This document shows positions 1 to 64,000 of a stretch of DNA of 64,000 bases, one piece after another (the stretch's first letter is position 1; every line of letters begins with the position of its first letter). Made by a program: the position numbers and the translations under genes. The notes below the pieces were generated by a model. It worked only from the letters and a program-made list of their open reading frames with translations. It had not been told where the DNA came from and did no database searches. The DNA comes from Micromonospora violae (GTDB lineage Bacteria > Actinomycetota > Actinomycetes > Mycobacteriales > Micromonosporaceae), in contig NZ_SHKK01000001.1 in NCBI RefSeq assembly GCF_004217135.1, positions 3,534,001 to 3,598,000 of the forward strand. The letters run 5' to 3'.

Positions 1-592
1 AGTCACCCGGATTCAGCGAACGGGTGCCGCGCAACACGAACTCCCCGTTCCCCCGCCCGCGCACCGAGACGCCCGAGTCATCACCCACGCGCAGCGCCCA
101 CGTGTCGTCGTCGAACGCCAACTCCACCTGCCAGTCCACCGACCGACTCGACTTGTTGACCACCGACAGCACCGCCGCGTCCCCGTTGTAGCCGTTCGTA
201 CCGACCTGGTAGCGGGCGCTGACCGTGTCGTCCGCCGACGCCGTCGTCGGGGCCGTCAGGACGCTCGTCCGCCCCGGTGTCGGCGAGCCGGTCCCGGTGG
301 CCCGCGGCGACGGCGTCCGACCACTGCGCGATGGTCGCGGAGACACCGAGCGCCGCTCCACACCGGCCGGGGTCGGCCCACCGGTGGTCGACGCGCCGGC
401 CGGCACGGTCGGCAGGAACGCCGGAGGCGCGGCCTGCGGCGCGGCGTCCCGCTCCCTGGTCCGAAACGACAACAGCGCAACCACCAGGAGCACCACGAGC
501 AAACCCACACCGAGCAGCACCACGATCCACGGCACCGATGCCAACACCCGCACCGCCCGCGAATCTGCCGCACCGTCCGGCCGCACCGCCAT
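1..592 (-). CDS. Membrane-anchored protein with CBM2-like domain (3' end outside window)
   Basis: The frame opens at ATG 592 and stays open to the left edge, so the C-terminus is missing. Residues about 18-43 form one strong hydrophobic segment (WIVVLLGVGLLVVLLVVALL), followed by a long Pro/Thr/Ser-rich linker to about residue 125. After the linker comes a beta-rich module beginning YQVGTNGYNGDAAVLSVVN and continuing through VDWQVELAF; this pattern recalls CBM2 carbohydrate-binding modules. Likely topology is a short cytoplasmic N-terminus, one membrane anchor and an extracellular binding domain. The binding role is inference; catalytic residues, if any, would lie beyond the window. Confidence 0.65.
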   Translation of the reverse strand, partial: MAVRPDGAADSRAVRVLASVPWIVVLLGVGLLVVLLVVALLSFRTRERDAAPQAAPPAFLPTVPAGASTTGGPTPAGVERRSVSPRPSRSGRTPSPRATGTGSPTPGRTSVLTAPTTASADDTVSARYQVGTNGYNGDAAVLSVVNKSSRSVDWQVELAFDDDTWALRVGDDSGVSVRGRGNGEFVLRGTRSLNPGD

Positions 593-690
593 CAGGTCTC
601 CCCTCGTCCCGCACCGACGCGACAGCGTAGCCAGCGCCGCACGGTCCGGAAACCGGGCGGGTACGGATCGAGCCGACCGGCCCCGGTCGG

Positions 691-1080
691 TCAGCCCGTC
701 CGGACGACCGTGCAGATCAGTGGCCCGTCATCCGAGGTGCGCAGCAGATAGCGGTACCGCTCACCCGGCACCGCCTGCCCCCGACTGTCCAGGAACTCCC
801 ACTCCACCGCCACCATCGTCAACAGGGCGGACAACGGCTGCACCTCCTCCATCCGGGCGTGGGCGGCGACCAACTCCCGGTCCTGGTAGTCCGGCGCGGC
901 GCCCACGAAGGACAGCGCCACCGCCGCCGCGGACGTGAACGAGAAGCTGTAGGTGTCGGCCACCACCAACCCTGGCAGGGCGTAACAGCCGGCGATGGCC
1001 GGCAGGTCGCCGGAGGTCAACGCCACGCCGTACCGGTCGAAGAAGTCGGCCAACGTCTCAAGGTCCGTGGAGGCGGTCAC
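691..1080 (-). CDS. SnoaL/NTF2-like small protein
   Basis: A 129-residue protein with the usual NTF2-fold pattern: an N-terminal helix pair (LETLADFFDRYGVALTSGDLPAIAGCY) and a C-terminal beta sheet ending YRYLLRTSDDGPLICTVVR. Length fits the SnoaL-like family, whose members are ligand-binding proteins or small cyclases/isomerases. No catalytic residue can be assigned and the substrate is unknown. It is on the same strand as the NlpC/P60-like gene upstream, separated by only 37 bases, so the two are probably co-transcribed. Confidence 0.6.
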   Translation of the reverse strand: MTASTDLETLADFFDRYGVALTSGDLPAIAGCYALPGLVVADTYSFSFTSAAAVALSFVGAAPDYQDRELVAAHARMEEVQPLSALLTMVAVEWEFLDSRGQAVPGERYRYLLRTSDDGPLICTVVRTG

Positions 1081-1117
1081 GGCCCCAGCAATTGCCGGTC
1101 ACCGCTGCGGTCAAACC

Positions 1118-1816
1118 TCAGCGCGCCGGCACCCGCACCTCGATCTCCGCACCCAACCGCGCATCGGCGGCCAGGCCGAGGTCGTCACCGCTCCAGAACC
1201 GCCCCGGGTCATACCAGTTCGGACGCCGGCCCGCCGGCAGTAACCCCATGGCCTCATAGGTCACCGCCACCACCTCGGCGCAGTACGCCGTCTCCAACGC
1301 CCGGTCCCGCTCCCCCGCCGATCCGGCCGGGCTGGCGGGCCTGGTGGGTCTGGTGGGGCGCGCCAGCGCGGACAGCCGGCCGGGGCGCGGCAGCGTCGGC
1401 ACCCGACCCCGCACCCAGCGCCACGCCAACTGCGCGGTCGACGGGAACGGCGTACCGTCCAACCGCGCGATCGTCCGCAGCACCGCCCGCTCCATCTCCC
1501 CGTCGGCAGGTGGGTCGAGCTGACGCAGCCAGGCCCGCTGGCCGTACCGGTTGGCCCAGACGCAGACCGCGTCCCGCAGGTCGTGCAGCTGGACACCGCG
1601 CTGGTGGGTGCCCGACCACAGGTCCGGCAACGACCTGCCCAACTCCGCGTGCCACATCAACGGCGGCATGTCGTCCAACACCACCGCCATCCCCACGTGG
1701 TTCACCGGGCTGTTGGTGGTGAACTGGATCGCCCGGTCCGGCACGCTGCGGCCCCGGAACACCCACACGTCACCGGTGCGGGTCACCTCGACGGCCTCAT
1801 CCAGGCTGATGCTCAT
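1118..1816 (-). CDS. NlpC/P60-like (YiiX/YebB-type permuted papain fold) protein
   Basis: A 232-residue protein. An early His sits in the segment SPVNHVGMAVVLDD and a late Cys in TAYCAEVVAVTYEAMGLL. In permuted NlpC/P60 enzymes the His precedes the Cys, and the CAE-V spacing on an amphipathic helix is typical. There is no signal peptide, so it probably acts in the cytoplasm. Whether it hydrolyses a peptide or an acyl bond is unknown. It is transcribed divergently from the small membrane gene at 1836, and a palindrome in the 19-base gap may serve both promoters. Confidence 0.6.
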   Translation of the reverse strand: MSISLDEAVEVTRTGDVWVFRGRSVPDRAIQFTTNSPVNHVGMAVVLDDMPPLMWHAELGRSLPDLWSGTHQRGVQLHDLRDAVCVWANRYGQRAWLRQLDPPADGEMERAVLRTIARLDGTPFPSTAQLAWRWVRGRVPTLPRPGRLSALARPTRPTRPASPAGSAGERDRALETAYCAEVVAVTYEAMGLLPAGRRPNWYDPGRFWSGDDLGLAADARLGAEIEVRVPAR

Positions 1817-1823
1817 GAGGGTT

Positions 1824-1830
1824 TAGCCTA
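1824..1830. promoter_or_regulatory. Overlapping divergent -10 boxes
   Basis: The 19 bases between two divergent start codons contain the palindrome GCCTAGGC. On the plus strand TAGCCT (1824-1829) puts the predicted transcript start exactly on ATG 1836, giving a leaderless mRNA. On the minus strand TAGGCT (1830-1825) gives a start about two bases ahead of ATG 1816. No good -35 box is obvious on either side. Confidence 0.55.
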
Positions 1831-1835
1831 GGCCG

Positions 1836-2024
1836 ATGCGGCAACGAATGCGGTGGTGGAAGGTCCTCGGGCTGGCCGGTCTCGCCGGCGTCGCGGCCAC
1901 CGGCGTGGTCATCGCGCGGGCCGAACGGCGTCGACGCGCGTATACCCCGGAGGAGATCCGGCAGCGGTTGCTGGAGCGGCACGCCCAGTCCGGCGATGCC
2001 GCGAAGCCCGCCGACCCGGCCTGA
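1836..2024 (+). CDS. Small single-pass membrane protein
   Basis: A 62-residue protein. A basic N-terminus (MRQRMRWWK) leads into one hydrophobic helix (VLGLAGLAGVAATGVVIA), then a charged cytoplasmic-type tail AERRRRAYTPEEIRQRLLERH. The tail reads like that of the small conserved DUF-type proteins common in Micromonosporaceae, but I cannot name a family. The start follows a TAGCCT box at leaderless spacing. Confidence 0.6.
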   Translation: MRQRMRWWKVLGLAGLAGVAATGVVIARAERRRRAYTPEEIRQRLLERHAQSGDAAKPADPA

Positions 2025-2092
2025 GCACCGTCCCCCGTAGACGGTCAACGGGGCCACCGGGCAGGTCGAAGATCGATATGGTCAGGGCATGA

Positions 2093-2326
2093 CGAGGCCC
2101 GTCGCACAGGCCGCTGGTGCTGACCCGCGCCGGTAAGGACATCCCACCGGTGCTGGCCGGCCTCGACGCGTTCCTCCCCGCGGCGACCGCGCAGGGTTGG
2201 CCGCTGCGGGTGATCGAGGTGCCGGACGGCCAGCACTCCTTCGACATCCTCGACCACAACCCGCAGTCGGAGGCAACCGTCCGGGCCGCCCGCGACGCCG
2301 TCCTGGACCTGCTCGACGCCGGCTGA
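2093..2326 (+). pseudogene. C-terminal remnant of an alpha/beta hydrolase (dienelactone hydrolase type)
   Basis: After a stop at 2090-2092 the frame reads PLVLTRAGKDIPPVLAGLDAF and later VIEVPDGQHSFDILDH. These match the last strands of DLH-like hydrolases: the R-A-G-x-D acidic-residue loop and the D-G-x-H-x-F catalytic His. The nucleophile domain (about 150 residues, GxSxG) is absent, and I could not find it in the preceding 100 bases in any frame. A start from GTG 2117 is possible but would give only 69 residues that cannot fold into the enzyme. I treat it as a decayed fragment. Confidence 0.55.
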
Positions 2327-2391
2327 CCACACCCCACCGGCCCTGCGCGCCGAGGCGCAGGCTTCGGCCGCTGCCGCAGCAGATTGGGGAT

Positions 2392-2461
2392 CTCTCACCC
2401 CCGACGCTCGCCGTCGTACGACGATCGTCAGAGAGCCGATCGGTGGTGGGGGGGGTGAGAG
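2392..2461. repeat. Inverted repeat, 11-bp perfect arms, upstream of FUSC gene
   Basis: CTCTCACCCCC at 2392-2402 is the exact reverse complement of GGGGGTGAGAG at 2451-2461, with 48 bases between. The right arm abuts the GTG start at 2462, so pairing would hide the ribosome binding region. A smaller palindrome, GTCGTACGAC, lies between the arms. It could be an operator pair or an mRNA hairpin. Confidence 0.55.
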
Positions 2462-3577
2462 GTGCGCGGCAGGCGTCGGGGTGCCCGACCGGCGAAGAGT
2501 GCCCTGCGCGAGGGCCGGGAGGCCTACGAACGGCTCCGCACGTACCTCATCCTCGCGGTGCAGGCGGGTTTGGCCGCCGGTCTGGCCTGGTTCGTGGCCA
2601 GCGACGTGCTGCACAACCCGCAGCCACTGTTCGCGCCCGCCGCCGCCGTCGGCACCATCGCGGCGGCCATCGGTAATCGGGCCCGTCGAACTCTGGAACT
2701 TCTCGCCGGGGTCTTCCTGGGGGTGCTGGTCGGAAACGGGATCGTCGGGTTGATCGGGGCGGGCCCGATACAGACCGGCGTGGTCGTGGCGTTGGCCATT
2801 TCGGCGGCAGCCGTTTTTCGAGGCACCGGAGCCGTCATGGTGCAGGCGGGAAGCACCGCCGTCCTGCTCGGCACAGTGTCTCCGGACCGGCCCGACCTGG
2901 CCGTACCCCGGACGGCGAATGCCCTGGTCGGTGTCGTGGTGGCCATCGTGGTGGCCCTGCTGATTCTGCCGCTCAATCCGGTGCGGATCGTGCACCGCGC
3001 CGCTGGTCCGACAGTCGATGCCATCGCCCGTGAAATGACCGCCATCGCTGAGGCGCTGACTCGCCAGGACGCACGGCAGGCCGAGGCCGCCCTACAGCGA
3101 CTGCGTGCGGCCGAGGCGCAACGACGCAACACCGCCGACGTGGTCGCGGCGGCCTGCGAAGTCGCGATCCTCTCGCCGTGGCGGAGACGACGGCTGGGCA
3201 TCATGCGTCGGTACGCGCGCGCGGCCGAGCACCTTGAACTCGCCTACACCAGCACCCGCGAGATGGTGCAGTGGGTGGTCTCGGCACTGCACGCCCGGGA
3301 GACGCTGCCGGCCGGCCTTGCCGCCGCGATCGAGCACTTCGGCCAGGCGTTCAGGCTCCTGCATCGTGACTTCCTGGCCGGGCGGGAGCCGGACCGCGCG
3401 CGGGAGCGAGCGCTACAGGTGATCGCCGACATCGACGAGGCGTGTACCGAGGGTGTCGGGTCCTCCGGTGCGGTCGTCGTCTCGCAGCTGCGCGTTGTCG
3501 TCAGTCAACTGCTCCAGATCTCCGGGCTGTCCCAGACAGAGGCGGATCACCAGGCGGGCTTGAAGGCCGAGGTGTGA
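2462..3577 (+). CDS. FUSC / aromatic acid exporter-like membrane protein
   Basis: A 371-residue protein. The N-terminal half has about six hydrophobic segments, with the family-like phrase PQPLFAPAAAVGTIAAAIGNRARRTLELLAGVFLGVLVGN. This resembles FUSC/DUF939 transporters (aromatic-acid efflux AaeB type), where a GxxxxR segment links the helices. The C-terminal half (about 180-371) is soluble and helical, also usual for the family. The GTG at 2462 is chosen because it is the first start after the in-frame upstream stop and follows a G-rich stretch; an internal start is possible. Substrate is unknown. Confidence 0.7.
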   Translation: MRGRRRGARPAKSALREGREAYERLRTYLILAVQAGLAAGLAWFVASDVLHNPQPLFAPAAAVGTIAAAIGNRARRTLELLAGVFLGVLVGNGIVGLIGAGPIQTGVVVALAISAAAVFRGTGAVMVQAGSTAVLLGTVSPDRPDLAVPRTANALVGVVVAIVVALLILPLNPVRIVHRAAGPTVDAIAREMTAIAEALTRQDARQAEAALQRLRAAEAQRRNTADVVAAACEVAILSPWRRRRLGIMRRYARAAEHLELAYTSTREMVQWVVSALHARETLPAGLAAAIEHFGQAFRLLHRDFLAGREPDRARERALQVIADIDEACTEGVGSSGAVVVSQLRVVVSQLLQISGLSQTEADHQAGLKAEV

Positions 3578-3581
3578 ACGT

Positions 3582-4526
3582 TCAGGGCCGCGGGCCGTCG
3601 GTCTCCGCGGTGCGGCCGAGGCGGTCCCGGATCACCGCGAGCACGGTGTCGGTGGTCCGGTCGAGGTGGCTGCGGCCGTCGGGTAGGCGGGCCTCCGGGG
3701 CGATGTAGCTGCGGGGACCGATGTGCGTGGCCGGGTCGAGCCGGTGCACGGTGATCTTGCCGGCGCGGTCGGCCCGGTTCCATCCGCTCCAACGGAACAG
3801 CCGCCACCGCTGCGGGAAGATCCAGGTGCCGACGCGCTCGATCCAGTCACCGGCACTGGTGAGCTGGTCGAGGTGCTGAGCATGGGTGATGTCGTTGGCA
3901 CCGTTGTGAAATCCGCCGAGGGTGATCAGCCAGAGCGGCGTACGCAGTTGGGACCACAGTTCGTTCACCGCACCGCTGGCGACCTGGGCGCCACCGCTGT
4001 AGCTGAGCAGGACCACGGGTATACCGCTGTCCGGCCGGTAACCGGCGACCGTGAGCTCGGTGGCGATCTGCGCGCCGACGGCACGGTTGTACAGCGGACG
4101 GTATCGGCGGTCGGCGGCGACGAAGATCTGCATCACGTTGTGCAGGAACAGCGCCAGCCCGACGCGGCGGCGCACCCAGGTCCAGACCGGCCGGTCGGCG
4201 AGCGGCACGGCGAGCGGCGAGTAGGGCTGCACCTGGCCCAGAACCCGGAGCTCCGGCGCCCGGTTGATCAGGGCCTTGACCAGTCGGCCACCATCGCGGG
4301 TGTCGTGGAAACGTCGTTTCCCGATGCCGTCCAGATAGACCAGGTAGGCGTCCGGAGGGCGGTCCGGATCCGCCCCTCGGGCGTAGGACATGCCCTCGGG
4401 GCGGGAGATGGTGGGTGTGCGCCAGCCAGCGGCGTAGACCAGCACCTCGTAGCGGGCAAGCAGGGCCTCGGCGATCAGCACCAGTCCGATCACGCCGAGC
4501 AGCAGCAGGAACGCCAACCCGATCAC
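3582..4526 (-). CDS. Membrane-anchored alpha/beta hydrolase-like protein
   Basis: A 314-residue protein. Residues about 2-22 are an uncleaved hydrophobic anchor (IGLAFLLLLGVIGLVLIAEALL). The centre carries the nucleophile elbow VVLLSYSGGAQVASGAV, where Ser of SYSGG is the likely catalytic residue; a His near the C-terminus (RSHLDRTTDTV) may complete the triad. The chosen GTG start at 4526 overlaps the preceding gene's stop as GTGA, so translation is coupled. It forms an operon with the membrane protein at 4523 and the glycosyltransferase at 5018, and may act on the glycosylated product; that link is inference. Confidence 0.65.
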   Translation of the reverse strand: MIGLAFLLLLGVIGLVLIAEALLARYEVLVYAAGWRTPTISRPEGMSYARGADPDRPPDAYLVYLDGIGKRRFHDTRDGGRLVKALINRAPELRVLGQVQPYSPLAVPLADRPVWTWVRRRVGLALFLHNVMQIFVAADRRYRPLYNRAVGAQIATELTVAGYRPDSGIPVVLLSYSGGAQVASGAVNELWSQLRTPLWLITLGGFHNGANDITHAQHLDQLTSAGDWIERVGTWIFPQRWRLFRWSGWNRADRAGKITVHRLDPATHIGPRSYIAPEARLPDGRSHLDRTTDTVLAVIRDRLGRTAETDGPRP

Positions 4527-5014
4527 GCGACCCGCTCCGGTGCGCGTCTGGTGTTGAGCTTCACGACAAGGCGTCGGACGGCCTCGACGGAGACGCCGAG
4601 CCCCACTCCGGCGATCGCGACACAGCCGGCGGCCTCCCACCAGCGAACTCCGGCCAACGTGGCGAGCGCACCGGTGAGGCCGGCCCCCACGCCCACCATG
4701 AGCAACAGGTGCAGCAGCGGCCCGAGGAGCGGAAACGCGAGAACCCCGGCGAGCACCAGCGGAACGGCCAGGCCCGGTGTCCAGACCAGCGCGGCCTCGT
4801 CGGACGGGGAGGTGGGCAGCACCAGATTGGCGACGGCCCACGCGGACAGCGGCCAGAGCGCGAACACCGCGCCGTCGACGACCGCGCCCGCCAGCAACAG
4901 GCTGACCACCCGCACGTGCGACACCCCGGACAGGCGTGCCACCACCGGCAGGAGACGTCCGGCGGCCTCGGAGAGCCCGGCGACCAGCAACAGGATGGCG
5001 ACGAAAGGAGTCAT
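4523..5014 (-). CDS. Polytopic membrane protein of unknown function
   Basis: A 163-residue protein made almost entirely of hydrophobic stretches, about four to five membrane helices, ending in a basic tail (RRLVVKLNTRRAPERVA). I do not recognise the family. It starts three bases after the stop of the glycosyltransferase gene, and its own stop overlaps the hydrolase start. This puts it in the middle of a tightly packed three-gene operon, perhaps as a transporter or assembly factor for the sugar-modified product. Confidence 0.6.
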   Translation of the reverse strand: MTPFVAILLLVAGLSEAAGRLLPVVARLSGVSHVRVVSLLLAGAVVDGAVFALWPLSAWAVANLVLPTSPSDEAALVWTPGLAVPLVLAGVLAFPLLGPLLHLLLMVGVGAGLTGALATLAGVRWWEAAGCVAIAGVGLGVSVEAVRRLVVKLNTRRAPERVA

Positions 5015-5017
5015 CGG

Positions 5018-6238
5018 TCAGCCCCGTGGTGGCAGGTCGGCGGAGCCCGGCTGGCTGACCGAACCGGTCTGCCGCACGAACTGCTCAAGGACGTCGGCGG
5101 CACGCGCATAGCCGCCCGCCTCGCGCTGGGCGACCTGCAGGGTGCTCGCGGCGGCCCGGAATCGCGGCTCGTCGAGCAGGCGCTGAGCGAGGGCCCGCAC
5201 GGCCTCCACCGTGACGTCCTCGGTGCGGATCGACAGGCCGGCATCGAGCTCGACGATGCGGGAGGCCACCAGCAGTTGGTCGGCGCCCTGCGGGACCACC
5301 AGCGTCGGGGTGCCCGCGTACAGGGCCTCGTTGACGCTGTTCACCCCGCCGTGGGTGATGAACAGCGCGGCGCGGGCCAGCACCTCCAACTGCGGTACGG
5401 AACGGTAGGCGAGCACGTTGTCCGGTAGCGGGCCGAGCGTGGCGGGGTCGGTGTGCCCGGTGGAGATGACCACGGTGCCACCGAGCGGGGCGAGCGCGTC
5501 GGCGAAGGTGCGCAGCAACGTCGGAGCGTCGAACACCGTGCCCATCGAGGCGTACATCACCGGATCTTGCAAGCGATCGACCGGGAACGACGAGTCTGCG
5601 GGGCGGGCACCGATGCTGGGCCCGACGAACTGGTAGGACTGGTCGAAACTGTCCGCCTCCGGGTGGAACGCCCGCGAGGTGTACACCAGGTTGAGCGGCT
5701 GACGGATGTTGGCCAGGTCGATCAGGGGCACCGTGCGGGTGTCGTACCGGCGGCGCAGCTCCCAGCGCGACCTCAGGTACCCCACGGTGGGGCGGGGAAG
5801 GGCCGCCGCCGCCCTGAACAGCTCCCAGGAACCGCGGGTAGGGCTGGGCACGCGCCGGTTGAAGGCGAAGGTGGTAAACGATGATGCGGGCGGCACGCCG
5901 AGTTCCCGGGCGGCCACCGGCCCCCACGGGCAGAGCGAGTCGTGCACGATCAGGTTGGGCCGGGTGCCCCGCAGATCGGTGAGGACGGCCGGCAGCACGC
6001 GTACGGCGGTCCGCGCGAGCTGTTCCATCACCGTGACGGGCGTCGGCGGACCGGACAGCGGTGCATCCTCCCCGTGGTAGAGGAACACCCGTGCCCCGGT
6101 GGCCGCGATCTGCTCGGCATGGTTCGGCGTGGTGTGGTACGTGACGGAGTGACCACGGCGCACGAGCTCACCCACAACGGGCAGTGTCGGGTTTATGTGC
6201 CCGTGCATGTTTATGTTCAGGAATGCCACGGCGCTCAT
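5018..6238 (-). CDS. GT1-family glycosyltransferase (MGT type)
   Basis: A 406-residue protein with the two-Rossmann GT-B fold. The N-terminal acceptor domain begins AFLNINMHGHINPTLPVVGEL with the usual early His. The C-terminal donor domain has VMYASMGTVF and the nucleotide-sugar signature ALFITHGGVNSVNEALYAGTP followed by PQGADQ. This is the macrolide/antibiotic glycosyltransferase group that uses NDP-sugars. The start is placed at ATG 6238 because homologous proteins begin a few residues before this strand; an upstream ATG at 6298 would add an unrelated tail. First gene of a three-gene operon. Acceptor unknown; resistance or sterol/lipid glycosylation are options. Confidence 0.8.
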   Translation of the reverse strand: MSAVAFLNINMHGHINPTLPVVGELVRRGHSVTYHTTPNHAEQIAATGARVFLYHGEDAPLSGPPTPVTVMEQLARTAVRVLPAVLTDLRGTRPNLIVHDSLCPWGPVAARELGVPPASSFTTFAFNRRVPSPTRGSWELFRAAAALPRPTVGYLRSRWELRRRYDTRTVPLIDLANIRQPLNLVYTSRAFHPEADSFDQSYQFVGPSIGARPADSSFPVDRLQDPVMYASMGTVFDAPTLLRTFADALAPLGGTVVISTGHTDPATLGPLPDNVLAYRSVPQLEVLARAALFITHGGVNSVNEALYAGTPTLVVPQGADQLLVASRIVELDAGLSIRTEDVTVEAVRALAQRLLDEPRFRAAASTLQVAQREAGGYARAADVLEQFVRQTGSVSQPGSADLPPRG

Positions 6239-6380
6239 CGGCCGACCCCGAGTGGGGAAAAAGCCAGAGCTCGGCGGATAGCAGCGTCCATGATCCACCC
6301 CTCTCGGTCAGAGCCTAGATGTTGCCCGGAGGCAGCGGGCAGTGGACCAGGTACTCGACTCGTCAGCGGCGGGCGGCGGG

Positions 6381-6400
6381 CGTGCGTGCGTGCGTGCGTG
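6381..6400. repeat. Tetranucleotide repeat (CGTG)5
   Basis: Five perfect copies of CGTG, followed directly by two near copies of ATCCGCG. A simple sequence repeat of this kind can vary in copy number by slippage. It lies 143 bases upstream of the glycosyltransferase start. Confidence 0.7.
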
Positions 6401-6417
6401 ATCCGCGCGATCCGCGT

Positions 6418-6492
6418 GATCCACTCGGGTTTCAGGATGTCGGGGTGTTGCGGGCAGTGGGATACCGCGTTTTCCTGAAACGCGAGTCGATC
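6418..6492. repeat. 75-base inverted repeat element with 20-bp arms
   Basis: Left arm GATCCACTCGGGTTTCAGGA (6418-6437) and the reverse complement of the right arm (6473-6492), GATCGACTCGCGTTTCAGGA, agree at 18 of 20 positions. The inner nine bases are perfect. The loop is 35 bases. Size and structure resemble a REP/MITE-like dispersed element; from memory a similar sequence recurs in Micromonospora genomes, but that needs a search. Confidence 0.65.
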
Positions 6493-6701
6493 ATCCCGCG
6501 GTGTCCGCGGCGTCGGGTTTGCCAACCACGTCGGGCGGGTGGTTTGTCGGGTTTGGGGGTGGGTGTCGGGTGGTCGGGGCCACCCCGGCGGCGGAATCGC
6601 CGGCCGGGCGGGGTCGTTATACCTGGCAGATCACCGCACCCCTTGCGGGTCGGTGGCGGGCGGGCCCCGCCGGGAACACCCGGCCGGCCGCCCCGGTTAC
6701 A

Positions 6702-6769
6702 CCCCCGTACGGCCGAGCACCACGACGGCCGACCACCCCCGTACAGCCGAGCACCACGACGGCCGAGCA
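6702..6769. repeat. 34-bp tandem duplication
   Basis: Two adjacent 34-base units, each beginning CCCCCGTAC and ending in a CCGA-CCAC or CCGA-GCAC variant, differ at only a few positions. They lie 180 bases upstream of the C39-like peptidase start. No ORF explains them. Confidence 0.6.
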
Positions 6770-6949
6770 CCGCAACCGGCCGGCCGGTGGGTGGGTGGAA
6801 TGAGCGGGCACCGCGAGCCGTTACACCGTGTCCCGACGCCGACCCCGTCTCCCGGGTCGCCGGGCAGAACCCCTTCGAACTTCCCCCGCACGGCCCCGCA
6901 CCCCCCGGACGTCGTGTGGGCATCCCCCGATGCAGAGGAGCACGCCATC

Positions 6950-7612
6950 ATGCGTACCGATCTGATCCGTAAGACCGCCCTGACCGCTGCTGGTCTCGCG
7001 TTCACCGGCGGCGCCATCGCCGGCCCCGTCACCGCCGCCTACGCCGCGTCGGACGCCAAGCCGACCACCCAGACCCAGACCGACCGCAAGAGCGGTCATG
7101 GTGAGCGGGAGCTGGGCGTGCGCTACGAAGCCCAGCCGAACTTCTACTACTGCGGCCCCGCCGCGACCCGTAACGCCCTGTCCGTGCAGGGCAAGGACAT
7201 CAACGTTGATGACATGGCCAAGGAGATGGGCACCACCGAGGCCGGCACGAACTCCATCAACGACATCACCCCCGTACTGAACAAGGAAACCGGCAAGGCG
7301 GACGCCTACCACTCCGTCGAGATCAGCTCCCCGGACGCCGACGCGAAGCAGACCGACCAACTGCGCACCGACATCGTCCGCACCGTGGACGACGGGCGGG
7401 CCGTGGTCGCGAACATCGCCGGCACCAGCACCGACACCAACGGCGTCAACCACTCCTACGAGGGCGGGCACTACATCAGCGTCGTCGGCTACCACGACAA
7501 CGGCAACACCGTCACCATCGCCGACTCCGCCGACCCCAACCAGGCCGCCTACCAGATCAGCGTCGAACACCTCGCCGACTGGATCGCCACCCGCGGCTAC
7601 GCCACCAGCTGA
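6950..7612 (+). CDS. Secreted C39-family cysteine peptidase-like protein
   Basis: A 220-residue protein. ATG 6950 follows GAGGAG at nine bases. Residues 1-33 form a signal peptide: basic MRTDLIRK, hydrophobic TALTAAGLAFTGGAIAG, then an AYA-A cleavage site. The mature part contains NFYYCGPAATRNALS with the catalytic Cys, GGHYISVVGYHD with the catalytic His, and IADSADPN with the third residue. This order and spacing match Peptidase_C39_2 domains. Unlike C39 peptidases of bacteriocin exporters it has no ABC or membrane domain, so it should act outside the cell. Its substrate is unknown, and no leader-peptide gene lies beside it. Confidence 0.8.
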   Translation: MRTDLIRKTALTAAGLAFTGGAIAGPVTAAYAASDAKPTTQTQTDRKSGHGERELGVRYEAQPNFYYCGPAATRNALSVQGKDINVDDMAKEMGTTEAGTNSINDITPVLNKETGKADAYHSVEISSPDADAKQTDQLRTDIVRTVDDGRAVVANIAGTSTDTNGVNHSYEGGHYISVVGYHDNGNTVTIADSADPNQAAYQISVEHLADWIATRGYATS

Positions 7613-7637
7613 CAACCGCACCACCACACACCAACCG

Positions 7638-7673
7638 AAAGGGCCGGACCCCACCACCGGGGCCCGGCCCTTC
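7638..7673. terminator. Hairpin terminator after the C39-like gene
   Basis: GGGCCGGACCCC (7641-7652) pairs with GGGGCCCGGCCC (7659-7670) with one mismatch across a six-base loop. It is flanked by AAA on the left and TT on the right. It lies between two convergent genes and could stop both transcripts. Confidence 0.75.
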
Positions 7674-7688
7674 GGCATACCCAAAAGG

Positions 7689-8396
7689 TCAGTGCTCGTT
7701 GCCCGCAGGGACCGGATCAGCGCCGGGGGCGACCGCAGCGGGCTGACCGCCGGCCGCAGCGGCCGCTTCCCGGTCAGGGGTGCTGTCGGCCGACCCGATG
7801 CGCTGCGCGCGTCGGCGTAGCCACCAGGTGCTGCCGAGCCCGGCGAGCACCGCGAGGACCAGCCCGGCCCAGGAGATGTCCTTCAGCCAGTGTTCGGCCG
7901 CCCGGCCGACCGAGTAGAGCAGGTACGTCGTGCCGAAGGCCCAGACCAGCCCGCCGGCTGCGTTGGCCAGCAGGAAGCGGCGGTACGGCACGTGCAGCGC
8001 TCCGGCGAGCGGCCCGGCCAGGATCCTCAGCAGTGCCACGAACCGGCCGAAGAAGACCGCCCAGACGCCGTGCCGCGCGAAGCTCTGTTCGGCGCGGGCG
8101 AGTTGCGCCGGGCCCAGGTGTTTGGGGAACCGTCTGCCCAGTCGGGCGAGCAGCGGACGGCCGCCGCGTCGACCGATGGCGTACCCGACGGAGTCGCCGA
8201 CGATGGCGCCGAACGCCGCCGCGCCGGCCACCCACTCCGGCTCCACCACGCCGGTGGCGGCGAGCAGGGCGGAGCTGACCAGGACGATCTCCCCGGGCAG
8301 GGGGACGCCCATGCTCTCCACGCCGATCACCCCGGCGACGATCAGGTAGATCACGCCCGGAGGCAGCGCCGAGAGCCAGTGTTGAACGTCGATCAC
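7689..8396 (-). CDS. DedA family membrane protein
   Basis: A 235-residue protein with four to five membrane segments. Family marks are GVIGVESMGVPLPGEIVL near the N-terminus (conserved E and PGE), DSVGYAIGRRGG in the first loop, and FFGRFVALLRILAGPLAG, the F-x-R-F-x-P-x-x-R-x-x-x-x-x-x-A-G motif of DedA proteins. DedA proteins move polyprenyl-phosphate carriers or phospholipids across the membrane. The acidic and basic signature residues are all present. The C-terminal 45 residues are a low-complexity Ala/Pro/Gly tail. Confidence 0.85.
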   Translation of the reverse strand: MIDVQHWLSALPPGVIYLIVAGVIGVESMGVPLPGEIVLVSSALLAATGVVEPEWVAGAAAFGAIVGDSVGYAIGRRGGRPLLARLGRRFPKHLGPAQLARAEQSFARHGVWAVFFGRFVALLRILAGPLAGALHVPYRRFLLANAAGGLVWAFGTTYLLYSVGRAAEHWLKDISWAGLVLAVLAGLGSTWWLRRRAQRIGSADSTPDREAAAAAGGQPAAVAPGADPVPAGNEH

Positions 8397-8481
8397 TCGG
8401 CACCCCTTCGAATCGGCCCCGACCCTACCCCGCCGGTCTGATGACGCGGCGGGGTTGTGGCTGCCCTACCGTGACGCCGGG

Positions 8482-8510
8482 TTGCGTATATAGCAAGACG
8501 GACGTACGGT
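8482..8510 (+). promoter_or_regulatory. acnA promoter
   Basis: TTGCGT (8482-8487), 17-base spacer and TACGGT (8505-8510) make a near-consensus housekeeping promoter. The predicted start is near 8517, leaving about 105 bases of leader before the GTG start. The -10 box lies inside the operator described next. Confidence 0.65.
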
Positions 8511-8512
8511 TT
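8495..8512. promoter_or_regulatory. Predicted AcnR operator at acnA
   Basis: AAGACGGACGTACGGTTT matches the site AAGCCGTACGTACGGTTT near acnR (26332-26349) at 16 of 18 positions. The right half is identical, and the left half differs at two bases that weaken its dyad symmetry. It covers the end of the promoter spacer and the -10 box, where a bound repressor would block RNA polymerase. Confidence 0.7.
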
Positions 8513-8621
8513 TGTTGGAAGCAGAATCGGCGGGTAAGTGTCACCTAACCTCGGCGACACCCCAACCGGTGCGACAGACTGCTCAGGACTACTCACGGTC
8601 GCTGGTGTGAAGGAGTACGAC

Positions 8622-11459
<2,838 letters not shown>

Positions 11460-11536
11460 TCGCGTACGGCTGGTCGAGGGCCGCTCCCGCTTCGGCGGGG
11501 GCGGCCTGCGCCGTCCGAGCCGAGGAAGGCGTGCGG

Positions 11537-11758
11537 TCAGGGCGCGAGGGCAGCGAGCCGTTGCTCTATCGCCGCATCCACCTGCCGCATCTCGTAGCCA
11601 CGTAGCCGCCGTCGCAGGCTGGCCGCCCGCAGCGCGTCCCGCGCGGCAGCCCGTGACGCGGGGGTGTCGGTAGCCAGAGCCCCGTCGACAGTGGCAAAGA
11701 GACTCTCGACCTGACGCATGTCATAACCTCGCAGAGCGAGGTCGAACGGCAATGTCAT
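11537..11758 (-). CDS. Small DivIVA-like repeat protein
   Basis: A 73-residue protein containing the phrase LRGYDMRQVESLF near the start and LRGYEMRQVDAAI near the end. The R-G-Y-(D/E)-x-x-Q-V-(D/E) phrase is the lipid-binding N-terminal motif of DivIVA/Wag31-type proteins. Here it occurs twice around a short helical spacer, with no coiled coil following. It could be a small polar adaptor. Function is unknown. Confidence 0.6.
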   Translation of the reverse strand: MTLPFDLALRGYDMRQVESLFATVDGALATDTPASRAAARDALRAASLRRRLRGYEMRQVDAAIEQRLAALAP

Positions 11759-11816
11759 GCGGCCACCGTATCGGTCCCCGGCTCGTGTCCAACAGGATGC
11801 GCGACAGGGTGGACGC

Positions 11817-12248
11817 TCAGCGCAGCCGCAGCGCGACAGCGCGGGCCTCCTCGTCGGTCAGCGGCAGGAACCAGAGGAAACGGCGGACGATGGCCACCGG
11901 ATCGGGGCCACCTGGCTGGCCGCGCAGGTCCCGGATCGCCCGTCGGGTGATCCGGGAGAACTCGGGGATCAGGGTCGCGCGGCGGACGGCGTCCGTCGGG
12001 GTCGCGCGCAGCGTCGGGCAGGGCCAGTCCTGACCGCAGATGTCGCACGTCCACAGGGGGCCGTCGGCGGTGTGCGCCACCGGTGGGCCGCACCGGGAGC
12101 GCCAGCGTGCTTCGGGTACGACGTTCGGCGCGCGACCGGGGCCACGGTACGGGGGGTGCGGTGGCCCGATCCGGCGGGGTACACGCGGCCGGGCCGGTGA
12201 CGGACCGCCCGTCAGCTTCGGGTGATTCCGGGGCCTGTCGTCGGTCAT
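11817..12248 (-). CDS. Zinc-knuckle-like hypothetical protein
   Basis: A 143-residue protein. The first 60 residues are Pro/Arg-rich and look disordered. The middle contains WTCDICGQDWPC, three Cys in a pattern like half a zinc ribbon. The C-terminal part is helical (TDEEARAVALRLR). ATG 12248 follows GAGGAGGGAG at good spacing; an upstream ATG at 12278 does not. It is divergent from the XRE regulator at 12363, a pairing common in actinomycetes, so it may belong to the same regulatory locus. Function unknown. Confidence 0.6.
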   Translation of the reverse strand: MTDDRPRNHPKLTGGPSPARPRVPRRIGPPHPPYRGPGRAPNVVPEARWRSRCGPPVAHTADGPLWTCDICGQDWPCPTLRATPTDAVRRATLIPEFSRITRRAIRDLRGQPGGPDPVAIVRRFLWFLPLTDEEARAVALRLR

Positions 12249-12340
12249 CCTGCGCTCCCTCCTCGATGCTGTCTCCACAGCACCCTGCCGAGGGTTGCCA
12301 ACCGACTACACCGCGTAGAAGTATCTCCTTCTGACGTCTG

Positions 12341-12348
12341 GAACGTTC
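12341..12348. promoter_or_regulatory. Palindrome in the divergent gap before the XRE gene
   Basis: GAACGTTC is a perfect 8-bp palindrome 15 bases upstream of ATG 12363. A second weak dyad, AGAAG-N6-CTTCT, lies at 12317-12332. Either could be an operator for the XRE-family product itself. Confidence 0.35.
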
Positions 12349-12362
12349 TGGAGGGTGCGGAG

Positions 12363-13130
12363 ATGAATCGAGCGGTGCAGGTGGCCATGGTCGAGACAGG
12401 ACACACAGCGGACAGTCTCGCCGCTCAGATTGGTGTCGATCCGAAGACGGCAGCGAAGTGGGCGAGCACGGGACGAATTCCACAGACGCGTCATCGTGCG
12501 CGGGTCGCCGAGTTGCTCGGTCGGAACGTCGAGGAGCTGTGGCCGGACGTGTTGAAGCGCCGGACGCCGGCCTGGTTCCGGCCCTGGGCCGAGATCGAAC
12601 GTGAGGCGCTGTCACTGCGATCGTTCCAGCTCGCGTGGATTCCTGGGCTTCTCCAGACGAAGGCGTACGCGCTGGCGACGCTGGGCGGCGAGGCGTTGAC
12701 GCCGGCCGAGGCCGACGATCTCGCCGAGGCGCGGTTGAGTCGGCAGGCCGTCCTGCGGCGGGAGCGCCCGCCGCTGCTCGTCGCGGTCCTCGACGAGGCA
12801 GTCCTCCAGCGCACCCTCGACGGTGACCGGGCCATGATGCGGGAGCAGTGCGAGCGGCTTGCCGAGCAGGCCGCTCTGCCAAACGTGTCGGTCTTCGTCG
12901 TGCCCGCCGACGTCGGCATGTATCCGGGCCTCGGGGGGCCGTTCACCGTGGCCGAGATGCCGGACGGGGCGCGGGTCGCGCACGTCGACAGCCAGGCGCA
13001 AGCGCAGCTCATCGACAAGACCGCCGACCTTGCTACGCTCGATCGGCGGTGGGAACGCATTCGTGACGCAGCCCTGTCCCGCGCGCAGTCCCTCAACCTC
13101 CTCAGAGAAGCGGCAGCATCATGGACCTGA
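12363..13130 (+). CDS. XRE-family regulator with DUF5753 domain
   Basis: A 255-residue protein. An N-terminal helix-turn-helix (about 8-60) reads DSLAAQIGVDPKTAAKWASTGRIPQTRHRARVAELL. The rest is a DUF5753 domain with marks such as WAEIEREALSLRSFQLAWIPGLLQT and a terminal TADLATLDRRWERIRDAALS. This is the WhiJ-like class that is usually paired with DUF397 proteins in Streptomyces and Micromonospora and linked to development or antibiotic control. GGAGG precedes the ATG by eight bases. The stop overlaps the DUF397 start by ten bases. Confidence 0.85.
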   Translation: MNRAVQVAMVETGHTADSLAAQIGVDPKTAAKWASTGRIPQTRHRARVAELLGRNVEELWPDVLKRRTPAWFRPWAEIEREALSLRSFQLAWIPGLLQTKAYALATLGGEALTPAEADDLAEARLSRQAVLRRERPPLLVAVLDEAVLQRTLDGDRAMMREQCERLAEQAALPNVSVFVVPADVGMYPGLGGPFTVAEMPDGARVAHVDSQAQAQLIDKTADLATLDRRWERIRDAALSRAQSLNLLREAAASWT

Positions 13131-13309
13131 TCGGCGCTCGGTGGCGCAAGAGCAGCAAGAGTGGCAACAACGGCGGCGACTGCGTCGAGGTGGCCGACAA
13201 CCTCCCCGGCGTCATCGGCGTACGCGACTCCAAGGACCTGGCCGGTCCGGCGCTCGCCTTCGACCCGGCGGCCTGGGCCCGGTTCCTGGTGTTGGTCAAG
13301 CGCGGGTGA
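13121..13309 (+). CDS. DUF397 protein
   Basis: A 62-residue protein with the full DUF397 pattern: WRKSSKSGNNGGDCVEVAD, then GVIGVRDSKD and a terminal FDPAAWARFLVLVKRG. These small proteins act with the upstream DUF5753 regulator, by one proposal as its antagonist. Its start lies inside the end of that gene, so translation is coupled. Its 3' end runs 14 bases into the convergent sigma factor gene. Confidence 0.85.
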   Translation: MDLIGARWRKSSKSGNNGGDCVEVADNLPGVIGVRDSKDLAGPALAFDPAAWARFLVLVKRG

Positions 13310-14531
13310 GTTCGTCGGCCCGGTCGAGCAGCGCGCGGCGCTCGGCGGTCGAGCCGACCGCTGCCGCCGCCTGACGGAACAGGCTGGCGGCGCGCAGCCG
13401 GTCCCCCTGCCGGGCCACCAGGTCGGCCTCCACCGCCACGGTGAGCGGGTAGCCGTCCAGCCCTCCCCCGGCGCGCGCCGCGTCGAGCAGGGCCAACCCG
13501 GCGGCCGGCCCGTACGCGTAACCGTGCGCGACCGCACGGTTGAGCGCGATCACCGGTGAGGGACGGATGTCGACCAGCGCGTCGTAGGCCCGTGCGATCG
13601 TCGGCCAGTCGGTGTCCTCGGCCGAGGCGGCGGTGGCGTGGCGGGCGGCGATCCGGGCCTGCCACGCGTACGGCCCGTCGTGGCGTACCCGATCGAGGGC
13701 GGCCAGGCCCTCGGCGATGGCGGCGCGGTCCCACCGGTCGCGGTCCTGCCGCTCCAGGGTGAGCAGGGTGCCAGTGGCGTCGCGGCGGGCGTCCCGGCGG
13801 GAGTGCTGCAACAGCACCAGCGCCAACAGCGCGGCGACCTCGGACTGCTCGGGCATCAGCCGGTCGAGCAGCCGGGCCAGCCGGACCGCCTCGTCGGCGA
13901 AGGCCGGCTCGCCGTCGGCGACGTAACCCCGGGTGAACAGCAGGTACAGCACGGCGAGGACACCGGGCAGCCGTTCGGTCAGCGCCGGCCCGCTCGGCAC
14001 CCGGTACGGGATGCCGGCCTGCGCGATGCGGGTACGGGCCCGGGTCAGCCGGCGGGTCATCGTCGACTCGCTGACCAGCAGGAGGCGGGCGATGTCGGCG
14101 GTCGGCACGCCGCAGACGGTTCGCAACGTCAACGCCACCCGGGCTTCGATCGCGAGCGCCGGGTGGCAGCAGGTGAAGATGAGCCGCAGCCGGTCGTCCA
14201 CCACGTCCTGGCTCACGTCCGGCTCCGGCGGCGCGTCCTGCGGCGTGAGCAACGCCAGGTCGTGCAACTTGCGCCGCTCCACGGTGGCCCGGCGCAGCAC
14301 GTCGATCGCGCGGTTGCGCGCCACCGTCATGAGCCATCCGCCCGGGTTGGTGGGCACACCGTCGGCGGGCCAGCGTTCCAGGGCGACGGTCAACGACTCC
14401 TGGGCGCAGTCCTCGGCCAACGCCCAGTCCCCGGTCACCCGGATCAGGGTCGCGACGATCCGGGGGTACGCCTCGACGCCGGCGGCGGCGACGGCCTCCG
14501 CCACCGCGCCGGCCGTTGCCCCCGTGCGCAT
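13296..14531 (-). CDS. ECF sigma factor with C-terminal TPR-like extension (ECF42 type)
   Basis: A 411-residue protein. Region 2 reads ALAEDCAQESLTVALERWPADGVPTNPGGWLMTVARNRAIDVLRR; region 4 contains LRTVCGVPTADIARLLLVSESTMTRRLTRAR. From about residue 180 a long helical extension with TRGYVADGEPAFADEAVRLARLL and ALNRAVAHGYAYGP follows, as in ECF42 (DUF6596) sigma factors. These lack a classical anti-sigma factor, and the extension is needed for function. The YCII gene just upstream on the same strand is the standard partner. ATG 14531 is chosen since translation above it is not family-like. Confidence 0.9.
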   Translation of the reverse strand: MRTGATAGAVAEAVAAAGVEAYPRIVATLIRVTGDWALAEDCAQESLTVALERWPADGVPTNPGGWLMTVARNRAIDVLRRATVERRKLHDLALLTPQDAPPEPDVSQDVVDDRLRLIFTCCHPALAIEARVALTLRTVCGVPTADIARLLLVSESTMTRRLTRARTRIAQAGIPYRVPSGPALTERLPGVLAVLYLLFTRGYVADGEPAFADEAVRLARLLDRLMPEQSEVAALLALVLLQHSRRDARRDATGTLLTLERQDRDRWDRAAIAEGLAALDRVRHDGPYAWQARIAARHATAASAEDTDWPTIARAYDALVDIRPSPVIALNRAVAHGYAYGPAAGLALLDAARAGGGLDGYPLTVAVEADLVARQGDRLRAASLFRQAAAAVGSTAERRALLDRADELTRA

Positions 14532-14560
14532 CGGCCGGCGCGGTGAGGTGGACAACCCCG

Positions 14561-14896
14561 TCAGTCGGGCAGGTCCGCGAACGGGCGCAGCTCCAGTCGC
14601 CCTTCGCGGGCCATCGGGTGGGTGCGGGCCACCTCGATCGCCTCGTCCAGATCGGCGCATTCGAGCAGGTCGAAGCCCACGATCACCTCGCTGGTCTCCG
14701 CGAACGGCCCCTCGGAGACGAGCAGCTCACCGTCGCGGACCCGGACGGTGGTGGCCGCGCTGGTCGGCCCCAGCTCGTTGCCGCTCAGGCGGCGGCCACG
14801 AGAGTCGTTCTCCGCCACCCACTTGTCGATGTCGGGTAGCGGGGTGGGGTCGGTGTCCGGCTCGGTGTCGCTGCAAACGAACATCATGTACTTCAT
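14561..14896 (-). CDS. YCII-related protein (DGPF domain)
   Basis: A 111-residue protein starting MKYMMFVCSDTEP with the DGPF-type signature VRDGELLVSEGPFAETSEVIVGFDLLECADLDEAIEVA. An AGGGAG ribosome site precedes ATG 14896. YCII/DGPF genes are nearly always next to ECF42 sigma factor genes, as here with a 29-base gap. Their product is thought to work in the same pathway, but no biochemical role is established. Confidence 0.9.
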   Translation of the reverse strand: MKYMMFVCSDTEPDTDPTPLPDIDKWVAENDSRGRRLSGNELGPTSAATTVRVRDGELLVSEGPFAETSEVIVGFDLLECADLDEAIEVARTHPMAREGRLELRPFADLPD

Positions 14897-14981
14897 CTGG
14901 TCACTCCCTGGTCTCTCGGGACATCGCCAGCATGACGAACGGCCGACCGCGTTCCGGACACCCTCCCCCGAGAAATGTCGG

Positions 14982-15593
14982 TCAGTCTCCGTTGGCGGCG
15001 CGGCGGCGGGCCTCGCGGGTCTTCATGGCGTGCTCCATCAGCGTGACGAGCACCTCCTTGCTGGACTCCCGTTGCCGGGCGTCGCAGAGCAGCACCGGCA
15101 CACCCGGGTCCAGGTTCAGCGCGGCCTGCACCTCGTCGAGCCGGTACGTCCGAGCGCCCTGGAAGCAGTTCACCGCGACCACGAACGGTGTGCCCCGACC
15201 CTCGAAGTAGTCGATCGAGGGGAAGCAGTCGGCGAGCCGGCGGGTGTCGGCCAGCACCACCGCCCCGATCGCGCCCAACGCCAACTCGTCCCAGACGAAC
15301 CAGAACCGGTCCTGCCCCGGCGTGCCGAACAGGTACAGCACCAGGTCGTCGCTGATGGTGATCCGGCCGAAGTCCATGGCCACGGTGGTGGTGGTCTTGC
15401 CCTCCACCCCGGACAGGTCGTCGATGCCGACTCCCGACTCCGTCAGCACCTCCTCGGTGCGCAACGGCCGGGTTTCACTGACCGCGCCGACCATGGTCGT
15501 CTTGCCCACGCCGAAGCCGCCCGCGACCAGAATCTTGATCGCGGTGGGCAGTGGCGTCGCTCCCGCCGGCCGGTCAGAGTGCCCGTAGTCCAT
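14982..15593 (-). CDS. cvnD: Conservon GTPase CvnD
   Basis: A 203-residue Ras-like GTPase. G1 is AGGFGVGKTTMVGAVSE, the G3 equivalent is LYLFGTPGQDRFWFVWDEL, and AVNCFQG occupies the G4 position (N-x-F in place of NKxD). It is the last gene of the conservon and overlaps cvnC by 20 bases. In Streptomyces coelicolor, CvnA-D form a membrane-associated complex that resembles a eukaryotic G-protein system, with CvnD as the G protein. Confidence 0.92.
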   Translation of the reverse strand: MDYGHSDRPAGATPLPTAIKILVAGGFGVGKTTMVGAVSETRPLRTEEVLTESGVGIDDLSGVEGKTTTTVAMDFGRITISDDLVLYLFGTPGQDRFWFVWDELALGAIGAVVLADTRRLADCFPSIDYFEGRGTPFVVAVNCFQGARTYRLDEVQAALNLDPGVPVLLCDARQRESSKEVLVTLMEHAMKTREARRRAANGD

Positions 15594-15960
15594 TGATTAC
15601 CGCCTCGAAGATGCTGTTGTCGGGAAGACCGGCCGTGGTCTGCGGCTCGCGCACCTGTACCAGGCTGCGGGCCGCCAGATCACCGAGAAGCACCCGGATG
15701 GTGCCCACCGGCAGGTCGAGATGGGCGGCGATCTCGGCGACGGACTGTATGCGCTGGCACAGCCCGACGATCGCCAGATGCTCGGGACCGAGACCCACCT
15801 CGGGCGTGACCTCGGCTCGGGTCGCCGTGACCAGGGAGATCAGGTCGAAGGTGCCGGTGACCGGGCGGGCCCGACCGCGCGTCACCGCGTACGGACGCAC
15901 CACCGGACCCGCATGGTCATCCACCCACTGGTGGTCTGCGGACTCCCCCTGGACCGTCAT
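15574..15960 (-). CDS. cvnC: Conservon DUF742 protein CvnC
   Basis: A 128-residue protein with the DUF742 layout: VVRPYAVTRGRARP, then DLISLVTAT, then a winged-helix-like part HLAIVGLCQRIQSVAEIAAHLDLPVGTIRVLLGDL and the terminal GLPDNSIFEAVINGLRAL. It is a small adaptor in the conservon complex. It starts five bases after cvnB ends and overlaps cvnD. Confidence 0.92.
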   Translation of the reverse strand: MTVQGESADHQWVDDHAGPVVRPYAVTRGRARPVTGTFDLISLVTATRAEVTPEVGLGPEHLAIVGLCQRIQSVAEIAAHLDLPVGTIRVLLGDLAARSLVQVREPQTTAGLPDNSIFEAVINGLRAL

Positions 15961-15965
15961 CGCCG

Positions 15966-16388
15966 TTACCTCTCGCCGACCTGCTGATCACTGCCACGCG
16001 AGGGCGACGCGACGTACTTGCCGACGCGGGTGACCAGCATCGCCATCTCGTAGGCGATCAGGCCGACGTCGGCGTCCTCGGTGGCCAGCACCGCCAGGCA
16101 GGCGTTACGCCCGGCCGCGGTGACGAACAGGAACGACGACTGCATCTCGATGATGGTCTGCTGCACCTGCCCACCGCCGAAACGCTTACCGGCGCCTCGG
16201 GCGAGGCTCTGGATGCCGGCCGCCATCGCCGCGAGGTGCTCGCCGTCGTCCCGGCTCAACCCCTGGGAGGAGGCCATCATGAGGCCGTCGGTGGAGAGCG
16301 CGACCGCGTGTTCGGCCTGCTTCACCCGGCCCACCAGGTCATCCAGCAACCACGTCAGGTCGGCGCTCGAAGCCGTCTTCTGGGTCAC
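15966..16388 (-). CDS. cvnB: Conservon roadblock/LC7 protein CvnB
   Basis: A 140-residue roadblock/LC7 domain. Typical marks are DLTWLLDDLVGRVKQAEHAVALSTDGLMMASSQGLSRDDGEHLAAMAAGIQSLA and a terminal GLIAYEMAMLVTRVGKYV. Roadblock proteins bind small GTPases and regulate their nucleotide cycle, in agreement with CvnD encoded two genes on. Gap to cvnA is 90 bases. Confidence 0.92.
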   Translation of the reverse strand: MTQKTASSADLTWLLDDLVGRVKQAEHAVALSTDGLMMASSQGLSRDDGEHLAAMAAGIQSLARGAGKRFGGGQVQQTIIEMQSSFLFVTAAGRNACLAVLATEDADVGLIAYEMAMLVTRVGKYVASPSRGSDQQVGER

Positions 16389-16478
16389 TTCGTCGTCCTC
16401 TTCTCGCCCGGCTGTGCGCCGTGTTCATCTGGGGCTTGACCGTCACACCGCGCGGGAACCCGCGCCTTCGGTGCTCGG

Positions 16479-19031
16479 TCAGGTCGCTTGTGGATCCTCG
16501 TCGGTCGGCTCGGACGGCGTCGCCGCCGGGGCGCCGGAGCCGCCGCCGAGCAGTCGAGCCGCGTCGGTGCGACCACGCCGGGTACCGGTCTGGTAGGAGC
16601 TCATCATCCGGCGCACCTGCTCCGGTGGACGCACCACATCCTCGTCGTCGCTCTCCGACACCGCCGGGTCGTCCCGCAACTCGGGAACGATGTTCGCCTG
16701 TCGGACCCGGACCGGCAGGCCCGAGTCGGTCCGCTCCGCCTCGGCCCGGGCCGGCATCGGACCACCGTCACCGGTCCCGACCGGCTCGGCGTCGCGGTCC
16801 TTCGGTCGGGCGCGGTCAACGGCGGGCAGACCGGTGGGCACGGTCGGGGCCTCCAGGGCTGGCTGACCCGGGCCGCGCCGGGCGCGGGTGGGCAGATCCG
16901 GTGTGCCGGCTGTCGGGGTGGTCCGCTGTCGGGTGGGGAGAACGCTGTCCGCCTCCGCCTCCTCGTCCGTGGGTGCGGTGGTGGTGTCGGTCGGCACCGC
17001 CGCGGTCACCGGTGCGTCCGGCGCGGTCGCCGTCGGTGCGGCGAGCGCGACCGGTGCGGAGGACGCCGGACGGCTGCTCTCCGTGGCGGGCGCGGACGGC
17101 AGCGGGATGGCCGAACCCGCCCGGAACGAGCCGGAGTCCTCCGGGGATGCCTCGGCCTCGGTGACCAGCTCCAGCGGGATCAGCACGACCGCGGTGGTGC
17201 CGCCGTACGCGGACTCCTTGAGCCGGACCCGTACGCCGTGCCGTTCGGTCAGCCGGCTCACCACGTACAGCCCGAGGCGGGCGGCGTTGGCGAGGTTCAG
17301 CTCGGACTGGTCGACGATCCGGTGGTTCGCCGCGGCCAGGTCCTCCTCGCTCATGCCGAGGCCCCGGTCCTCGATCTCGATGGCGAACCCGTTGGAGACC
17401 GACTGGCCGCGGACCTCGACCGTCGTGTGTGGCGGGGAGAACGACAGGCCGTTCTCGATCAGCTCGGCCAGCAGGTGGATGATGTCGCCGACCGCACGGC
17501 CGGCGAGCGAGACCGGGCCGAGCGGCAGCACGTTGACCCGGGTGTAGTCCTCCACCTCGGCCACCGCGCCGCGCACCACGTCGACCATCGGGACGTTGCG
17601 CCGCCAGGCCCGACCGGGGGTGGAGCCGGAGAGCACGATCAGGTTCTCCGCGTTGCGCCGCATCCGGGTGGCCAGGTGGTCGACCCGGAACAGGTCCTCC
17701 AACTCCTCAGCGTCGTGTTCGCGGCGTTCCATCGCGTCGAGCAGGGTGAGCTGCCGGTGGACGAGTGCCTGCGTGCGTCGGGCCAGGCTGAGGAAGACCT
17801 CGCGGACGTTGCGACGCAGGTCGGCCTGCTCGACGGCGGTCCGCAGGGCGGTTTCCTGAACGGCGTTGAACGCCTTGCCGACCTGGCCGATCTCGTCGGT
17901 GCCGAACTCCAGCGGGGGCGCCTCGGTGGCGACGTCGACCTCCTCGCCGTGCCCGAGCCGCTCCACCACCCGGGGCAGCCGTTCGTCGGCGAGCTGCCAG
18001 GCGGCCTCCCGCAGCCGGTCCAGCTGGCGCAGCAGGTTCCGCGCGGTGGTGATCGAGATGACGACCGAGGCGATGACGGCGAGCAGGCCCAGACCGGTGG
18101 CGAGCACCAGTCGGACGACGACCATCACGGCGACGCCGGTGGCGCGATCCACGATGCCCTCGCCGCCGGCGGTCACCACATCGTTGACCTCGGCCAACGC
18201 GGGTTCCACGGTGCCGCGCCACTGCTCGGCGTCGAGCGGCAGTTGGGTCGACGGGCGGCCCTCGCGGATGATGCTGTCCTGCACGGCGCGCAGTCGGGTG
18301 AACTCCTCCCCTTCGACGAGCTGCTGGAAGCGGCGCTCGTCGGCGTCGGCGAGGCGGGTCCGGACCTCGTCGCCGAGGAACCGCTCGGCGGCGACCAGGC
18401 TGACGTAGCGGGCGTACTCCGGCCCGCTCATCCGGCCGTTGCCGAAGAGCCCGCTGAGCAGCGCGTCCTCCTGGGAGATCAGCTCCTTCATCCGGTTGAG
18501 CTGGATCAGGGCCGCCGCCTCGCCGGCGATCTGCTTGTCGTCCAGGCTGCCCGTCACGTCGTAGATCTGGAAGATCGACTCGATCGCGGTCGTGTACGCC
18601 TCGGCGGCGGCAACCCGGTCGATCTTGCGGTCCAGCACCTCGGCGCGGGTCTGCTCCAACGCCTTGACCTGGGCGATCGTCAGACCGAGCTGGGTGTCCA
18701 GTGCGGAACTGCCGGCGACGTCGACCTGCCAGTCACGCACCGATTCGGCGAAGTCGGCGGCCAGCCCCGCGCTCTTGGCCTGCTCGGCTTCGAGCGCCGC
18801 CCGCTGCGCGGCCTCGGGGTTGCTCAGGTACGCCTGGGTCAACCGCCGCTCCACCTGGAGCTCCTGCAACAACGGCTCGGTCGGCGCGTAGACCTTGCTG
18901 TTGATCACCTGGACACCGAGCAGGTTGAAGCCGTCGCGCAGGGTCACCCAGGCCGCGAACATCCAGAGCGCGACCAGAGAGAGCAGCAGGGCGACAACCT
19001 TGGTGCGGATACTCGTACCGCGAGAACGCAT
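16479..19031 (-). CDS. cvnA: Conservon sensor histidine kinase CvnA (nitrate/nitrite-sensor domain)
   Basis: An 850-residue membrane kinase. Residues about 10-32 form the first membrane helix; the extracellular part (about 50-290) is helical and fits the NIT sensor domain. A second membrane helix (AVMVVVRLVLATGLGLLAVIASVVI) precedes a HAMP-like linker and coiled coil. The ATPase has the N-box HLLAELIENGLSFSPP and G-box EIEDRGLGMSEEDL. The last 220 residues are a disordered Pro/Ala/Thr tail. A promoter with 17-base spacing lies upstream, so the conservon need not depend on the terpene operon. Confidence 0.92.
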   Translation of the reverse strand: MRSRGTSIRTKVVALLLSLVALWMFAAWVTLRDGFNLLGVQVINSKVYAPTEPLLQELQVERRLTQAYLSNPEAAQRAALEAEQAKSAGLAADFAESVRDWQVDVAGSSALDTQLGLTIAQVKALEQTRAEVLDRKIDRVAAAEAYTTAIESIFQIYDVTGSLDDKQIAGEAAALIQLNRMKELISQEDALLSGLFGNGRMSGPEYARYVSLVAAERFLGDEVRTRLADADERRFQQLVEGEEFTRLRAVQDSIIREGRPSTQLPLDAEQWRGTVEPALAEVNDVVTAGGEGIVDRATGVAVMVVVRLVLATGLGLLAVIASVVISITTARNLLRQLDRLREAAWQLADERLPRVVERLGHGEEVDVATEAPPLEFGTDEIGQVGKAFNAVQETALRTAVEQADLRRNVREVFLSLARRTQALVHRQLTLLDAMERREHDAEELEDLFRVDHLATRMRRNAENLIVLSGSTPGRAWRRNVPMVDVVRGAVAEVEDYTRVNVLPLGPVSLAGRAVGDIIHLLAELIENGLSFSPPHTTVEVRGQSVSNGFAIEIEDRGLGMSEEDLAAANHRIVDQSELNLANAARLGLYVVSRLTERHGVRVRLKESAYGGTTAVVLIPLELVTEAEASPEDSGSFRAGSAIPLPSAPATESSRPASSAPVALAAPTATAPDAPVTAAVPTDTTTAPTDEEAEADSVLPTRQRTTPTAGTPDLPTRARRGPGQPALEAPTVPTGLPAVDRARPKDRDAEPVGTGDGGPMPARAEAERTDSGLPVRVRQANIVPELRDDPAVSESDDEDVVRPPEQVRRMMSSYQTGTRRGRTDAARLLGGGSGAPAATPSEPTDEDPQAT

Positions 19032-19130
19032 TGAACCGTCCCAGGCAGGGCGTTGACTCAGCTCATCAACGGGTGATCAGAGGGGGCGACGTCCCACCGC
19101 AGCGGGGCATCCGGGGCTGAGGCTCTGCGT

Positions 19131-19159
19131 ACGCTAGCAGTGTCCACACAACCCCTCAA
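19131..19159 (-). promoter_or_regulatory. Promoter for the conservon
   Basis: On the minus strand TTGAGG (19159-19154), a 17-base spacer and TAGCGT (19136-19131) form a good housekeeping promoter. The -35 contains the stop codon of the class II cyclase gene. Predicted transcript start is near 19124, about 93 bases before cvnA. Confidence 0.55.
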
Positions 19160-20769
19160 GTTGTTGTTTTTGTTAGCTGGTAGCCGCAATCCACCACCGA
19201 TCGGTCCACCCCGGAGGCCCGATCGGTGGTCAACCGACAGGCGGCGAGCACCGCGGCGCGCACGATCACTGTCGGACAGTACAGCTCCTTGCCGTACCAC
19301 AGTGGAGGGTGCTCCCGGTCGACGGATTCGTGCAGGTAGGCGTGCCCACGGGCCACGGCGTCGTCGACCCGTGGCACCGTCGTCGGCACCGTCAGCAGCA
19401 CCTGGAGGGCGTACGCCGTCTCCTCGGCGGTGCCGCTCCACCGCCCCCACGAGCCGTCCGCGCGCTGACTGTTCAGCACCCAGCCGGCAGCCCGGTCCAC
19501 CGCCTCGGCGGCGGCCGCACCCCGCCCGAACTCGGCCAGCGCCTGCACACAGCAGACGGTGGCGTAGTACGGCGAGGCGTGCCAGCGGTCCTGCCAGGCG
19601 CCGTCGGCACGCTGGCGCCCGGTCAACACCAGGCTCAGCCGCTCGACCGCCCGGCGATAGCGCGGGTCCGCGTCCGGGTGCCGGGCCACGTGCTGGCCGA
19701 AGGCGTCCAGCACATGGGCGTTCGTGGTGACCGAGAAGCCGTCCTCCCCCGGCCACGTGCAGAAACCGTCGGCCGTCTCGTACGCCCACAGGCTGGCCGG
19801 GTCCGCCGGACGCCCGAGCCGGGCCAACGCGTCGAGGGACACCGCCGTGGTGTCGGCGTCGGTCGGCAGGCCGTCGCCGGTGGCGATGCCCTGGCCGGCG
19901 GTGGCGGCGGTCAGGCTCTCCAGGACGGAGGTCGGCGGGTTGATGGTGACTCCGGCGCGACGCAGGCCGCTGAGCACCCACGCCCGCTCGAAGACCGTGA
20001 TCGGTGCCGGGCAGGGCACCGGGCCGCCCCCGTCGCGGATCAACGCCCGCAGGAAGGCGTGCGCGGCGGGGCCGGCGGAGGGTCCGGCCGCGCTCAGCCA
20101 GGCGGCGGTCGCGGCGGGTGAGGCGCCGACCGCGGTGAGCGTGGGGCCGGCGTCGGCGGGGACCGCGTCCAGGATCTCGTAGAAGTGGGCCAGCTTCGGT
20201 GGCAGCGCCGCGCCGGCGGCCACCGCGGACCGCACCGCGCGCAGCCGGTCCCGGTTGAGCCCGGGCGGCAGCGGCAACGGCGGGCGGGGCAGCCGGTCGG
20301 CGATGGCCCGCTCCAACCCCGCGAGCCGGTCGTTGATCGTGTCGACCAGCGCCGGAACGATGAGGTCCAGCGCGGGGGTGTCCGGCAGCGTCCGCGCGTC
20401 GCCGGCCAGCAGCGTGCCGGCGAGCGCGCCGAGGCCACGGGACACCGACGTGAGCAGGTCCGTCCCGCCCCTACCGTCGGCCAGGGCGGCGAGCAGCGCG
20501 TCGGTGGCGCTCAACGTCGGCACCAGGGCGTACCCCTCGGGTGGGCCCCACGCCCCGTCCGGACGCTGACTGCGCAGCAGGAACGCGATCCGCTGGTGGT
20601 GCCCGGTCAGCCAGGGAGCGACGGCCACCAACCGCCCGGTCTCGTACAGCGACGCGGCGACCTGCCCCCACGGCCGCAGGCACAGGCCGGCGACCAGTTC
20701 GCGGGCGGCGTCGGCGATCGGGTCGGTGCTCGCCGCGTCGACGAGAACCCGCACGGCGCGGTCACTCAT
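19156..20769 (-). CDS. Class II terpene cyclase (labdane- or drimane-type) with DADT motif
   Basis: A 537-residue protein with the beta-gamma double-barrel organisation of squalene-cyclase-like class II enzymes. Repeats include LLRSQRPDGAWGPPEGY, YETADGFCTWPGEDGF, RQRADGAWQDRWHASPYYA and NSQRADGSWGRWSGTAEETAYALQ. The acid motif, normally DxDD, reads D304-A-D-T307 followed by TAVSL. The second Asp, the proton donor in this family, is kept. Class II enzymes cyclise GGPP or FPP by protonation without losing diphosphate. ATG 20769 overlaps the class I gene's stop by eight bases; the alternative start at 20778 adds three residues. Last gene of a three-gene operon. Confidence 0.88.
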   Translation of the reverse strand: MSDRAVRVLVDAASTDPIADAARELVAGLCLRPWGQVAASLYETGRLVAVAPWLTGHHQRIAFLLRSQRPDGAWGPPEGYALVPTLSATDALLAALADGRGGTDLLTSVSRGLGALAGTLLAGDARTLPDTPALDLIVPALVDTINDRLAGLERAIADRLPRPPLPLPPGLNRDRLRAVRSAVAAGAALPPKLAHFYEILDAVPADAGPTLTAVGASPAATAAWLSAAGPSAGPAAHAFLRALIRDGGGPVPCPAPITVFERAWVLSGLRRAGVTINPPTSVLESLTAATAGQGIATGDGLPTDADTTAVSLDALARLGRPADPASLWAYETADGFCTWPGEDGFSVTTNAHVLDAFGQHVARHPDADPRYRRAVERLSLVLTGRQRADGAWQDRWHASPYYATVCCVQALAEFGRGAAAAEAVDRAAGWVLNSQRADGSWGRWSGTAEETAYALQVLLTVPTTVPRVDDAVARGHAYLHESVDREHPPLWYGKELYCPTVIVRAAVLAACRLTTDRASGVDRSVVDCGYQLTKTTT

Positions 20770-21679
20770 CGCGCGCACCCCAGAAGTCCGCCAGTTGGTA
20801 GAAGCCGCCGGTGAAGGAGATCTGCCGGTTGAGGTACTCCGCCTGGCGGGGGCACCGTTCGGCGAGGGCGGCCAGGTCCCCTCGGGACCGGGCGGTCAGC
20901 TCGGCCAGCCGGTCGTGCACCTGCGCCGGGTCGTCGACCAGCGACAGGGCGTTCAGGTCACCCCACTCGGCGTCGCGCCCCTGGGTGGCGAGGTCGTTGA
21001 CCAGCCGCAGCACCCGCTGCACGCCCCGTCCGGCGTCCAGCAGGTCGGTCAACTGGGCGAGCGTCCGCTCGTCGCCGGTGGCTATCCAGTGGGTGCTGTT
21101 GACGAAGGAGCTGCCGGAGTTGTCGGCGTTCTCCAGGTAGCGGTCCAGGTCCGGCAGGCGGCGCCCGGTGGTCGGGTCGGTCGGCAGGTTCTTCCAGTCC
21201 CACTCCCGAGCGGCGGCAGCGAGCATCCGGGCCAACTCGTCGCGCCAGATCGGGCGCAGCCGGGCGAACGCCGGCACGGTCGTCAGCTCGTCGCGCAGGT
21301 CGGCCAGGAGCCGTGCCAGGTGCCGCCCCGGTGGGGGCGTCGCGCCATCGGCCGCTGCCAGGCAGTCGGTCACCACCTGCCGGACGTCGTCCACGGAACG
21401 GGCGAGGTAGTCGATCTGCCAGTCGGCGGCGAAGACCCAGAGCACGGTACGGGTGGTGATCCGCAGTTCGGCGGCGGTGTGCCAGGGCGCGATGAAGGCG
21501 ACAGTGGTGGCCACCGAGCTGAGCAGCGCCGGGTCGAACGGTGCGGCGTCGAACAGTTCGGGGTGGGCGGCGGTGACAGCCTGGAGGTCGCGGACGCCCC
21601 GCACAGCGAGTGCGCACACCCGGCCCTGCTCGGCGACCGCGTCCTGGCCGGCCTGCGCCGGTCGCGGGCTGTCGGTCAC
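20762..21679 (-). CDS. Class I terpene synthase
   Basis: A 305-residue all-alpha protein of class I synthase size. The metal motif is WVFAADWQIDYLA, so D86-W-Q-I-D90 stands where DDxxD is usual. The NSE motif is LVNDLATQGRDAE: N228, T232 and D236 at the expected 142-residue distance. These enzymes ionise the diphosphate of the class II product and finish cyclisation. GTG 21679 overlaps the P450 stop as GTGA, giving translational coupling. The substrate should be the bicyclic diphosphate made by the next gene; no prenyl diphosphate synthase is present in the window. Confidence 0.85.
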   Translation of the reverse strand: MTDSPRPAQAGQDAVAEQGRVCALAVRGVRDLQAVTAAHPELFDAAPFDPALLSSVATTVAFIAPWHTAAELRITTRTVLWVFAADWQIDYLARSVDDVRQVVTDCLAAADGATPPPGRHLARLLADLRDELTTVPAFARLRPIWRDELARMLAAAAREWDWKNLPTDPTTGRRLPDLDRYLENADNSGSSFVNSTHWIATGDERTLAQLTDLLDAGRGVQRVLRLVNDLATQGRDAEWGDLNALSLVDDPAQVHDRLAELTARSRGDLAALAERCPRQAEYLNRQISFTGGFYQLADFWGARDE

Positions 21680-23067
21680 GACGCGGCCAGGCGCTCGACC
21701 GGGGTGAGGATGAGCTCGGCCCGTTGCTTGGGTTGCAGCGAGGCGCCCATCCGAGGGGTGAGGTCGACCGGTTCGCGCAGCCGGAAACGGTAGCGGCTCA
21801 GCACGGTGCTGACGATGAGCTGGGCCTCCAGCAGGAACAGGTACTGCCCGAGGCACTGGTGCGGGCCGCCGCCGAACGGGAAGTAGGAGTAGCGGTAGCG
21901 CCGCCGGGGCAGCTCCGGCGCGAACCGCTCCGGGTCGAAGAGCGTCGGGTCGTTCCAGAACGTCGACATCCGCTGGGTCACGTACGGGCTGACCAGCACG
22001 CTGCCGCCGGCTTTGATCCGCACCCCGCCCAGCACGTCGTCGCCGACCGCGGTGCGCGGGATCATCCAGCCGGCCGGGTAGAGCCGCAGCATCTCGTCGA
22101 GCACCATCCGGCCGTAGCGCAGCTGGGGCAGGTGCTCGCGGCCGACCCGGTCGGCGCCGACGACCTGTTCGATCTCGTCGGTCATCCGCTCGGCCACGTC
22201 GGGTCGGGACGCCAGCACCGGCCAGAGCCAGGAGAGCAGCGCGATGGTGGTCTCGGTGGCGGTGGAGAACATCGCGACCACGTCGCCGCGGATCGCGTAC
22301 TCGTCGGGTTCGCTGCCGTCGGCACGCGGCCGGCAGAGCGTGGAGATGATGTCGTCGCCGTCGGTGGGATGGGCCCGGGCCTCCCGGATGATCGGCAGCA
22401 CCACCGCGTCGATGGTGCGCACCGCCTCGCGGAAGCGCCGGTCGCCGGGCATCGGCACCGCGTACGGCACGGCGGGCACCAGCAGTCGGGGGAGCATCGC
22501 GGTGGTGAGGGTGTCCAGCGCGGCGCTGATCCGCAGGGCATCGGGGACCGAGATCCGGTCGGCGAAGAGCACCCGCATGGTGGTGCGCAGGACGATCCGG
22601 GTCAGCTCCGCACCGCCGTCGATCGGGCGACCGGCGAGGGCCGGTTCGAGCCACTCGTCGACCGCTTCGTTGATCGCCTCGGCCATCTTGTCGACGAGCG
22701 TCTCGGCCCGCTTGGCGGTGAACAACGGTTGCAGGGCGCCTCGGCTGGACTCCCAGATCGCACCCTCGGCGACCAGGATGGCGTCGCCGACGATCCGACG
22801 AACGGGTCGCCACAGCAGTCCGTCGCCGTCCCGGGTGTAGTTGGCAACGTTGTCCCGCAGGACGCGTTGCAGGTGCTCAGGGTGGCTGACCAGATAGGGG
22901 CGGAACGAGCCGAGGTTGAGCCGGATGACCTCGCCGTCGGCGTCCTGCGCGAAGTCGACGAGCGCGCCCAGCGGATCGCGGATCAACGCGGGCAGCGCGG
23001 TTCGTAACGGAATCATCCGGGGTTCGCTGTTGACGGTGGCGGGGCGCGCCTCGAACACCTGCGACAT
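21676..23067 (-). CDS. Cytochrome P450 of the terpene operon
   Basis: A 463-residue soluble P450. Marks are the I-helix VVAMFSTATETTIALLSWLWP, the K-helix ExxR as LDEMLRLYP, the WNDPTLFDPERF meander and the heme loop YFPFGGGPHQCLGQ with axial Cys405. ATG 23067 follows GAGGAG; an upstream ATG at 23136 is not needed. It is the first gene of the operon, so it probably hydroxylates the cyclised hydrocarbon. From memory, Salinispora arenicola terp1 has the same three gene types and makes isopimara-8,15-dien-19-ol. Redox partners are not encoded nearby. Confidence 0.9.
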   Translation of the reverse strand: MSQVFEARPATVNSEPRMIPLRTALPALIRDPLGALVDFAQDADGEVIRLNLGSFRPYLVSHPEHLQRVLRDNVANYTRDGDGLLWRPVRRIVGDAILVAEGAIWESSRGALQPLFTAKRAETLVDKMAEAINEAVDEWLEPALAGRPIDGGAELTRIVLRTTMRVLFADRISVPDALRISAALDTLTTAMLPRLLVPAVPYAVPMPGDRRFREAVRTIDAVVLPIIREARAHPTDGDDIISTLCRPRADGSEPDEYAIRGDVVAMFSTATETTIALLSWLWPVLASRPDVAERMTDEIEQVVGADRVGREHLPQLRYGRMVLDEMLRLYPAGWMIPRTAVGDDVLGGVRIKAGGSVLVSPYVTQRMSTFWNDPTLFDPERFAPELPRRRYRYSYFPFGGGPHQCLGQYLFLLEAQLIVSTVLSRYRFRLREPVDLTPRMGASLQPKQRAELILTPVERLAAS

Positions 23068-23311
23068 CGAACCACGTCTCCTCGTCGTCCCGGCGACCGC
23101 AGCTGTCCACTGTGGTCGGTCGGGTTGATAAAACATTCACCTTCTGGGCCGACGGAAGCATCTCACCAACGAGGAGCACCTTCTAGACTTGTGTACGGCG
23201 CAATTTCCATCTACACCGATACCCGGCCAACCGACGCCGGTCGGTGATCCCGGACGCACCGGTACCCCCGAATCCGGGCGACGCCCGGCACCCTGTGCCA
23301 GGCTCTGTGGC

Positions 23312-23560
23312 ATGGACGACAAGACCATCCTGAACCGGATCACCGAGCTGGTCGACGAGGAACACAAGCTGCGCGCCGAGGCCCAGGCCCACGAGTCGGG
23401 CACCGAGGGCGAGGCCAGCGAGCGACTGCGCGCCCTGGAAGAGTCCCTCGACCAGTGCTGGGACCTGCTGCGCCGCCGCCGGGCCGCCCGGGACACCCAC
23501 GGCGACCCGGACGCCCAGGGCGAACGCCCCAAGCCCGAGGTGGAGCGCTACCTGCAGTAG
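23312..23560 (+). CDS. DUF2630 family protein
   Basis: An 82-residue, highly charged helical protein: MDDKTILNRITELVDEEHKLRAEAQAH, then RLRALEESLDQCWDLLRRRRAARD and a terminal PEVERYLQ. This is the DUF2630 pattern found widely in actinobacteria. Function is unknown. It starts one base after the predicted transcript start of a weak CAGGCT box. Its stop is 43 bases from the convergent RIO kinase gene. Confidence 0.85.
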   Translation: MDDKTILNRITELVDEEHKLRAEAQAHESGTEGEASERLRALEESLDQCWDLLRRRRAARDTHGDPDAQGERPKPEVERYLQ

Positions 23561-23603
23561 CCGGCGTGCGGGTCGGGCGGTGTGCCCGCCCGACCCGCTC
23601 CGA

Positions 23604-24536
23604 TCAGCGGACGCCCGCCTCGCGCAGCAGCTCTCCGGTCAACACGCCGGGATCGACCTGGTCGGCGGGGAGACCCCGGGCCGCGAACCAGGTGCCGACC
23701 ACCCGCACATCGCGGGCCAGGAACTCCGGCCCCTGTGGGTTCGCCACCACGTCGACCACCTGCGGCAGGTCGATCACGACCAGCCGGCCCTGGTGCACCA
23801 GCAGGTTGTACGGCGACAGGTCGCCGTGCGCGTAGCCGGCCCGAGCCAGCACCCGCAGCGCCTCCACCAGCTGGGCCCACAGGTCACGCAGCTCGGCCGG
23901 GTCGGGTCGCAGCTGGGCCAGTCGGGGCGCCGCCTCCCCCGACTCGGCGTCACCGACGAACTCCAGCATCAACTCGGTGCCCCGCAACTGCACCGGGTAC
24001 GGCACGGCGATCCGGTCGTGCCCGGCGCCGATCTCCCAGAGCCGGGTCAGGGCGGCGAACTCGGCGGCGGCCCACTGCCCGGCGATCATCTGCCGGCCGA
24101 ACGCCGTCCGGCCGGCCATCGCCCGGTTCTCCCGGGACCGGCGCACCCTCCGGCCCTCCAGATAGCCGGCATCGCGGTGGAACAACCGGTGCTCGGGATC
24201 GCGGTAGCGTTTCACCGCGAGCAGGCAGGACCGGTCGGTGTCGGGCACCGCCCGGCGGACCAGGTGGACGTCCGCCTCCTTGCCGGTCTTCAGCACACCC
24301 AGCTCGGTGTCCTTGGCCGCCAACTCGGTGACCAGCCAGGCCGGATGCGGCTCTGGCCCGTGCACGGCGTCGTCCCAGGACGACCAGTGGTCACCGGTGT
24401 CCGGGTCGGGCTCGCTGTCCGGGTCGGCGAGCGGCGCGGTGGGCCGCCCGCGCTTCAGAAACTGCGGTTCGTCGTCGTCGAAGCGGCTCTTGCCGCGGCT
24501 CCGGCGCTCCAGCGCCGGAAGGTCGTAATCGCGCAC
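23604..24536 (-). CDS. RIO1-family atypical Ser/Thr kinase
   Basis: A 310-residue protein. The nucleotide loop is GVLKTGKEADVHLV; the catalytic loop is YAHGDLSPYNLLV; the metal-binding loop is VVIDLPQVVDV, with D-x-P-Q in place of DFG as in RIO kinases. The N-terminal 45 residues are charged and disordered. Eukaryotic and archaeal RIO1 act in small-subunit ribosome maturation; the bacterial role is not settled. Starts at GTG 24536 after AAGGGA. It stands alone, with about 200 non-coding bases upstream. Confidence 0.88.
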   Translation of the reverse strand: MRDYDLPALERRSRGKSRFDDDEPQFLKRGRPTAPLADPDSEPDPDTGDHWSSWDDAVHGPEPHPAWLVTELAAKDTELGVLKTGKEADVHLVRRAVPDTDRSCLLAVKRYRDPEHRLFHRDAGYLEGRRVRRSRENRAMAGRTAFGRQMIAGQWAAAEFAALTRLWEIGAGHDRIAVPYPVQLRGTELMLEFVGDAESGEAAPRLAQLRPDPAELRDLWAQLVEALRVLARAGYAHGDLSPYNLLVHQGRLVVIDLPQVVDVVANPQGPEFLARDVRVVGTWFAARGLPADQVDPGVLTGELLREAGVR

Positions 24537-24734
24537 TGTGGTGAAGTTCCCTTGGTCGAGGCTGAGGTAGGCGGCTGGAAGCGACCTGCGAAGACGGCCA
24601 TGACCGACCCCCTCTCCTCAACCGGGCACACACCCGGGATGCACGATGCGCGGACAATGCTCGTACCGCCACGGCGGCCGGTCAACCGAATTACCGAGCC
24701 GTCACCCGACGGCGACGGCCAGCGCGGACAACCC

Positions 24735-25379
24735 TCAGCGGGCGAGGACTGTGGCGACCGCGGCGATCAACCCGTCCACCGTTCGGCTCGGCGCGAACCG
24801 GACGTCCGACCAGGTACGCCCTCGGTGCAGCCAGACGCTGGGCAGCCCCACCGCCGCGGCGCCGCCGATGTCCGCCTCCGGGCTGTCGCCGACCACCCAC
24901 GCCCCCCGTAGCGGCATCCGGACCCGCTGGGCGGCGAGCGCGAAGATTCTCGGGTTGGGCTTGCTGACGCCGGCCTCCTCGGAGATCACCCAGTCCGCCA
25001 CGTACTGGTCCAGCCCGGTCCGGCGGATCTTGGCGTCCTCGACGCGTACGGTGCCGTTGCAGACCACCACCGGCACCCAGCCGGCGTCGTCGGCGATCCG
25101 CAGCGCGCACGCGGTCAGCGGGTCGAGGCGGGTCTGCTCCACCACCCCGTCGTGCAGCTCTTCCACCAGGTCGATCGAGGGGATGCGCAGCTCGTAGCGG
25201 TCCCGGATGGCGTCGGCGAGGTCCCAGCGGTCGGTCAGCCCGTCAGCGTCGATCGAGACGAGCCAGTCGATGTCGGTGGGGGGCGCGCCGATGCTGCCCA
25301 GGAAGCGCTCACCCCAGCGGCGGAACGGCCCGGCCCGGTCCAGCAGGGTGTTGTCCAGGTCCAGCAGGAGCAGTGGCAC
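24735..25379 (-). CDS. HAD-superfamily hydrolase
   Basis: A 214-residue phosphatase-like protein. Motif I is LLLLDLDNTLLDR, where the two Asp act as nucleophile and acid. Motif II is VVVCNGT, and the Lys of motif III lies in EAGVSKPNPRIF. Motif IV is WVVGDSPEADIGGAAAVGLPSVWLHRG. The layout fits the phosphoglycolate phosphatase/YjjG-like group. Substrate is not predictable. The GTG start is supported by the leaderless -10 box TAGGGT just ahead of it. Confidence 0.9.
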   Translation of the reverse strand: MPLLLLDLDNTLLDRAGPFRRWGERFLGSIGAPPTDIDWLVSIDADGLTDRWDLADAIRDRYELRIPSIDLVEELHDGVVEQTRLDPLTACALRIADDAGWVPVVVCNGTVRVEDAKIRRTGLDQYVADWVISEEAGVSKPNPRIFALAAQRVRMPLRGAWVVGDSPEADIGGAAAVGLPSVWLHRGRTWSDVRFAPSRTVDGLIAAVATVLAR

Positions 25380-25385
25380 TCGGGC

Positions 25386-25391
25386 ACCCTA
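25386..25391 (-). promoter_or_regulatory. Leaderless -10 box for the HAD gene
   Basis: TAGGGT on the minus strand is followed by six bases and then GTG 25379, so the expected transcript start is the first base of the start codon. No clear -35 is seen. Confidence 0.55.
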
Positions 25392-25444
25392 CGGGACCGA
25401 CGTGTCCGCCAACAGATGCGACGGGTATCGACCTGACGACGGGG

Positions 25445-26305
25445 TCAGCCAGCCATCGACATCCGCGGGTCGCCCTGGTCCGACAGTCGATCGACGAGCA
25501 TCGAGTGGGCCGCCCGGGTGGCCGCGAGCACGGCGGGATCCAGCGTCGCCACGAGCACCGCCGTGCCGTCGTCGTCCCCGCGGGCCAGCACCCGCCCCTC
25601 GGGGTCGTAGATGGCCGCGCCGCCGTTGAACCGCCACGGGTCGACGCCGCCGACCGCGTTGGCGAAGACCACGAACATCGTGTTGTCCAGGGCCCGCGCG
25701 GCGTAGTAGAGATCCCGGCGGTGCTCGGAGCCGGCCAGGTAACCGCTGGGGCACAGGTAGCCGTGTGCGCCGTCGAGGGCGGCGGCCCGGCCATGCTCGG
25801 GGAAACAGCCGTCGTAGCAGATGCCCAACCCGAGCCGCCAGTCGTCGATGAGCAGCGTGGCACCCCGACCGCCGGGGGTGAACAGCTCCCGCTCGCTCCC
25901 CCACAACTGCTGCTTGTCGTAGCCGACCCGCACCCCGCCGGCCCGGTCGATCACCAGCGCCGCGATGGTCCGACGGCCGTCCGGGTGCCGCACGGCCGCG
26001 CCGACCAGCGCGGTGACGCCGGCCTCGCTGGCGGCGGCGCGCAGCGGGTCGAGCCGCGGATCCGCGACCATCCCGTCCGCATCGGCCGCGACGTCCGTGC
26101 CGGCCGGGTCGGCGGCGAGAACCGGCGGGTGGTACGCGCAGAGGAACAACTCTGGCAGGACGGCCACCCGGGCACCCCGCTGGCCGGCCTGGCGGACCAG
26201 GTCGGCGGCGGTGACCGCGTTGCCGGCGACGTCACCCGGCGTGGGGGTGGCCTGGACGGTGGCTACGGTCAACGGGGAGCGGGGCAGGCTGCGGGGCTGG
26301 GTCAC
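25445..26305 (-). CDS. Carbon-nitrogen hydrolase (nitrilase superfamily)
   Basis: A 286-residue amidase of the nitrilase fold. The Glu-Lys-Cys triad is visible: Glu in VAVLPELFLCAY, Lys in VGYDKQQLWGSE and Cys in LGICYDGCFPEHGRA. A second conserved Glu appears in GSERELF. These enzymes hydrolyse small amides, nitriles or carbamoyl compounds. GTG 26305 is chosen because TACCAT sits at exact leaderless spacing; longer upstream translation is unrelated. It is divergent from acnR, with the 18-bp operator between them, so AcnR may also control it. The substrate is unknown. Confidence 0.88.
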   Translation of the reverse strand: MTQPRSLPRSPLTVATVQATPTPGDVAGNAVTAADLVRQAGQRGARVAVLPELFLCAYHPPVLAADPAGTDVAADADGMVADPRLDPLRAAASEAGVTALVGAAVRHPDGRRTIAALVIDRAGGVRVGYDKQQLWGSERELFTPGGRGATLLIDDWRLGLGICYDGCFPEHGRAAALDGAHGYLCPSGYLAGSEHRRDLYYAARALDNTMFVVFANAVGGVDPWRFNGGAAIYDPEGRVLARGDDDGTAVLVATLDPAVLAATRAAHSMLVDRLSDQGDPRMSMAG

Positions 26306-26311
26306 CGGGCG

Positions 26312-26317
26312 ATGGTA
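26312..26317 (-). promoter_or_regulatory. Leaderless -10 box for the C-N hydrolase
   Basis: TACCAT on the minus strand, six bases, then GTG 26305. The matching -35 position would fall inside the acnR-type operator. Confidence 0.5.
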
Positions 26318-26331
26318 GTCGGCAGCATCCC

Positions 26332-26349
26332 AAGCCGTACGTACGGTTT
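26332..26349. promoter_or_regulatory. Predicted AcnR operator in its own divergent promoter region
   Basis: AAGCCGTACGTACGGTTT contains the perfect 12-bp palindrome CCGTACGTACGG; the flanking AA and TT also pair. The acnA promoter holds a 16/18 match (8495-8512). It overlaps the -35 of acnR and the -35 position of the C-N hydrolase, so one bound dimer could repress both. Confidence 0.75.
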
Positions 26350-26376
26350 GCGTGCCACGAGGGGACCTGCGACGAT
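26348..26376 (+). promoter_or_regulatory. acnR promoter
   Basis: TTGCGT (26348-26353), 17 bases, then GACGAT (26371-26376). The predicted start is base 26383, the G of the GTG codon. The -35 is identical to that of acnA. Confidence 0.55.
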
Positions 26377-26382
26377 CGACCT

Positions 26383-26955
26383 GTGCCCAGAGTAAGCCAG
26401 GACCAGCTCGACGCGCGCCGGCAGGAGATCCTCGCCGCGGCCCGGGCGTGTTTCGCCCGGCTCGGCTACGAGGGGGCGACCGTCCGCCGCCTCGAAGAGG
26501 CCACCGGCCTGTCCCGCGGCGCGATCTTCCACCACTTCCGCGACAAGGACTCGCTCTTCCTGGCTGTCGCCGAGGACGACGCCGCGGCCATGGTCGAGAC
26601 GGTGGCCCGCAACGGTCTGGTGCAGGTGATGCGCGATCTGCTCGCCCGCGCCGTCTCCCCGGACACCACCGGCTGGCTGGGCAGCCAACTGGAGGTCTCC
26701 CGGCGGCTGCGCACCGACCCCGCGTTCGCGCGCCGGTGGGCCGAACGGTCCGCCGCGATCGCGGAGGCGACCCGGGACCGGCTGGCCCGCCAACGCGACG
26801 CCGGAGTGCTCCGCGAGGACGTACCGATCGACGTGCTGGCCCAGTTCCTGGAGCTGGCCTACGACGGCCTGGTGCTGCACCTGGCCATGGGCCGACCCGC
26901 CGGTGACCTGGGCCCGGTGCTCGATCTGGTCGAGGAGGCGGTCCGCCGCCACTGA
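26383..26955 (+). CDS. acnR: TetR-family repressor, AcnR type
   Basis: A 190-residue TetR protein. The helix-turn-helix region reads FARLGYEGATVRRLEEATGLSRGAIFHHFRDKDSLF. The ligand domain contains LEVSRRLRTDPAFARRWAER and DVPIDVLAQFLELAYDGL. Both parts closely follow what I recall of Corynebacterium AcnR, the aconitase repressor that senses citrate and Mg. In corynebacteria acnR lies beside acn; here it is 15 kb away, but the same 18-bp operator is found at both loci. Translation starts at GTG 26383 of a leaderless mRNA. Confidence 0.85.
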   Translation: MPRVSQDQLDARRQEILAAARACFARLGYEGATVRRLEEATGLSRGAIFHHFRDKDSLFLAVAEDDAAAMVETVARNGLVQVMRDLLARAVSPDTTGWLGSQLEVSRRLRTDPAFARRWAERSAAIAEATRDRLARQRDAGVLREDVPIDVLAQFLELAYDGLVLHLAMGRPAGDLGPVLDLVEEAVRRH

Positions 26956-27036
26956 CCGCCCCGACACCGGCCGATCGACCATGGCGAGGCTGCTCCACAA
27001 TGGGGCCGCCGATCCCTCCGGTGACAGGAGCAGTCG

Positions 27037-27963
27037 ATGATCGTCCACGCCGCGTCCGGTGACACCTGGGGCATCCCCGGCCCGACCTTCCTGCGGTACT
27101 ACCTCGCGGCGGCCGTCCTGGTGGTGGTGATTACGGCGTACCACCGGGTCCGTCTCGCCGTCGGATCGACGGCATCCATGACCGCCGACCCACTCGGGCC
27201 GCAGCAGGTCGCCTACCTCAACGAGGGTCCTCAGCTGGCCGTACACGCCGCACTCGGCGGGCTGCGTGGCAGCCGTGCGATCGGTGTGCGACCGGACCGC
27301 CGGCTGACCACCGCCGGGGCCGCGCCGACCGGGCTCACCCCGCTGGAGCAGGCCATCCACTGGGCCGCGCACCAGCACGCCCGCGCCGGCGACCTGCCGC
27401 GCGACGAGCGCGTACGCATCGCGCTGGACCAGATCCGCGACGGCCTGGAGCAGCGGGGGCTGCTCACCAACGACGCACAGCGCGCCCGGGCCCGCTTCTG
27501 GGCCACGATCCTCGCCGTCCTGCTGGGCGTCGGTGTGTTCCGACTGGTCTCCGGCCTGTTCAACGATCAGCCGGTCGGTTACCTGCTGCTCACCCTGGTT
27601 CCGCTGCTGATCATCACGCTGCTGCTGCGCCGGGCGCCCATGCTCACCCGCGCCGGTCGGGCCGCCCTACGCTCCGTCCGCCGCGCGCACGCCCACCTCG
27701 CGCCGGCTTCCGCGCCCGCCTACACCACCTACGGAGCGGCCGGCGCGGCGATGGGCGTCGCCCTCTTTGGCACCGCCGCGCTCTGGGCGCTCGACCCGGG
27801 CTTCGCCGCACAGGCCGAGATTCAGCGCCAGGCCGCCGCCAGCAGCGGTTGGTCCGGCGGCTCCGACGGATCGTCCGGTGGCGGAGGCGACAGCTCCGGT
27901 GGAGACGGCGGCAGCTCCTGCGGCGGTGGCGGCGGGTGCGGCGGCGGAGGGTGCGGCGGATGA
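27037..27963 (+). CDS. TIGR04222-type membrane protein with Cys/Gly-rich C-terminal tail
   Basis: A 308-residue protein. One membrane helix lies near residues 18-36 (TFLRYYLAAAVLVVVITAY), then a soluble domain with EQAIHWAAHQHARAG, then two more helices near 150-190 and another near 228-250. The tail from about 270 is Ser/Gly/Asp repeats and ends in three Cys (295, 301, 306) separated only by glycine. AGGAG precedes the ATG by seven bases. The stop overlaps the DUF692 start, so it is translationally coupled to an enzyme class known to modify cysteines. I infer that the tail is the substrate. Confidence 0.8.
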   Translation: MIVHAASGDTWGIPGPTFLRYYLAAAVLVVVITAYHRVRLAVGSTASMTADPLGPQQVAYLNEGPQLAVHAALGGLRGSRAIGVRPDRRLTTAGAAPTGLTPLEQAIHWAAHQHARAGDLPRDERVRIALDQIRDGLEQRGLLTNDAQRARARFWATILAVLLGVGVFRLVSGLFNDQPVGYLLLTLVPLLIITLLLRRAPMLTRAGRAALRSVRRAHAHLAPASAPAYTTYGAAGAAMGVALFGTAALWALDPGFAAQAEIQRQAAASSGWSGGSDGSSGGGGDSSGGDGGSSCGGGGGCGGGGCGG

Positions 27964-28778
27964 CCGGCCCGTCCGGGGTCGGCATCGGCTGGCGACCGGA
28001 GATCGCCGGCTTCGTGGCCGAACTGCCCGGCCTGCGCTTCGTCGAGGTGGTGGCCGAGGGGATTCCCGCCTCCGGGCCACTCCCACCCGGCCTGACGCAG
28101 CTGCGGGAACGCGCGGTGACGGTCGTCCCGCACGGGGTGCGGCTCTCCCTCGGCGGCGCCGAGCCGGTCGACCCAGCCCGGGTCGCGCACCTGGCCGCGG
28201 TCGCGCAACGCCTGGACGCCCCGCTGGTCAGCGAGCACATCGCGTTCGTCCGGGCCGGCGGCCTGGAGGCCGGCCACCTGCTGCCGCTGCCGCGCAGCAG
28301 GGAAGCCGTCGACGCGGTCTGCGCCAACGTGGCACGGGCACAGGCCGAGCTTCCGGTGCCGATCGCGCTGGAACCGATCGCCGCGTTGGTCGACTGGCCC
28401 GACGACGAGCTGGACGAGGCCGACTTCCTCACCGAGATCCTCGACCGGACCGGGGCCCTGTTGCTGCTGGACGTGGCGAACGTGCACGCCAACGCCCGCA
28501 ACCGGGGCACCGACCCGCTCGCGTTGCTGGACCGCCTGCCGTTGGAGCGCGTCGCGTACGCCCACGTGGCCGGCGGCGCGGAGCACGCCGGCTACTACCA
28601 CGACACCCACACCGACCCGGTGCCGACGGCGGTGCTGGATCTGGTCGGCGCGCTCTGCGCCCGGCGGCGACCGCCGGCGCTGCTGCTGGAACGCGACGGC
28701 CACTACCCGCCGGCCGCCGAACTCCGCGCCGAACTGGACGCCCTGGCCGCCGCCGCGGGCTTCCCGGCCGTGACATGA
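27960..28778 (+). CDS. DUF692 multinuclear non-heme iron oxidase (MNIO)
   Basis: A 272-residue TIM-barrel protein. Metal-ligand motifs appear in order: VVPHGVRLSLGG, LVSEHIAF, IALEPIA, LLLLDVANVHANARN, YAHVAGGAEHAGYYHDTHTDPV and LLLERDGHYP. These match DUF692 enzymes such as MbnB, TglH and the bufferin enzyme BufB, which use two or three iron ions to oxidise Cys or Asn side chains in peptides. ATG 27960 overlaps the previous stop and its own stop overlaps the next start. Known relatives need a partner protein, which the next gene probably supplies. Confidence 0.9.
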   Translation: MTGPSGVGIGWRPEIAGFVAELPGLRFVEVVAEGIPASGPLPPGLTQLRERAVTVVPHGVRLSLGGAEPVDPARVAHLAAVAQRLDAPLVSEHIAFVRAGGLEAGHLLPLPRSREAVDAVCANVARAQAELPVPIALEPIAALVDWPDDELDEADFLTEILDRTGALLLLDVANVHANARNRGTDPLALLDRLPLERVAYAHVAGGAEHAGYYHDTHTDPVPTAVLDLVGALCARRRPPALLLERDGHYPPAAELRAELDALAAAAGFPAVT

Positions 28779-29314
28779 CGGGCACACCCGACGGCGAGTC
28801 CGCGCCCCGCGCCGGGCTCGCCGAGCGGCAGGCCGAACTGGTCGCGGCGCTGGTCGCCGGGGGTACGCCACCGGCGGGGTTCGCGCCGGGCCCGCTGGCC
28901 GCCACCCGCGCGGCCCTGCTGCGCAAGCGGGCCGGCGAGGTGGCCCGACACTGGCCACTGCTCGCCGCCGGCCTCGGTGCCGGTTGGTCGAAGACCTTCG
29001 CCGACTGGGCCGCCCGGCGACCCACCGCCGGATCACTGCGCGACGGTTGGGACCTGGCCCGTGCCCTGCACGACCAGCAGGCGCTCCCCCCGGTGGCCGC
29101 CGAGGAGTTGGCCGTCCGGGAGGCACGCCTGCGCTACGACGGGCGTCGGGCGCCGCGTCCGCGCCGGGCACCGGCGGTGGGCCGCGCCGGCGGCGCCGTC
29201 GCGGTGCAGATCGCCGGCCGGGTACGCCTGCTACGCCCCGCCCCACGTAAATCCATCCTTGCTGGCGACCGTGTACCGGATGCGGCAAGATCGGAGTCAT
29301 GGATCTCGGACTGA
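28775..29314 (+). CDS. Probable MNIO partner protein (SCO6045-like)
   Basis: A 179-residue protein. The helical N-terminus reads LAERQAELVAALVAGGTPPAGF and AATRAALLRKRAGEVARHWPLLAAGLG; the centre has WSKTFADWAARRPTAGSLRDGWDLAR; the end is basic. The opening resembles the putative peptide-binding partner domains (DUF2063 type, BufC/TglI) that sit next to DUF692 genes, and the whole resembles SCO6045-like proteins. It begins in the ATGA overlap with the MNIO gene. The last 15 codons overlap the next gene's start. The assignment rests on context and weak similarity. Confidence 0.65.
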   Translation: MTGTPDGESAPRAGLAERQAELVAALVAGGTPPAGFAPGPLAATRAALLRKRAGEVARHWPLLAAGLGAGWSKTFADWAARRPTAGSLRDGWDLARALHDQQALPPVAAEELAVREARLRYDGRRAPRPRRAPAVGRAGGAVAVQIAGRVRLLRPAPRKSILAGDRVPDAARSESWISD

Positions 29315-30060
29315 CCGACCGCGTGTACGTCCTCACCGGCGCCTCCCGCGGCCTGGGTTACGCGACCGCGCAGTGCCTGGTCGCCGACGGCGCGCGGGTG
29401 GTGCTCTCGGCCCGCGACGCGGATGCCGTGGCCGCCGCCGCCGAGCAGCTGGGTGGCCCGGAGCACGCCGTCGGGCTGACCGGCGACCTGGCCAACCCGG
29501 AGACCCCGGAGCAGCTCGTCGCCGCCGCGCAGGAGCATTTCGGCCGGCTCGACGGCGCGCTGATCTCGGTCGGCGGGCCACCGCCGGGCAACGCCGCAGC
29601 GGTCACCGACGAGCAGTGGCGGCTCTCCTTCGAGACCGTCTTCCTGGGCACCATCCGCGCGGTCCGCACGGTCGCCAACGCGCTGCCCGAGGGCGGCGCG
29701 ATCGGGCTGGTGCTCTCCACCTCGGCCCGTGGCCCGGTGCCCGGTCTCGGCATCTCCAACGGTCTGCGGCCCGGCCTGGTCGGGGCCGCCAAGGACATCG
29801 CCGACGACTTCGGCCCGCGCGGGGTCCGGGTGGTCGGCCTGCTGCCCGGCCGGATCATGACCGATCGCAACCGGGAGCTGTTCGGAGCGACCGGCGACCC
29901 GGAGCGGGCCCGCGCCGAGGCGGAGTCCACCATCCCGCTGCGCCGCGTCGGCGACCCGGCCGAGTTCGGCCGGGTGGCCGCGTTCGTGCTCTCCCCCGCC
30001 GCCAGCTACCTCACCGGGATCACCCTGCCCGTCGACGGTGGCGCGCTGCGCGGGCTGTGA
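29299..30060 (+). CDS. SDR-family oxidoreductase with altered catalytic site
   Basis: A 253-residue Rossmann protein. The cofactor loop VLTGASRGLGYATA is normal and the NAG-type motif is replaced by SVGGPPPGN. The Ser of the triad is in VLSTSARG, but the expected YxxxK reads NGLRPGLVGAAK: Tyr is Asn and Lys is Pro, with a Lys seven residues later. The C-terminus SYLTGITLPVDGGALRGL is typical. It probably binds NAD(P) but cannot use the standard mechanism. It overlaps both neighbours, so it is co-translated with the MNIO cluster and the glycosylase. Confidence 0.8.
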   Translation: MDLGLTDRVYVLTGASRGLGYATAQCLVADGARVVLSARDADAVAAAAEQLGGPEHAVGLTGDLANPETPEQLVAAAQEHFGRLDGALISVGGPPPGNAAAVTDEQWRLSFETVFLGTIRAVRTVANALPEGGAIGLVLSTSARGPVPGLGISNGLRPGLVGAAKDIADDFGPRGVRVVGLLPGRIMTDRNRELFGATGDPERARAEAESTIPLRRVGDPAEFGRVAAFVLSPAASYLTGITLPVDGGALRGL

Positions 30061-30674
30061 CGCCGGGCCCGGCCCGAGATGCCCGTACGGTGACACCCGG
30101 GACGGTCCGGCCGACGCGGGCGGACCTGGCGGCTGCCGCCGACCGGACCATCCCCGACGTCCTCGCGCCGGGGCTGGCGGTGCTCTTCGTCGGCATCAAC
30201 CCGGGCCTGTGGTCGGCCGCGACCGGATGGCACTTCGCCCGGCCCGGCAACCGGTTCTGGCCCGCCCTGCACCGGGGCGGTTTCACCCCCCGCCTGCTGC
30301 ACCCCAGCGAACAGGACGAGCTACCCGCCCTCGGGCTCGGCATCACCAACATGGCGGCCCGGGCCAGCGCCCGCGCGGACGAGCTGAGCACCGACGAACT
30401 GCTCGCCGGCGCGGCGATCCTGACCGACAAGGTGGCCCGGTACCGGCCGCGCTGGGTGGCGGTGGTGGGGGTGACCGCGTACCGGATCGGTTTCCAGCGG
30501 CCGAAGGCCGCCTTCGGGCCGCAACCGGAGTCGCTGGCCGACGCCCGGCTCTGGGTGCTACCCAACCCGAGCGGCCTGAACGCGCACTTCACCCCGGTCA
30601 CCCTTGGGTTGGCGTTCGCCGAGCTGCGGGTCGCGACCGGCCTGCCCGACCGCCGCCAGCCCGCGGAGAGCTGA
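30057..30674 (+). CDS. mug: G/U mismatch-specific DNA glycosylase (MUG/TDG family)
   Basis: A 205-residue uracil-DNA glycosylase-fold protein. The first motif is VLFVGINPGLWSAATGWHFARPGNRFW and the second is LWVLPNPSGLNAHFTP; both are characteristic of MUG/TDG, which remove U or T opposite G. Translation may start at GTG 30057, overlapping the SDR stop as GTGA, or at GTG 30090. I prefer the coupled one, with low certainty. It is the last gene in this plus-strand run. Confidence 0.88.
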   Translation: MTPGPARDARTVTPGTVRPTRADLAAAADRTIPDVLAPGLAVLFVGINPGLWSAATGWHFARPGNRFWPALHRGGFTPRLLHPSEQDELPALGLGITNMAARASARADELSTDELLAGAAILTDKVARYRPRWVAVVGVTAYRIGFQRPKAAFGPQPESLADARLWVLPNPSGLNAHFTPVTLGLAFAELRVATGLPDRRQPAES

Positions 30675-30736
30675 CGATCGGCGGCCGTCGGCGGAACGCC
30701 GCCCGCGGTGGACGCGGCGCTCCGCCGACCGGCGGG

Positions 30737-33280
30737 TCAGGCGGCCAGCGCCGTGCCGAGCCGGCGGGCCTCCCGCACCAACCGGGTCGAGCCGCCGCGC
30801 GCCACGACGTCGCCCAGCCCTGGCAGCTCAATGCGTACGCCGGTCGCGCTGGCCGTCTCGGCGGCCAGAGCGAGCAGGTCGGGGGTGCCGCGGGGCGAGG
30901 TCGGTCCGGTCAGCAACGGCGGCAGCGCGGCGGCGAGGAGCCGCCACACGCTCAGCCGGGCACCGGCCGCCACCGCGTCCCGCAGCGGTGTCACCGCCCG
31001 GGCCAGCGTCACCTGGTTGTCCGCCGCCAACGCGCCCAACCGACCCCCGACGCCCGGGGCGTCCAGCTCACCGGCTGCCGCCAGCATCAGGAGGGCGTCG
31101 AGGGCGGCGACCCGGTCCGCCTCGTGTCGGGCGCACAAGCCGTACGCCAGGGCCAGGTCGACGGCCGGACCGCCGACGCCGGTGCACTCGGCGAGCTGCG
31201 GCAGCAGCGCGCCGAACCCTTCGGCACCCTCCTGTGCGGCGCTCGCGACGTCGGGCAGCAAGCGGGCAGCGACCAGACCCCGGTGCCCCGGCAGCAGCGC
31301 CGGCCACAGGTCGACCCAGTCGGCGGGCCCCTGCCCGACCGGGCGGACCGGCACGGTAAGCAGGCCGAGCGGGTCCGCCTCGCCGTCCGGCGGGGTGGTG
31401 GTCACGACGGTACGCCGCTCGGGCAGGTGGTCGTAGCCCGAGTCGAACCCGCGGCGGCGCTCGCGCCGACCGATCGTGACCACCTCCTGCACGGGCGCCG
31501 GTAGGGCGCCGCCGCGCAGCCAGCCAGCCAGGTCGTCCCCAGCTGGCGTGCCGAGCGCCGCAGCGCGGGCCGCCAGGGCGTCGTCCACGCCGGCGGGCAG
31601 CCGCAGCAGGGCCTGGGTGAGATCCCACCGCCAGACCGGCCGGTCACCGCAGGCGGCCAGCCGTTCGTAGAGCGCCACCGGCTCGACGGCCCCGGTGACG
31701 GACGTCGGTGCGGCCAGCAGCCCGGGGTCGTCCGAGCCGTCGAGACGCTGCCCGATCTCGGCGAGCCGGGCGCAGTAGATTCGCGTGAGCGCCGACTGGT
31801 CGGCCCACTCGGCGCTCGGCCAGCGGCGCAGGAGCCGCTTCTTAAAGGTCGCCCGCTGGCCCAGGATGCGGGACCACTGCTCGCGCCGACGGTCAGCTCC
31901 CGTCGGCGCGGCGGCGGCCAACAAAACGCCGTTCACCTGGGCCCGCAGGTTGAACATCGCCCAGATGCCGTCGTGCCCCCGGATCTCTGCGCGGCGCAGC
32001 GCCGGCAGCAGGGCAGCCTCCAGCCGGTCCCGGTCGCGGGTGGTCAGCCGGACCAACCCGTCGAGGACCCGCTCCAACGCTGGCGTCGGCCACTGCCGAC
32101 CGAGCAGCCCGGCGACCTCCTCCACCAGCTCATCCACGTCCGTGATCGGCGGTGGCGCGGGCGCGGGCGGCACCGGCGGCGGCAGTTCGTCGCCGGCCAC
32201 CGCCACGGTGGCCGTGGTGACCGGCCGATGGCCGTGCCGCCGCGCCAGCGCCAGCGCGCGGTCGCGCAGGTCGCCGGAGGGCTGCACGACGCCCGACGCG
32301 AGGACCTCGGCGATCTCGGCCGTCCGCTGGGGATGCTGCCGGGCCAGTCGATCCAACCAGGACAGCTGCGCCCGCACCAGCGCCTTCTCCGGCCGACCCA
32401 GGACGACCCGCGCGGCGTCCAGCACCGCGTCGAGCTCCAGCTCGCCGCCCGCCTCCCGCAGCGTCCGCTGGGCCAGGACCGCCACCGGCCCCGGCGCGTC
32501 GGCGAGCAGCCGCAGGTAGGCGCTCGACCGCGCCGCCACCTCGGCGGGTACGGGTGCCAACAGGTCGTGCAGGGCGAGGAACGGACGCAGCGCGCCCGGC
32601 CGGTCGCCGCGCAGCAGCCGTCCGAGAACCCCGTCCAGCAACGCCGACCGGTCGATCCGTCCCTCCGCCGCCAGCGCGGCCAACGCCGGGGGCACCCCCT
32701 GCCCGGCGCCGTTGAACACCAGGTCGAGGCCGATCCCGTCGACCTCGAACAGCCGGGGCAGCAGCGGGTCCAGGAACGGGTCGGCGCGCAGCCGGTCGAG
32801 CAGCGGCCGGGGCCGGCCCTCGTACCGCGCCATCCACAGCGAGTGTGCCCAGCCAGCGACGAACGCGTCCCCGGTCGGCGGCGGTGCCTGCTCCGCCACC
32901 AGCAGCCCGGCGACGAAATCCCAACCATCCCACGAGCGACTGCGGGGCAGCCGCTCGGCCAGCCGGTACGCCACGTCGGCCAGCCAGGGCACCCCGCGCT
33001 GGCGGGCCGCCGCGATCACCGGCGCGTGGTCCACGCCGCCCAGCTCGACCTCCCGCCGGCCGAGCAGGGCCGCCGTCTTCGGGGCGGTGCTCAACGTGCC
33101 CACCGCCAGCACCGCCAGGGCGGTCGCCTCCCGGCCCGACCACCAGTTGCCCCGCCGACTGCGGACATGGGCGACCAACTCGTCGCCGAGCGCCCGCCGG
33201 GCCGGCTCGTCCAGCGGGTGCACCAGCGCGGCGACGGCGGAGACGTCGCCGACGGCCAGGCACCGGAAGATCTCCGTCAC
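30737..33280 (-). CDS. DUF6493-like helical repeat protein
   Basis: An 847-residue protein made mostly of short helical repeats (HEAT-like), for example RGVPWLADVAYRLAERLPRSRSWDGWDFVAGLL and similar phrases throughout. A proline-rich linker (PPPVPPAPAPPP) divides two halves near residue 390. No catalytic motif is visible. It resembles actinobacterial DUF6493 proteins; DUF5691 is an alternative name for related partners of SWIM proteins. GTG 33280 overlaps the SWIM gene's stop as GTGA. The two genes clearly work together, but the task is unknown. Confidence 0.65.
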   Translation of the reverse strand: MTEIFRCLAVGDVSAVAALVHPLDEPARRALGDELVAHVRSRRGNWWSGREATALAVLAVGTLSTAPKTAALLGRREVELGGVDHAPVIAAARQRGVPWLADVAYRLAERLPRSRSWDGWDFVAGLLVAEQAPPPTGDAFVAGWAHSLWMARYEGRPRPLLDRLRADPFLDPLLPRLFEVDGIGLDLVFNGAGQGVPPALAALAAEGRIDRSALLDGVLGRLLRGDRPGALRPFLALHDLLAPVPAEVAARSSAYLRLLADAPGPVAVLAQRTLREAGGELELDAVLDAARVVLGRPEKALVRAQLSWLDRLARQHPQRTAEIAEVLASGVVQPSGDLRDRALALARRHGHRPVTTATVAVAGDELPPPVPPAPAPPPITDVDELVEEVAGLLGRQWPTPALERVLDGLVRLTTRDRDRLEAALLPALRRAEIRGHDGIWAMFNLRAQVNGVLLAAAAPTGADRRREQWSRILGQRATFKKRLLRRWPSAEWADQSALTRIYCARLAEIGQRLDGSDDPGLLAAPTSVTGAVEPVALYERLAACGDRPVWRWDLTQALLRLPAGVDDALAARAAALGTPAGDDLAGWLRGGALPAPVQEVVTIGRRERRRGFDSGYDHLPERRTVVTTTPPDGEADPLGLLTVPVRPVGQGPADWVDLWPALLPGHRGLVAARLLPDVASAAQEGAEGFGALLPQLAECTGVGGPAVDLALAYGLCARHEADRVAALDALLMLAAAGELDAPGVGGRLGALAADNQVTLARAVTPLRDAVAAGARLSVWRLLAAALPPLLTGPTSPRGTPDLLALAAETASATGVRIELPGLGDVVARGGSTRLVREARRLGTALAA

Positions 33281-34611
33281 ACCCCCACCTCCGCCGGCGC
33301 TGCCACCATGGAGACGGCGAGGGCGTGTTTGCAGGGCCCTCGCTGCCCCCGGTGCTTCGCCCACCACCGGCAGGAGCAGGTGAGGCTGCCGTCGGGCAGC
33401 CGGCGCACCCGGTAGTCCTCGTCGCCGCTGCGTACCGTGGCGTGCGCACCGTCCGGGTGGACCGCGCCCTGCTCCACGAGCGTGCGCGCGCCGATCAGGC
33501 GAGGATTGTCCCGCTCGGCGCGGCCCGCGTCGTAGGGCATGACGCGGTGAAAGTACGCGGACTCGGCGACGTCGTAACCGACCCGTCCGGCGGTGCCGAG
33601 CTGAGCCAACGCGGCGCGGACCCGGTCGTCGGGCAACCCGACGGCGTCGGCCAGCGCGGCGACGTCGATCGTCGGGTCCCAGGAGAGCAGACCGCCGACC
33701 AGCTCCGCGTCGTCGATCACCTCGTCGCCGGCGAGCGCGAGCAGCGCGGCCCCCTCACCGGAGAACCCCCGGTACGGCTCGGGCGAGAGCGTCAGGGACA
33801 ACCGCAGCGAGCCGGTGTCCAGTTCCCACACGCTCGGCAGGGCCGGCGAACCGGCCCGCGCCGCCGGCCCGTACACCCGGAGGGTGTGGGCGTGCCGCAG
33901 CAGCCCGCGCAGCGCCGCGAGCCGCCCCGCCCCGGCCAGACAGACGGCACCCGGCACCGGCCTGGAGGTCAGCCGGAGCGTACGACCGGCCGGTAACGCC
34001 CAGAGCACCGAGCGGTCGCGCGCCCCGGGCAGCCGGCGCAGGAACGCCGCGGCCTCGGCGGCCGGGATCTCGGCGCGTGGTTCGAACCCGGCGGTGAGCA
34101 CATGCACCTCCGCGAAGCCCCGCAACCAGCGACCCGGCAGCGGGACCTTCCGCTCCACCACCGCGCCGTCCATGGTGGAGACGGTGAGGTCGTCCGGGCC
34201 GACGGCCAGGTGCAGCGGCTCGATCCCACCCACCCGGGCGAGCGCCTCGCGCAGTGGCGGGTTGACGTCGACGTTTGTGGTGCCGTGCCCGACGATCTCG
34301 CCGTCGAAGCCGGCCGGGCCCACGTCCATCCGGGCGTACACCCCGCAGCAGCCGGAGAAGGACTCGAAGCGCAGCCGGGCCTGGCTGCCGGTGACCACCG
34401 GATCCAGACTCGCGGGGCTGGCCGGCTGGTGGTAGCGGGTGCGGGCCACCTCGGCCACGGCGAGCAGGCCGGCCGCCGCGGCCGCCGGGGTGGTGAGGAA
34501 CCCGGAGAAGAACCGTGGATTGGCCGTCGGGCCGCCACTGGTCTGCAGGTCGAGACCGGCGGCGCGCAGCGCCGACGGCTGGAGGTATCGGTACGTCTGA
34601 ACGGCGTTCAC
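33277..34611 (-). CDS. SWIM zinc-finger protein
   Basis: A 444-residue protein. The C-terminal SWIM motif is SLTCSCRWWAKHRGQRGPCKHALA: C-x-C then C-x-H, binding zinc and probably nucleic acid or protein. The N-terminal part begins NAVQTYRYLQPSAL. I choose GTG 34611 because TACGGT sits one base from exact leaderless spacing and related proteins begin at this phrase; ATG 34641 would add ten residues. It is the first gene of a two-gene operon with the repeat protein downstream. Confidence 0.8.
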   Translation of the reverse strand: MNAVQTYRYLQPSALRAAGLDLQTSGGPTANPRFFSGFLTTPAAAAAGLLAVAEVARTRYHQPASPASLDPVVTGSQARLRFESFSGCCGVYARMDVGPAGFDGEIVGHGTTNVDVNPPLREALARVGGIEPLHLAVGPDDLTVSTMDGAVVERKVPLPGRWLRGFAEVHVLTAGFEPRAEIPAAEAAAFLRRLPGARDRSVLWALPAGRTLRLTSRPVPGAVCLAGAGRLAALRGLLRHAHTLRVYGPAARAGSPALPSVWELDTGSLRLSLTLSPEPYRGFSGEGAALLALAGDEVIDDAELVGGLLSWDPTIDVAALADAVGLPDDRVRAALAQLGTAGRVGYDVAESAYFHRVMPYDAGRAERDNPRLIGARTLVEQGAVHPDGAHATVRSGDEDYRVRRLPDGSLTCSCRWWAKHRGQRGPCKHALAVSMVAAPAEVGV

Positions 34612-34681
34612 GGCGCACACCGTAGAGCAACCGACCGACATCGTGCGATGACCTGCGGGCGGGCCGGAGCCGACCCGTCGC

Positions 34682-36670
34682 TCAGTTGGCGGCGGCGGGC
34701 GGCAGCACCTCGTCGGCGCGGTAGGTGCCCAGCGGCATGACCACCGGCTCGGGGCCGGTCGCGTCGACGAACGGGGTGGGCGAGTCGGCGACCGCGAACT
34801 GGGTTCGGTACAGCTCGGCGTAGAGCCCGCCGACGGCCACCAACTCGTCGTGCCGCCCCCGCTCGACGATCCGCCCGCCGTCGAGGACGAGAATCTGGTC
34901 GGCGTCGCGCACGGTGGAGAGCCGGTGTGCGATCACCAGGGCGGTACGCCCGGCCAGCGCCACCGACAGCGCCCGCTGCACCGCCGCCTCGCTCTCCGAA
35001 TCCAGGTGTGCGGTCGCCTCGTCGAGGATCACGATCGACGGGGCCTTGAGCAGGAGTCGGGCGATCGCGATGCGCTGCTTCTCGCCACCGGAGAACCGGT
35101 AGCCGCGCTCCCCGACGGTGGTGTCCAGCCCGTCGGGCAGCGACCGGACCAGGTCGGCCACCTGCGCCCCGGCCAGCGCGGCCCAGATCTCGTCGTCGGT
35201 GGCGTCCGGCTTGGCGTAGCGAAGGTTTTCCGCGATCGTCTCGTGGAACAGGTGCGAATCCTGAGTGACCACGCCGATCTCGTCCCGCAGCGAGGCCAGG
35301 GTCGCGTCCCGCACATCCACCCCGCCGACGAGCACCTGCCCGTCGGTGACGTCGTAGATCCGGGAGATGAGCATCGACAGGGTCGACTTGCCGGCGCCGG
35401 ACGGGCCGACCAGCGCGACCATCTGCCCTGGCTCGACGCTGAACGAGACCCCCTTGAGCACCGGCTCGTTGACGGTCCGGTCGAGCGTGGCGACCTCCTC
35501 CAGGGAGGCGAGGGAGATCTCGGCGGCACTCGGGTAGCGGAACCGCACGTCGCGGAAGTCGACCCGGCCGGTGTTGCGGGGCACCGGCACCGCGTCGGGC
35601 TTCTCCACGATGCCCGGCTTGAGGTCGAGCACCTCGAAGACCCGGTCGAAGGAGACCAGCGCGCTCATCACGTCCACCCGCACGTTGGAGAGCGCGGTGA
35701 GCGGCCCGTACAGGCGGGTGAGCAGCAGCGCGAGCGTCACCACCGTGCCGGCGCTGACGCCACCGGTCACCGCGAGCCAACCACCGAGACCGTAGGTCAA
35801 CGCCTGGGCCAGTGAGGCGACCAGCAGCATCGCCACGAAGAAGGTGCGGGAATACATAGCCGACTGGATGCCGATGTCGCGGACCCGCTCGGCCCGGCCG
35901 GCGAACCGGCGGGCCTCGATCTCGGGCTGACCGAAGAGCTTCACCAGCAGCGCGCCGGCCACCCCGAACCGCTCGGTCATGGTCGCGTTCATCTTGGCGT
36001 CGAGGTTGTACGCCTCGCGGGTGATGTCGGCCAGCCGCCGACCGACCCGGCGCGCCGGAATGATGAAGATCGGCAGCAGCACCAGCGAGAGCGCGGTGAT
36101 CTGCCAGGAGAGGGTGAACATCACCGCCGCGGTGAGCACCAGCTGGATGACGTTGCTGACCACACCGGACAGGGTGGAGGTGAACGCCCGCTGGGCGCCG
36201 AGCACGTCGTTGTTGAGCCGGCTGACCAGGGCGCCCGTCTGGGTACGGGTGAAAAACTGCAACGGCATCCGCTGCACGTGGTCGTAGACCCGGGTGCGCA
36301 GGTTGAGGATGATGCCTTCGCCGATGCGGGCGGAATACCACCGTTGGGCCAGCGACAGCAGCGCGTCGGCGACCGCCAGGGCGGCGATGAACAGGGCCAG
36401 CCGCACCACGAGCCGGCCGGCCTCGCTGCCACCCTCGTTGATCGCATTGATCACGTCACCGGCGAGCACCGGCGTGGCCACGCCAATGATGGCGGCCAGC
36501 ACCACGGTCGCCAGGAAGACGACGATGTCGCGCCGGTAGGGCTGGGCAAAGGCGACGATGCGGCGGGCCACCCCGCGCTGGAGCCGGTGGGTGGAGACCT
36601 CGTCGCGGTTGCGCATCGACCGGAGCATGCTCCACCCGACCATGCCGCCGCCGGACATCGGGTTGGACAT
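34682..36670 (-). CDS. ABC exporter, fused permease and ATPase
   Basis: A 662-residue half-transporter. The membrane domain (about 35-350, six helices) includes the coupling phrase RMPLQFFTRTQTGALVSRLNND. The ATPase has Walker A VGPSGAGKST, Q-loop TQDSHLFHET, signature RFSGGEKQR, Walker B SIVILDEATAHLD and H-loop VIAHRLSTV. The motif FSGGE in place of LSGGQ is usual for this subgroup. It should act as a homodimer exporting a lipid, drug or peptide. GGAGGTGA lies just before the ATG. No partner half-transporter is present. Confidence 0.9.
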   Translation of the reverse strand: MSNPMSGGGMVGWSMLRSMRNRDEVSTHRLQRGVARRIVAFAQPYRRDIVVFLATVVLAAIIGVATPVLAGDVINAINEGGSEAGRLVVRLALFIAALAVADALLSLAQRWYSARIGEGIILNLRTRVYDHVQRMPLQFFTRTQTGALVSRLNNDVLGAQRAFTSTLSGVVSNVIQLVLTAAVMFTLSWQITALSLVLLPIFIIPARRVGRRLADITREAYNLDAKMNATMTERFGVAGALLVKLFGQPEIEARRFAGRAERVRDIGIQSAMYSRTFFVAMLLVASLAQALTYGLGGWLAVTGGVSAGTVVTLALLLTRLYGPLTALSNVRVDVMSALVSFDRVFEVLDLKPGIVEKPDAVPVPRNTGRVDFRDVRFRYPSAAEISLASLEEVATLDRTVNEPVLKGVSFSVEPGQMVALVGPSGAGKSTLSMLISRIYDVTDGQVLVGGVDVRDATLASLRDEIGVVTQDSHLFHETIAENLRYAKPDATDDEIWAALAGAQVADLVRSLPDGLDTTVGERGYRFSGGEKQRIAIARLLLKAPSIVILDEATAHLDSESEAAVQRALSVALAGRTALVIAHRLSTVRDADQILVLDGGRIVERGRHDELVAVGGLYAELYRTQFAVADSPTPFVDATGPEPVVMPLGTYRADEVLPPAAAN

Positions 36671-36772
36671 CGCTCACCTCCGGGTTGCCGGGCAGACCGC
36701 ACCGTCAGGTCAATTCTCCCGACGACTGTGACAACCTCGGTCGTAACCCGGATCTTCCCGTGCGGTCCTTAC

Positions 36773-37540
36773 CTATTCTCCCCTGCCGGCGAGGTCGCGA
36801 AGCCGCCGGGTCTGCGCCTCCCGCTCCGCGCGCTGCTGGTCGGCGTGCGACCGCCCCGCGGCACCGGCGAGCAACGCCTTGATCTCCACCACCGCGTCGC
36901 GGGCGCCGGAGAGCAGACCGGCGGTCAGGTCCCGCACCGCGCCGTCCAGCTCGGCGGGGGGCACGACCAGGGTGGCCAGCCCGACCCGGTCCGCCTCGGC
37001 GGCGTCCAGGCGGCGGCCGGTCGCGCAGATCTCCAACGCCCGTGCGTAGCCAACCAACTCGACGAGGCGTTTCGTGCCGGCCAGGTCGGGCACCAGACCA
37101 AGGGTCACCTCGGCCATGGACAGCTTCGCGTCCGTGGACAGCACGCGCAGGTCACAGGCGAGCGCGAGCTGGAAGCCCGCGCCGATCGCGTGGCCCTGCA
37201 CGGCCGCGACGGAGACGACATCCGGCCGGTGCAACCAGGTGAAACCGGCCTGGAACTCCGCGATGCGCTCGGCGCACTCCTGCTCGGACAGCGTGGCCAA
37301 CTCCGCGAACGACCCCGGGCCGGAGGCACCCGCCACCGCGAGATCGAGGCCGGCCGAGAAGGCCCGACCCTCGCCACGCACCACCACCACCCGCACGTCG
37401 CCGGGCAGGTCACGGGCGAAATCGCTCATCGCCCGCCACATCGCTGGCGTCTGGGCGTTGAGCACGTCGGGCCGGCACAACGTCACCGTGGCGACCGGCC
37501 CGTCGCAAGTCAGCCGAACCCCGGTCGCCTCGGCGGTCAC
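36773..37540 (-). CDS. Enoyl-CoA hydratase/isomerase family protein
   Basis: A 255-residue crotonase-fold protein. The first oxyanion-hole segment is GEGRAFSAGLDLAVAG and the second is QGHAIGAGFQLALACDLRVLS. The Glu pair of classical hydratases is only partly kept: MAEVTLGLVPDLAGTKRLVE has one Glu and then Asp, so isomerase or hydrolase activity is also possible. GTG 37540 is chosen as the family start (VTAEATGVRL). It lies alone between the HTH gene and the ABC exporter. Confidence 0.85.
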   Translation of the reverse strand: MTAEATGVRLTCDGPVATVTLCRPDVLNAQTPAMWRAMSDFARDLPGDVRVVVVRGEGRAFSAGLDLAVAGASGPGSFAELATLSEQECAERIAEFQAGFTWLHRPDVVSVAAVQGHAIGAGFQLALACDLRVLSTDAKLSMAEVTLGLVPDLAGTKRLVELVGYARALEICATGRRLDAAEADRVGLATLVVPPAELDGAVRDLTAGLLSGARDAVVEIKALLAGAAGRSHADQQRAEREAQTRRLRDLAGRGE

Positions 37541-37586
37541 CGGACGTCCCGGGGCGCGGCGCTGGTGGACGACGCTGAGGGGCGGG

Positions 37587-37814
37587 TCACGCCTTCTTGC
37601 GGCGCCGGGCACCACCGCGCTGACGCAGCTGCACCCCGGACTCGGTGAGCACTCGGTGGATGAACCCGTAGGAACGGCCGGTCGAGGCCGCCAACGCTCG
37701 GATGCTCTCCCCCGAGGTGTACCGCTTTACCAGGTCCTTGGCGAGCGTCTGACGCTCGGCTCCGACGATCCGGCGACCCTTCTCAGTGCTGGTGGCTGTG
37801 CCAGTGGCTGCCAT
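37587..37814 (-). CDS. Small helix-turn-helix protein
   Basis: A 75-residue basic protein. Its core, LAKDLVKRYTSGESIRALAASTGRSYGFIHRVLTESGVQLRQRGG, is a helix-turn-helix like that of resolvase C-terminal domains. The ends are basic (GARRRKKA). It is highly conserved in Streptomyces and relatives, where it is annotated only as a helix-turn-helix protein. Likely a small DNA-binding factor. It is 46 bases upstream of the hydratase gene on the same strand. Confidence 0.85.
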   Translation of the reverse strand: MAATGTATSTEKGRRIVGAERQTLAKDLVKRYTSGESIRALAASTGRSYGFIHRVLTESGVQLRQRGGARRRKKA

Positions 37815-38018
37815 GCTGTGTCCTCACGTCCCAGACTGTGCGGTTCGGATACGGTCCCACCTATTAGACCGCCTCGAACGATCATGCGCCAGATATCAAC
37901 TCTTCGCCAACCGACACGCTATGCAATGTCAGCTTCCCGATAGAGTGATCCTGGCGATGGGGTCCCGCGCGGCGTCCGGACGGCCCACCGCCGAGCGCTG
38001 GTCGCTGCCGGCGACCCG

Positions 38019-38024
38019 TAGCCT
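38019..38024 (+). promoter_or_regulatory. Leaderless -10 box for the CadD-like gene
   Basis: TAGCCT is followed by six bases and then GTG 38031, which would be the first base of the mRNA. The same box and spacing occur before the gene at 1836. Confidence 0.55.
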
Positions 38025-38030
38025 CCAACC

Positions 38031-38630
38031 GTGATCGATCTGCTCGGCACGGCGGCGGGAGCGGCGGTGGTCTTCGCCGCCACCGACATCGACGACATCG
38101 TCATCCTGACGCTGTTCTTCGTCGCGGCCCGCAGCACCGGCCGACCCCGGGCGAGGCAGATCGTCGCCGGCCAGTACCTGGGCATCGGCGCGCTCGCGCT
38201 GGCGAGCGCGGTGATCGCGGCTGGGCTCCTGGCGGTGCCGGACCCGTGGACGGGGCTGCTCGGTCTGCTGCCGATCGCGCTGGGGGTCCACGCGCTGAGC
38301 AGCTCCGACGACGACGAGGCACCCACGGTGGTCACCGGAACGCTCGGCGTGGCCGGGGTGACCATCGCCAACGGCGCCGACAACGTGGCGGTCTACGTAC
38401 CCGTCTTCCGGGCCCTCGGCGTCGCCGACAGCGCGGTGTTCCTGCTGACCTTCGTGCTGCTCATCGCCCTGTGGTGCGCCGCCGGGGCCTGGCTGGGCGG
38501 GCACCGGCGCGTGGTCCGGCTGGTCGAACGCGCCGGCCACTGGCTGGTACCGGCGATCTTCGTCGGCATCGGGGTGGTGATCCTGGTCAGCTCCGGCGTG
38601 CTCGGTCGGCTGGTCGACCTGCTCGGTTGA
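38031..38630 (+). CDS. CadD-like cation transporter
   Basis: A 199-residue polytopic protein, about six helices. Marks of the CadD family are VVFAATDIDDIVILTLFFVAAR at the start, RQIVAGQYLGIGAL, and GVAGVTIANGADNVAVYVPVF in the middle, where the Asp and Asn residues sit in membrane segments. CadD proteins give cadmium resistance in Staphylococcus or act as amino-acid or quaternary-amine exporters; the ion here is not known. The mRNA is probably leaderless. Confidence 0.82.
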   Translation: MIDLLGTAAGAAVVFAATDIDDIVILTLFFVAARSTGRPRARQIVAGQYLGIGALALASAVIAAGLLAVPDPWTGLLGLLPIALGVHALSSSDDDEAPTVVTGTLGVAGVTIANGADNVAVYVPVFRALGVADSAVFLLTFVLLIALWCAAGAWLGGHRRVVRLVERAGHWLVPAIFVGIGVVILVSSGVLGRLVDLLG

Positions 38631-38637
38631 GAGCCGG

Positions 38638-38670
38638 CCAGCCGTTCCCGGTCAGACCAGCCGTTCCCGG

Positions 38671-38674
<4 letters not shown>
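38638..38674. repeat. 19-bp tandem duplication at the ABC-F stop codon
   Basis: CCAGCCGTTCCCGGTCAG occurs at 38638-38655 and again at 38657-38674. The second copy contains the ABC-F stop codon (38671-38673). This is a simple recent duplication between two convergent genes. Confidence 0.7.
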
Positions 38675-40275
<1,601 letters not shown>

Positions 40276-40301
40276 GTTTGCGGGCTCGCTCTCGGGGTTC
40301 G

Positions 40302-40374
40302 GAAGGCTGACTCGGGGCACGCGAAACCGCCGACGGGCTCAAGGGGCCCGACGGCGCGGGGCGGTTCAGCCTTC
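40302..40374 (-). promoter_or_regulatory. Attenuator-like leader of the ABC-F gene
   Basis: Read on the minus strand, GAAGGCTGA (40374-40366), the last codons of a small ORF, is perfectly complementary to TCAGCCTTC (40310-40302), about 27 bases before the ABC-F start. Inside lies a second stem, AACCGCC with GGCGGTT (40366-40360 with 40331-40325). The stem closest to the start would form only when no ribosome covers the small ORF. This is the geometry of ribosome-mediated attenuation; the mechanism is inference. Confidence 0.6.
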
Positions 40375-40386
40375 GCAGCGCAGCAC
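40366..40386 (-). CDS. Leaderless upstream ORF, six codons (MLRCEG)
   Basis: GTG 40386 begins a six-codon frame, Met-Leu-Arg-Cys-Glu-Gly, ending in TGA at 40366. TACACT (40398-40393) puts the expected transcript start on the G of this GTG. Its final two sense codons and stop form one arm of the long-range stem in the leader. Too short to judge by composition; the support is position and structure. Confidence 0.5.
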   Translation of the reverse strand: MLRCEG

Positions 40387-40392
40387 CCGACA

Positions 40393-40398
40393 AGTGTA
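40393..40398 (-). promoter_or_regulatory. -10 box of the ABC-F leader transcript
   Basis: TACACT on the minus strand, six bases before GTG 40386. The -35 position is GC-rich and not convincing. Confidence 0.5.
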
Positions 40399-40537
40399 CC
40401 GGGCGTCGCCGAACGGCCCGCCGGATTACCAACCAAGATCATCGGGTACCGGAACGGCTGTCCGGACCCCGTCCGGCACGCACATGACGAACCGACACAA
40501 AGAAGACACTCACCGGCATACGGCGATCGGGGTCAGC

Positions 40538-41458
40538 ATGGAACTCAACGAGCGGGCCGAGCTCGACACCTCCCAGGCCAACGACCTGGGTCGAGGCGGC
40601 GGGTCGGGCGGCGGCTTCGGCATCCCCATCCCCGGCGGCGGCGGCCGGGGCGGCATCATCGGCATCGTGGTGGCCGTCCTCATCGCCCTGCTCGGCGGCG
40701 GGTTCGGCCTCAACGCGATGACCAACGGCGACGGAGGTGGGCCAGCCGGGGGCACCGACCTGGAACAGCTGTGCTCCCGCGACAACCCCGACCGCCTCGA
40801 CGACGCGCGCTGCCGCAACGTGCTCTACGTCAACAGCATCCAGGCCTACTGGCAGAAGGCGTACCCGGAACTGGGCATGGGACGGTACGAGCCGACCGAC
40901 ACCAACTTCTTCCAGGCGGCGGTCAGCACCGGCTGCGGCCAGGCCGACTCCGGCGTCGGCCCGTTCTACTGCCCCGCCGACAAGCAGGTCTACATCGACC
41001 TGAGCTTCTACGACGAGCTGGCGTCACGGTTCGGCGCCAAGGGCGAGTTCGCCCAGCCGTACGTGCTCGCGCACGAATACGGACACCACATCCAGAACCT
41101 GCTCGGCACCAACGCGAAGGCCGGACAGGGCGACCAGAGCGGCCCTGGCTCCGCCTCCGTACGACTGGAGTTGCAGGCCGACTGCTACGCCGGCGCGTGG
41201 GCCAAGCACGCCACCGAGAGCAAGGACAAGACCGGCCAGGAACCGCTGTTCACGTCCATCACCCAGACCGACATCAGCGAGGCGGTACAGGCCGCCGAGG
41301 CGATCGGCGACGACAGCATCCAGGAGCGCTCCGGCGGGCGGGTCAACCCTGACCAGTTCACCCACGGCACGTCCGAACAGCGCAAGCGCTGGTTCCAGCA
41401 GGGCTTCGACCGCGGCGACCCGACCAGCTGCGACACCTTCGGCACCGACCAGCTCTGA
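40538..41458 (+). CDS. Neutral zinc metallopeptidase, YpfJ family
   Basis: A 306-residue protein. It opens MELNERAELDTSQANDLG, as in the family, followed by a glycine-rich stretch and one membrane helix (GGIIGIVVAVLIALLGGGFGL, about 42-62). The outer domain has the zinc site VLAHEYGHHIQNLLG (HExxH) and the third-ligand region RLELQADCYAGAWAKHA. Cys pairs (LCSRDN, CRNV, GCGQ, YCPAD) may form disulfides outside the cell. I choose ATG 40538 by family similarity; ATG 40484 in frame is an alternative. Substrate is unknown. Confidence 0.88.
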   Translation: MELNERAELDTSQANDLGRGGGSGGGFGIPIPGGGGRGGIIGIVVAVLIALLGGGFGLNAMTNGDGGGPAGGTDLEQLCSRDNPDRLDDARCRNVLYVNSIQAYWQKAYPELGMGRYEPTDTNFFQAAVSTGCGQADSGVGPFYCPADKQVYIDLSFYDELASRFGAKGEFAQPYVLAHEYGHHIQNLLGTNAKAGQGDQSGPGSASVRLELQADCYAGAWAKHATESKDKTGQEPLFTSITQTDISEAVQAAEAIGDDSIQERSGGRVNPDQFTHGTSEQRKRWFQQGFDRGDPTSCDTFGTDQL

Positions 41459-41552
41459 CACGCTCCGAGATCGTGGCAGGCCCGTCGGCGAGCCTGCCAC
41501 GATCGTTCGGAGCCCTCGGCCATCCACGTGCTGGATGGCCGACGGGCGGGGG

Positions 41553-41915
41553 TCAGGCGAGCCGCGAGACCTGGTAGTGACCGATGAGCCAGTCGTCGTC
41601 GACCCGCCGCACGAGCACGCCGAGGTTGACGGTCAGGGCCGGCCGGTCGGTGAAGCCGAACTCCACCTCCAGGTAACCAAGGACAACGTCGTCGGCGAGA
41701 CGGCGGATCTCCCGAATTTCGTACGCGGCGGTCAGACCCAGCGGCTGCCCGGCGTAGTACGCGGCGACACCGGCCCGACCGACCGCGTACGGCTGCAATC
41801 CCTGGAAGATCGCGTCGTCCGTGAAGCACGCCGCTACCCGATCGGGCTCGTGGGCGTCGACAGCCGATTTCCACCGGTCGAGGACGGTACGCAGAATCTG
41901 CGCCTCGGACATCAT
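41553..41915 (-). CDS. SnoaL/NTF2-like protein
   Basis: A 120-residue protein (119 if the second ATG at 41912 is used). It has the pattern LRTVLDRWKSAVDAHEPDRVAACFTDDAIFQGLQPYAVGRAGVAAYY seen in SgcJ/SnoaL-type NTF2 folds, then DWLIGHYQVSRL at the end. GGAG lies 12 bases upstream of the first ATG. These proteins form cone-shaped binding pockets; the ligand and activity are unknown. Confidence 0.75.
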   Translation of the reverse strand: MMSEAQILRTVLDRWKSAVDAHEPDRVAACFTDDAIFQGLQPYAVGRAGVAAYYAGQPLGLTAAYEIREIRRLADDVVLGYLEVEFGFTDRPALTVNLGVLVRRVDDDWLIGHYQVSRLA

Positions 41916-42027
41916 GTCAACCAGAAACTCCACGCACCCATCCTCCGGCCGCCAGCCGGGCGGCACGCCCGGGAACCCCATTCCGGGTGGCGGCCGTCTC
42001 CCCCACCGACGCCGGGGATCGTCGAGT

Positions 42028-42675
42028 TCAGACGGGGTCGCGTACCAGAATCCGTACCGCACGGGCCGCGCCCACCGCCGCGACCAGCACAGCGTGCCGG
42101 GGCTCCGGCACGTCGAGCAGCCGCTCCGCCCGCAACGGCACGAGCGGGGCCAACCGCCGGTCGGCCAGCACCCCGTCCACCGCCCGCCGGTCACCACCGC
42201 AGACCAGCGCGGCGAGCGCCGCCGCCTCCGGCAACAGCAGGCGTACGGCCAGGTCCGCCGCGTCGCCCAGCGCCGCCTTCGCCTGGTTGTCGCGCCGGCG
42301 GGCGAACCGGTGCTGCGACCATCCCCCCGCAGCGGTGCGCCCCTGCACATACCGGGTGTCCACCTTGGAGACCACGAGGTCGGCGCCCTCGGCCACCCCG
42401 AGCGCCACCGCGCCCTTGCGGGCCAGCAGCAGACCGATCCGGCGGGGCGCGCCAGCGGCGGCCACGAACCCGGCCACGTCGACGCTGGCCGGCGACCCGG
42501 GTGGGGCGTGCAACTCGGCGGTGGACCCGTCGGGTGCGGCGAGCAGCAGCCCGTACTCCTGTGCCGTGGTGGTGGGCGGGCCGTGCCGGTCGGCGAAGCC
42601 CTCGACCCACCGGCCGATGCGGCCCGGGTCCACCTCGACCCACCGGCCGCCTCCCGCTGCGGGTCGACTGGTCAC
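42028..42675 (-). CDS. acVLRF1-type peptidyl-tRNA hydrolase (Vms1-like release factor)
   Basis: A 215-residue protein. The key loop is TRYVQGRTAAGGWSQHRFARRRDNQA, matching the catalytic GxGGxSxxRF-type loop of the Vms1/eRF1-like release factor domain, with a Gln in the position used for hydrolysis. The family (acVLRF1) is actinobacterial and is expected to free nascent chains from stalled ribosomes. GTG 42675 is chosen because TACGGT precedes it at exact leaderless spacing; GTG 42693 is the alternative. Confidence 0.82.
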   Translation of the reverse strand: MTSRPAAGGGRWVEVDPGRIGRWVEGFADRHGPPTTTAQEYGLLLAAPDGSTAELHAPPGSPASVDVAGFVAAAGAPRRIGLLLARKGAVALGVAEGADLVVSKVDTRYVQGRTAAGGWSQHRFARRRDNQAKAALGDAADLAVRLLLPEAAALAALVCGGDRRAVDGVLADRRLAPLVPLRAERLLDVPEPRHAVLVAAVGAARAVRILVRDPV

Positions 42676-42727
42676 CGCCCGACCGTACGGCACGACAGGC
42701 CCGGCCGGGCCGTCGGGCGGTGCCGGC

Positions 42728-43360
42728 TCAGCCCGGCAGCAGCGCAGCCACCGCCAGCGCGGCGATCAGCGCGCTGGACACCAGGCCGGTGACCAGTCGC
42801 CCGCGCGGGCTGCTCAGCGCCCGACCGACCACCGTGCCACCACCGGCGATGAGCAGCTGCCAACTCGCCGACGCCAGGAACACGCCCGCCACGAAGAGCG
42901 CCGCCGCGCCCGGGGCCGCGTCGGCGGTGTCCCGACGACCGATCACCAACGCGGCGAAGTAGAGCACCGTCGTCGGGTTCAGCAGGGTCAACCCGAGCAG
43001 CGCCACGTAGGCCCGCCCCGGAGTGCCCATGCCCTGACCGGTGCGTGCCGACGGTGGCCGCTGCGAGCGGTGGGCGGACCACGTCCGCCAGAGGCTGTGC
43101 CCGGCGAGCCCCAACAGGACCACGGCGGCGACCATCCGCAGCGGCCCGGCGGCCGGTGCGATGACGTCGGCCAGGCCGGCGCCGCCGAGCGCGGCGACCG
43201 CCGCGTACAGCCCGTCGGCCGTCGCCACGGCGAGCGCTGCGGCCGCACCGACCCGGAACGAGGTACGGGCACTGAGCCCCAGGATGAGCACCGCGATCGC
43301 GCCGACCGGAATGGCGACGCCGTAGCCGGCCACCATGCCGGCGAGGAACGCCCCGGTCAC
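42728..43360 (-). CDS. LysE/RhtB family exporter
   Basis: A 210-residue protein with about six hydrophobic helices. The start FLAGMVAGYGVAIPVGAIAVLILGLSARTSFRVGAAAALAVATADGLYA carries the LysE pattern (pore helix with P-G-P-like IPVGA, then G-x-x-x-G). LLGLTLLNPTTVLYFAALV is the second conserved segment with Asn-Pro. Members export amino acids or related compounds. Start is GTG 43360; no strong ribosome site is seen. Confidence 0.82.
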   Translation of the reverse strand: MTGAFLAGMVAGYGVAIPVGAIAVLILGLSARTSFRVGAAAALAVATADGLYAAVAALGGAGLADVIAPAAGPLRMVAAVVLLGLAGHSLWRTWSAHRSQRPPSARTGQGMGTPGRAYVALLGLTLLNPTTVLYFAALVIGRRDTADAAPGAAALFVAGVFLASASWQLLIAGGGTVVGRALSSPRGRLVTGLVSSALIAALAVAALLPG

Positions 43361-43673
43361 GGTCGTCGGTGGCGGGCCGAGGCTCGTCCGCGAACCGGCC
43401 GCTGTCGACGCACGGCAGTCGCCGCACGGACAGGGACCTGCATCGGGTACGCCTCGATCACGGTGCCCATTCTGGACCGGGACGGCCGTCGGCGCCTCCG
43501 TATTCGGGCGGGTCCGGCCGCCAGCGGATCGGGCGCCAGATCAGGTCCGGCGCTCGACGAGAACCGCCAGGCCCTTCACGGTCCGGGCCGGAATTCTGTC
43601 GTTTTCCGCATAGGCTCCGGTCCGGCTGACGGAAACACTGGCCAGGCGTCGACCCCTACCCCGATGAGGTGAG
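43361..43673. other. Intergenic stretch without a gene
   Basis: Divergent gap of 313 bases between the LysE gene and the VOC gene. No frame shows protein-like character. GAGGTGAG at 43666-43673 directly precedes the VOC start. A TAGGCT box at 43611-43616 might be its -10. Nothing else stands out. Confidence 0.5.
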
Positions 43674-44414
43674 ATGACCGAGAACGGTGTCCAACCCAAC
43701 GAGACCGTCGTGCCGCTGCTGCACTGCACGTCACCGGAGGAGACCCTGGCATTCTGGCGGGGTCTCGGCTTCGCGGTGACCTGGGAGCAGACCAGGCCGT
43801 ACCTGTGGCTGGCGTTCCGGTGGAGCGGATTCGAGTTGAACTACCGCGCCGCGCCGGACGGGGTGGACCCCGCGGCGGAGAAGACCGGCGGCTGTCTGGT
43901 GATGGTCGACGCGGTCGCCGGGTACCATGCGGCGTTCGCCGAGGCGATGCGCCGCGGGTACGGCAAGGTGCTCGCCAAGGGGCGGCCCCGGATCGGTCGT
44001 CTGCGGCCGGGTGCCACCCGCTTCACCATCACCGATCCGTCCGGCAACATCATCGTCTTCATCCAGCGGGACGAACCGGATGTTGAGTATGGCGGCGCGA
44101 AGGAACTGGCAGGGCTGGCCCGGGTGCTCGACAACGCCCGGATCCTGCGGGAGTTCAAGAACGACGACCGGGCCGCCTTCCGGGCGCTCGACTCCGGGCT
44201 GCGCCGGCGCGGTGAGGCGGCGCCGCCCGTCGAACAGGCGCTGGCGCTCGCCGCGTTGATCGAACTGTCGGTCGCGCTGAGCGAGGACGGACGCGTACCG
44301 GACTGGGGTGCCCGACTGCGGGCGCTGCCATTGACCGACTCGGAGCGTGACCAGGTGACGCTGTCCGTCGCCGACCCGACCCTGCTCACACCCTGGCTGC
44401 CCAACCAGGATTGA
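43674..44414 (+). CDS. VOC/glyoxalase-fold protein with helical extension
   Basis: A 246-residue protein. Residues 1-130 are a bleomycin-resistance/glyoxalase-like domain (VVPLLHCTSPEETLAFWRGLGFAVTWE, then TRFTITDPSGNIIVFIQRDE). The second half (about 140-246) is an all-helical extension with ALDSGLRRRGEAAPPVEQALALAALIELSVAL. Tandem VOC units usually repeat the fold, so this extension is unusual. Metal-binding His is not obvious. It may bind a small molecule. The transcript ends in a strong hairpin. Confidence 0.75.
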   Translation: MTENGVQPNETVVPLLHCTSPEETLAFWRGLGFAVTWEQTRPYLWLAFRWSGFELNYRAAPDGVDPAAEKTGGCLVMVDAVAGYHAAFAEAMRRGYGKVLAKGRPRIGRLRPGATRFTITDPSGNIIVFIQRDEPDVEYGGAKELAGLARVLDNARILREFKNDDRAAFRALDSGLRRRGEAAPPVEQALALAALIELSVALSEDGRVPDWGARLRALPLTDSERDQVTLSVADPTLLTPWLPNQD

Positions 44415-44448
44415 ACGTAGACCTGTCGGCGCGCAAGCCCGGTGGACG

Positions 44449-44488
44449 CGTCGAGCGTGGCACCCGGTCGCGGGTGCCACGCTCGACG
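44449..44488. terminator. Bidirectional hairpin terminator
   Basis: CGTCGAGCGTGGCACCCG (44449-44466) and CGGGTGCCACGCTCGACG (44471-44488) are perfect 18-bp complements with a four-base loop. It sits between the convergent VOC and sufT genes and should stop both transcripts. Confidence 0.85.
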
Positions 44489-44498
44489 GTGCACAGCG

Positions 44499-44966
44499 TC
44501 AGACGTTGAAGCCGAGGGAACGGAGCTGGTCCCGACCCTCGTCGGTGATCTTGTCCGGACCCCACGGCGGGAGCCACACCCAGTTGATCCGGATGTCGCT
44601 GACCAGGCCGCCGCCGGGGCCGGTGGTCAGGGCCTGCCGGGTCTGGTCCTCGATGACGTCGGTCAGCGGGCAGGCCGCCGAGGTGAGCGTCATGTCGAGG
44701 GTGGCGACGTTCTCGTCGTCAACGTGCACGCCGTACACCAGGCCCAGGTCGACCACGTTGATGCCGAGCTCCGGGTCGACGACGTCCTTCATCGCCTCTT
44801 CAATGTCGGCGATCATGGCCTTGCTGACGCCGCCGGCCGGGGTGGCGGCGTCGCCGGCACCCGCCGTCGCGGCACCGTCGGTCGTCACGGCCTCGGTCTG
44901 CGGCGCCGCGGTGGCGTCACCGGCCTCCGGCGTGGTCGCCGCGGTAGCGGTGTTCTCGCTGCTCAT
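44499..44966 (-). CDS. sufT: SufT-like metal-sulfur cluster assembly factor (DUF59)
   Basis: A 155-residue protein. The first 45 residues are a disordered Ala/Thr tail. The MIP18/DUF59 domain follows: DIEEAMKDVVDPELGINVVDLGLVYGV, with Cys in LTSAACPLTDVIE and the terminal INWVWLPPWGPDKITDEGRDQLRSLGF. SufT helps mature Fe-S proteins. The start overlaps the sufU stop as ATGA. It is the last gene of the suf operon, before the terminator. Confidence 0.92.
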   Translation of the reverse strand: MSSENTATAATTPEAGDATAAPQTEAVTTDGAATAGAGDAATPAGGVSKAMIADIEEAMKDVVDPELGINVVDLGLVYGVHVDDENVATLDMTLTSAACPLTDVIEDQTRQALTTGPGGGLVSDIRINWVWLPPWGPDKITDEGRDQLRSLGFNV

Positions 44967-45436
44967 GCCTTCACCTCCGGGCTCACGCCCACACCGGCGC
45001 GTGCCGCGGCGTCCTTGAACGCCATCCACGGCAGCAGCGCGCACTTGACCCGGGCGGGGTAACGGGCCACGCCCGCGAAAGCAACCCCGTCACCGAGCAC
45101 GTCTTCGTCCGGCGTGATCTGGCCACGTCCGGACATCAACTCCACGAACGCCTCGTGCACCTCGAATGCTTCCCCGGCGCCCCGACCGCGCAACAACTCG
45201 TGCAGCACGCTCGCCGAGGCCTGGCTGATCGAGCAGCCCATCCCGTCGTACGAGATGTCGTGCAGCACGGTGCCATCGGTGGCCACCCGGACGGTGACCT
45301 CGTCACCGCAGGTGGGGTTGACGTGGTGCGCCTCCGCGACCCGGTCGCCCGAGTCGTCGGCGTCGCGCAGGCCACGCCCGTGCGGGCGCTTGTAGTGGTC
45401 CAGGATGATCTCCTGGTAGAGCTGGTCGAGCTGCAT
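44963..45436 (-). CDS. sufU: SufU sulfur-transfer scaffold
   Basis: A 157-residue protein. Zinc and sulfur-transfer Cys are in HVNPTCGDEVTVRV, YDGMGCSISQASASVLHELL and PARVKCALLPWMAF. SufU accepts persulfide sulfur from SufS in Gram-positive bacteria. It begins MQLDQLYQEIILDHYKRPHGRG, as the family does. The start overlaps the sufS stop and its stop overlaps sufT, so the three are translated together. Confidence 0.95.
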   Translation of the reverse strand: MQLDQLYQEIILDHYKRPHGRGLRDADDSGDRVAEAHHVNPTCGDEVTVRVATDGTVLHDISYDGMGCSISQASASVLHELLRGRGAGEAFEVHEAFVELMSGRGQITPDEDVLGDGVAFAGVARYPARVKCALLPWMAFKDAAARAGVGVSPEVKA

Positions 45437-46740
45437 CAGTCGAACACCTTCCGCACCTGCTCCAGACCGGCCACCAGAGCGTCGATCTCCTCGGTGGTGG
45501 TGTAGAGGTAGAACGAGGCCCGGGTCATGGCCGGGACACCGAACCGGCTGCACACCGGCTTGGCACAGTGGTGACCCACCCGCACCTGCACGCCGAGCGA
45601 GTCGAGCACCTGGCCCACGTCGTGCGGGTGCACGTCACCCAGCGCGAACGAGATGGTGCCGCCCCGTCCCACCGGCACGTTCGGGCCGAAGATCCGCAGG
45701 TCCGGCACCGAGCCCAGGGCGTCCAGCGCGTACGCCGTCAACTCCTTCTCGTGCCACTGGATGGCCCGCATCCCGACGCCGCTCAGGTAGTCGACCGCCG
45801 CACCGAGCGCGACCGCCTCGGCGATCGGCGGGGTGCCCGCCTCGAAGCGGGCCGGCGGCGCGGCGAACGTCGAACGGGCCATGGTGACCGTCTCGATCAT
45901 CGAGCCACCGCCCATCACCGGCGGCATGGCCGCCAGCAGCTCACCGCGACCCCAGAGCACGCCGATGCCGGTCGGGCCGCACATCTTGTGGCCGGTGAAG
46001 ACGATGTAGTCGGCGTCCAGGTCGACCACGTCGATGGGCAGGTGCGGCACGGACTGCGAGCAGTCCAGCAGCAGCAGCGCGCCCACCTCGCGGACCCGGG
46101 CGGTGATCCGGGAGGTCGCGTTGACCGTGCCGAGGATGTTGGACGTGTGCACCAGCGAGACGATCTTCGTCCGTTCGGTGACCAGGTCCTGAAGGCCCGA
46201 CTCGTCCAACCGACCCTGGTCGGTGACCGGGAACCAGCGCAGGGTCGCGCCGGTCCGCTCGCAGAGCAACTGCCACGGGACGATGTTCGAGTGGTGCTCC
46301 ATCTCGGAGATCACCACCTCGTCACCCGGACCGAGCCGGAAACGACTGTCGCCATCCGGACGCAGCGAGGCGTTCGAGAAGGCGTACGCCACGATGTTGA
46401 TCGCCTCGGTGGAGTTCTTCGTGAACACCACCTCGTCCACGCTCGGCGCGTTGATGAACGCGGCGACCTTCGCCCGCGCCCCCTCGTACGCCTCGGTGGC
46501 CTCGGTGCCCAGGGTGTGCACCGAGCGCGACACGTTGGCGTTGTGCCGCGCGTAGTGCTCGTCGAGCACGTCGAGCACCTGGCGGGGTTTGTGCGAGGTG
46601 TTGGCGCTGTCGAGGTAGACCAGCGGGTGTCCGTTGACCTCCCGACCGAGGATCGGGAAGTCGGCGCGCACCCGGGCCACGTCGAAACGCGGCACGTCGT
46701 CGTACTGCGGCATCCCCTCGGGGATCGCGATGCTGGTCAT
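45436..46740 (-). CDS. sufS: Cysteine desulfurase SufS
   Basis: A 434-residue PLP enzyme that takes sulfur from cysteine. The cofactor Lys lies in IVFTGHKMCGPTGIGVLWG. The active Cys is in VRVGHHCAKPVCSRFGV, in the RxGHHCA loop of group II desulfurases. Other marks are YLDSANTSHKP and SEMEHHSNIVPW. It acts with SufU and feeds the SufBCD scaffold. Gap to sufC is 20 bases. Confidence 0.96.
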   Translation of the reverse strand: MTSIAIPEGMPQYDDVPRFDVARVRADFPILGREVNGHPLVYLDSANTSHKPRQVLDVLDEHYARHNANVSRSVHTLGTEATEAYEGARAKVAAFINAPSVDEVVFTKNSTEAINIVAYAFSNASLRPDGDSRFRLGPGDEVVISEMEHHSNIVPWQLLCERTGATLRWFPVTDQGRLDESGLQDLVTERTKIVSLVHTSNILGTVNATSRITARVREVGALLLLDCSQSVPHLPIDVVDLDADYIVFTGHKMCGPTGIGVLWGRGELLAAMPPVMGGGSMIETVTMARSTFAAPPARFEAGTPPIAEAVALGAAVDYLSGVGMRAIQWHEKELTAYALDALGSVPDLRIFGPNVPVGRGGTISFALGDVHPHDVGQVLDSLGVQVRVGHHCAKPVCSRFGVPAMTRASFYLYTTTEEIDALVAGLEQVRKVFD

Positions 46741-46760
46741 CTCGGCAGCGCCTCTCCCAC

Positions 46761-47534
46761 TCAGGCCTTGGCCGTGCCGGCCCCGGCGGCGTACCGCTCG
46801 TAGCCCTCGGCCTCAAGCTTGTCGGCCAGCTCCGGGCCGCCCTGCTCGACGATCCGGCCGGCCACGAAGACGTGCACGAAGTCCGGCTTGATGTAGCGCA
46901 GGATCCGCGTGTAGTGGGTGATCAGCAGCACGCCGGTGTCGCCGGTGTCGCGGACCCGGTTGACGCCCTCGCTGACCACCCGCAGGGCGTCCACGTCGAG
47001 ACCGGAGTCGGTCTCGTCGAGGATCGCGATCTTGGGCTTGAGCAGCTCCAGCTGGACGATCTCGTGCCGCTTCTTCTCACCACCGGAAAAGCCCTCGTTG
47101 ACGTTGCGCTGGGCGAACGCCGGGTCCATCTGGAGGCGCTCCATCGCGCCGCGCAGCTCGCCGCCCCAGGTGCGCAGCTTCGGCGCCGCACCGTCGATGG
47201 CGGTCTTCGCGGTCCGCAGGAAGTTCGCCACCGAGACGCCGGGCACCTCGACCGGGTACTGCATGGCCAGGAAGAGGCCGGCGCGGGCGCGCTCGTCGAC
47301 CGTCATGGCCAGCACGTCCTCGCCGTCGAGGGTCACCGTGCCGCCGGTGATCTCGTACTTCGGGTGACCGGCGATCGAGTACGCCAGGGTGGACTTGCCG
47401 GAGCCGTTCGGGCCCATGATGGCGTGGGTCTCGCCCGACTTCACGGTCAGGTCGACGCCGGCCAGGATCGGCTTGAGCTCACCCTCGGGCAGCTTGACCG
47501 ACACCTTCAGGTCGCGGATCTCCAGGGTGCTCAT
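46761..47534 (-). CDS. sufC: Fe-S assembly ATPase SufC
   Basis: A 257-residue ABC-type ATPase. Walker A is IMGPNGSGKSTLAYSI, the signature is GFSGGEKKRHEI, Walker B is IAILDETDSGLD, followed by the H-switch LLITHYTRIL. SufC powers the SufBCD complex. It starts in a one-base TAATG overlap with the Rieske gene. Confidence 0.97.
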   Translation of the reverse strand: MSTLEIRDLKVSVKLPEGELKPILAGVDLTVKSGETHAIMGPNGSGKSTLAYSIAGHPKYEITGGTVTLDGEDVLAMTVDERARAGLFLAMQYPVEVPGVSVANFLRTAKTAIDGAAPKLRTWGGELRGAMERLQMDPAFAQRNVNEGFSGGEKKRHEIVQLELLKPKIAILDETDSGLDVDALRVVSEGVNRVRDTGDTGVLLITHYTRILRYIKPDFVHVFVAGRIVEQGGPELADKLEAEGYERYAAGAGTAKA

Positions 47535-47860
47535 TATCGGGTCACTCCATTACTCGGCGTCAGGCTGAGGTAGATGTCGCCGTCGCGGACTTCGACGGGG
47601 TAGACGGGGACGGGTTCGGTGGCGGGCAGGCCGGTGGGCTCACCGGTGCGCAGGTCGAAGCGCGAGCCGTGCAGCCAGCACTCGAGCGTGCAGCCGTCGA
47701 CCTCACCCTCGGAGAGCGCGACCGCGGCGTGCGAGCACTCGTCGTACGCGGCGTAGAAGTTGCCGTCCTCGCCGTGCACCAGGGCGATCGGCGTGCCGTC
47801 GACGTCCGCGCTGATCGCGGTGCCCTTCGGCACGTCCTCGGTGGAGCAGATGCGGATCAT
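47534..47860 (-). CDS. Rieske [2Fe-2S] protein of the suf operon
   Basis: A 108-residue protein. The cluster ligands are C-S-H in AAYDECSHAAVAL and C-W-L-H in CTLECWLHGSRFDLRTG. It matches the small ferredoxin subunits of non-heme iron oxygenases. In actinobacteria it is often encoded between sufD and sufC; it may donate electrons during cluster assembly. It overlaps both neighbours by one to three bases. Confidence 0.92.
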   Translation of the reverse strand: MIRICSTEDVPKGTAISADVDGTPIALVHGEDGNFYAAYDECSHAAVALSEGEVDGCTLECWLHGSRFDLRTGEPTGLPATEPVPVYPVEVRDGDIYLSLTPSNGVTR

Positions 47861-49005
47861 CAGGCGCCGGCCTTGGTCAGCCGGGCCTCGATCGCGTCGC
47901 CGAGGCTCTCGCGCAGCGACTCCACCGGAATCTTGTTGATCAGCTCGGCGAAGAAGCCACGGACCACCAGCCGGCGGGCCTCGCTCTCCGGAATGCCCCG
48001 GGCCATCAGGTAGAACAGCTGCTCGTCGTCGAAACGGCCGGTCGCGCTGGCGTGGCCGGCGCCGGCGATCTCGCCGGTCTCGATCTCCAGATTGGGTACG
48101 GAGTCCGCCCGCGCACCGTCGGTGAGCAGCAGGTTCCGGTTGATCTCGTACGTGTCGGTGCCGGTCGCCTCGGCCTGGATGAGCACGTCACCCACCCAGA
48201 CCGTGTGTGAGCTCTCGCCCTGCAGGGCACCCCGGTAGCCGACGTAGCTGCGGCAGTCCGGCACGTTGTGGTCGACCAGTTGCCGGTGCTCCAGGTGCTG
48301 GCCGGCGTCGGCGAAGTAGACCCCGTACAGCTCGGCCTCACCACCGCGACCGGTGTATTCCACGCTGGTGAACTGCCGGACCAGGTCGCCGCCCAGGGAC
48401 ACCTGGATGTGGATGACCTTGGCGTCCCGACCCAGCTTGATCTTCAGGTGCTGGGCCTGGACCGCGTCGTCGGCCCAGTCGGCGACCGTGACCAGCGTCA
48501 GCTTCGCGCCGTCGGCCACGGCGACCTCGACGTTGTCGGCCAGGGTGGCCGACCCGACGTGCTCCAGCACCACTGTCGCCTCGGCGAACCGGCCCACCTC
48601 GACGAAGGTGTGCCCGAACGCCGGCTGCTCGACACCCTCGCCGATCACCCGCAGACGCACCGTCTCGCCGAGCACCACGTCGGGGGCCACCCGCAGCAGC
48701 AGGGCGTCGGCAGCGGCACCGTAGGCCAGCGCGCTGACCCGGTCGACCGGGGTCAGCACACTGCCGATCCGCTCGTCGTCGCGGCCGACCCGGGTGATGG
48801 CGACGCCCTCGGGCAGGTCGCCGTACTCGTGTCGGACCGTGCCGGTCGCGGCCGGCACCTCGCCTGTCAGACCGCGGAGGCGCTTGAGCGGGGTGAAGCG
48901 CCACTCCTCCTCCAGGCCGGTGAGGGCCGGGAAGTCGGCGACATCGTACGAGCGCAGCGCCTGCGACTTGGTGCTGGGCGGCGGCGCGGAAGCCTGGGTA
49001 GTCAT
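47860..49005 (-). CDS. sufD: Fe-S assembly protein SufD
   Basis: A 381-residue beta-helix protein. Marks are VEYTGRGGEAELYGVYFADAGQHLEHRQLVDHNVPDCRSYVGYRGALQG and the C-terminal ASATGRFDDEQLFYLMARGIPESEARRLVVRGFF. It pairs with SufB in the scaffold. It is 57 bases after sufB and overlaps the Rieske start as TGATG. Confidence 0.95.
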   Translation of the reverse strand: MTTQASAPPPSTKSQALRSYDVADFPALTGLEEEWRFTPLKRLRGLTGEVPAATGTVRHEYGDLPEGVAITRVGRDDERIGSVLTPVDRVSALAYGAAADALLLRVAPDVVLGETVRLRVIGEGVEQPAFGHTFVEVGRFAEATVVLEHVGSATLADNVEVAVADGAKLTLVTVADWADDAVQAQHLKIKLGRDAKVIHIQVSLGGDLVRQFTSVEYTGRGGEAELYGVYFADAGQHLEHRQLVDHNVPDCRSYVGYRGALQGESSHTVWVGDVLIQAEATGTDTYEINRNLLLTDGARADSVPNLEIETGEIAGAGHASATGRFDDEQLFYLMARGIPESEARRLVVRGFFAELINKIPVESLRESLGDAIEARLTKAGA

Positions 49006-49062
49006 TTCTTCCTTGGTCTGTTCTACGACGACGGTGTCAGGTGCTCGGTCCGGCGGGCGGCG

Positions 49063-50493
49063 TCAGCCGACCGCGCCCTCCATCTGCAGCTCGATCAGAC
49101 GGTTGAGCTCCAGGGCGTACTCCATCGGGAGTTCCTTGGCGATCGGCTCGATGAAGCCACGCACGATCATGGCCATCGCCTCGTCCTCGCTCAGGCCCCG
49201 GCTCATCAGGTAGAAGAGCTGGTCGTCGCTGATCTTGGAGACGGTCGCCTCGTGCCCCATCGACACGTCGTCCTCGCGGATGTCGACGTACGGGTAGGTG
49301 TCCGAGCGGGAGATGGTGTCGACCAGCAGCGCGTCGCACTTGACCGTGCTCCGGCTGTGGTGCGAGCCCTCCAGCACCTGCACCAGACCCCGGTACGAGG
49401 TGCGGCCGCCGCCACGGGCGATCGACTTGGAGATGATGGACGAGGAGGTGTGCGGCGCGGCGTGCACCATCTTGGCGCCGGCGTCCTGGTGCTGGCCCTC
49501 GCCGGCCATCGCCACCGAGAGCACCTCGCCCTTGGCGTGCTCGCCGGTCATGTAGACCGCCGGGTACTTCATGGTCACCTTGGAGCCGATGTTGCCGTCG
49601 ACCCACTCCATGGTCGCGCCCTCGTGGCAGACGGCGCGCTTGGTGACCAGGTTGTAGACGTTGTTCGACCAGTTCTGGATGGTCGTGTAGCGGCAGCGCG
49701 CGTTCTTCTTCACGATGATCTCCACGACCGCGCTGTGCAGCGAGTCGGAGGAGTAGAGCGGCGCGGTGCAGCCCTCGACGTAGTGCACGTACGCACCCTC
49801 GTCGACGATGATCAGCGTCCGCTCGAACTGGCCCATGTTCTCCGTGTTGATCCGGAAGTAGGCCTGCAACGGGATCTCGACGTGCACGCCCTTCGGCACG
49901 TAGATGAACGAGCCACCGGACCACACCGACGTGTTCAGGGCGGCGAACTTGTTGTCGCCGACCGGGATCACCGTGCCGAAGTACTCCTTGAAGACGTCCT
50001 CGTGCTCGCGCAGCGCCGTGTCGGTGTCCAGGAAGAGGACACCCTGCTCCTCAAGGTCCTCACGGATCTTGTGGTAGACGACCTCGGACTCGTACTGCGC
50101 CGCGACACCGGCGACCAGCCGCTGCTTCTCCGCCTCCGGGATGCCCAGCCGGTCGTAGGTGTTCTTGATGTCCTCGGGCAGGTCCTCCCAGCTGGTGGCC
50201 TGCTTCTCGGTCGAGCGCACGAAGTACTTGATGTTGTCGAAGTCGATGCCGGTGAGGTCCGCGCCCCAGGCCGGCATCGGCTTACGGTCAAACAGCCGCA
50301 GGCCCTTCAGCCGCAGGTCGAGCATCCACTCCGGCTCGTTCTTCTTCGCCGAGATGTCCCGCACCACCGCCTCGTTGATGCCGCGCTGGGCAACCGCCCC
50401 AGCGGCGTCCGGGTCGGACCAGCCGTACTCGTACCGGCCCAGGGCGGCGAGCTGCTCTTCCTGGGTCAGGGGCTGGACGATCTGCTCGGTCAT
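49063..50493 (-). CDS. sufB: Fe-S assembly scaffold SufB
   Basis: A 476-residue protein. Typical phrases are [45 protein letters not shown] [20 protein letters not shown] and the cluster region [21 protein letters not shown] with a conserved Cys. The C-terminus has [37 protein letters not shown]. The start overlaps the sufR stop as ATGA. Confidence 0.97.
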
Positions 50494-51290
50494 CTATCTG
50501 TCCTCACAGTGGTGACGGGATTACCGGATTGAGCGCGCGCCGGCTGGGTCGGGATGTGCGTGGTGCACACCCCGTCGCCGTGCGCGATGGTGGCCAGACG
50601 CTGCACGTGGGTGCCGACCAGACGGGAGATAACCGCGGTCTCGGCCTCGCACAGCTGGGGAAACTCGGCGGCCACGTGCGCCACCGGGCAGTGGTGCTGA
50701 CAGAGCTGGCCGCCGGAGGCGATCGTGGTCGCATTGGCAGCGTAACCCTCGGCCGTGAGCGCTGCGGCGAGTGCCTCGGCTCGGGCCATCGGGTCGTCGC
50801 CGGCGTCCTCCATGGCCGTCCGACAGCGGGATTCGAGAGCCGCCACCTGCTCGGTGGCGAACGCCTCGACCGCCTCCGGACCGCCGCTACGGGCGATCCA
50901 CCGCAACGCGGCGGTGGCCATGTTGTCGTAGTGGTGTGTGCCACAGCGAACCCGGGCGGCCTCGGTCAGGAGGAACACCTTGGCCGGGCGTCCCCGACCG
51001 CGGCTGCCCCGCACGGTCTGCTCGCGGGCGTACACGTCACCGTCCGCGAGCATCGCGTCGAGGTGCCGACGAATCGCCGCCGGGCTGAGCCCGAGCGCCG
51101 CGCCAAGCTGAGCGGCGGTGGTCGCACCCTGCTCCAGCAGCAACTGGGTGACCCGATCCCGGGTGGAGATCTCGGCCGCCGACGACCCGGCGAGGCCGGC
51201 CGACGTGGCCACGGCAGGCGCGGAGACCGGCACACCGAGGGCCGGAACGGCCGTCGGTTGGTGCCCGGAGAGCCCCGCCGCGTTTTTCAC
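50490..51290 (-). CDS. sufR: Fe-S cluster-sensing repressor SufR
   Basis: A 266-residue regulator. The N-terminal winged helix reads [38 protein letters not shown]. Cluster-binding Cys are in [25 protein letters not shown]; SufR carries a [4Fe-4S] cluster and represses suf genes when iron-sulfur supply is adequate. GTG 51290 is chosen because a full promoter puts the transcript start one base ahead. It leads the operon sufR-sufB-sufD-Rieske-sufC-sufS-sufU-sufT. Confidence 0.93.
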
Positions 51291-51297
51291 AACGCCA

Positions 51298-51326
51298 ACG
51301 TTACGTAATTGCCCGGGAGGTCGCAA
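51298..51326 (-). promoter_or_regulatory. suf operon promoter with palindrome
   Basis: On the minus strand TTGCGA (51326-51321), 17 bases, TAACGT (51303-51298). The predicted start is 51291, one base before GTG. The palindrome TTACGTAA (51301-51308) overlaps the -10 and is a candidate SufR site. Confidence 0.65.
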
Positions 51327-51393
51327 ACCCGGGCCCCGGTGATCCGAACCACCGAGCCGGCGGAGTCGGACGAGCCTCGATCACTACAGTGCG

Positions 51394-51399
51394 TAGGAT
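51394..51399 (+). promoter_or_regulatory. -10 box of ctaA
   Basis: TAGGAT with the predicted transcript start at 51406, one base before GTG 51407. This supports the GTG start over the upstream codon at 51389. Confidence 0.5.
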
Positions 51400-51406
51400 T
51401 TGCGCC

Positions 51407-52354
51407 GTGAACCGATTCGTCCGTCCGGTCTCCGGCACCCTGCTGCGCCGCCTCGCGCTCGCCTCGATCATCGCGAACGTGGGCATCGTCGTCACCGGCG
51501 GGGCCGTCCGCTTGACCGCCTCGGGCCTGGGTTGCCCCACCTGGCCCCGGTGCACCGACGCGTCGTACGTCACGACGTCGGAGATGGGCGGGCACGGGGT
51601 GATCGAGTTCGGCAACCGGATGCTGACCTTCGCCGTGGGCCTGATCGCGCTGGCCACCCTGCTGGCCGTCCTGGCGCACCGGCCCCGCCGGCCCGGGCTG
51701 CTGCCGCTCGCCGTCGCCGTCTTCTTCGGCATTCCCGCCCAGGCCGTGGTCGGCGGCATCACCGTGCTCACCAACCTCAACCCGTGGGTGGTCGGGCTGC
51801 ACTTCCTCGCCTCGATGGCGGTGATCGCCGCCGCGTACGCCCTCTGGCGGCGCGTCGTCGACCCGGACGGCCCGGTCGTGGGCGTGGTGCCCGAACCGCT
51901 GCGCACGCTGGCCCGGATCACCACCGGCGTCAGCGTCGCGGTGCTGGTCATCGGCACCTGGGTCACCGGCAGCGGCCCGCACGCCGGTGACCACGGCGCC
52001 GCCCGCAACGGCCTGGACCCGGAATCGATCTCCCAGGTGCACGCCGACGGGGTCTTCCTGCTGATCGGCCTCTCGGTGGCGCTCATCTTCGCGTTCCGCG
52101 CCGTCGGCGCGCAGCGCGCCACCCGTGCCGCCATCATCCTGGTCGCCGTGGAGTTGAGTCAGGGCCTGATCGGCTTCGTGCAGTACTTCACCCACGTGCC
52201 GGCGCTCCTGGTCGGCGCGCACATGCTCGGCTCCTGCCTGGTGCTGCTGGCCACCCTGGCGGTGCAGTGGTCCACCCGGGAACGCCGTCCGGTCGCCCCG
52301 ACGCCCCAGCCCGCCTCGACCGACGCCGCCACCCCGGTGCCGGCCACCGCCTGA
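51407..52354 (+). CDS. ctaA: Heme A synthase CtaA (COX15 family)
   Basis: A 315-residue membrane protein of eight helices that oxidises heme O to heme A for cytochrome aa3 oxidase. Marks are NVGIVVTGGAVRLTASGLGCPTWPRC with the extracellular Cys pair, GHGVIEFGNRMLTF with a heme-ligand His, VVGLHFLASMAV, QVHADGVFLLIGLS and LVGAHMLGSCLVLL, each with a conserved His. The last 25 residues are a Pro/Thr tail. It is divergent from sufR; ctaB lies 1.7 kb away. Confidence 0.93.
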   Translation: MNRFVRPVSGTLLRRLALASIIANVGIVVTGGAVRLTASGLGCPTWPRCTDASYVTTSEMGGHGVIEFGNRMLTFAVGLIALATLLAVLAHRPRRPGLLPLAVAVFFGIPAQAVVGGITVLTNLNPWVVGLHFLASMAVIAAAYALWRRVVDPDGPVVGVVPEPLRTLARITTGVSVAVLVIGTWVTGSGPHAGDHGAARNGLDPESISQVHADGVFLLIGLSVALIFAFRAVGAQRATRAAIILVAVELSQGLIGFVQYFTHVPALLVGAHMLGSCLVLLATLAVQWSTRERRPVAPTPQPASTDAATPVPATA

Positions 52355-52403
52355 CCGCTGCCCGTCCCGCGCCGGCACACCGCGGCGCGAGGCGGCAAGC
52401 GGG

Positions 52404-53324
52404 TCAGCCGCGGCGGCTCAGGTGGGTGGTGATCGCGGTGGCGAGGCGGTCGGGGGCACCGTCCGCGTACCCGATGAAGAGCGACGGCTCGGTCAGCTCC
52501 AACTCGACCAGGACCGGCTCGCCGTCCGGGCCGGGGATCAGGTCGACCCGGGCGTAGAGCAACTGTCGGGTGCCACCGGGCACCGCCGCCAGGGTCCGCT
52601 CGGCCACCGCCAACTGCTCGGGGCGGGCGGTGCGGGCGGTGATCTCCTCGGTCTTGTAGAGCCCGTCCGGGCCGAGGTCCGGCCCGGTCAGCATCGGACC
52701 CTTGCGGATCGCGTGGCTGAACGCGAGCCCGTCCGGGCCGGCCAGGAAGAGCAGCGCCGTCTCGCCCTCGGTGTCGACGGCCCGCAGGTACGGCTGGACC
52801 ATGGTCACCCGGCCGGCTGTGGAGAGCCGTCGAACGTGCGCGGCGGCCAGGTCCCGGTGTTCCGGGTCGGCCAGGTCGTACCGGCCGGTGTCCTGGCTGC
52901 CGGCGCTCACCGCGGGCTTGAGCACGTACTCGCCGGTCTCGGCGGGCGGCTGCCAGCTCGCCCCCGGCTCGACCCACGACGTCGGCACGGTCGGCACCCC
53001 GGCGGCGCTCAACTCGGCGAGGTAGCGCTTGTCGGTGTTCCAGCGGACCACGTCGGCCGGGTTGACCAGCGTCGCGACGGTGGCCGCCCAGGCCACGAAC
53101 TCGTCGCGGCGTAACGCGTAGTCCCAGGGTGAGCGGAGCACGACCAGGTCGTAGGACGACCAGTCGACGTCGGGGTCGTCCCAGACGACGGCCTGGACGG
53201 CGACGCCGCGGGCGGCGAGTGGGGCGAGGACCAGCCGGTCGTCCGGGTCGAGGTCGGCCAGCTCGGCGCAGGTGACGAGAGCGACCCGGGGTTCCCCCCG
53301 GGTCGACTGGTGGTGGGTGGTCAA
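52404..53324 (-). CDS. ATP-grasp protein (RimK-like)
   Basis: A 306-residue protein. The ATP-grasp core includes GEYVLKPAVSAGSQDTGRYDL for ATP binding, VQPYLRAVDTEGETALLFLAG, and the metal-binding end ARVDLIPGPDGEPVLVELELTEPSLFIGY. The N-terminus has RSPWDYALRRDEF, as in the ATP-grasp group around Cyc/RimK ligases. It should join an acid to an amine, but neither substrate is known. The gene just downstream (53338) is encoded upstream on the same strand and may be co-transcribed. Confidence 0.8.
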   Translation of the reverse strand: MTTHHQSTRGEPRVALVTCAELADLDPDDRLVLAPLAARGVAVQAVVWDDPDVDWSSYDLVVLRSPWDYALRRDEFVAWAATVATLVNPADVVRWNTDKRYLAELSAAGVPTVPTSWVEPGASWQPPAETGEYVLKPAVSAGSQDTGRYDLADPEHRDLAAAHVRRLSTAGRVTMVQPYLRAVDTEGETALLFLAGPDGLAFSHAIRKGPMLTGPDLGPDGLYKTEEITARTARPEQLAVAERTLAAVPGGTRQLLYARVDLIPGPDGEPVLVELELTEPSLFIGYADGAPDRLATAITTHLSRRG

Positions 53325-53337
53325 TTCAGCTGTCTAT

Positions 53338-53673
53338 TCAGCGGGCCATCGTGCGCCGGGCCATCGACCGCCAGAGGTCGTTGCTCGGACGCATCTGGTC
53401 CATCAGTTCACGCTCCCAGGCGTTCTCGACGGTGACTCCCGCCTTGGCGCACGCCTCCCGGGCGGTGACGGTGTCGTCGGCGAACTGGTCGCCCCACTCA
53501 CCGTCGGAACCCACCAGGACGATCCGTGCGCCACGCTTGCCGACGTACTCGATGACCGCTTTCGCGCCGCCGTGTCCGGCGGCGAACGCCTTGAGGCCCG
53601 CGACCAGGCCGTGGGGCGCCTGCTCGCCGGCGGTCTGCTCGGCCGTCAGCGTCGTATCGGAACCATCTGCCAT
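53338..53673 (-). CDS. Conserved actinobacterial hypothetical protein
   Basis: A 111-residue protein. Its centre, GGAKAVIEYVGKRGARIVLVGSDGEWGDQFA, has an alpha/beta pattern, and the end is NDLWRSMARRTMAR. I do not recognise a named family. TAGGCT (53686-53681) places a transcript start one base before ATG 53673, which supports this start over an upstream one at 53763. Its stop is 13 bases before the ATP-grasp gene. Confidence 0.65.
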   Translation of the reverse strand: MADGSDTTLTAEQTAGEQAPHGLVAGLKAFAAGHGGAKAVIEYVGKRGARIVLVGSDGEWGDQFADDTVTAREACAKAGVTVENAWERELMDQMRPSNDLWRSMARRTMAR

Positions 53674-54020
53674 GACGCGAAGCCTAAGCAGAGTTGCACC
53701 TTGTCGGGCGAGAACCATGAACCTTTTGTGATGCCAATTACCTACAGGTTTAAGGAGAACCACAGGTTTGCTGTCCGTTTATATGCGGACTTTTGCGCTC
53801 AAAACACGTGGGCAAATCGCGTCCGAAGCACCCCAAGTTGAGCCCATCCGGCTCATGCCGAAAGTTACTCTGATGTGACGTTAAACCGGGACAACTCATC
53901 CACGTCCATGATTAGTCAGTAGATCACCGGCAGGCAACGAGCGACATGGGGTCGCACCCGGCAGAGCCGCGGCCCGCGAGCCGGCGGCCGACCGGCCGCA
54001 GCCGGGACGGACGGAACGGG
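53674..54020. other. AT-richer intergenic stretch
   Basis: This 347-base gap is far richer in A and T than the rest, especially 53690-53920. It has ACAGGTTT twice (19 bases apart), AAGGAG at 53754-53759 and a small hairpin GTCCG-N8-CGGAC (53773-53790) followed by TTTT. A 31-codon frame from ATG 53784 has no ribosome site near. No gene is supported. It could hold a small RNA or acquired DNA. Confidence 0.5.
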
Positions 54021-54968
54021 TCAGATCAACGCGTCGAGCGCGACGGCCACGAAGACGATCGTCAGGTACGTCGTCGACCAGTGGAACAGCCGCATCGGCT
54101 TGACCGCCTCGCCGCGCGTCGCCCGCCGGCAGAGCCGGTGCGCCTCGACCACGAAGATGGCACCCACCACCAGGGTCGGCACCCCGTAGATCGCGCTGAG
54201 CCCCAGCGGCCAGACGGCCAGGGAGGTGAGCACGGTGAGCCACGCGAAGATCAGGATCTCGGCGTTCACCCGGCGGGTGGAGGCCACCACCGGCAGCATC
54301 GGAATGCCGGCCCGGGCGTAGTCGTCCTTGTACTTCATGGCGAGCGGGTAGAAGTGCGGCATCTGCCAGAAGAAGACCACCGCGAAGAGCCCCCACGCGG
54401 CCGGCGCCAGCGAGCCGGTCACCGCCGCCCACCCGATCAGCACCGGCGCCGCCCCGCAGGCGCCGCCCCAGAAGGTGTTCGTCGGGGTCGAGCGCTTGAG
54501 CCACAGGGTGTAGACGAGGTCGTAGTAGGCGATCGCGGCGAGGGTCAGCCCGGCGGCCAGCAGATTGGTGAACGCCGCCATCAGGGCGACCGACACCGCC
54601 GCCAGCACCAGACCGAAGATCAGCGCGCTGCGCGGCGACACGGTGTGCGCCGGCAGCGGCCGGCGCTTGGTCCGCCGCATCAACTGGTCGATGTCGCGGT
54701 CGATGTAGCAGTTGAGCACGCTGGCCGCGCCGGCGGCGAGCGAGCCACCGATCAGCACGATGGCCATCAGCCACAGCGACGGCAGCCCACCCTCGGCGAG
54801 CATCATCGCCGGGACGGTGGTGACCAGCAGCAACTCGACGATCCGCGGTTTGGTGAGGGCCACGTACGCCGAGAGGACCGCGCGTACGTCCCGCCGGGCC
54901 ACCGGGCCCTCGGCCGCCCGCGCCGGGTGTGGCCCGGCCGGGTTGCTCGCGGGGCGCTCGGTGATCAT
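54021..54968 (-). CDS. ctaB: Heme O synthase CtaB (protoheme IX farnesyltransferase)
   Basis: A 315-residue membrane prenyltransferase that adds farnesyl to heme B. The first Asp-rich motif is [24 protein letters not shown]; the second is [21 protein letters not shown]. The phrase [22 protein letters not shown] opens the UbiA domain. Cys replaces the usual Asp in N-D-Y, but the DxxxD core is intact. ATG 54968 follows GAAGGTGG; GTG 54974 is possible. Divergent from tkt. Confidence 0.94.
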
Positions 54969-55241
54969 GCTCACGGATTGCCACCTTCCGGCATCGGGCA
55001 CGGGGAGATCGGATCGGCCGGGACCGCGACGGGTCCGCATACCGACCCACACACTACGCGTCGTCGTTTTGGCTGCCCGGCCGACCCGACAACGGTGCGG
55101 GGCGTCACACCACCGGGTTGAACCGAGCATCCGGATGGTCACGTAGCGCACACCATGCGCAGATCCCTGGGCGCACGTTTAGGGACGCTCGATAAGGTCA
55201 TCGGTGAGGGTTCCGCCCATCTGCCGAGGAGCACAACCATC

Positions 55242-57380
55242 GTGGCTGTTAAACGACCCGAGCACTCCGCACTGAACTGGTCCGACCTCGATCGCCGGGC
55301 CGTCGACACCGTCCGCGTGCTGGCCATGGACGCCGTAGAGAAATCCGGCAACGGTCACCCGGGCACCGCCATGAGCCTCGCGCCCGCGGCGTACCTCCTC
55401 TTCAACCGCGTCATGCGGCACAACCCGGCCGATCCGAACTGGCCCGGTCGTGACCGGTTCGTCCTCTCCGCCGGGCACTCCAGCCTGACGCTCTACATCC
55501 AGCTGTTCCTGTCCGGTTACCCGCTGAGCCTGGACGACCTGAAGTCGCTGCGGCAGTGGGGCTCGCAGACGCCGGGGCACCCCGAGCACGGGCACACGCC
55601 GGGCGTGGAGACCACCACCGGCCCGCTCGGGCAGGGCCTGGGCAACGCGGTCGGCATGGCCATGGCGGCCCGTCGCGAGCGCGGCCTGTTCGACCCCGAG
55701 GCCGAGCTCGGCGCGTCCGTCTTCGACCACGACATCTGGTGCATCGTCTCCGACGGTGACATCGAAGAGGGCATCAGCCACGAGGCCAGCGCCCTCGCCG
55801 GGCACCAGCAGCTGGGCAACCTCACGGTGATCTACGACGACAACGAGATCTCCATCGAGGACGACACCCGGATCGCCAAGAGCGAGGACGTGGCGGCCCG
55901 CTACGAGGCGTACGGCTGGCACGTGCAGACCGTCGACTGGCGCAGCGGCGACGCCGACCAGGGCGACTACCACGAGGACGCCGAGGCGCTGCACGCGGCG
56001 CTGCTGGCCGCCAAGGCGGAGACCGGCCGCCCCTCCTTCATCGCGCTGCGCACCATCATCGGCTGGCCCGCGCCCAACAAGCAGAACACCGGCAAGATCC
56101 ACGGCTCGGCGCTCGGCGCCGACGAGGTGAAGGCCACCAAGCGGATCCTCGACTTCGACCCGGAGCAGACCTTCCAGGTCGACGAGGACGTGCTCAGCCA
56201 CGCCCGCACTGTGATGAGTCGCGGCTCCGACGCCCAGCAGGCGTGGACCACCTCGTTCGACGCCTGGAAGAAGGCCAACCCGGAGCGCGCCGCGCTCTAC
56301 GAGCGGCTGGCTGGTCGCGTACTCCCCGACGGCTGGACCGACGCGTTGCCGGTCTTCCCCGCGGACGCCAAGGGTGTGGCCACCCGGGCCGCGTCCGGCA
56401 AGGTGCTGGAGGCGCTCGCGCCGGTGCTCCCGGAGCTGTGGGGCGGCTCGGCCGACCTGGCCGAGAGCAACAACACCACCATGAAGGGCGAGCCGTCGTT
56501 CATCCCGGCCACCCACGCCACCAAGGACTTCCCCGGTCACGAGTACGGCCGCACGCTGCACTTCGGCATCCGTGAGCACGCCATGGGCGCGATTCTCAAC
56601 GGCATCGCCCTGCACGGTGGCACCCGCCCGTACGGCGGCACGTTCCTGGTCTTCAGCGACTACATGCGTCCGTCGGTGCGACTGGCCGCGCTGATGAAGC
56701 TGCCGGTGACCTACGTCTGGACGCACGACTCGATCGGCCTCGGCGAGGACGGCCCGACCCACCAGCCGGTGGAGCACCTGACCGCGCTGCGCGCCATCCC
56801 GGGCCTGGACGTGGTCCGCCCGGCGGACGCCAACGAGACCGCCTGGGCCTGGCGGCAGGCGCTGGAGCACACCGACCGGCCGACCGCGCTGGCGCTGAGC
56901 CGTCAGCCGCTGCCGACCCTGGACCGCGACGTGCTGGGCAGCGCGGACGGCGTCGCCAAGGGCGGCTACGTGCTGGCCGAGGCGTCCAACGGCAAGCCTC
57001 AGGTGATCATCATCGGGACGGGCTCCGAGGTGCAGCTCTGCCTGACCGCCCGGGAGCGGCTGGAGGCCGACGGCACCCCGACCCGGGTCGTCTCGATGCC
57101 CTGCCAGGAGTGGTTCCACGAGCAGGACGAGGCGTACCGGGAGTCGGTGCTCCCGCGCGGGGTAAAGGCACGGGTGAGCGTGGAAGCGGGCATCGCGATG
57201 TCCTGGCGCGGCATCGTCGGTGACCTCGGCGAGAGCGTGAGCCTGGAGCACTACGGCGCGAGCGCCCCGCACACCGTGCTCTTCGAGCAGTTCGGGTTCA
57301 CCCCCGACCGGATCGTGGCGGCAGCACACGCCTCGCTGGCCCGGGTGGGCGACATCACCGGTTTCACGACCGGCAACTGA
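55242..57380 (+). CDS. tkt: Transketolase
   Basis: A 712-residue thiamine-diphosphate enzyme of the pentose phosphate pathway. Marks are MDAVEKSGNGHPGTAMSLAPAAYLLF, WCIVSDGDIEEGISHEASALAGH, NTGKIHGSALG, and the second-domain HFGIREHAMGAILNGIALHGG with the cofactor-activating Glu. GTG 55242 is preferred, with GAGGA 11 bases upstream and family-like sequence (VKRPEHSALNWSDLD) starting there. First gene of the tkt-tal-pgi-zwf-opcA-pgl operon; tal starts 15 bases after its stop. Confidence 0.97.
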   Translation: MAVKRPEHSALNWSDLDRRAVDTVRVLAMDAVEKSGNGHPGTAMSLAPAAYLLFNRVMRHNPADPNWPGRDRFVLSAGHSSLTLYIQLFLSGYPLSLDDLKSLRQWGSQTPGHPEHGHTPGVETTTGPLGQGLGNAVGMAMAARRERGLFDPEAELGASVFDHDIWCIVSDGDIEEGISHEASALAGHQQLGNLTVIYDDNEISIEDDTRIAKSEDVAARYEAYGWHVQTVDWRSGDADQGDYHEDAEALHAALLAAKAETGRPSFIALRTIIGWPAPNKQNTGKIHGSALGADEVKATKRILDFDPEQTFQVDEDVLSHARTVMSRGSDAQQAWTTSFDAWKKANPERAALYERLAGRVLPDGWTDALPVFPADAKGVATRAASGKVLEALAPVLPELWGGSADLAESNNTTMKGEPSFIPATHATKDFPGHEYGRTLHFGIREHAMGAILNGIALHGGTRPYGGTFLVFSDYMRPSVRLAALMKLPVTYVWTHDSIGLGEDGPTHQPVEHLTALRAIPGLDVVRPADANETAWAWRQALEHTDRPTALALSRQPLPTLDRDVLGSADGVAKGGYVLAEASNGKPQVIIIGTGSEVQLCLTARERLEADGTPTRVVSMPCQEWFHEQDEAYRESVLPRGVKARVSVEAGIAMSWRGIVGDLGESVSLEHYGASAPHTVLFEQFGFTPDRIVAAAHASLARVGDITGFTTGN

Positions 57381-57395
57381 GGGAGCGTGGATGGC

Positions 57396-58571
57396 ATGAC
57401 GGACAAGTTGAATGAGCTCACCGCCGCGGGTGTGGCGGTCTGGCTCGACGATCTTTCCCGGGTGCGGTTGAGCTCCGGCGGGCTGGACCAGCTGCGCCGC
57501 GAGAAGCACGTGGCCGGCGTCACCACCAACCCGACGATCTTCGCGAAGGCGCTGAGCGACGCCGACGAGTACAACTGGCAGCTGCGCGACCTCGCCACCC
57601 GTGGCGTGGACGTGGAAGAGGCCGTGCGGATGCTCACCACGTACGACGTACGGTGGGCCTGCGACGTGATGCGCCCGTCGTACGACGGCAGCGCCGGTGT
57701 CGACGGCCGGGTCTCCATCGAGGTGGACCCGCGCAGCGCGCACGACGCGGACAAGACGGTCGCCGAGGCCAAGGCGCTGTGGTGGCTCGTCGACCGGCCC
57801 AATCTCTTCATCAAGATCCCGGCCACCGAGGCCGGTCTGTCGGCGATCACCGACACCCTGGCCGAGGGGATCAGCGTCAACGTCACGCTGATCTTCGGTC
57901 TGGACCGCTACTCGGCGGTCATGGAGGCGTTCCTCGCCGGTCTGGAACAGGCCAAGGCCAACGGCCACGACCTGTCGACGATCGGGTCGGTCGCGTCGTT
58001 CTTCGTCTCCCGGGTCGACTCCGAGGTCGACAAGAGGCTCGAAAAGGTCGGCTCCGACCAGGCCAAGGCCCTGAAGGGGCGCGCCGCCGTCGCCAACGCG
58101 CAGCTGGCGTACGAGCGCTACACCGAGGTCTTCTCCTCGGACCGCTGGAAGGCGCTCGCCGCCGCTGGCGCGCACCCGCAGCGGCCGCTGTGGGCGTCCA
58201 CCTCGACGAAGAACCCGGACTACCGGGACGTCATCTACGTCGAGCAGCTGATCGCGCCCGGCACGGTCAACACGATGCCGGAGTCGGTCATCCACGCGTA
58301 CGCCGATCACGGTGAGACCCTCCCCGACACCGTCACCGGCGCCTACGACGCGGCCCGCAAGGTCTTCGCGGACCTGGAGTCGGCCGGGGTGGACATGGCC
58401 GACGTGATCGCCACGCTGGAGCGCGAGGGCGTGGAGAAGTTCGAGGCCAGCTGGCAGGAGCTGCTCGACGGCGTCAGCAAGTCTCTGGACGCCGCCGGCA
58501 AGGGCAAGGGCGCTCCGAACAAGGCGGCCAAGGGCAGCGCCAAGGCCGCCGAGAAGGCCGGTGGCGCATGA
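57396..58571 (+). CDS. tal: Transaldolase
   Basis: A 391-residue TIM-barrel enzyme. The Schiff-base Lys lies in [16 protein letters not shown]; other marks are [30 protein letters not shown] and [15 protein letters not shown]. After the catalytic domain comes a Lys/Ala/Gly tail of about 25 residues ([20 protein letters not shown]), which I do not know from other transaldolases. GGGAG precedes the ATG. Its stop overlaps the ATG of the first 80-bp repeat unit. Confidence 0.96.
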
Positions 58572-58725
58572 GCGAGCGCAGCGAGCGAATCAGCAAGCTC
58601 AGTGCGAAGGTGCCTCATGACGGCACGCAGCGAAGCGGAGTGCCGGCATGAGCGAGCGCAGCGAGCGAATCAGCAAGCTCAGTGCGAAGGTGCCTCATGA
58701 CGGCACGCAGCGAAGCGGAGTGACG
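58566..58725 (+). repeat. 80-bp tandem repeat, two copies, between tal and pgi
   Basis: Units 58566-58645 and 58646-58725 differ at a single base (58643 C, 58723 A). Both start GCATGAGCGAGCGCAGCGAG. The first ten bases of a third unit (GCATGAGCGA) are the pgi start itself. The unit length is 3n+2, so each ATGA overlap is recreated. From memory, related sequence is dispersed in Micromonospora genomes. Confidence 0.9.
58568..58651 (+). CDS. 27-residue ORF in repeat unit 1
   Basis: ATG 58568 overlaps the tal stop as ATGA. The frame encodes a basic, polar peptide starting [19 protein letters not shown] and ends in TGA at 58649-58651, which overlaps the next ATG. It could be translated by ribosomes leaving tal. 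The peptide itself may have no function. Confidence 0.4.
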
Positions 58726-58731
58726 GCATGA
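58648..58731 (+). CDS. 27-residue ORF in repeat unit 2
   Basis: Same as unit 1 except one residue near the end (Pro to Thr). Its TGA at 58729-58731 overlaps the pgi ATG at 58728. It would pass ribosomes from unit 1 to pgi. Confidence 0.4.
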   Translation: MSERSERISKLSAKVPHDGTQRSGVTA

Positions 58732-60377
58732 GCGATCTGCTCAAGGGGCCGGTGGAGGGAGCTGCCGGGCTCTCCGTGTACGGCGCCGACGCGGTCGACA
58801 AGGCCGCGCCGGCCTCGACCCGGGAGGCGCTGATCAAGGCCGGCGTCCCGGGCAAGCTGGCCGGCAAGGACGCGAGCCTGTGGGGTCCGGACGCCGAAGC
58901 CGAGGCGAAGATCCGGCTGGGCTGGGTGGACACCCACCGGCGCAGCCGCGAGCTGCTCGTGCAGTTGGCCGAGCTGACCGCCGAGCTGGGCGACCTGGAC
59001 CATGTGGTGCTCGCCGGCATGGGCGGCTCGTCGCTGGCCCCCGAGGTGATCACCCGGACGCTGGGTCGCCCGCTGACCGTGCTGGACACCACCGACCCGG
59101 GTCAGGTCCGGGCGGCGCTGGGTGACCGGCTGGAGCGCACCGTCGTGGTGGTGGCCAGCAAGTCCGGGTCGACGGTGGAGACCGACAGCCACCGGCGCGC
59201 CTACTGGCAGGCGTTCCTGGACGCCGGGATGACCGAGGCGGAGGCCGGCCGGCACTTCGTCATCGTCACCGACCCGGGTTCGCCGTTGGAGACGACCGCG
59301 GCCGAGATGGGCGCGTTCACCGTGCTCGCCGACCCGAACGTCGGTGGCCGGTACTCGGCGCTGACCGCGTTCGGTCTGGTGCCCTCGGCGCTGGCCGGGG
59401 TCGAGGTCGCGGAACTGCTCGACCAGGCCGACGCGCTGGCCACCTCGCTCGGCGCGGACCAGAACAACCCGGCGCTGGCGTTGGGCGCCGCCCTGGGTGC
59501 CGCGGCCACGCTGGCCCGGGACAAGGTCGCCCTGGTCTCCGACGGCACCGGCATCGACGGGCTCGGCGACTGGGCCGAGCAGTTGATCGCCGAGTCGACC
59601 GGCAAGGCCGGTGTGGGCATCCTTCCGGTGGTCGTGGAGTCCCCGCAGAGTCCCGGTGCCACCGGCGCGGACGTGCTGACCGTCAGCTACGGCGGCGCGC
59701 TGACCGCCGGTGACGTGCCGGGCGGCGGTGGCGCGCCGGACGTGGCCGTCAACGGCCCGCTGGGCGCGCAGTTCCTGGCCTGGGAGTACGCCACCGCGGT
59801 GGCCGGGGTGGTGCTCGGCATCGACCCGTTCAACCAGCCGAACGTCACCGAGTCCAAGGAGAACACCAACAAGATCCTGGCCTCGGGCCTGCCGGCGGAG
59901 ACGCCGTCGTTCACCGAGGGCGCGATCGAGGTGTACGCCCCGCAGGGCGCGCCCGGGGACCTGGCCGGGGTGCTGCGCTGGCTGCTCGACGGGCTGGGCG
60001 ACGACGGCTACCTCGCGGTGATGGCGTACCTCGACCGGTTCGCCGACGCCGACGCGGCCCGGCTGCGACCGTTGCTGGCCCAGGCGGGCGGGCGGCCGGT
60101 CACCTTCGGCTGGGGTCCACGGTTCCTGCACTCGACCGGTCAGTACCACAAGGGTGGTCCGCAGGTCGGCAGCTACCTCCAGGTGACCGGCGCGGTCGCC
60201 GAGGACCTGGAGGTGCCGGGCAAGCCGTACACCTTCGGTGAGCTGCAGGCGGCGCAGGCCGCCGGGGACCGGCAGGCGCTCGCCGGTCGGGACCGGCCGG
60301 TGCTGCGGTTGCACCTGACCGACCGGGCCGCCGGTGTCGCCCAGCTACTGGACGCGGCCGGTGATCTACGGGCGTGA
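58728..60377 (+). CDS. pgi: Glucose-6-phosphate isomerase
   Basis: A 549-residue protein with two SIS subdomains. Marks are VVLAGMGGSSLAPEVITRTLG, VVVASKSGSTVETDSHRRAYW and the catalytic-region FLAWEYATAVAGVVLGIDPFNQPNVTESKENTNKIL, then STGQYHKGGPQ near the end. It interconverts glucose-6-phosphate and fructose-6-phosphate. It starts in an ATGA overlap with the repeat-borne ORF and is separated from zwf by about 100 bases containing another element. Confidence 0.96.
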   Translation: MSDLLKGPVEGAAGLSVYGADAVDKAAPASTREALIKAGVPGKLAGKDASLWGPDAEAEAKIRLGWVDTHRRSRELLVQLAELTAELGDLDHVVLAGMGGSSLAPEVITRTLGRPLTVLDTTDPGQVRAALGDRLERTVVVVASKSGSTVETDSHRRAYWQAFLDAGMTEAEAGRHFVIVTDPGSPLETTAAEMGAFTVLADPNVGGRYSALTAFGLVPSALAGVEVAELLDQADALATSLGADQNNPALALGAALGAAATLARDKVALVSDGTGIDGLGDWAEQLIAESTGKAGVGILPVVVESPQSPGATGADVLTVSYGGALTAGDVPGGGGAPDVAVNGPLGAQFLAWEYATAVAGVVLGIDPFNQPNVTESKENTNKILASGLPAETPSFTEGAIEVYAPQGAPGDLAGVLRWLLDGLGDDGYLAVMAYLDRFADADAARLRPLLAQAGGRPVTFGWGPRFLHSTGQYHKGGPQVGSYLQVTGAVAEDLEVPGKPYTFGELQAAQAAGDRQALAGRDRPVLRLHLTDRAAGVAQLLDAAGDLRA

Positions 60378-60379
60378 GG

Positions 60380-60479
60380 ATGGACGACGTGACTGAGGCG
60401 GAAGCGAGGAGGCGGCTCGGTGAGCGCGAGGAGTGAGCCGGGGTTGCGAGCCCCCGCAGTCGCGAACGAAGGTGGCCCG
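60380..60479 (+). other. Junction element between pgi and zwf
   Basis: Contains an 18-codon ORF (ATG 60380 to TGA 60436, charged and Arg/Glu-rich) and, from GTG 60420, a 20-codon stretch in frame with zwf ([18 protein letters not shown]). From memory this second piece resembles a recurring intergenic sequence of Micromonospora. Either may keep ribosomes moving from pgi to zwf. Confidence 0.4.
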
Positions 60480-61994
60480 GTGAACCCGCTGCGCGACCCG
60501 CAGGACCGCCGGTTGCCCCGGATCCCGGAGCCGTGCGCTCTGGTGATCTTCGGGGTGACCGGCGACCTGGCCCGCAAGAAGCTGCTCCCCGCGGTCTACG
60601 ACCTGGCCAACCGGGGGCTGTTGCCGCCGGGCTTCGTGGTGCTCGGGTTCGCGCGCCGCGACTGGGGTGACGGCGACTTCGAGACGTTGGCCTGCGAGGC
60701 GGCCCGCAAGCACGCCCGCACCCCGTGGCGGGACGAGGTGTGGGCGCGGCTGGCCGGAAACATCAAGTTCGTCGGCGGGTCGTTCGACGACGACGACGCC
60801 TTCGACTCCCTCGCCTCGACGTTGGACGACCTGCGGCAGACCCACGGCATCACCGGCAACGCGGCGTTCTACTTCTCCATCCCGCCGGCCGCGTTCCCGG
60901 TCGTCCTCAAGCAGTTGGCCCGCACCGGAATGGCCGACAACAACAAGTCCGGCGGTTGGCGCCGGGTCGTGGTGGAGAAGCCGTTCGGCAACGACCTGCC
61001 GTCGGCGAAGGCGCTCAACGACCTCGTCGACGACGTGTTCACCCGGGAGGACGTCTTCCGGATCGACCACTACCTGGGCAAGGAGACGGTTCAGAACATC
61101 CTCGCCCTGCGGTTCGCCAACAACCTGTTCGAGCCGTTGTGGAACTCCAAGTACGTCGACTCGGTGCAGATCACCATGGCGGAGGACGTCGGCATCGGCA
61201 CCCGCGCCGGCTTCTACGACACCGTCGGCACCGCCCGTGACGTGTTGCAGAACCACCTTCTCCAGCTCCTCGCCCTGGTCGCGATGGAGGAGCCGACCAG
61301 CTTCGACGCCGACGAGATCCGGGCCGAGAAGCTGAAGGTCCTCAAGGCCATCACCCTGCCCAAGGACGTCGCCCGGGACACCGTCCGCGGTCAGTACCTG
61401 CCCGGCTGGGTCGGCGGCGAACGCGCGGTCGGTTACCTGGACGAGCAGGACGTCCCCGCCGACTCCACCACCGAGACGTACGTGGCGGTGCGGCTGGGCA
61501 TCCAGAACCGCCGCTGGGCGGAGGTGCCGTTCTACATCCGGGCCGGCAAGCGGCTGCCCCGGCGGGTCACCGAGGTCGCCATCATGTTCAAGAAGGCGCC
61601 GCACCTGCCGTTCAACGACGCCGACATGGAGTCGCTGGGCAACAACCAGCTGGTCATCCGGGTGCAGCCGGACGAGGGTGTGGTGCTCAAGTTCGGCTCG
61701 AAGGTGCCGGGCACGACCATGGAGGTCCGCGACATCGCGATGGACTTCCAGTACGGCGAGGCGTTCACCGAGTCCAGCCCTGAGGCGTACGAGCGTCTGG
61801 TCCTGGACGTGCTGATCGGCGATCGCACCCTGTTCCCCGACGCGGCCGAGGTCGAGCAGAGCTGGCAGGTGATCGACCCGCTGGAGCACGCCTGGGAGGG
61901 CACCACGCCGGAGCCGTACCGGGCCGGCGAGTGGGGCCCGCGGGCCTCCGACGAGATGCTGGCCCGCGAGGGTCGCGCCTGGAGGAGAGCATGA
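60480..61994 (+). CDS. zwf: Glucose-6-phosphate 1-dehydrogenase
   Basis: A 504-residue protein that makes NADPH and 6-phosphogluconolactone. Marks are [22 protein letters not shown] for [18 protein letters not shown] and the active-site loop [17 protein letters not shown] 60480 is preferred ([17 protein letters not shown] is family-like and AAGGTGG lies close before it); GTG 60420 would add 20 repeat-derived residues. Its stop overlaps the opcA start as ATGA. Confidence 0.96.
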
Positions 61995-63007
61995 TCGGGT
62001 TGTGGGACACCACCGGCAACGAGGTGGTCAAGGCGCTCGCCGCCGAGCGGCGCAGCGCCGGCGGGGTGGCCAGCGGCATGGCGCTGACCCTGATCGTGGT
62101 CGTGGACGAGAAGCGGGTCCGGGAGGCGGAGGCGGCGGCGACGATCGCCGCCGCCGCGCACCCGTGCCGGCTGGTGGTGGTGGTCCGCTCGGAGATCGAG
62201 CGGGACCGCAACCGGCTGGACGCGGAGATCGTGGTCGGTGGTCGGCTCGGCCCGTGCGAGGCGGTGGTCACCCGGATGTACGGCCGGTTGGCCCTGCACG
62301 CCGAGTCGGTCGTGATGCCGCTGCTCGTTCCCGACGTGCCGGTGGTCACCTGGTGGCACGGTGAGCCGCCGGCGGAGATCGCCACCGACTTCCTCGGGGT
62401 GGTGGCCGACCGGAGGATCACCGACTCCGCCCAGGCCGCCGACCCGGTGGAGGCGCTGCGGCAGCGTGCCCGCGACTACGCCCCGGGCGACACCGACCTG
62501 GCGTGGACCCGGATCACCCCGTGGCGCACCCTGGTCGCCGGGGCGTTCGACACCACCAACGAGCAGGTCACCGAGGCGACGATCGTCGCGCCGCCCACCG
62601 ACCCGACGGCGCTGCTGATGGCCGGTTGGCTGTCCAGCCGGCTCGGCATCACCCCGCGCCGGGTGGACAGCAACGATGTCCCCCGCATGCGGGAGGTGCA
62701 GCTCAGCTGCGCCAACGGCGATCAGCTGACGCTGACCCGCGAGGACAGCATGGCCGTGTTCCGGCGTACCGGCCAGGATGACCGGGCTCTGCCGCTGGTT
62801 CGCCGCCCGCTCGGCGACGAACTGGCCGAGGAGCTGCGCCGGCTGGACGCCGACCAGGTGTACGCGGAGGCGCTGGGCGCGACGGTCGGGCTGCGGGGGT
62901 TGGACCAGCGCCCCGCGCAGCGGGTCCACGTCTGGAAGGATCCGGCCACCGCGAAGCGCGCCGAGGCCGGGGTCACCGCGCACGCCAGCACGAGCGGCGA
63001 GGGCTGA
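61991..63007 (+). CDS. opcA: Glucose-6-phosphate dehydrogenase assembly protein OpcA
   Basis: A 338-residue protein beginning [38 protein letters not shown], the OpcA pattern. [30 protein letters not shown] is a second conserved part. OpcA is needed for assembly or activation of G6PDH in cyanobacteria and actinobacteria. GGAGGAGAG lies before the ATG. Two hairpins separate it from pgl. Confidence 0.94.
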
Positions 63008-63059
63008 GCCCCGCCGGGGCCACGACGTCGGGCAGGGCCGGTACACGCCGGCCCTGCCC
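63008..63059 (+). terminator. Twin hairpins between opcA and pgl
   Basis: GCCCC-GCC-GGGGC (63008-63020) is followed by GGGCAGGGCCGG (63030-63041) paired perfectly with CCGGCCCTGCCC (63048-63059) across six bases. There is no T-run. It may be a partial terminator that lowers pgl expression, or an mRNA stabiliser. Confidence 0.55.
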
Positions 63060-63150
63060 CGCAATCTCCGGGGTTTCCGCCCCACCACCTCGGGCAACCG
63101 CCCCGGGCACGACAGCGACCGCCCCGCGGTCGGGAAACGAAGGCGCAACC

Positions 63151-63921
63151 ATGAGTGAGGCGAGTGTCGCCGTGCACGCCGACGCCGACCTGCTGGCGCA
63201 GGCCGTGGCGGCCCGGCTGCTGGTGAAGCTGCTCGACGCCCAGGCCGACCGGGGCGAAGCCTCGGTGGTGCTCACCGGCGGTCGGATCGCCGCAGCCGTG
63301 TACCGGGCGGTGGCGACGCTGCCGGCCCGCGACGCGGTGGACTGGTCCCGGGTCGACGTGTGGTGGGGCGACGAGCGGTTCCTGCCCGCCGGTGATCCGG
63401 ACCGCAACGAGACCCAGGCCCGTGCCGCCCTGCTGGACGTGGTGCCCCTGGACCCGGCCCGGGTGCACGCGATGCCGGCCTCGGACGGCCCGGCCGGCAA
63501 CGACCCCGAGGCGGCGGCCGCCGCGTACGCGGAGGAGCTGGCCCGCGCCGCCCGGCCCGGGCACGCCACGCTGCCGCACTTCGACGTGCTGATGCTGGGC
63601 GTCGGCGAGGACGGCCACGTGGCGTCGGTCTTCCCCGAGCACCCGGTGGGCTACGAGACCCGGCCGGTCAGCGCGGTGCGGGGCAGCCCCAAGCCGCCGC
63701 CGACGCGGACCACCCTCACCCTGCCGGCGATCAACACCGCCGAGGAGGTCTGGCTGGTGGCCGGCGGCGCCGACAAGGCCCGCGCGGTGGGCATGGCGTT
63801 GGCCGGCGCCGGGCCGGTGCAGTTGCCAGCGGCCGGCGTACGCGGCGTGGACCGCACCCGCTGGCTGCTGGACCGGGCGGCGGCAGCCGACGTGCCCGCC
63901 CGACTGCGCAGCCTGCGCTGA
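63151..63921 (+). CDS. pgl: 6-phosphogluconolactonase
   Basis: A 256-residue protein of the NagB/SugE-like lactonase fold. Marks are VVLTGGRIAAAVYRAV, VDVWWGDERFLPAGDPDRNETQARAAL and VLMLGVGEDGHVASVFPEHP with the catalytic His. It hydrolyses the lactone made by Zwf. GAAGG lies 8-9 bases before the ATG. It ends 10 bases from a convergent gene. Confidence 0.95.
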   Translation: MSEASVAVHADADLLAQAVAARLLVKLLDAQADRGEASVVLTGGRIAAAVYRAVATLPARDAVDWSRVDVWWGDERFLPAGDPDRNETQARAALLDVVPLDPARVHAMPASDGPAGNDPEAAAAAYAEELARAARPGHATLPHFDVLMLGVGEDGHVASVFPEHPVGYETRPVSAVRGSPKPPPTRTTLTLPAINTAEEVWLVAGGADKARAVGMALAGAGPVQLPAAGVRGVDRTRWLLDRAAAADVPARLRSLR

Positions 63922-63931
63922 GCGCGGCCCG

Positions 63932-64000
63932 CTACTCGCCGCGTCGGCGCCGCAGAGCGGCGAGCGCCTCGTTCAACAGGGCCTCCCCCTCCTCGGCGGT
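63932..64000 (-). CDS. C-terminal end of an unidentified gene (cut by right edge)
   Basis: The minus strand encodes 22 residues, TAEEGEALLNEALAALRRRRGE, then TAG at 63934. The charged helical end could belong to many proteins, so I assign no function. It converges on pgl. Confidence 0.45.
   Translation of the reverse strand, partial: TAEEGEALLNEALAALRRRRGE

Follow-up and report, generated by a model that had tools for sequence, protein, structure and literature searches.

TIGR04222 membrane proteins with a Cys/Gly tail as putative substrates of adjacent MNIO enzymes: a three-gene unit of Micromonospora violae and its actinomycete relatives

Described MNIO systems and the Micromonospora unit

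The closest described systems are those of Antoine et al (2025, PMC12452194), who reported that TIGR04222 proteins are frequently, although not systematically, linked to MNIO enzymes; in their count, 490 of 1372 TIGR04222 genomes had no MNIO. The paper describes C-terminal Ser/Gly regions with Cys on these proteins, regards them as probably extra-cytoplasmic and proposes subsets of the proteins as MNIO substrates, and a Micromonospora protein was modelled as a worked example. PME-type 2 partners, whose fold is likened to NGO1945 or TglI and consists of a helical domain followed by RRE-like strands, are encoded in at least 10% of its clusters. For MNIO enzymes, a preprint (Chen et al, 2025, PMC12636315) describes lipid-anchored products as well as proteins larger than 30 kDa that are modified at their C-terminus; for DybH it proposes that modification precedes export.

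The unit studied here lies in a 64,000-nucleotide stretch of DNA (the window) from Micromonospora violae, whose genome comprises 7.14 Mb in one contig; by protein, the closest named relatives among the matches listed are Micromonospora. Its three genes overlap at their start and stop codons, as a preliminary description had noted, with ATGA at both junctions (Table 1).

Table 1. Features of the three-gene unit (window coordinates)
Feature	Position	Strand	Basis
AGGAG, likely ribosome-binding site of first gene	27026..27030	+	Sequence; 6 bases 5′ of ATG at 27037
TIGR04222 domain-containing membrane protein, 308 aa, putative MNIO substrate	27037..27963	+	NCBIfam match, hydropathy, AlphaFold2
Gly/Ser-rich C-terminal tail, residues 268–308	27838..27960	+	Sequence
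C-G5-C-G4-C-G-G tail end, residues 295–308	27919..27960	+	Sequence and homologue alignment
ATGA stop/start overlap, gene 1/gene 2	27960..27963	+	Sequence
MNIO (DUF692, PF05114), predicted iron oxidase, 272 aa	27960..28778	+	PF05114 match, ligand mapping
ATGA stop/start overlap, gene 2/gene 3	28775..28778	+	Sequence
Partner protein, 179 aa	28775..29314	+	Homologues with Pfam PF26136 (precomputed)

The unit resembles the TIGR04222–MNIO precursors of PMC12452194 in protein family, in the Cys within a Gly/Ser tail, in the adjacent MNIO and in the partner, which is of PME-type 2 in part of the published clusters. It is also comparable to the Bufferin system (BufA/BufB/BufC), where an MNIO acts with a partner, Cys are oxidized and the product lies outside the inner membrane. 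Unlike in that system, the first protein of the unit has no DUF2282 match and the partner no DUF2063 match; BufB (NF050167) is the best NCBIfam match of the window MNIO at 189.3 bits, short of the 310-bit equivalog cut-off. The DAG-RiPPs and the > 30 kDa proteins of ChrH-like MNIOs (PMC12636315) are alike in that modification falls at the C-terminus of a product that is large or membrane-anchored, but those products are lipid-anchored or secreted and carry CPACGMG, whereas the window protein has several transmembrane segments and a Gly/Cys repeat. In the TglH/TglI system (PDB 8hci, 8hi7, 8hi8) the scaffold, TglA-Cys, is a peptide, unlike the membrane protein of the window. The preliminary description had taken a membrane-tethered MNIO product for a new class; because PMC12452194 already proposes such products and PMC12636315 reports lipid-anchored ones, the finding is sound but the class is not new.

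The first protein matches TIGR04222 with 169 bits against a cut-off of 43, over model positions 2–229 of 229 (NCBIfam). Its hydropathy peaks at residues 17–35, 157–175, 179–197, and 234–252, and AlphaFold2 (mean pLDDT 80.1) predicts a fairly confident body and a disordered end, with residues 280–308 below 50. Residues 295–308 (CGGGGGCGGGGCGG) contain three Cys with Gly alone between them, in agreement with what had been described. We found at least 836 homologues, and the best 120 were listed and read. Of these best 120, 111 end in CGG, 115 have at least two Cys in the last 45 residues, and 106 are Cys-free up to the last 62; six of the nine with other ends are labelled “partial” by their source. 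On these counts the tail Cys are not due to chance. The comparison suggested in the preliminary description gave the anticipated pattern: among the best 120, the Gly/Ser runs between tail Cys vary in length and the Cys persist, and an alignment of 70 of them shows almost no variation at C301 and C306.

The second protein matches PF05114 with 269.6 bits against a cut-off of 25. It had been credited with every DUF692 metal-ligand motif, and this was borne out by a phmmer alignment to TglH (PDB 8hci/8hi7), in which H58, H93, E138, D171, N174, H202, D215, H217, and E244 of the window MNIO align, nine of nine, with TglH His71, His107, Glu151, Asp184, Asn187, His216, Asp229, His231, and Glu258. These TglH residues are the ligands of Fe1, Fe2, and Fe3 (PMC10880893). 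TglH and 3bww are the only two distinct solved sequences matched by the window MNIO. There were 112 MNIO hits in the window and the loci fetched for the survey described below; the same nine letters occur in all 109 frames spanning more than 150 residues, and the other three hits are pieces of one broken gene (L211). No signal peptide was seen on inspection of the MNIO sequence, and modification of the tail would therefore precede export.

The third protein has no local Pfam or NCBIfam match at E ≤ 0.1, DUF2063 included. It corresponds to the PME-type 2 partners in that its gene follows the MNIO and no DUF2063 signature is found. Precomputed PF26136 assignments are present on the 120 listed of at least 1156 partner homologues, and some of those listed are named SCO6045-like C-terminal domain-containing (UniRef). 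The predicted structure has five helices, three strands, and a short last helix; at a mean pLDDT of 69.4, it is too weak to be placed in the PME-type 2 fold and gave no telling structural match. Compared with solved chains by sequence, the window partner had no match at E up to 1.

Tail cysteines and the MNIO neighborhood across actinomycetes

We searched for TIGR04222 and MNIO in an even draw of 396 genomes from the phylum, in 121 genomes of the family and in 298 of the order. In the phylum draw, TIGR04222 was over the cut-off in 26 genomes, MNIO in 30, and both in 25 (sets compared by eye); the only TIGR04222 genome without MNIO, G013, is a fragmented assembly. In the window's own genus, nearly every sampled genome has both. 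We chose 160 stretches to fetch, giving preference in the phylum draw to matches above the cut-off and in the other sets to a wide range of genera. A TIGR04222 profile seeded with relatives of the window protein gave 212 hits in these stretches and the window, of which 192 passed a length filter; the 20 dropped rows had a domain span below 180 residues or reached the end of the stretch.

The number of tail Cys varied with the position of the gene relative to the MNIO. At least two tail Cys were present in 88 of the 89 copies that immediately precede an MNIO and share its strand (class A), in 25 of 36 upstream but non-adjacent copies (class B), in 5 of 17 downstream copies (class C), and in 21 of 50 copies with no MNIO in the fetched stretch, some of these stretches stopping at contig ends. 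Fisher's test of class A against the stretches without MNIO gave P = 2.4e-15, a value that overstates independence since the loci are related. By genus median, at least two tail Cys were found in 48 of 49 genera for linked copies vs. 8 of 20 for unlinked copies, and in 15 of the 17 genera having both kinds the linked copies were richer in Cys on average. The association described in PMC12452194 is loose, whereas here it holds for 88 of 89 directly upstream copies.

Two or more tail Cys were also present in eleven of the 20 dropped rows. Four dropped rows lie directly upstream of an MNIO and have 7, 7, 4, and 1 tail Cys (the last is L136); with these restored, class A stands at 91 of 93. The exception within class A is L104, with no tail Cys. 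At 5303–6168 of L104 the TIGR04222 frame stops early and a 65-aa Cys/Gly/Ser-rich frame precedes the MNIO; this may reflect a split gene, a frameshift or a free peptide. Twenty further loci were kept out of the class counts. Of their TIGR04222 hits, ten lie beside an MNIO and have at least three tail Cys each, and another, located where a contig ends, is incomplete. L283 and L285–L292 have an MNIO and no TIGR04222 hit; L286–L288 lie at contig ends, and L289–L292 are more distant MNIO types.

In 88 of the 89 class A proteins, Gly and Ser make up at least half of the final 30 residues. The residue after a tail Cys is Gly for 321 and Ser for 75 of the 401 Cys in class A tails. The first gene ends in ATGA or GTGA at 58 of the 89 class A junctions, in the MNIO frame in 51. 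In the 88 Cys-tailed class A proteins, the 25 residues ahead of the last hydrophobic segment have on average 3.84 Lys plus Arg, compared with 1.11 behind it, and a tail on the outside is therefore favored. Charge and hydropathy thus place the TIGR04222 Cys tail probably outside the cytoplasm, in agreement with PMC12452194.

We built a partner profile from relatives of the window partner in four rounds over the loci. Of the 89 class A loci, 86 have a partner as a separate gene after the MNIO and one has it fused to the MNIO (87 in total); two have none. In all 15 class C loci examined, which belong to a Streptomyces-like genus, the partner is fused to the C-terminus of the MNIO; when the unexpanded partner family was compared directly, profile against profile, with this fused extension, the probability was 97.5 (E = 6.5e-12). 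The fusion is further evidence that the two proteins act together. None of the 12 places considered, of 15 in PMC12452194 where “fusion” or “fused” occurs, concerns a partner–MNIO fusion.

Proposed oxidation of the tail and competing readings

We propose that an MNIO–partner complex oxidizes the tail Cys before export, and assign this explanation as a whole a probability of about 0.7; that the TIGR04222 tail is the MNIO substrate is likely. Besides the membrane protein, the three genes would supply an iron enzyme and its recognition partner. In the cytoplasm, the MNIO–partner complex would bind the TIGR04222 protein, perhaps with its folded domain in place of a leader peptide, and O2 at a di- or tri-iron center would serve to oxidize the tail Cys, the majority of which precede a Gly. 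Bufferins and oxazolins suggest by analogy that the product may be a thiooxazole or an oxazolone-thioamide, although an azole-type product on the tail Cys is only a tentative assignment. Following the fourth hydrophobic segment, the modified tail would then pass through the membrane and remain attached to the cell surface, possibly to bind a soft metal there; a role in copper or other metal binding, raised by analogy, is doubtful, and nothing in the present analysis points there. It is similarly speculative that MNIO–partner pairs of actinomycetes repeatedly turn Cys in the disordered tails of multi-pass membrane proteins into sulfur heterocycles, with a folded domain as leader, to give an anchored, multi-site metal-binding brush in the monoderm envelope.

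The tail of an anchored protein had been put forward as the substrate in the preliminary description. This stands in so far as tail Cys track an adjacent MNIO (88 of 89 vs. 21 of 50) and the partner is conserved, and it is weakened by an exception: an MNIO kept where tail Cys are absent, the combination held there to speak against the idea, occurs in 11 genomes of the Streptomyces-like genus. We also count against tail oxidation that a cytoplasmic enzyme must reach a tail ending outside, that Cys tails occur on unlinked copies and on 5 of 23 short forms from MNIO-free genomes (below), and that L104 and the filtered L136 have none and one tail Cys, respectively.

With all initial candidates scored, the 11 Streptomyces-like genomes have 15 TIGR04222 matches, each with 0 or 1 tail Cys. 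In ten of them the MNIO lies beside a TIGR04222 gene with a short, Cys-free tail (L086, L087, L090, L093–L099), and the MNIO of these ten loci retains nine of nine ligands and carries the fused partner; in the eleventh (G383), MNIO and TIGR04222 are on different contigs. An additional, weaker MNIO match is present in the Streptomyces-like genomes G295 and G335. Such loci, and the 21 of 50 Cys-tailed copies away from an MNIO, are what would be expected if the MNIO acted on a substrate encoded elsewhere and the TIGR04222 protein were an export, anchoring or helper protein whose unmodified Cys tail serves thiol metal binding or disulfides. We consider this unlikely, given the Cys tails of 88 of 89 MNIO-adjacent copies. 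In addition, the ten Streptomyces-like loci yielded no other frame with, in the final 60 residues, at least four Cys and at least 25 Gly + Ser, and a search of the M. violae genome found a single TIGR04222 gene and a single MNIO gene, which are the adjoining pair of the window. All 21 unlinked Cys-tailed copies come from genomes with an MNIO elsewhere (phylum, family and order searches, compared by eye), and these proteins may therefore be modified in trans.

Two other Streptomyces-like loci, L089 and L091, have a Cys-tailed copy followed by a Cys-free copy. Judged by the Cys of tail and domain, the surviving TIGR04222 protein of the 11 genomes looks like the Cys-free second member of such a pair, and from this gene order the Cys-tailed gene seems to have been lost from them. 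The exception limits the rule to the arrangement found in the window. Where the copies were readable (L086, L087, L090, L093, L098, and L099), the first hydrophobic segment of the TIGR04222 proteins has a C-x3-C in common.

Less probable still is that the TIGR04222 protein has an older function and that its tail was recruited only in the lineage with a downstream MNIO, other copies having different partners or none. In one family of the order, TIGR04222 is over the cut-off in 21 of 56 genomes, and none of the 21 has an MNIO. The 23 TIGR04222 proteins of this family mostly match the middle of the domain; five of these short homologues have precisely two Cys among their last 40 residues and none has more. 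Full-length TIGR04222 proteins from genomes not listed with an MNIO (G414, G463, G648, G466, and G472) have 0, 1, 0, 0, and 0 tail Cys, so that none of the five reaches two, a second, stop-bearing G414 copy being left out. Our expectation for MNIO-free genomes was fixed after three such cases were known and held mostly, not wholly. Cys-free paralogues also exist: in five genomes of the window's genus (L117, L120, L122, L124, and L126), a second TIGR04222 protein encoded away from the MNIO has an Arg-rich tail with no Cys. The short MNIO-free forms, these paralogues and the 490 of 1372 genomes counted without MNIO in PMC12452194 favor an older function, but MNIO is present in 25 of the 26 TIGR04222 genomes of the even phylum draw, and an older function is compatible with tail oxidation rather than opposed to it. 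In G691 (L211), the MNIO is in three out-of-frame pieces and there is one tail Cys, and in G634 (L200), of the same genus, a full-length MNIO accompanies four tail Cys; the broken MNIO may represent decay or an assembly fault.

That the tail Cys have no function and merely arise from a GC-rich repeat coding for Gly, by change of GGC to TGC, would suit a low-complexity tail of variable length but is very improbable, since Gly/Ser-rich tails without Cys in the last 30 residues number 0 of 88 in class A vs. 3 of 25 among unlinked copies, such tails average 4.18 vs. 2.84 Cys, and C301 and C306 are nearly invariant.

Beyond PMC12452194, the comparison adds three points: the nearly absolute link where the gene lies directly upstream, the partner–MNIO fusion, and the Streptomyces-like exception. 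It sharpens the published proposal and makes it directly testable on a Cys-tailed copy lying directly upstream, taken together with the adjacent MNIO and PF26136-type partner, and offers the Cys-free paralogue and the Streptomyces-like loci as natural negative controls. Modification of the tail, if real, would widen the reach of MNIO chemistry beyond peptides and lipid-anchored products, to multi-pass membrane proteins on the surfaces of Gram-positive cells.

Neighboring genes

A gene for a TetR-type regulator lies upstream of the unit in the window (26383–26955), and similar genes form a cluster found in 27 of 90 loci examined. Downstream, a short-chain dehydrogenase gene (29299–30060) begins within the partner gene, overlapping it by 16 bases. 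Some neighbors recur in class A and Streptomyces-like loci: of 90 loci examined, 12 have neighboring genes that we take from sequence to be HemQ-like and 18 have genes that are presumably MsrB-like; the Streptomyces-like loci have nearby genes that we assume to be HemQ- and HemY-like. In L285 (G567), one of the further loci with an MNIO and no TIGR04222 hit, a nearby 164-aa frame has a Cys/Ser/Gly-rich end.
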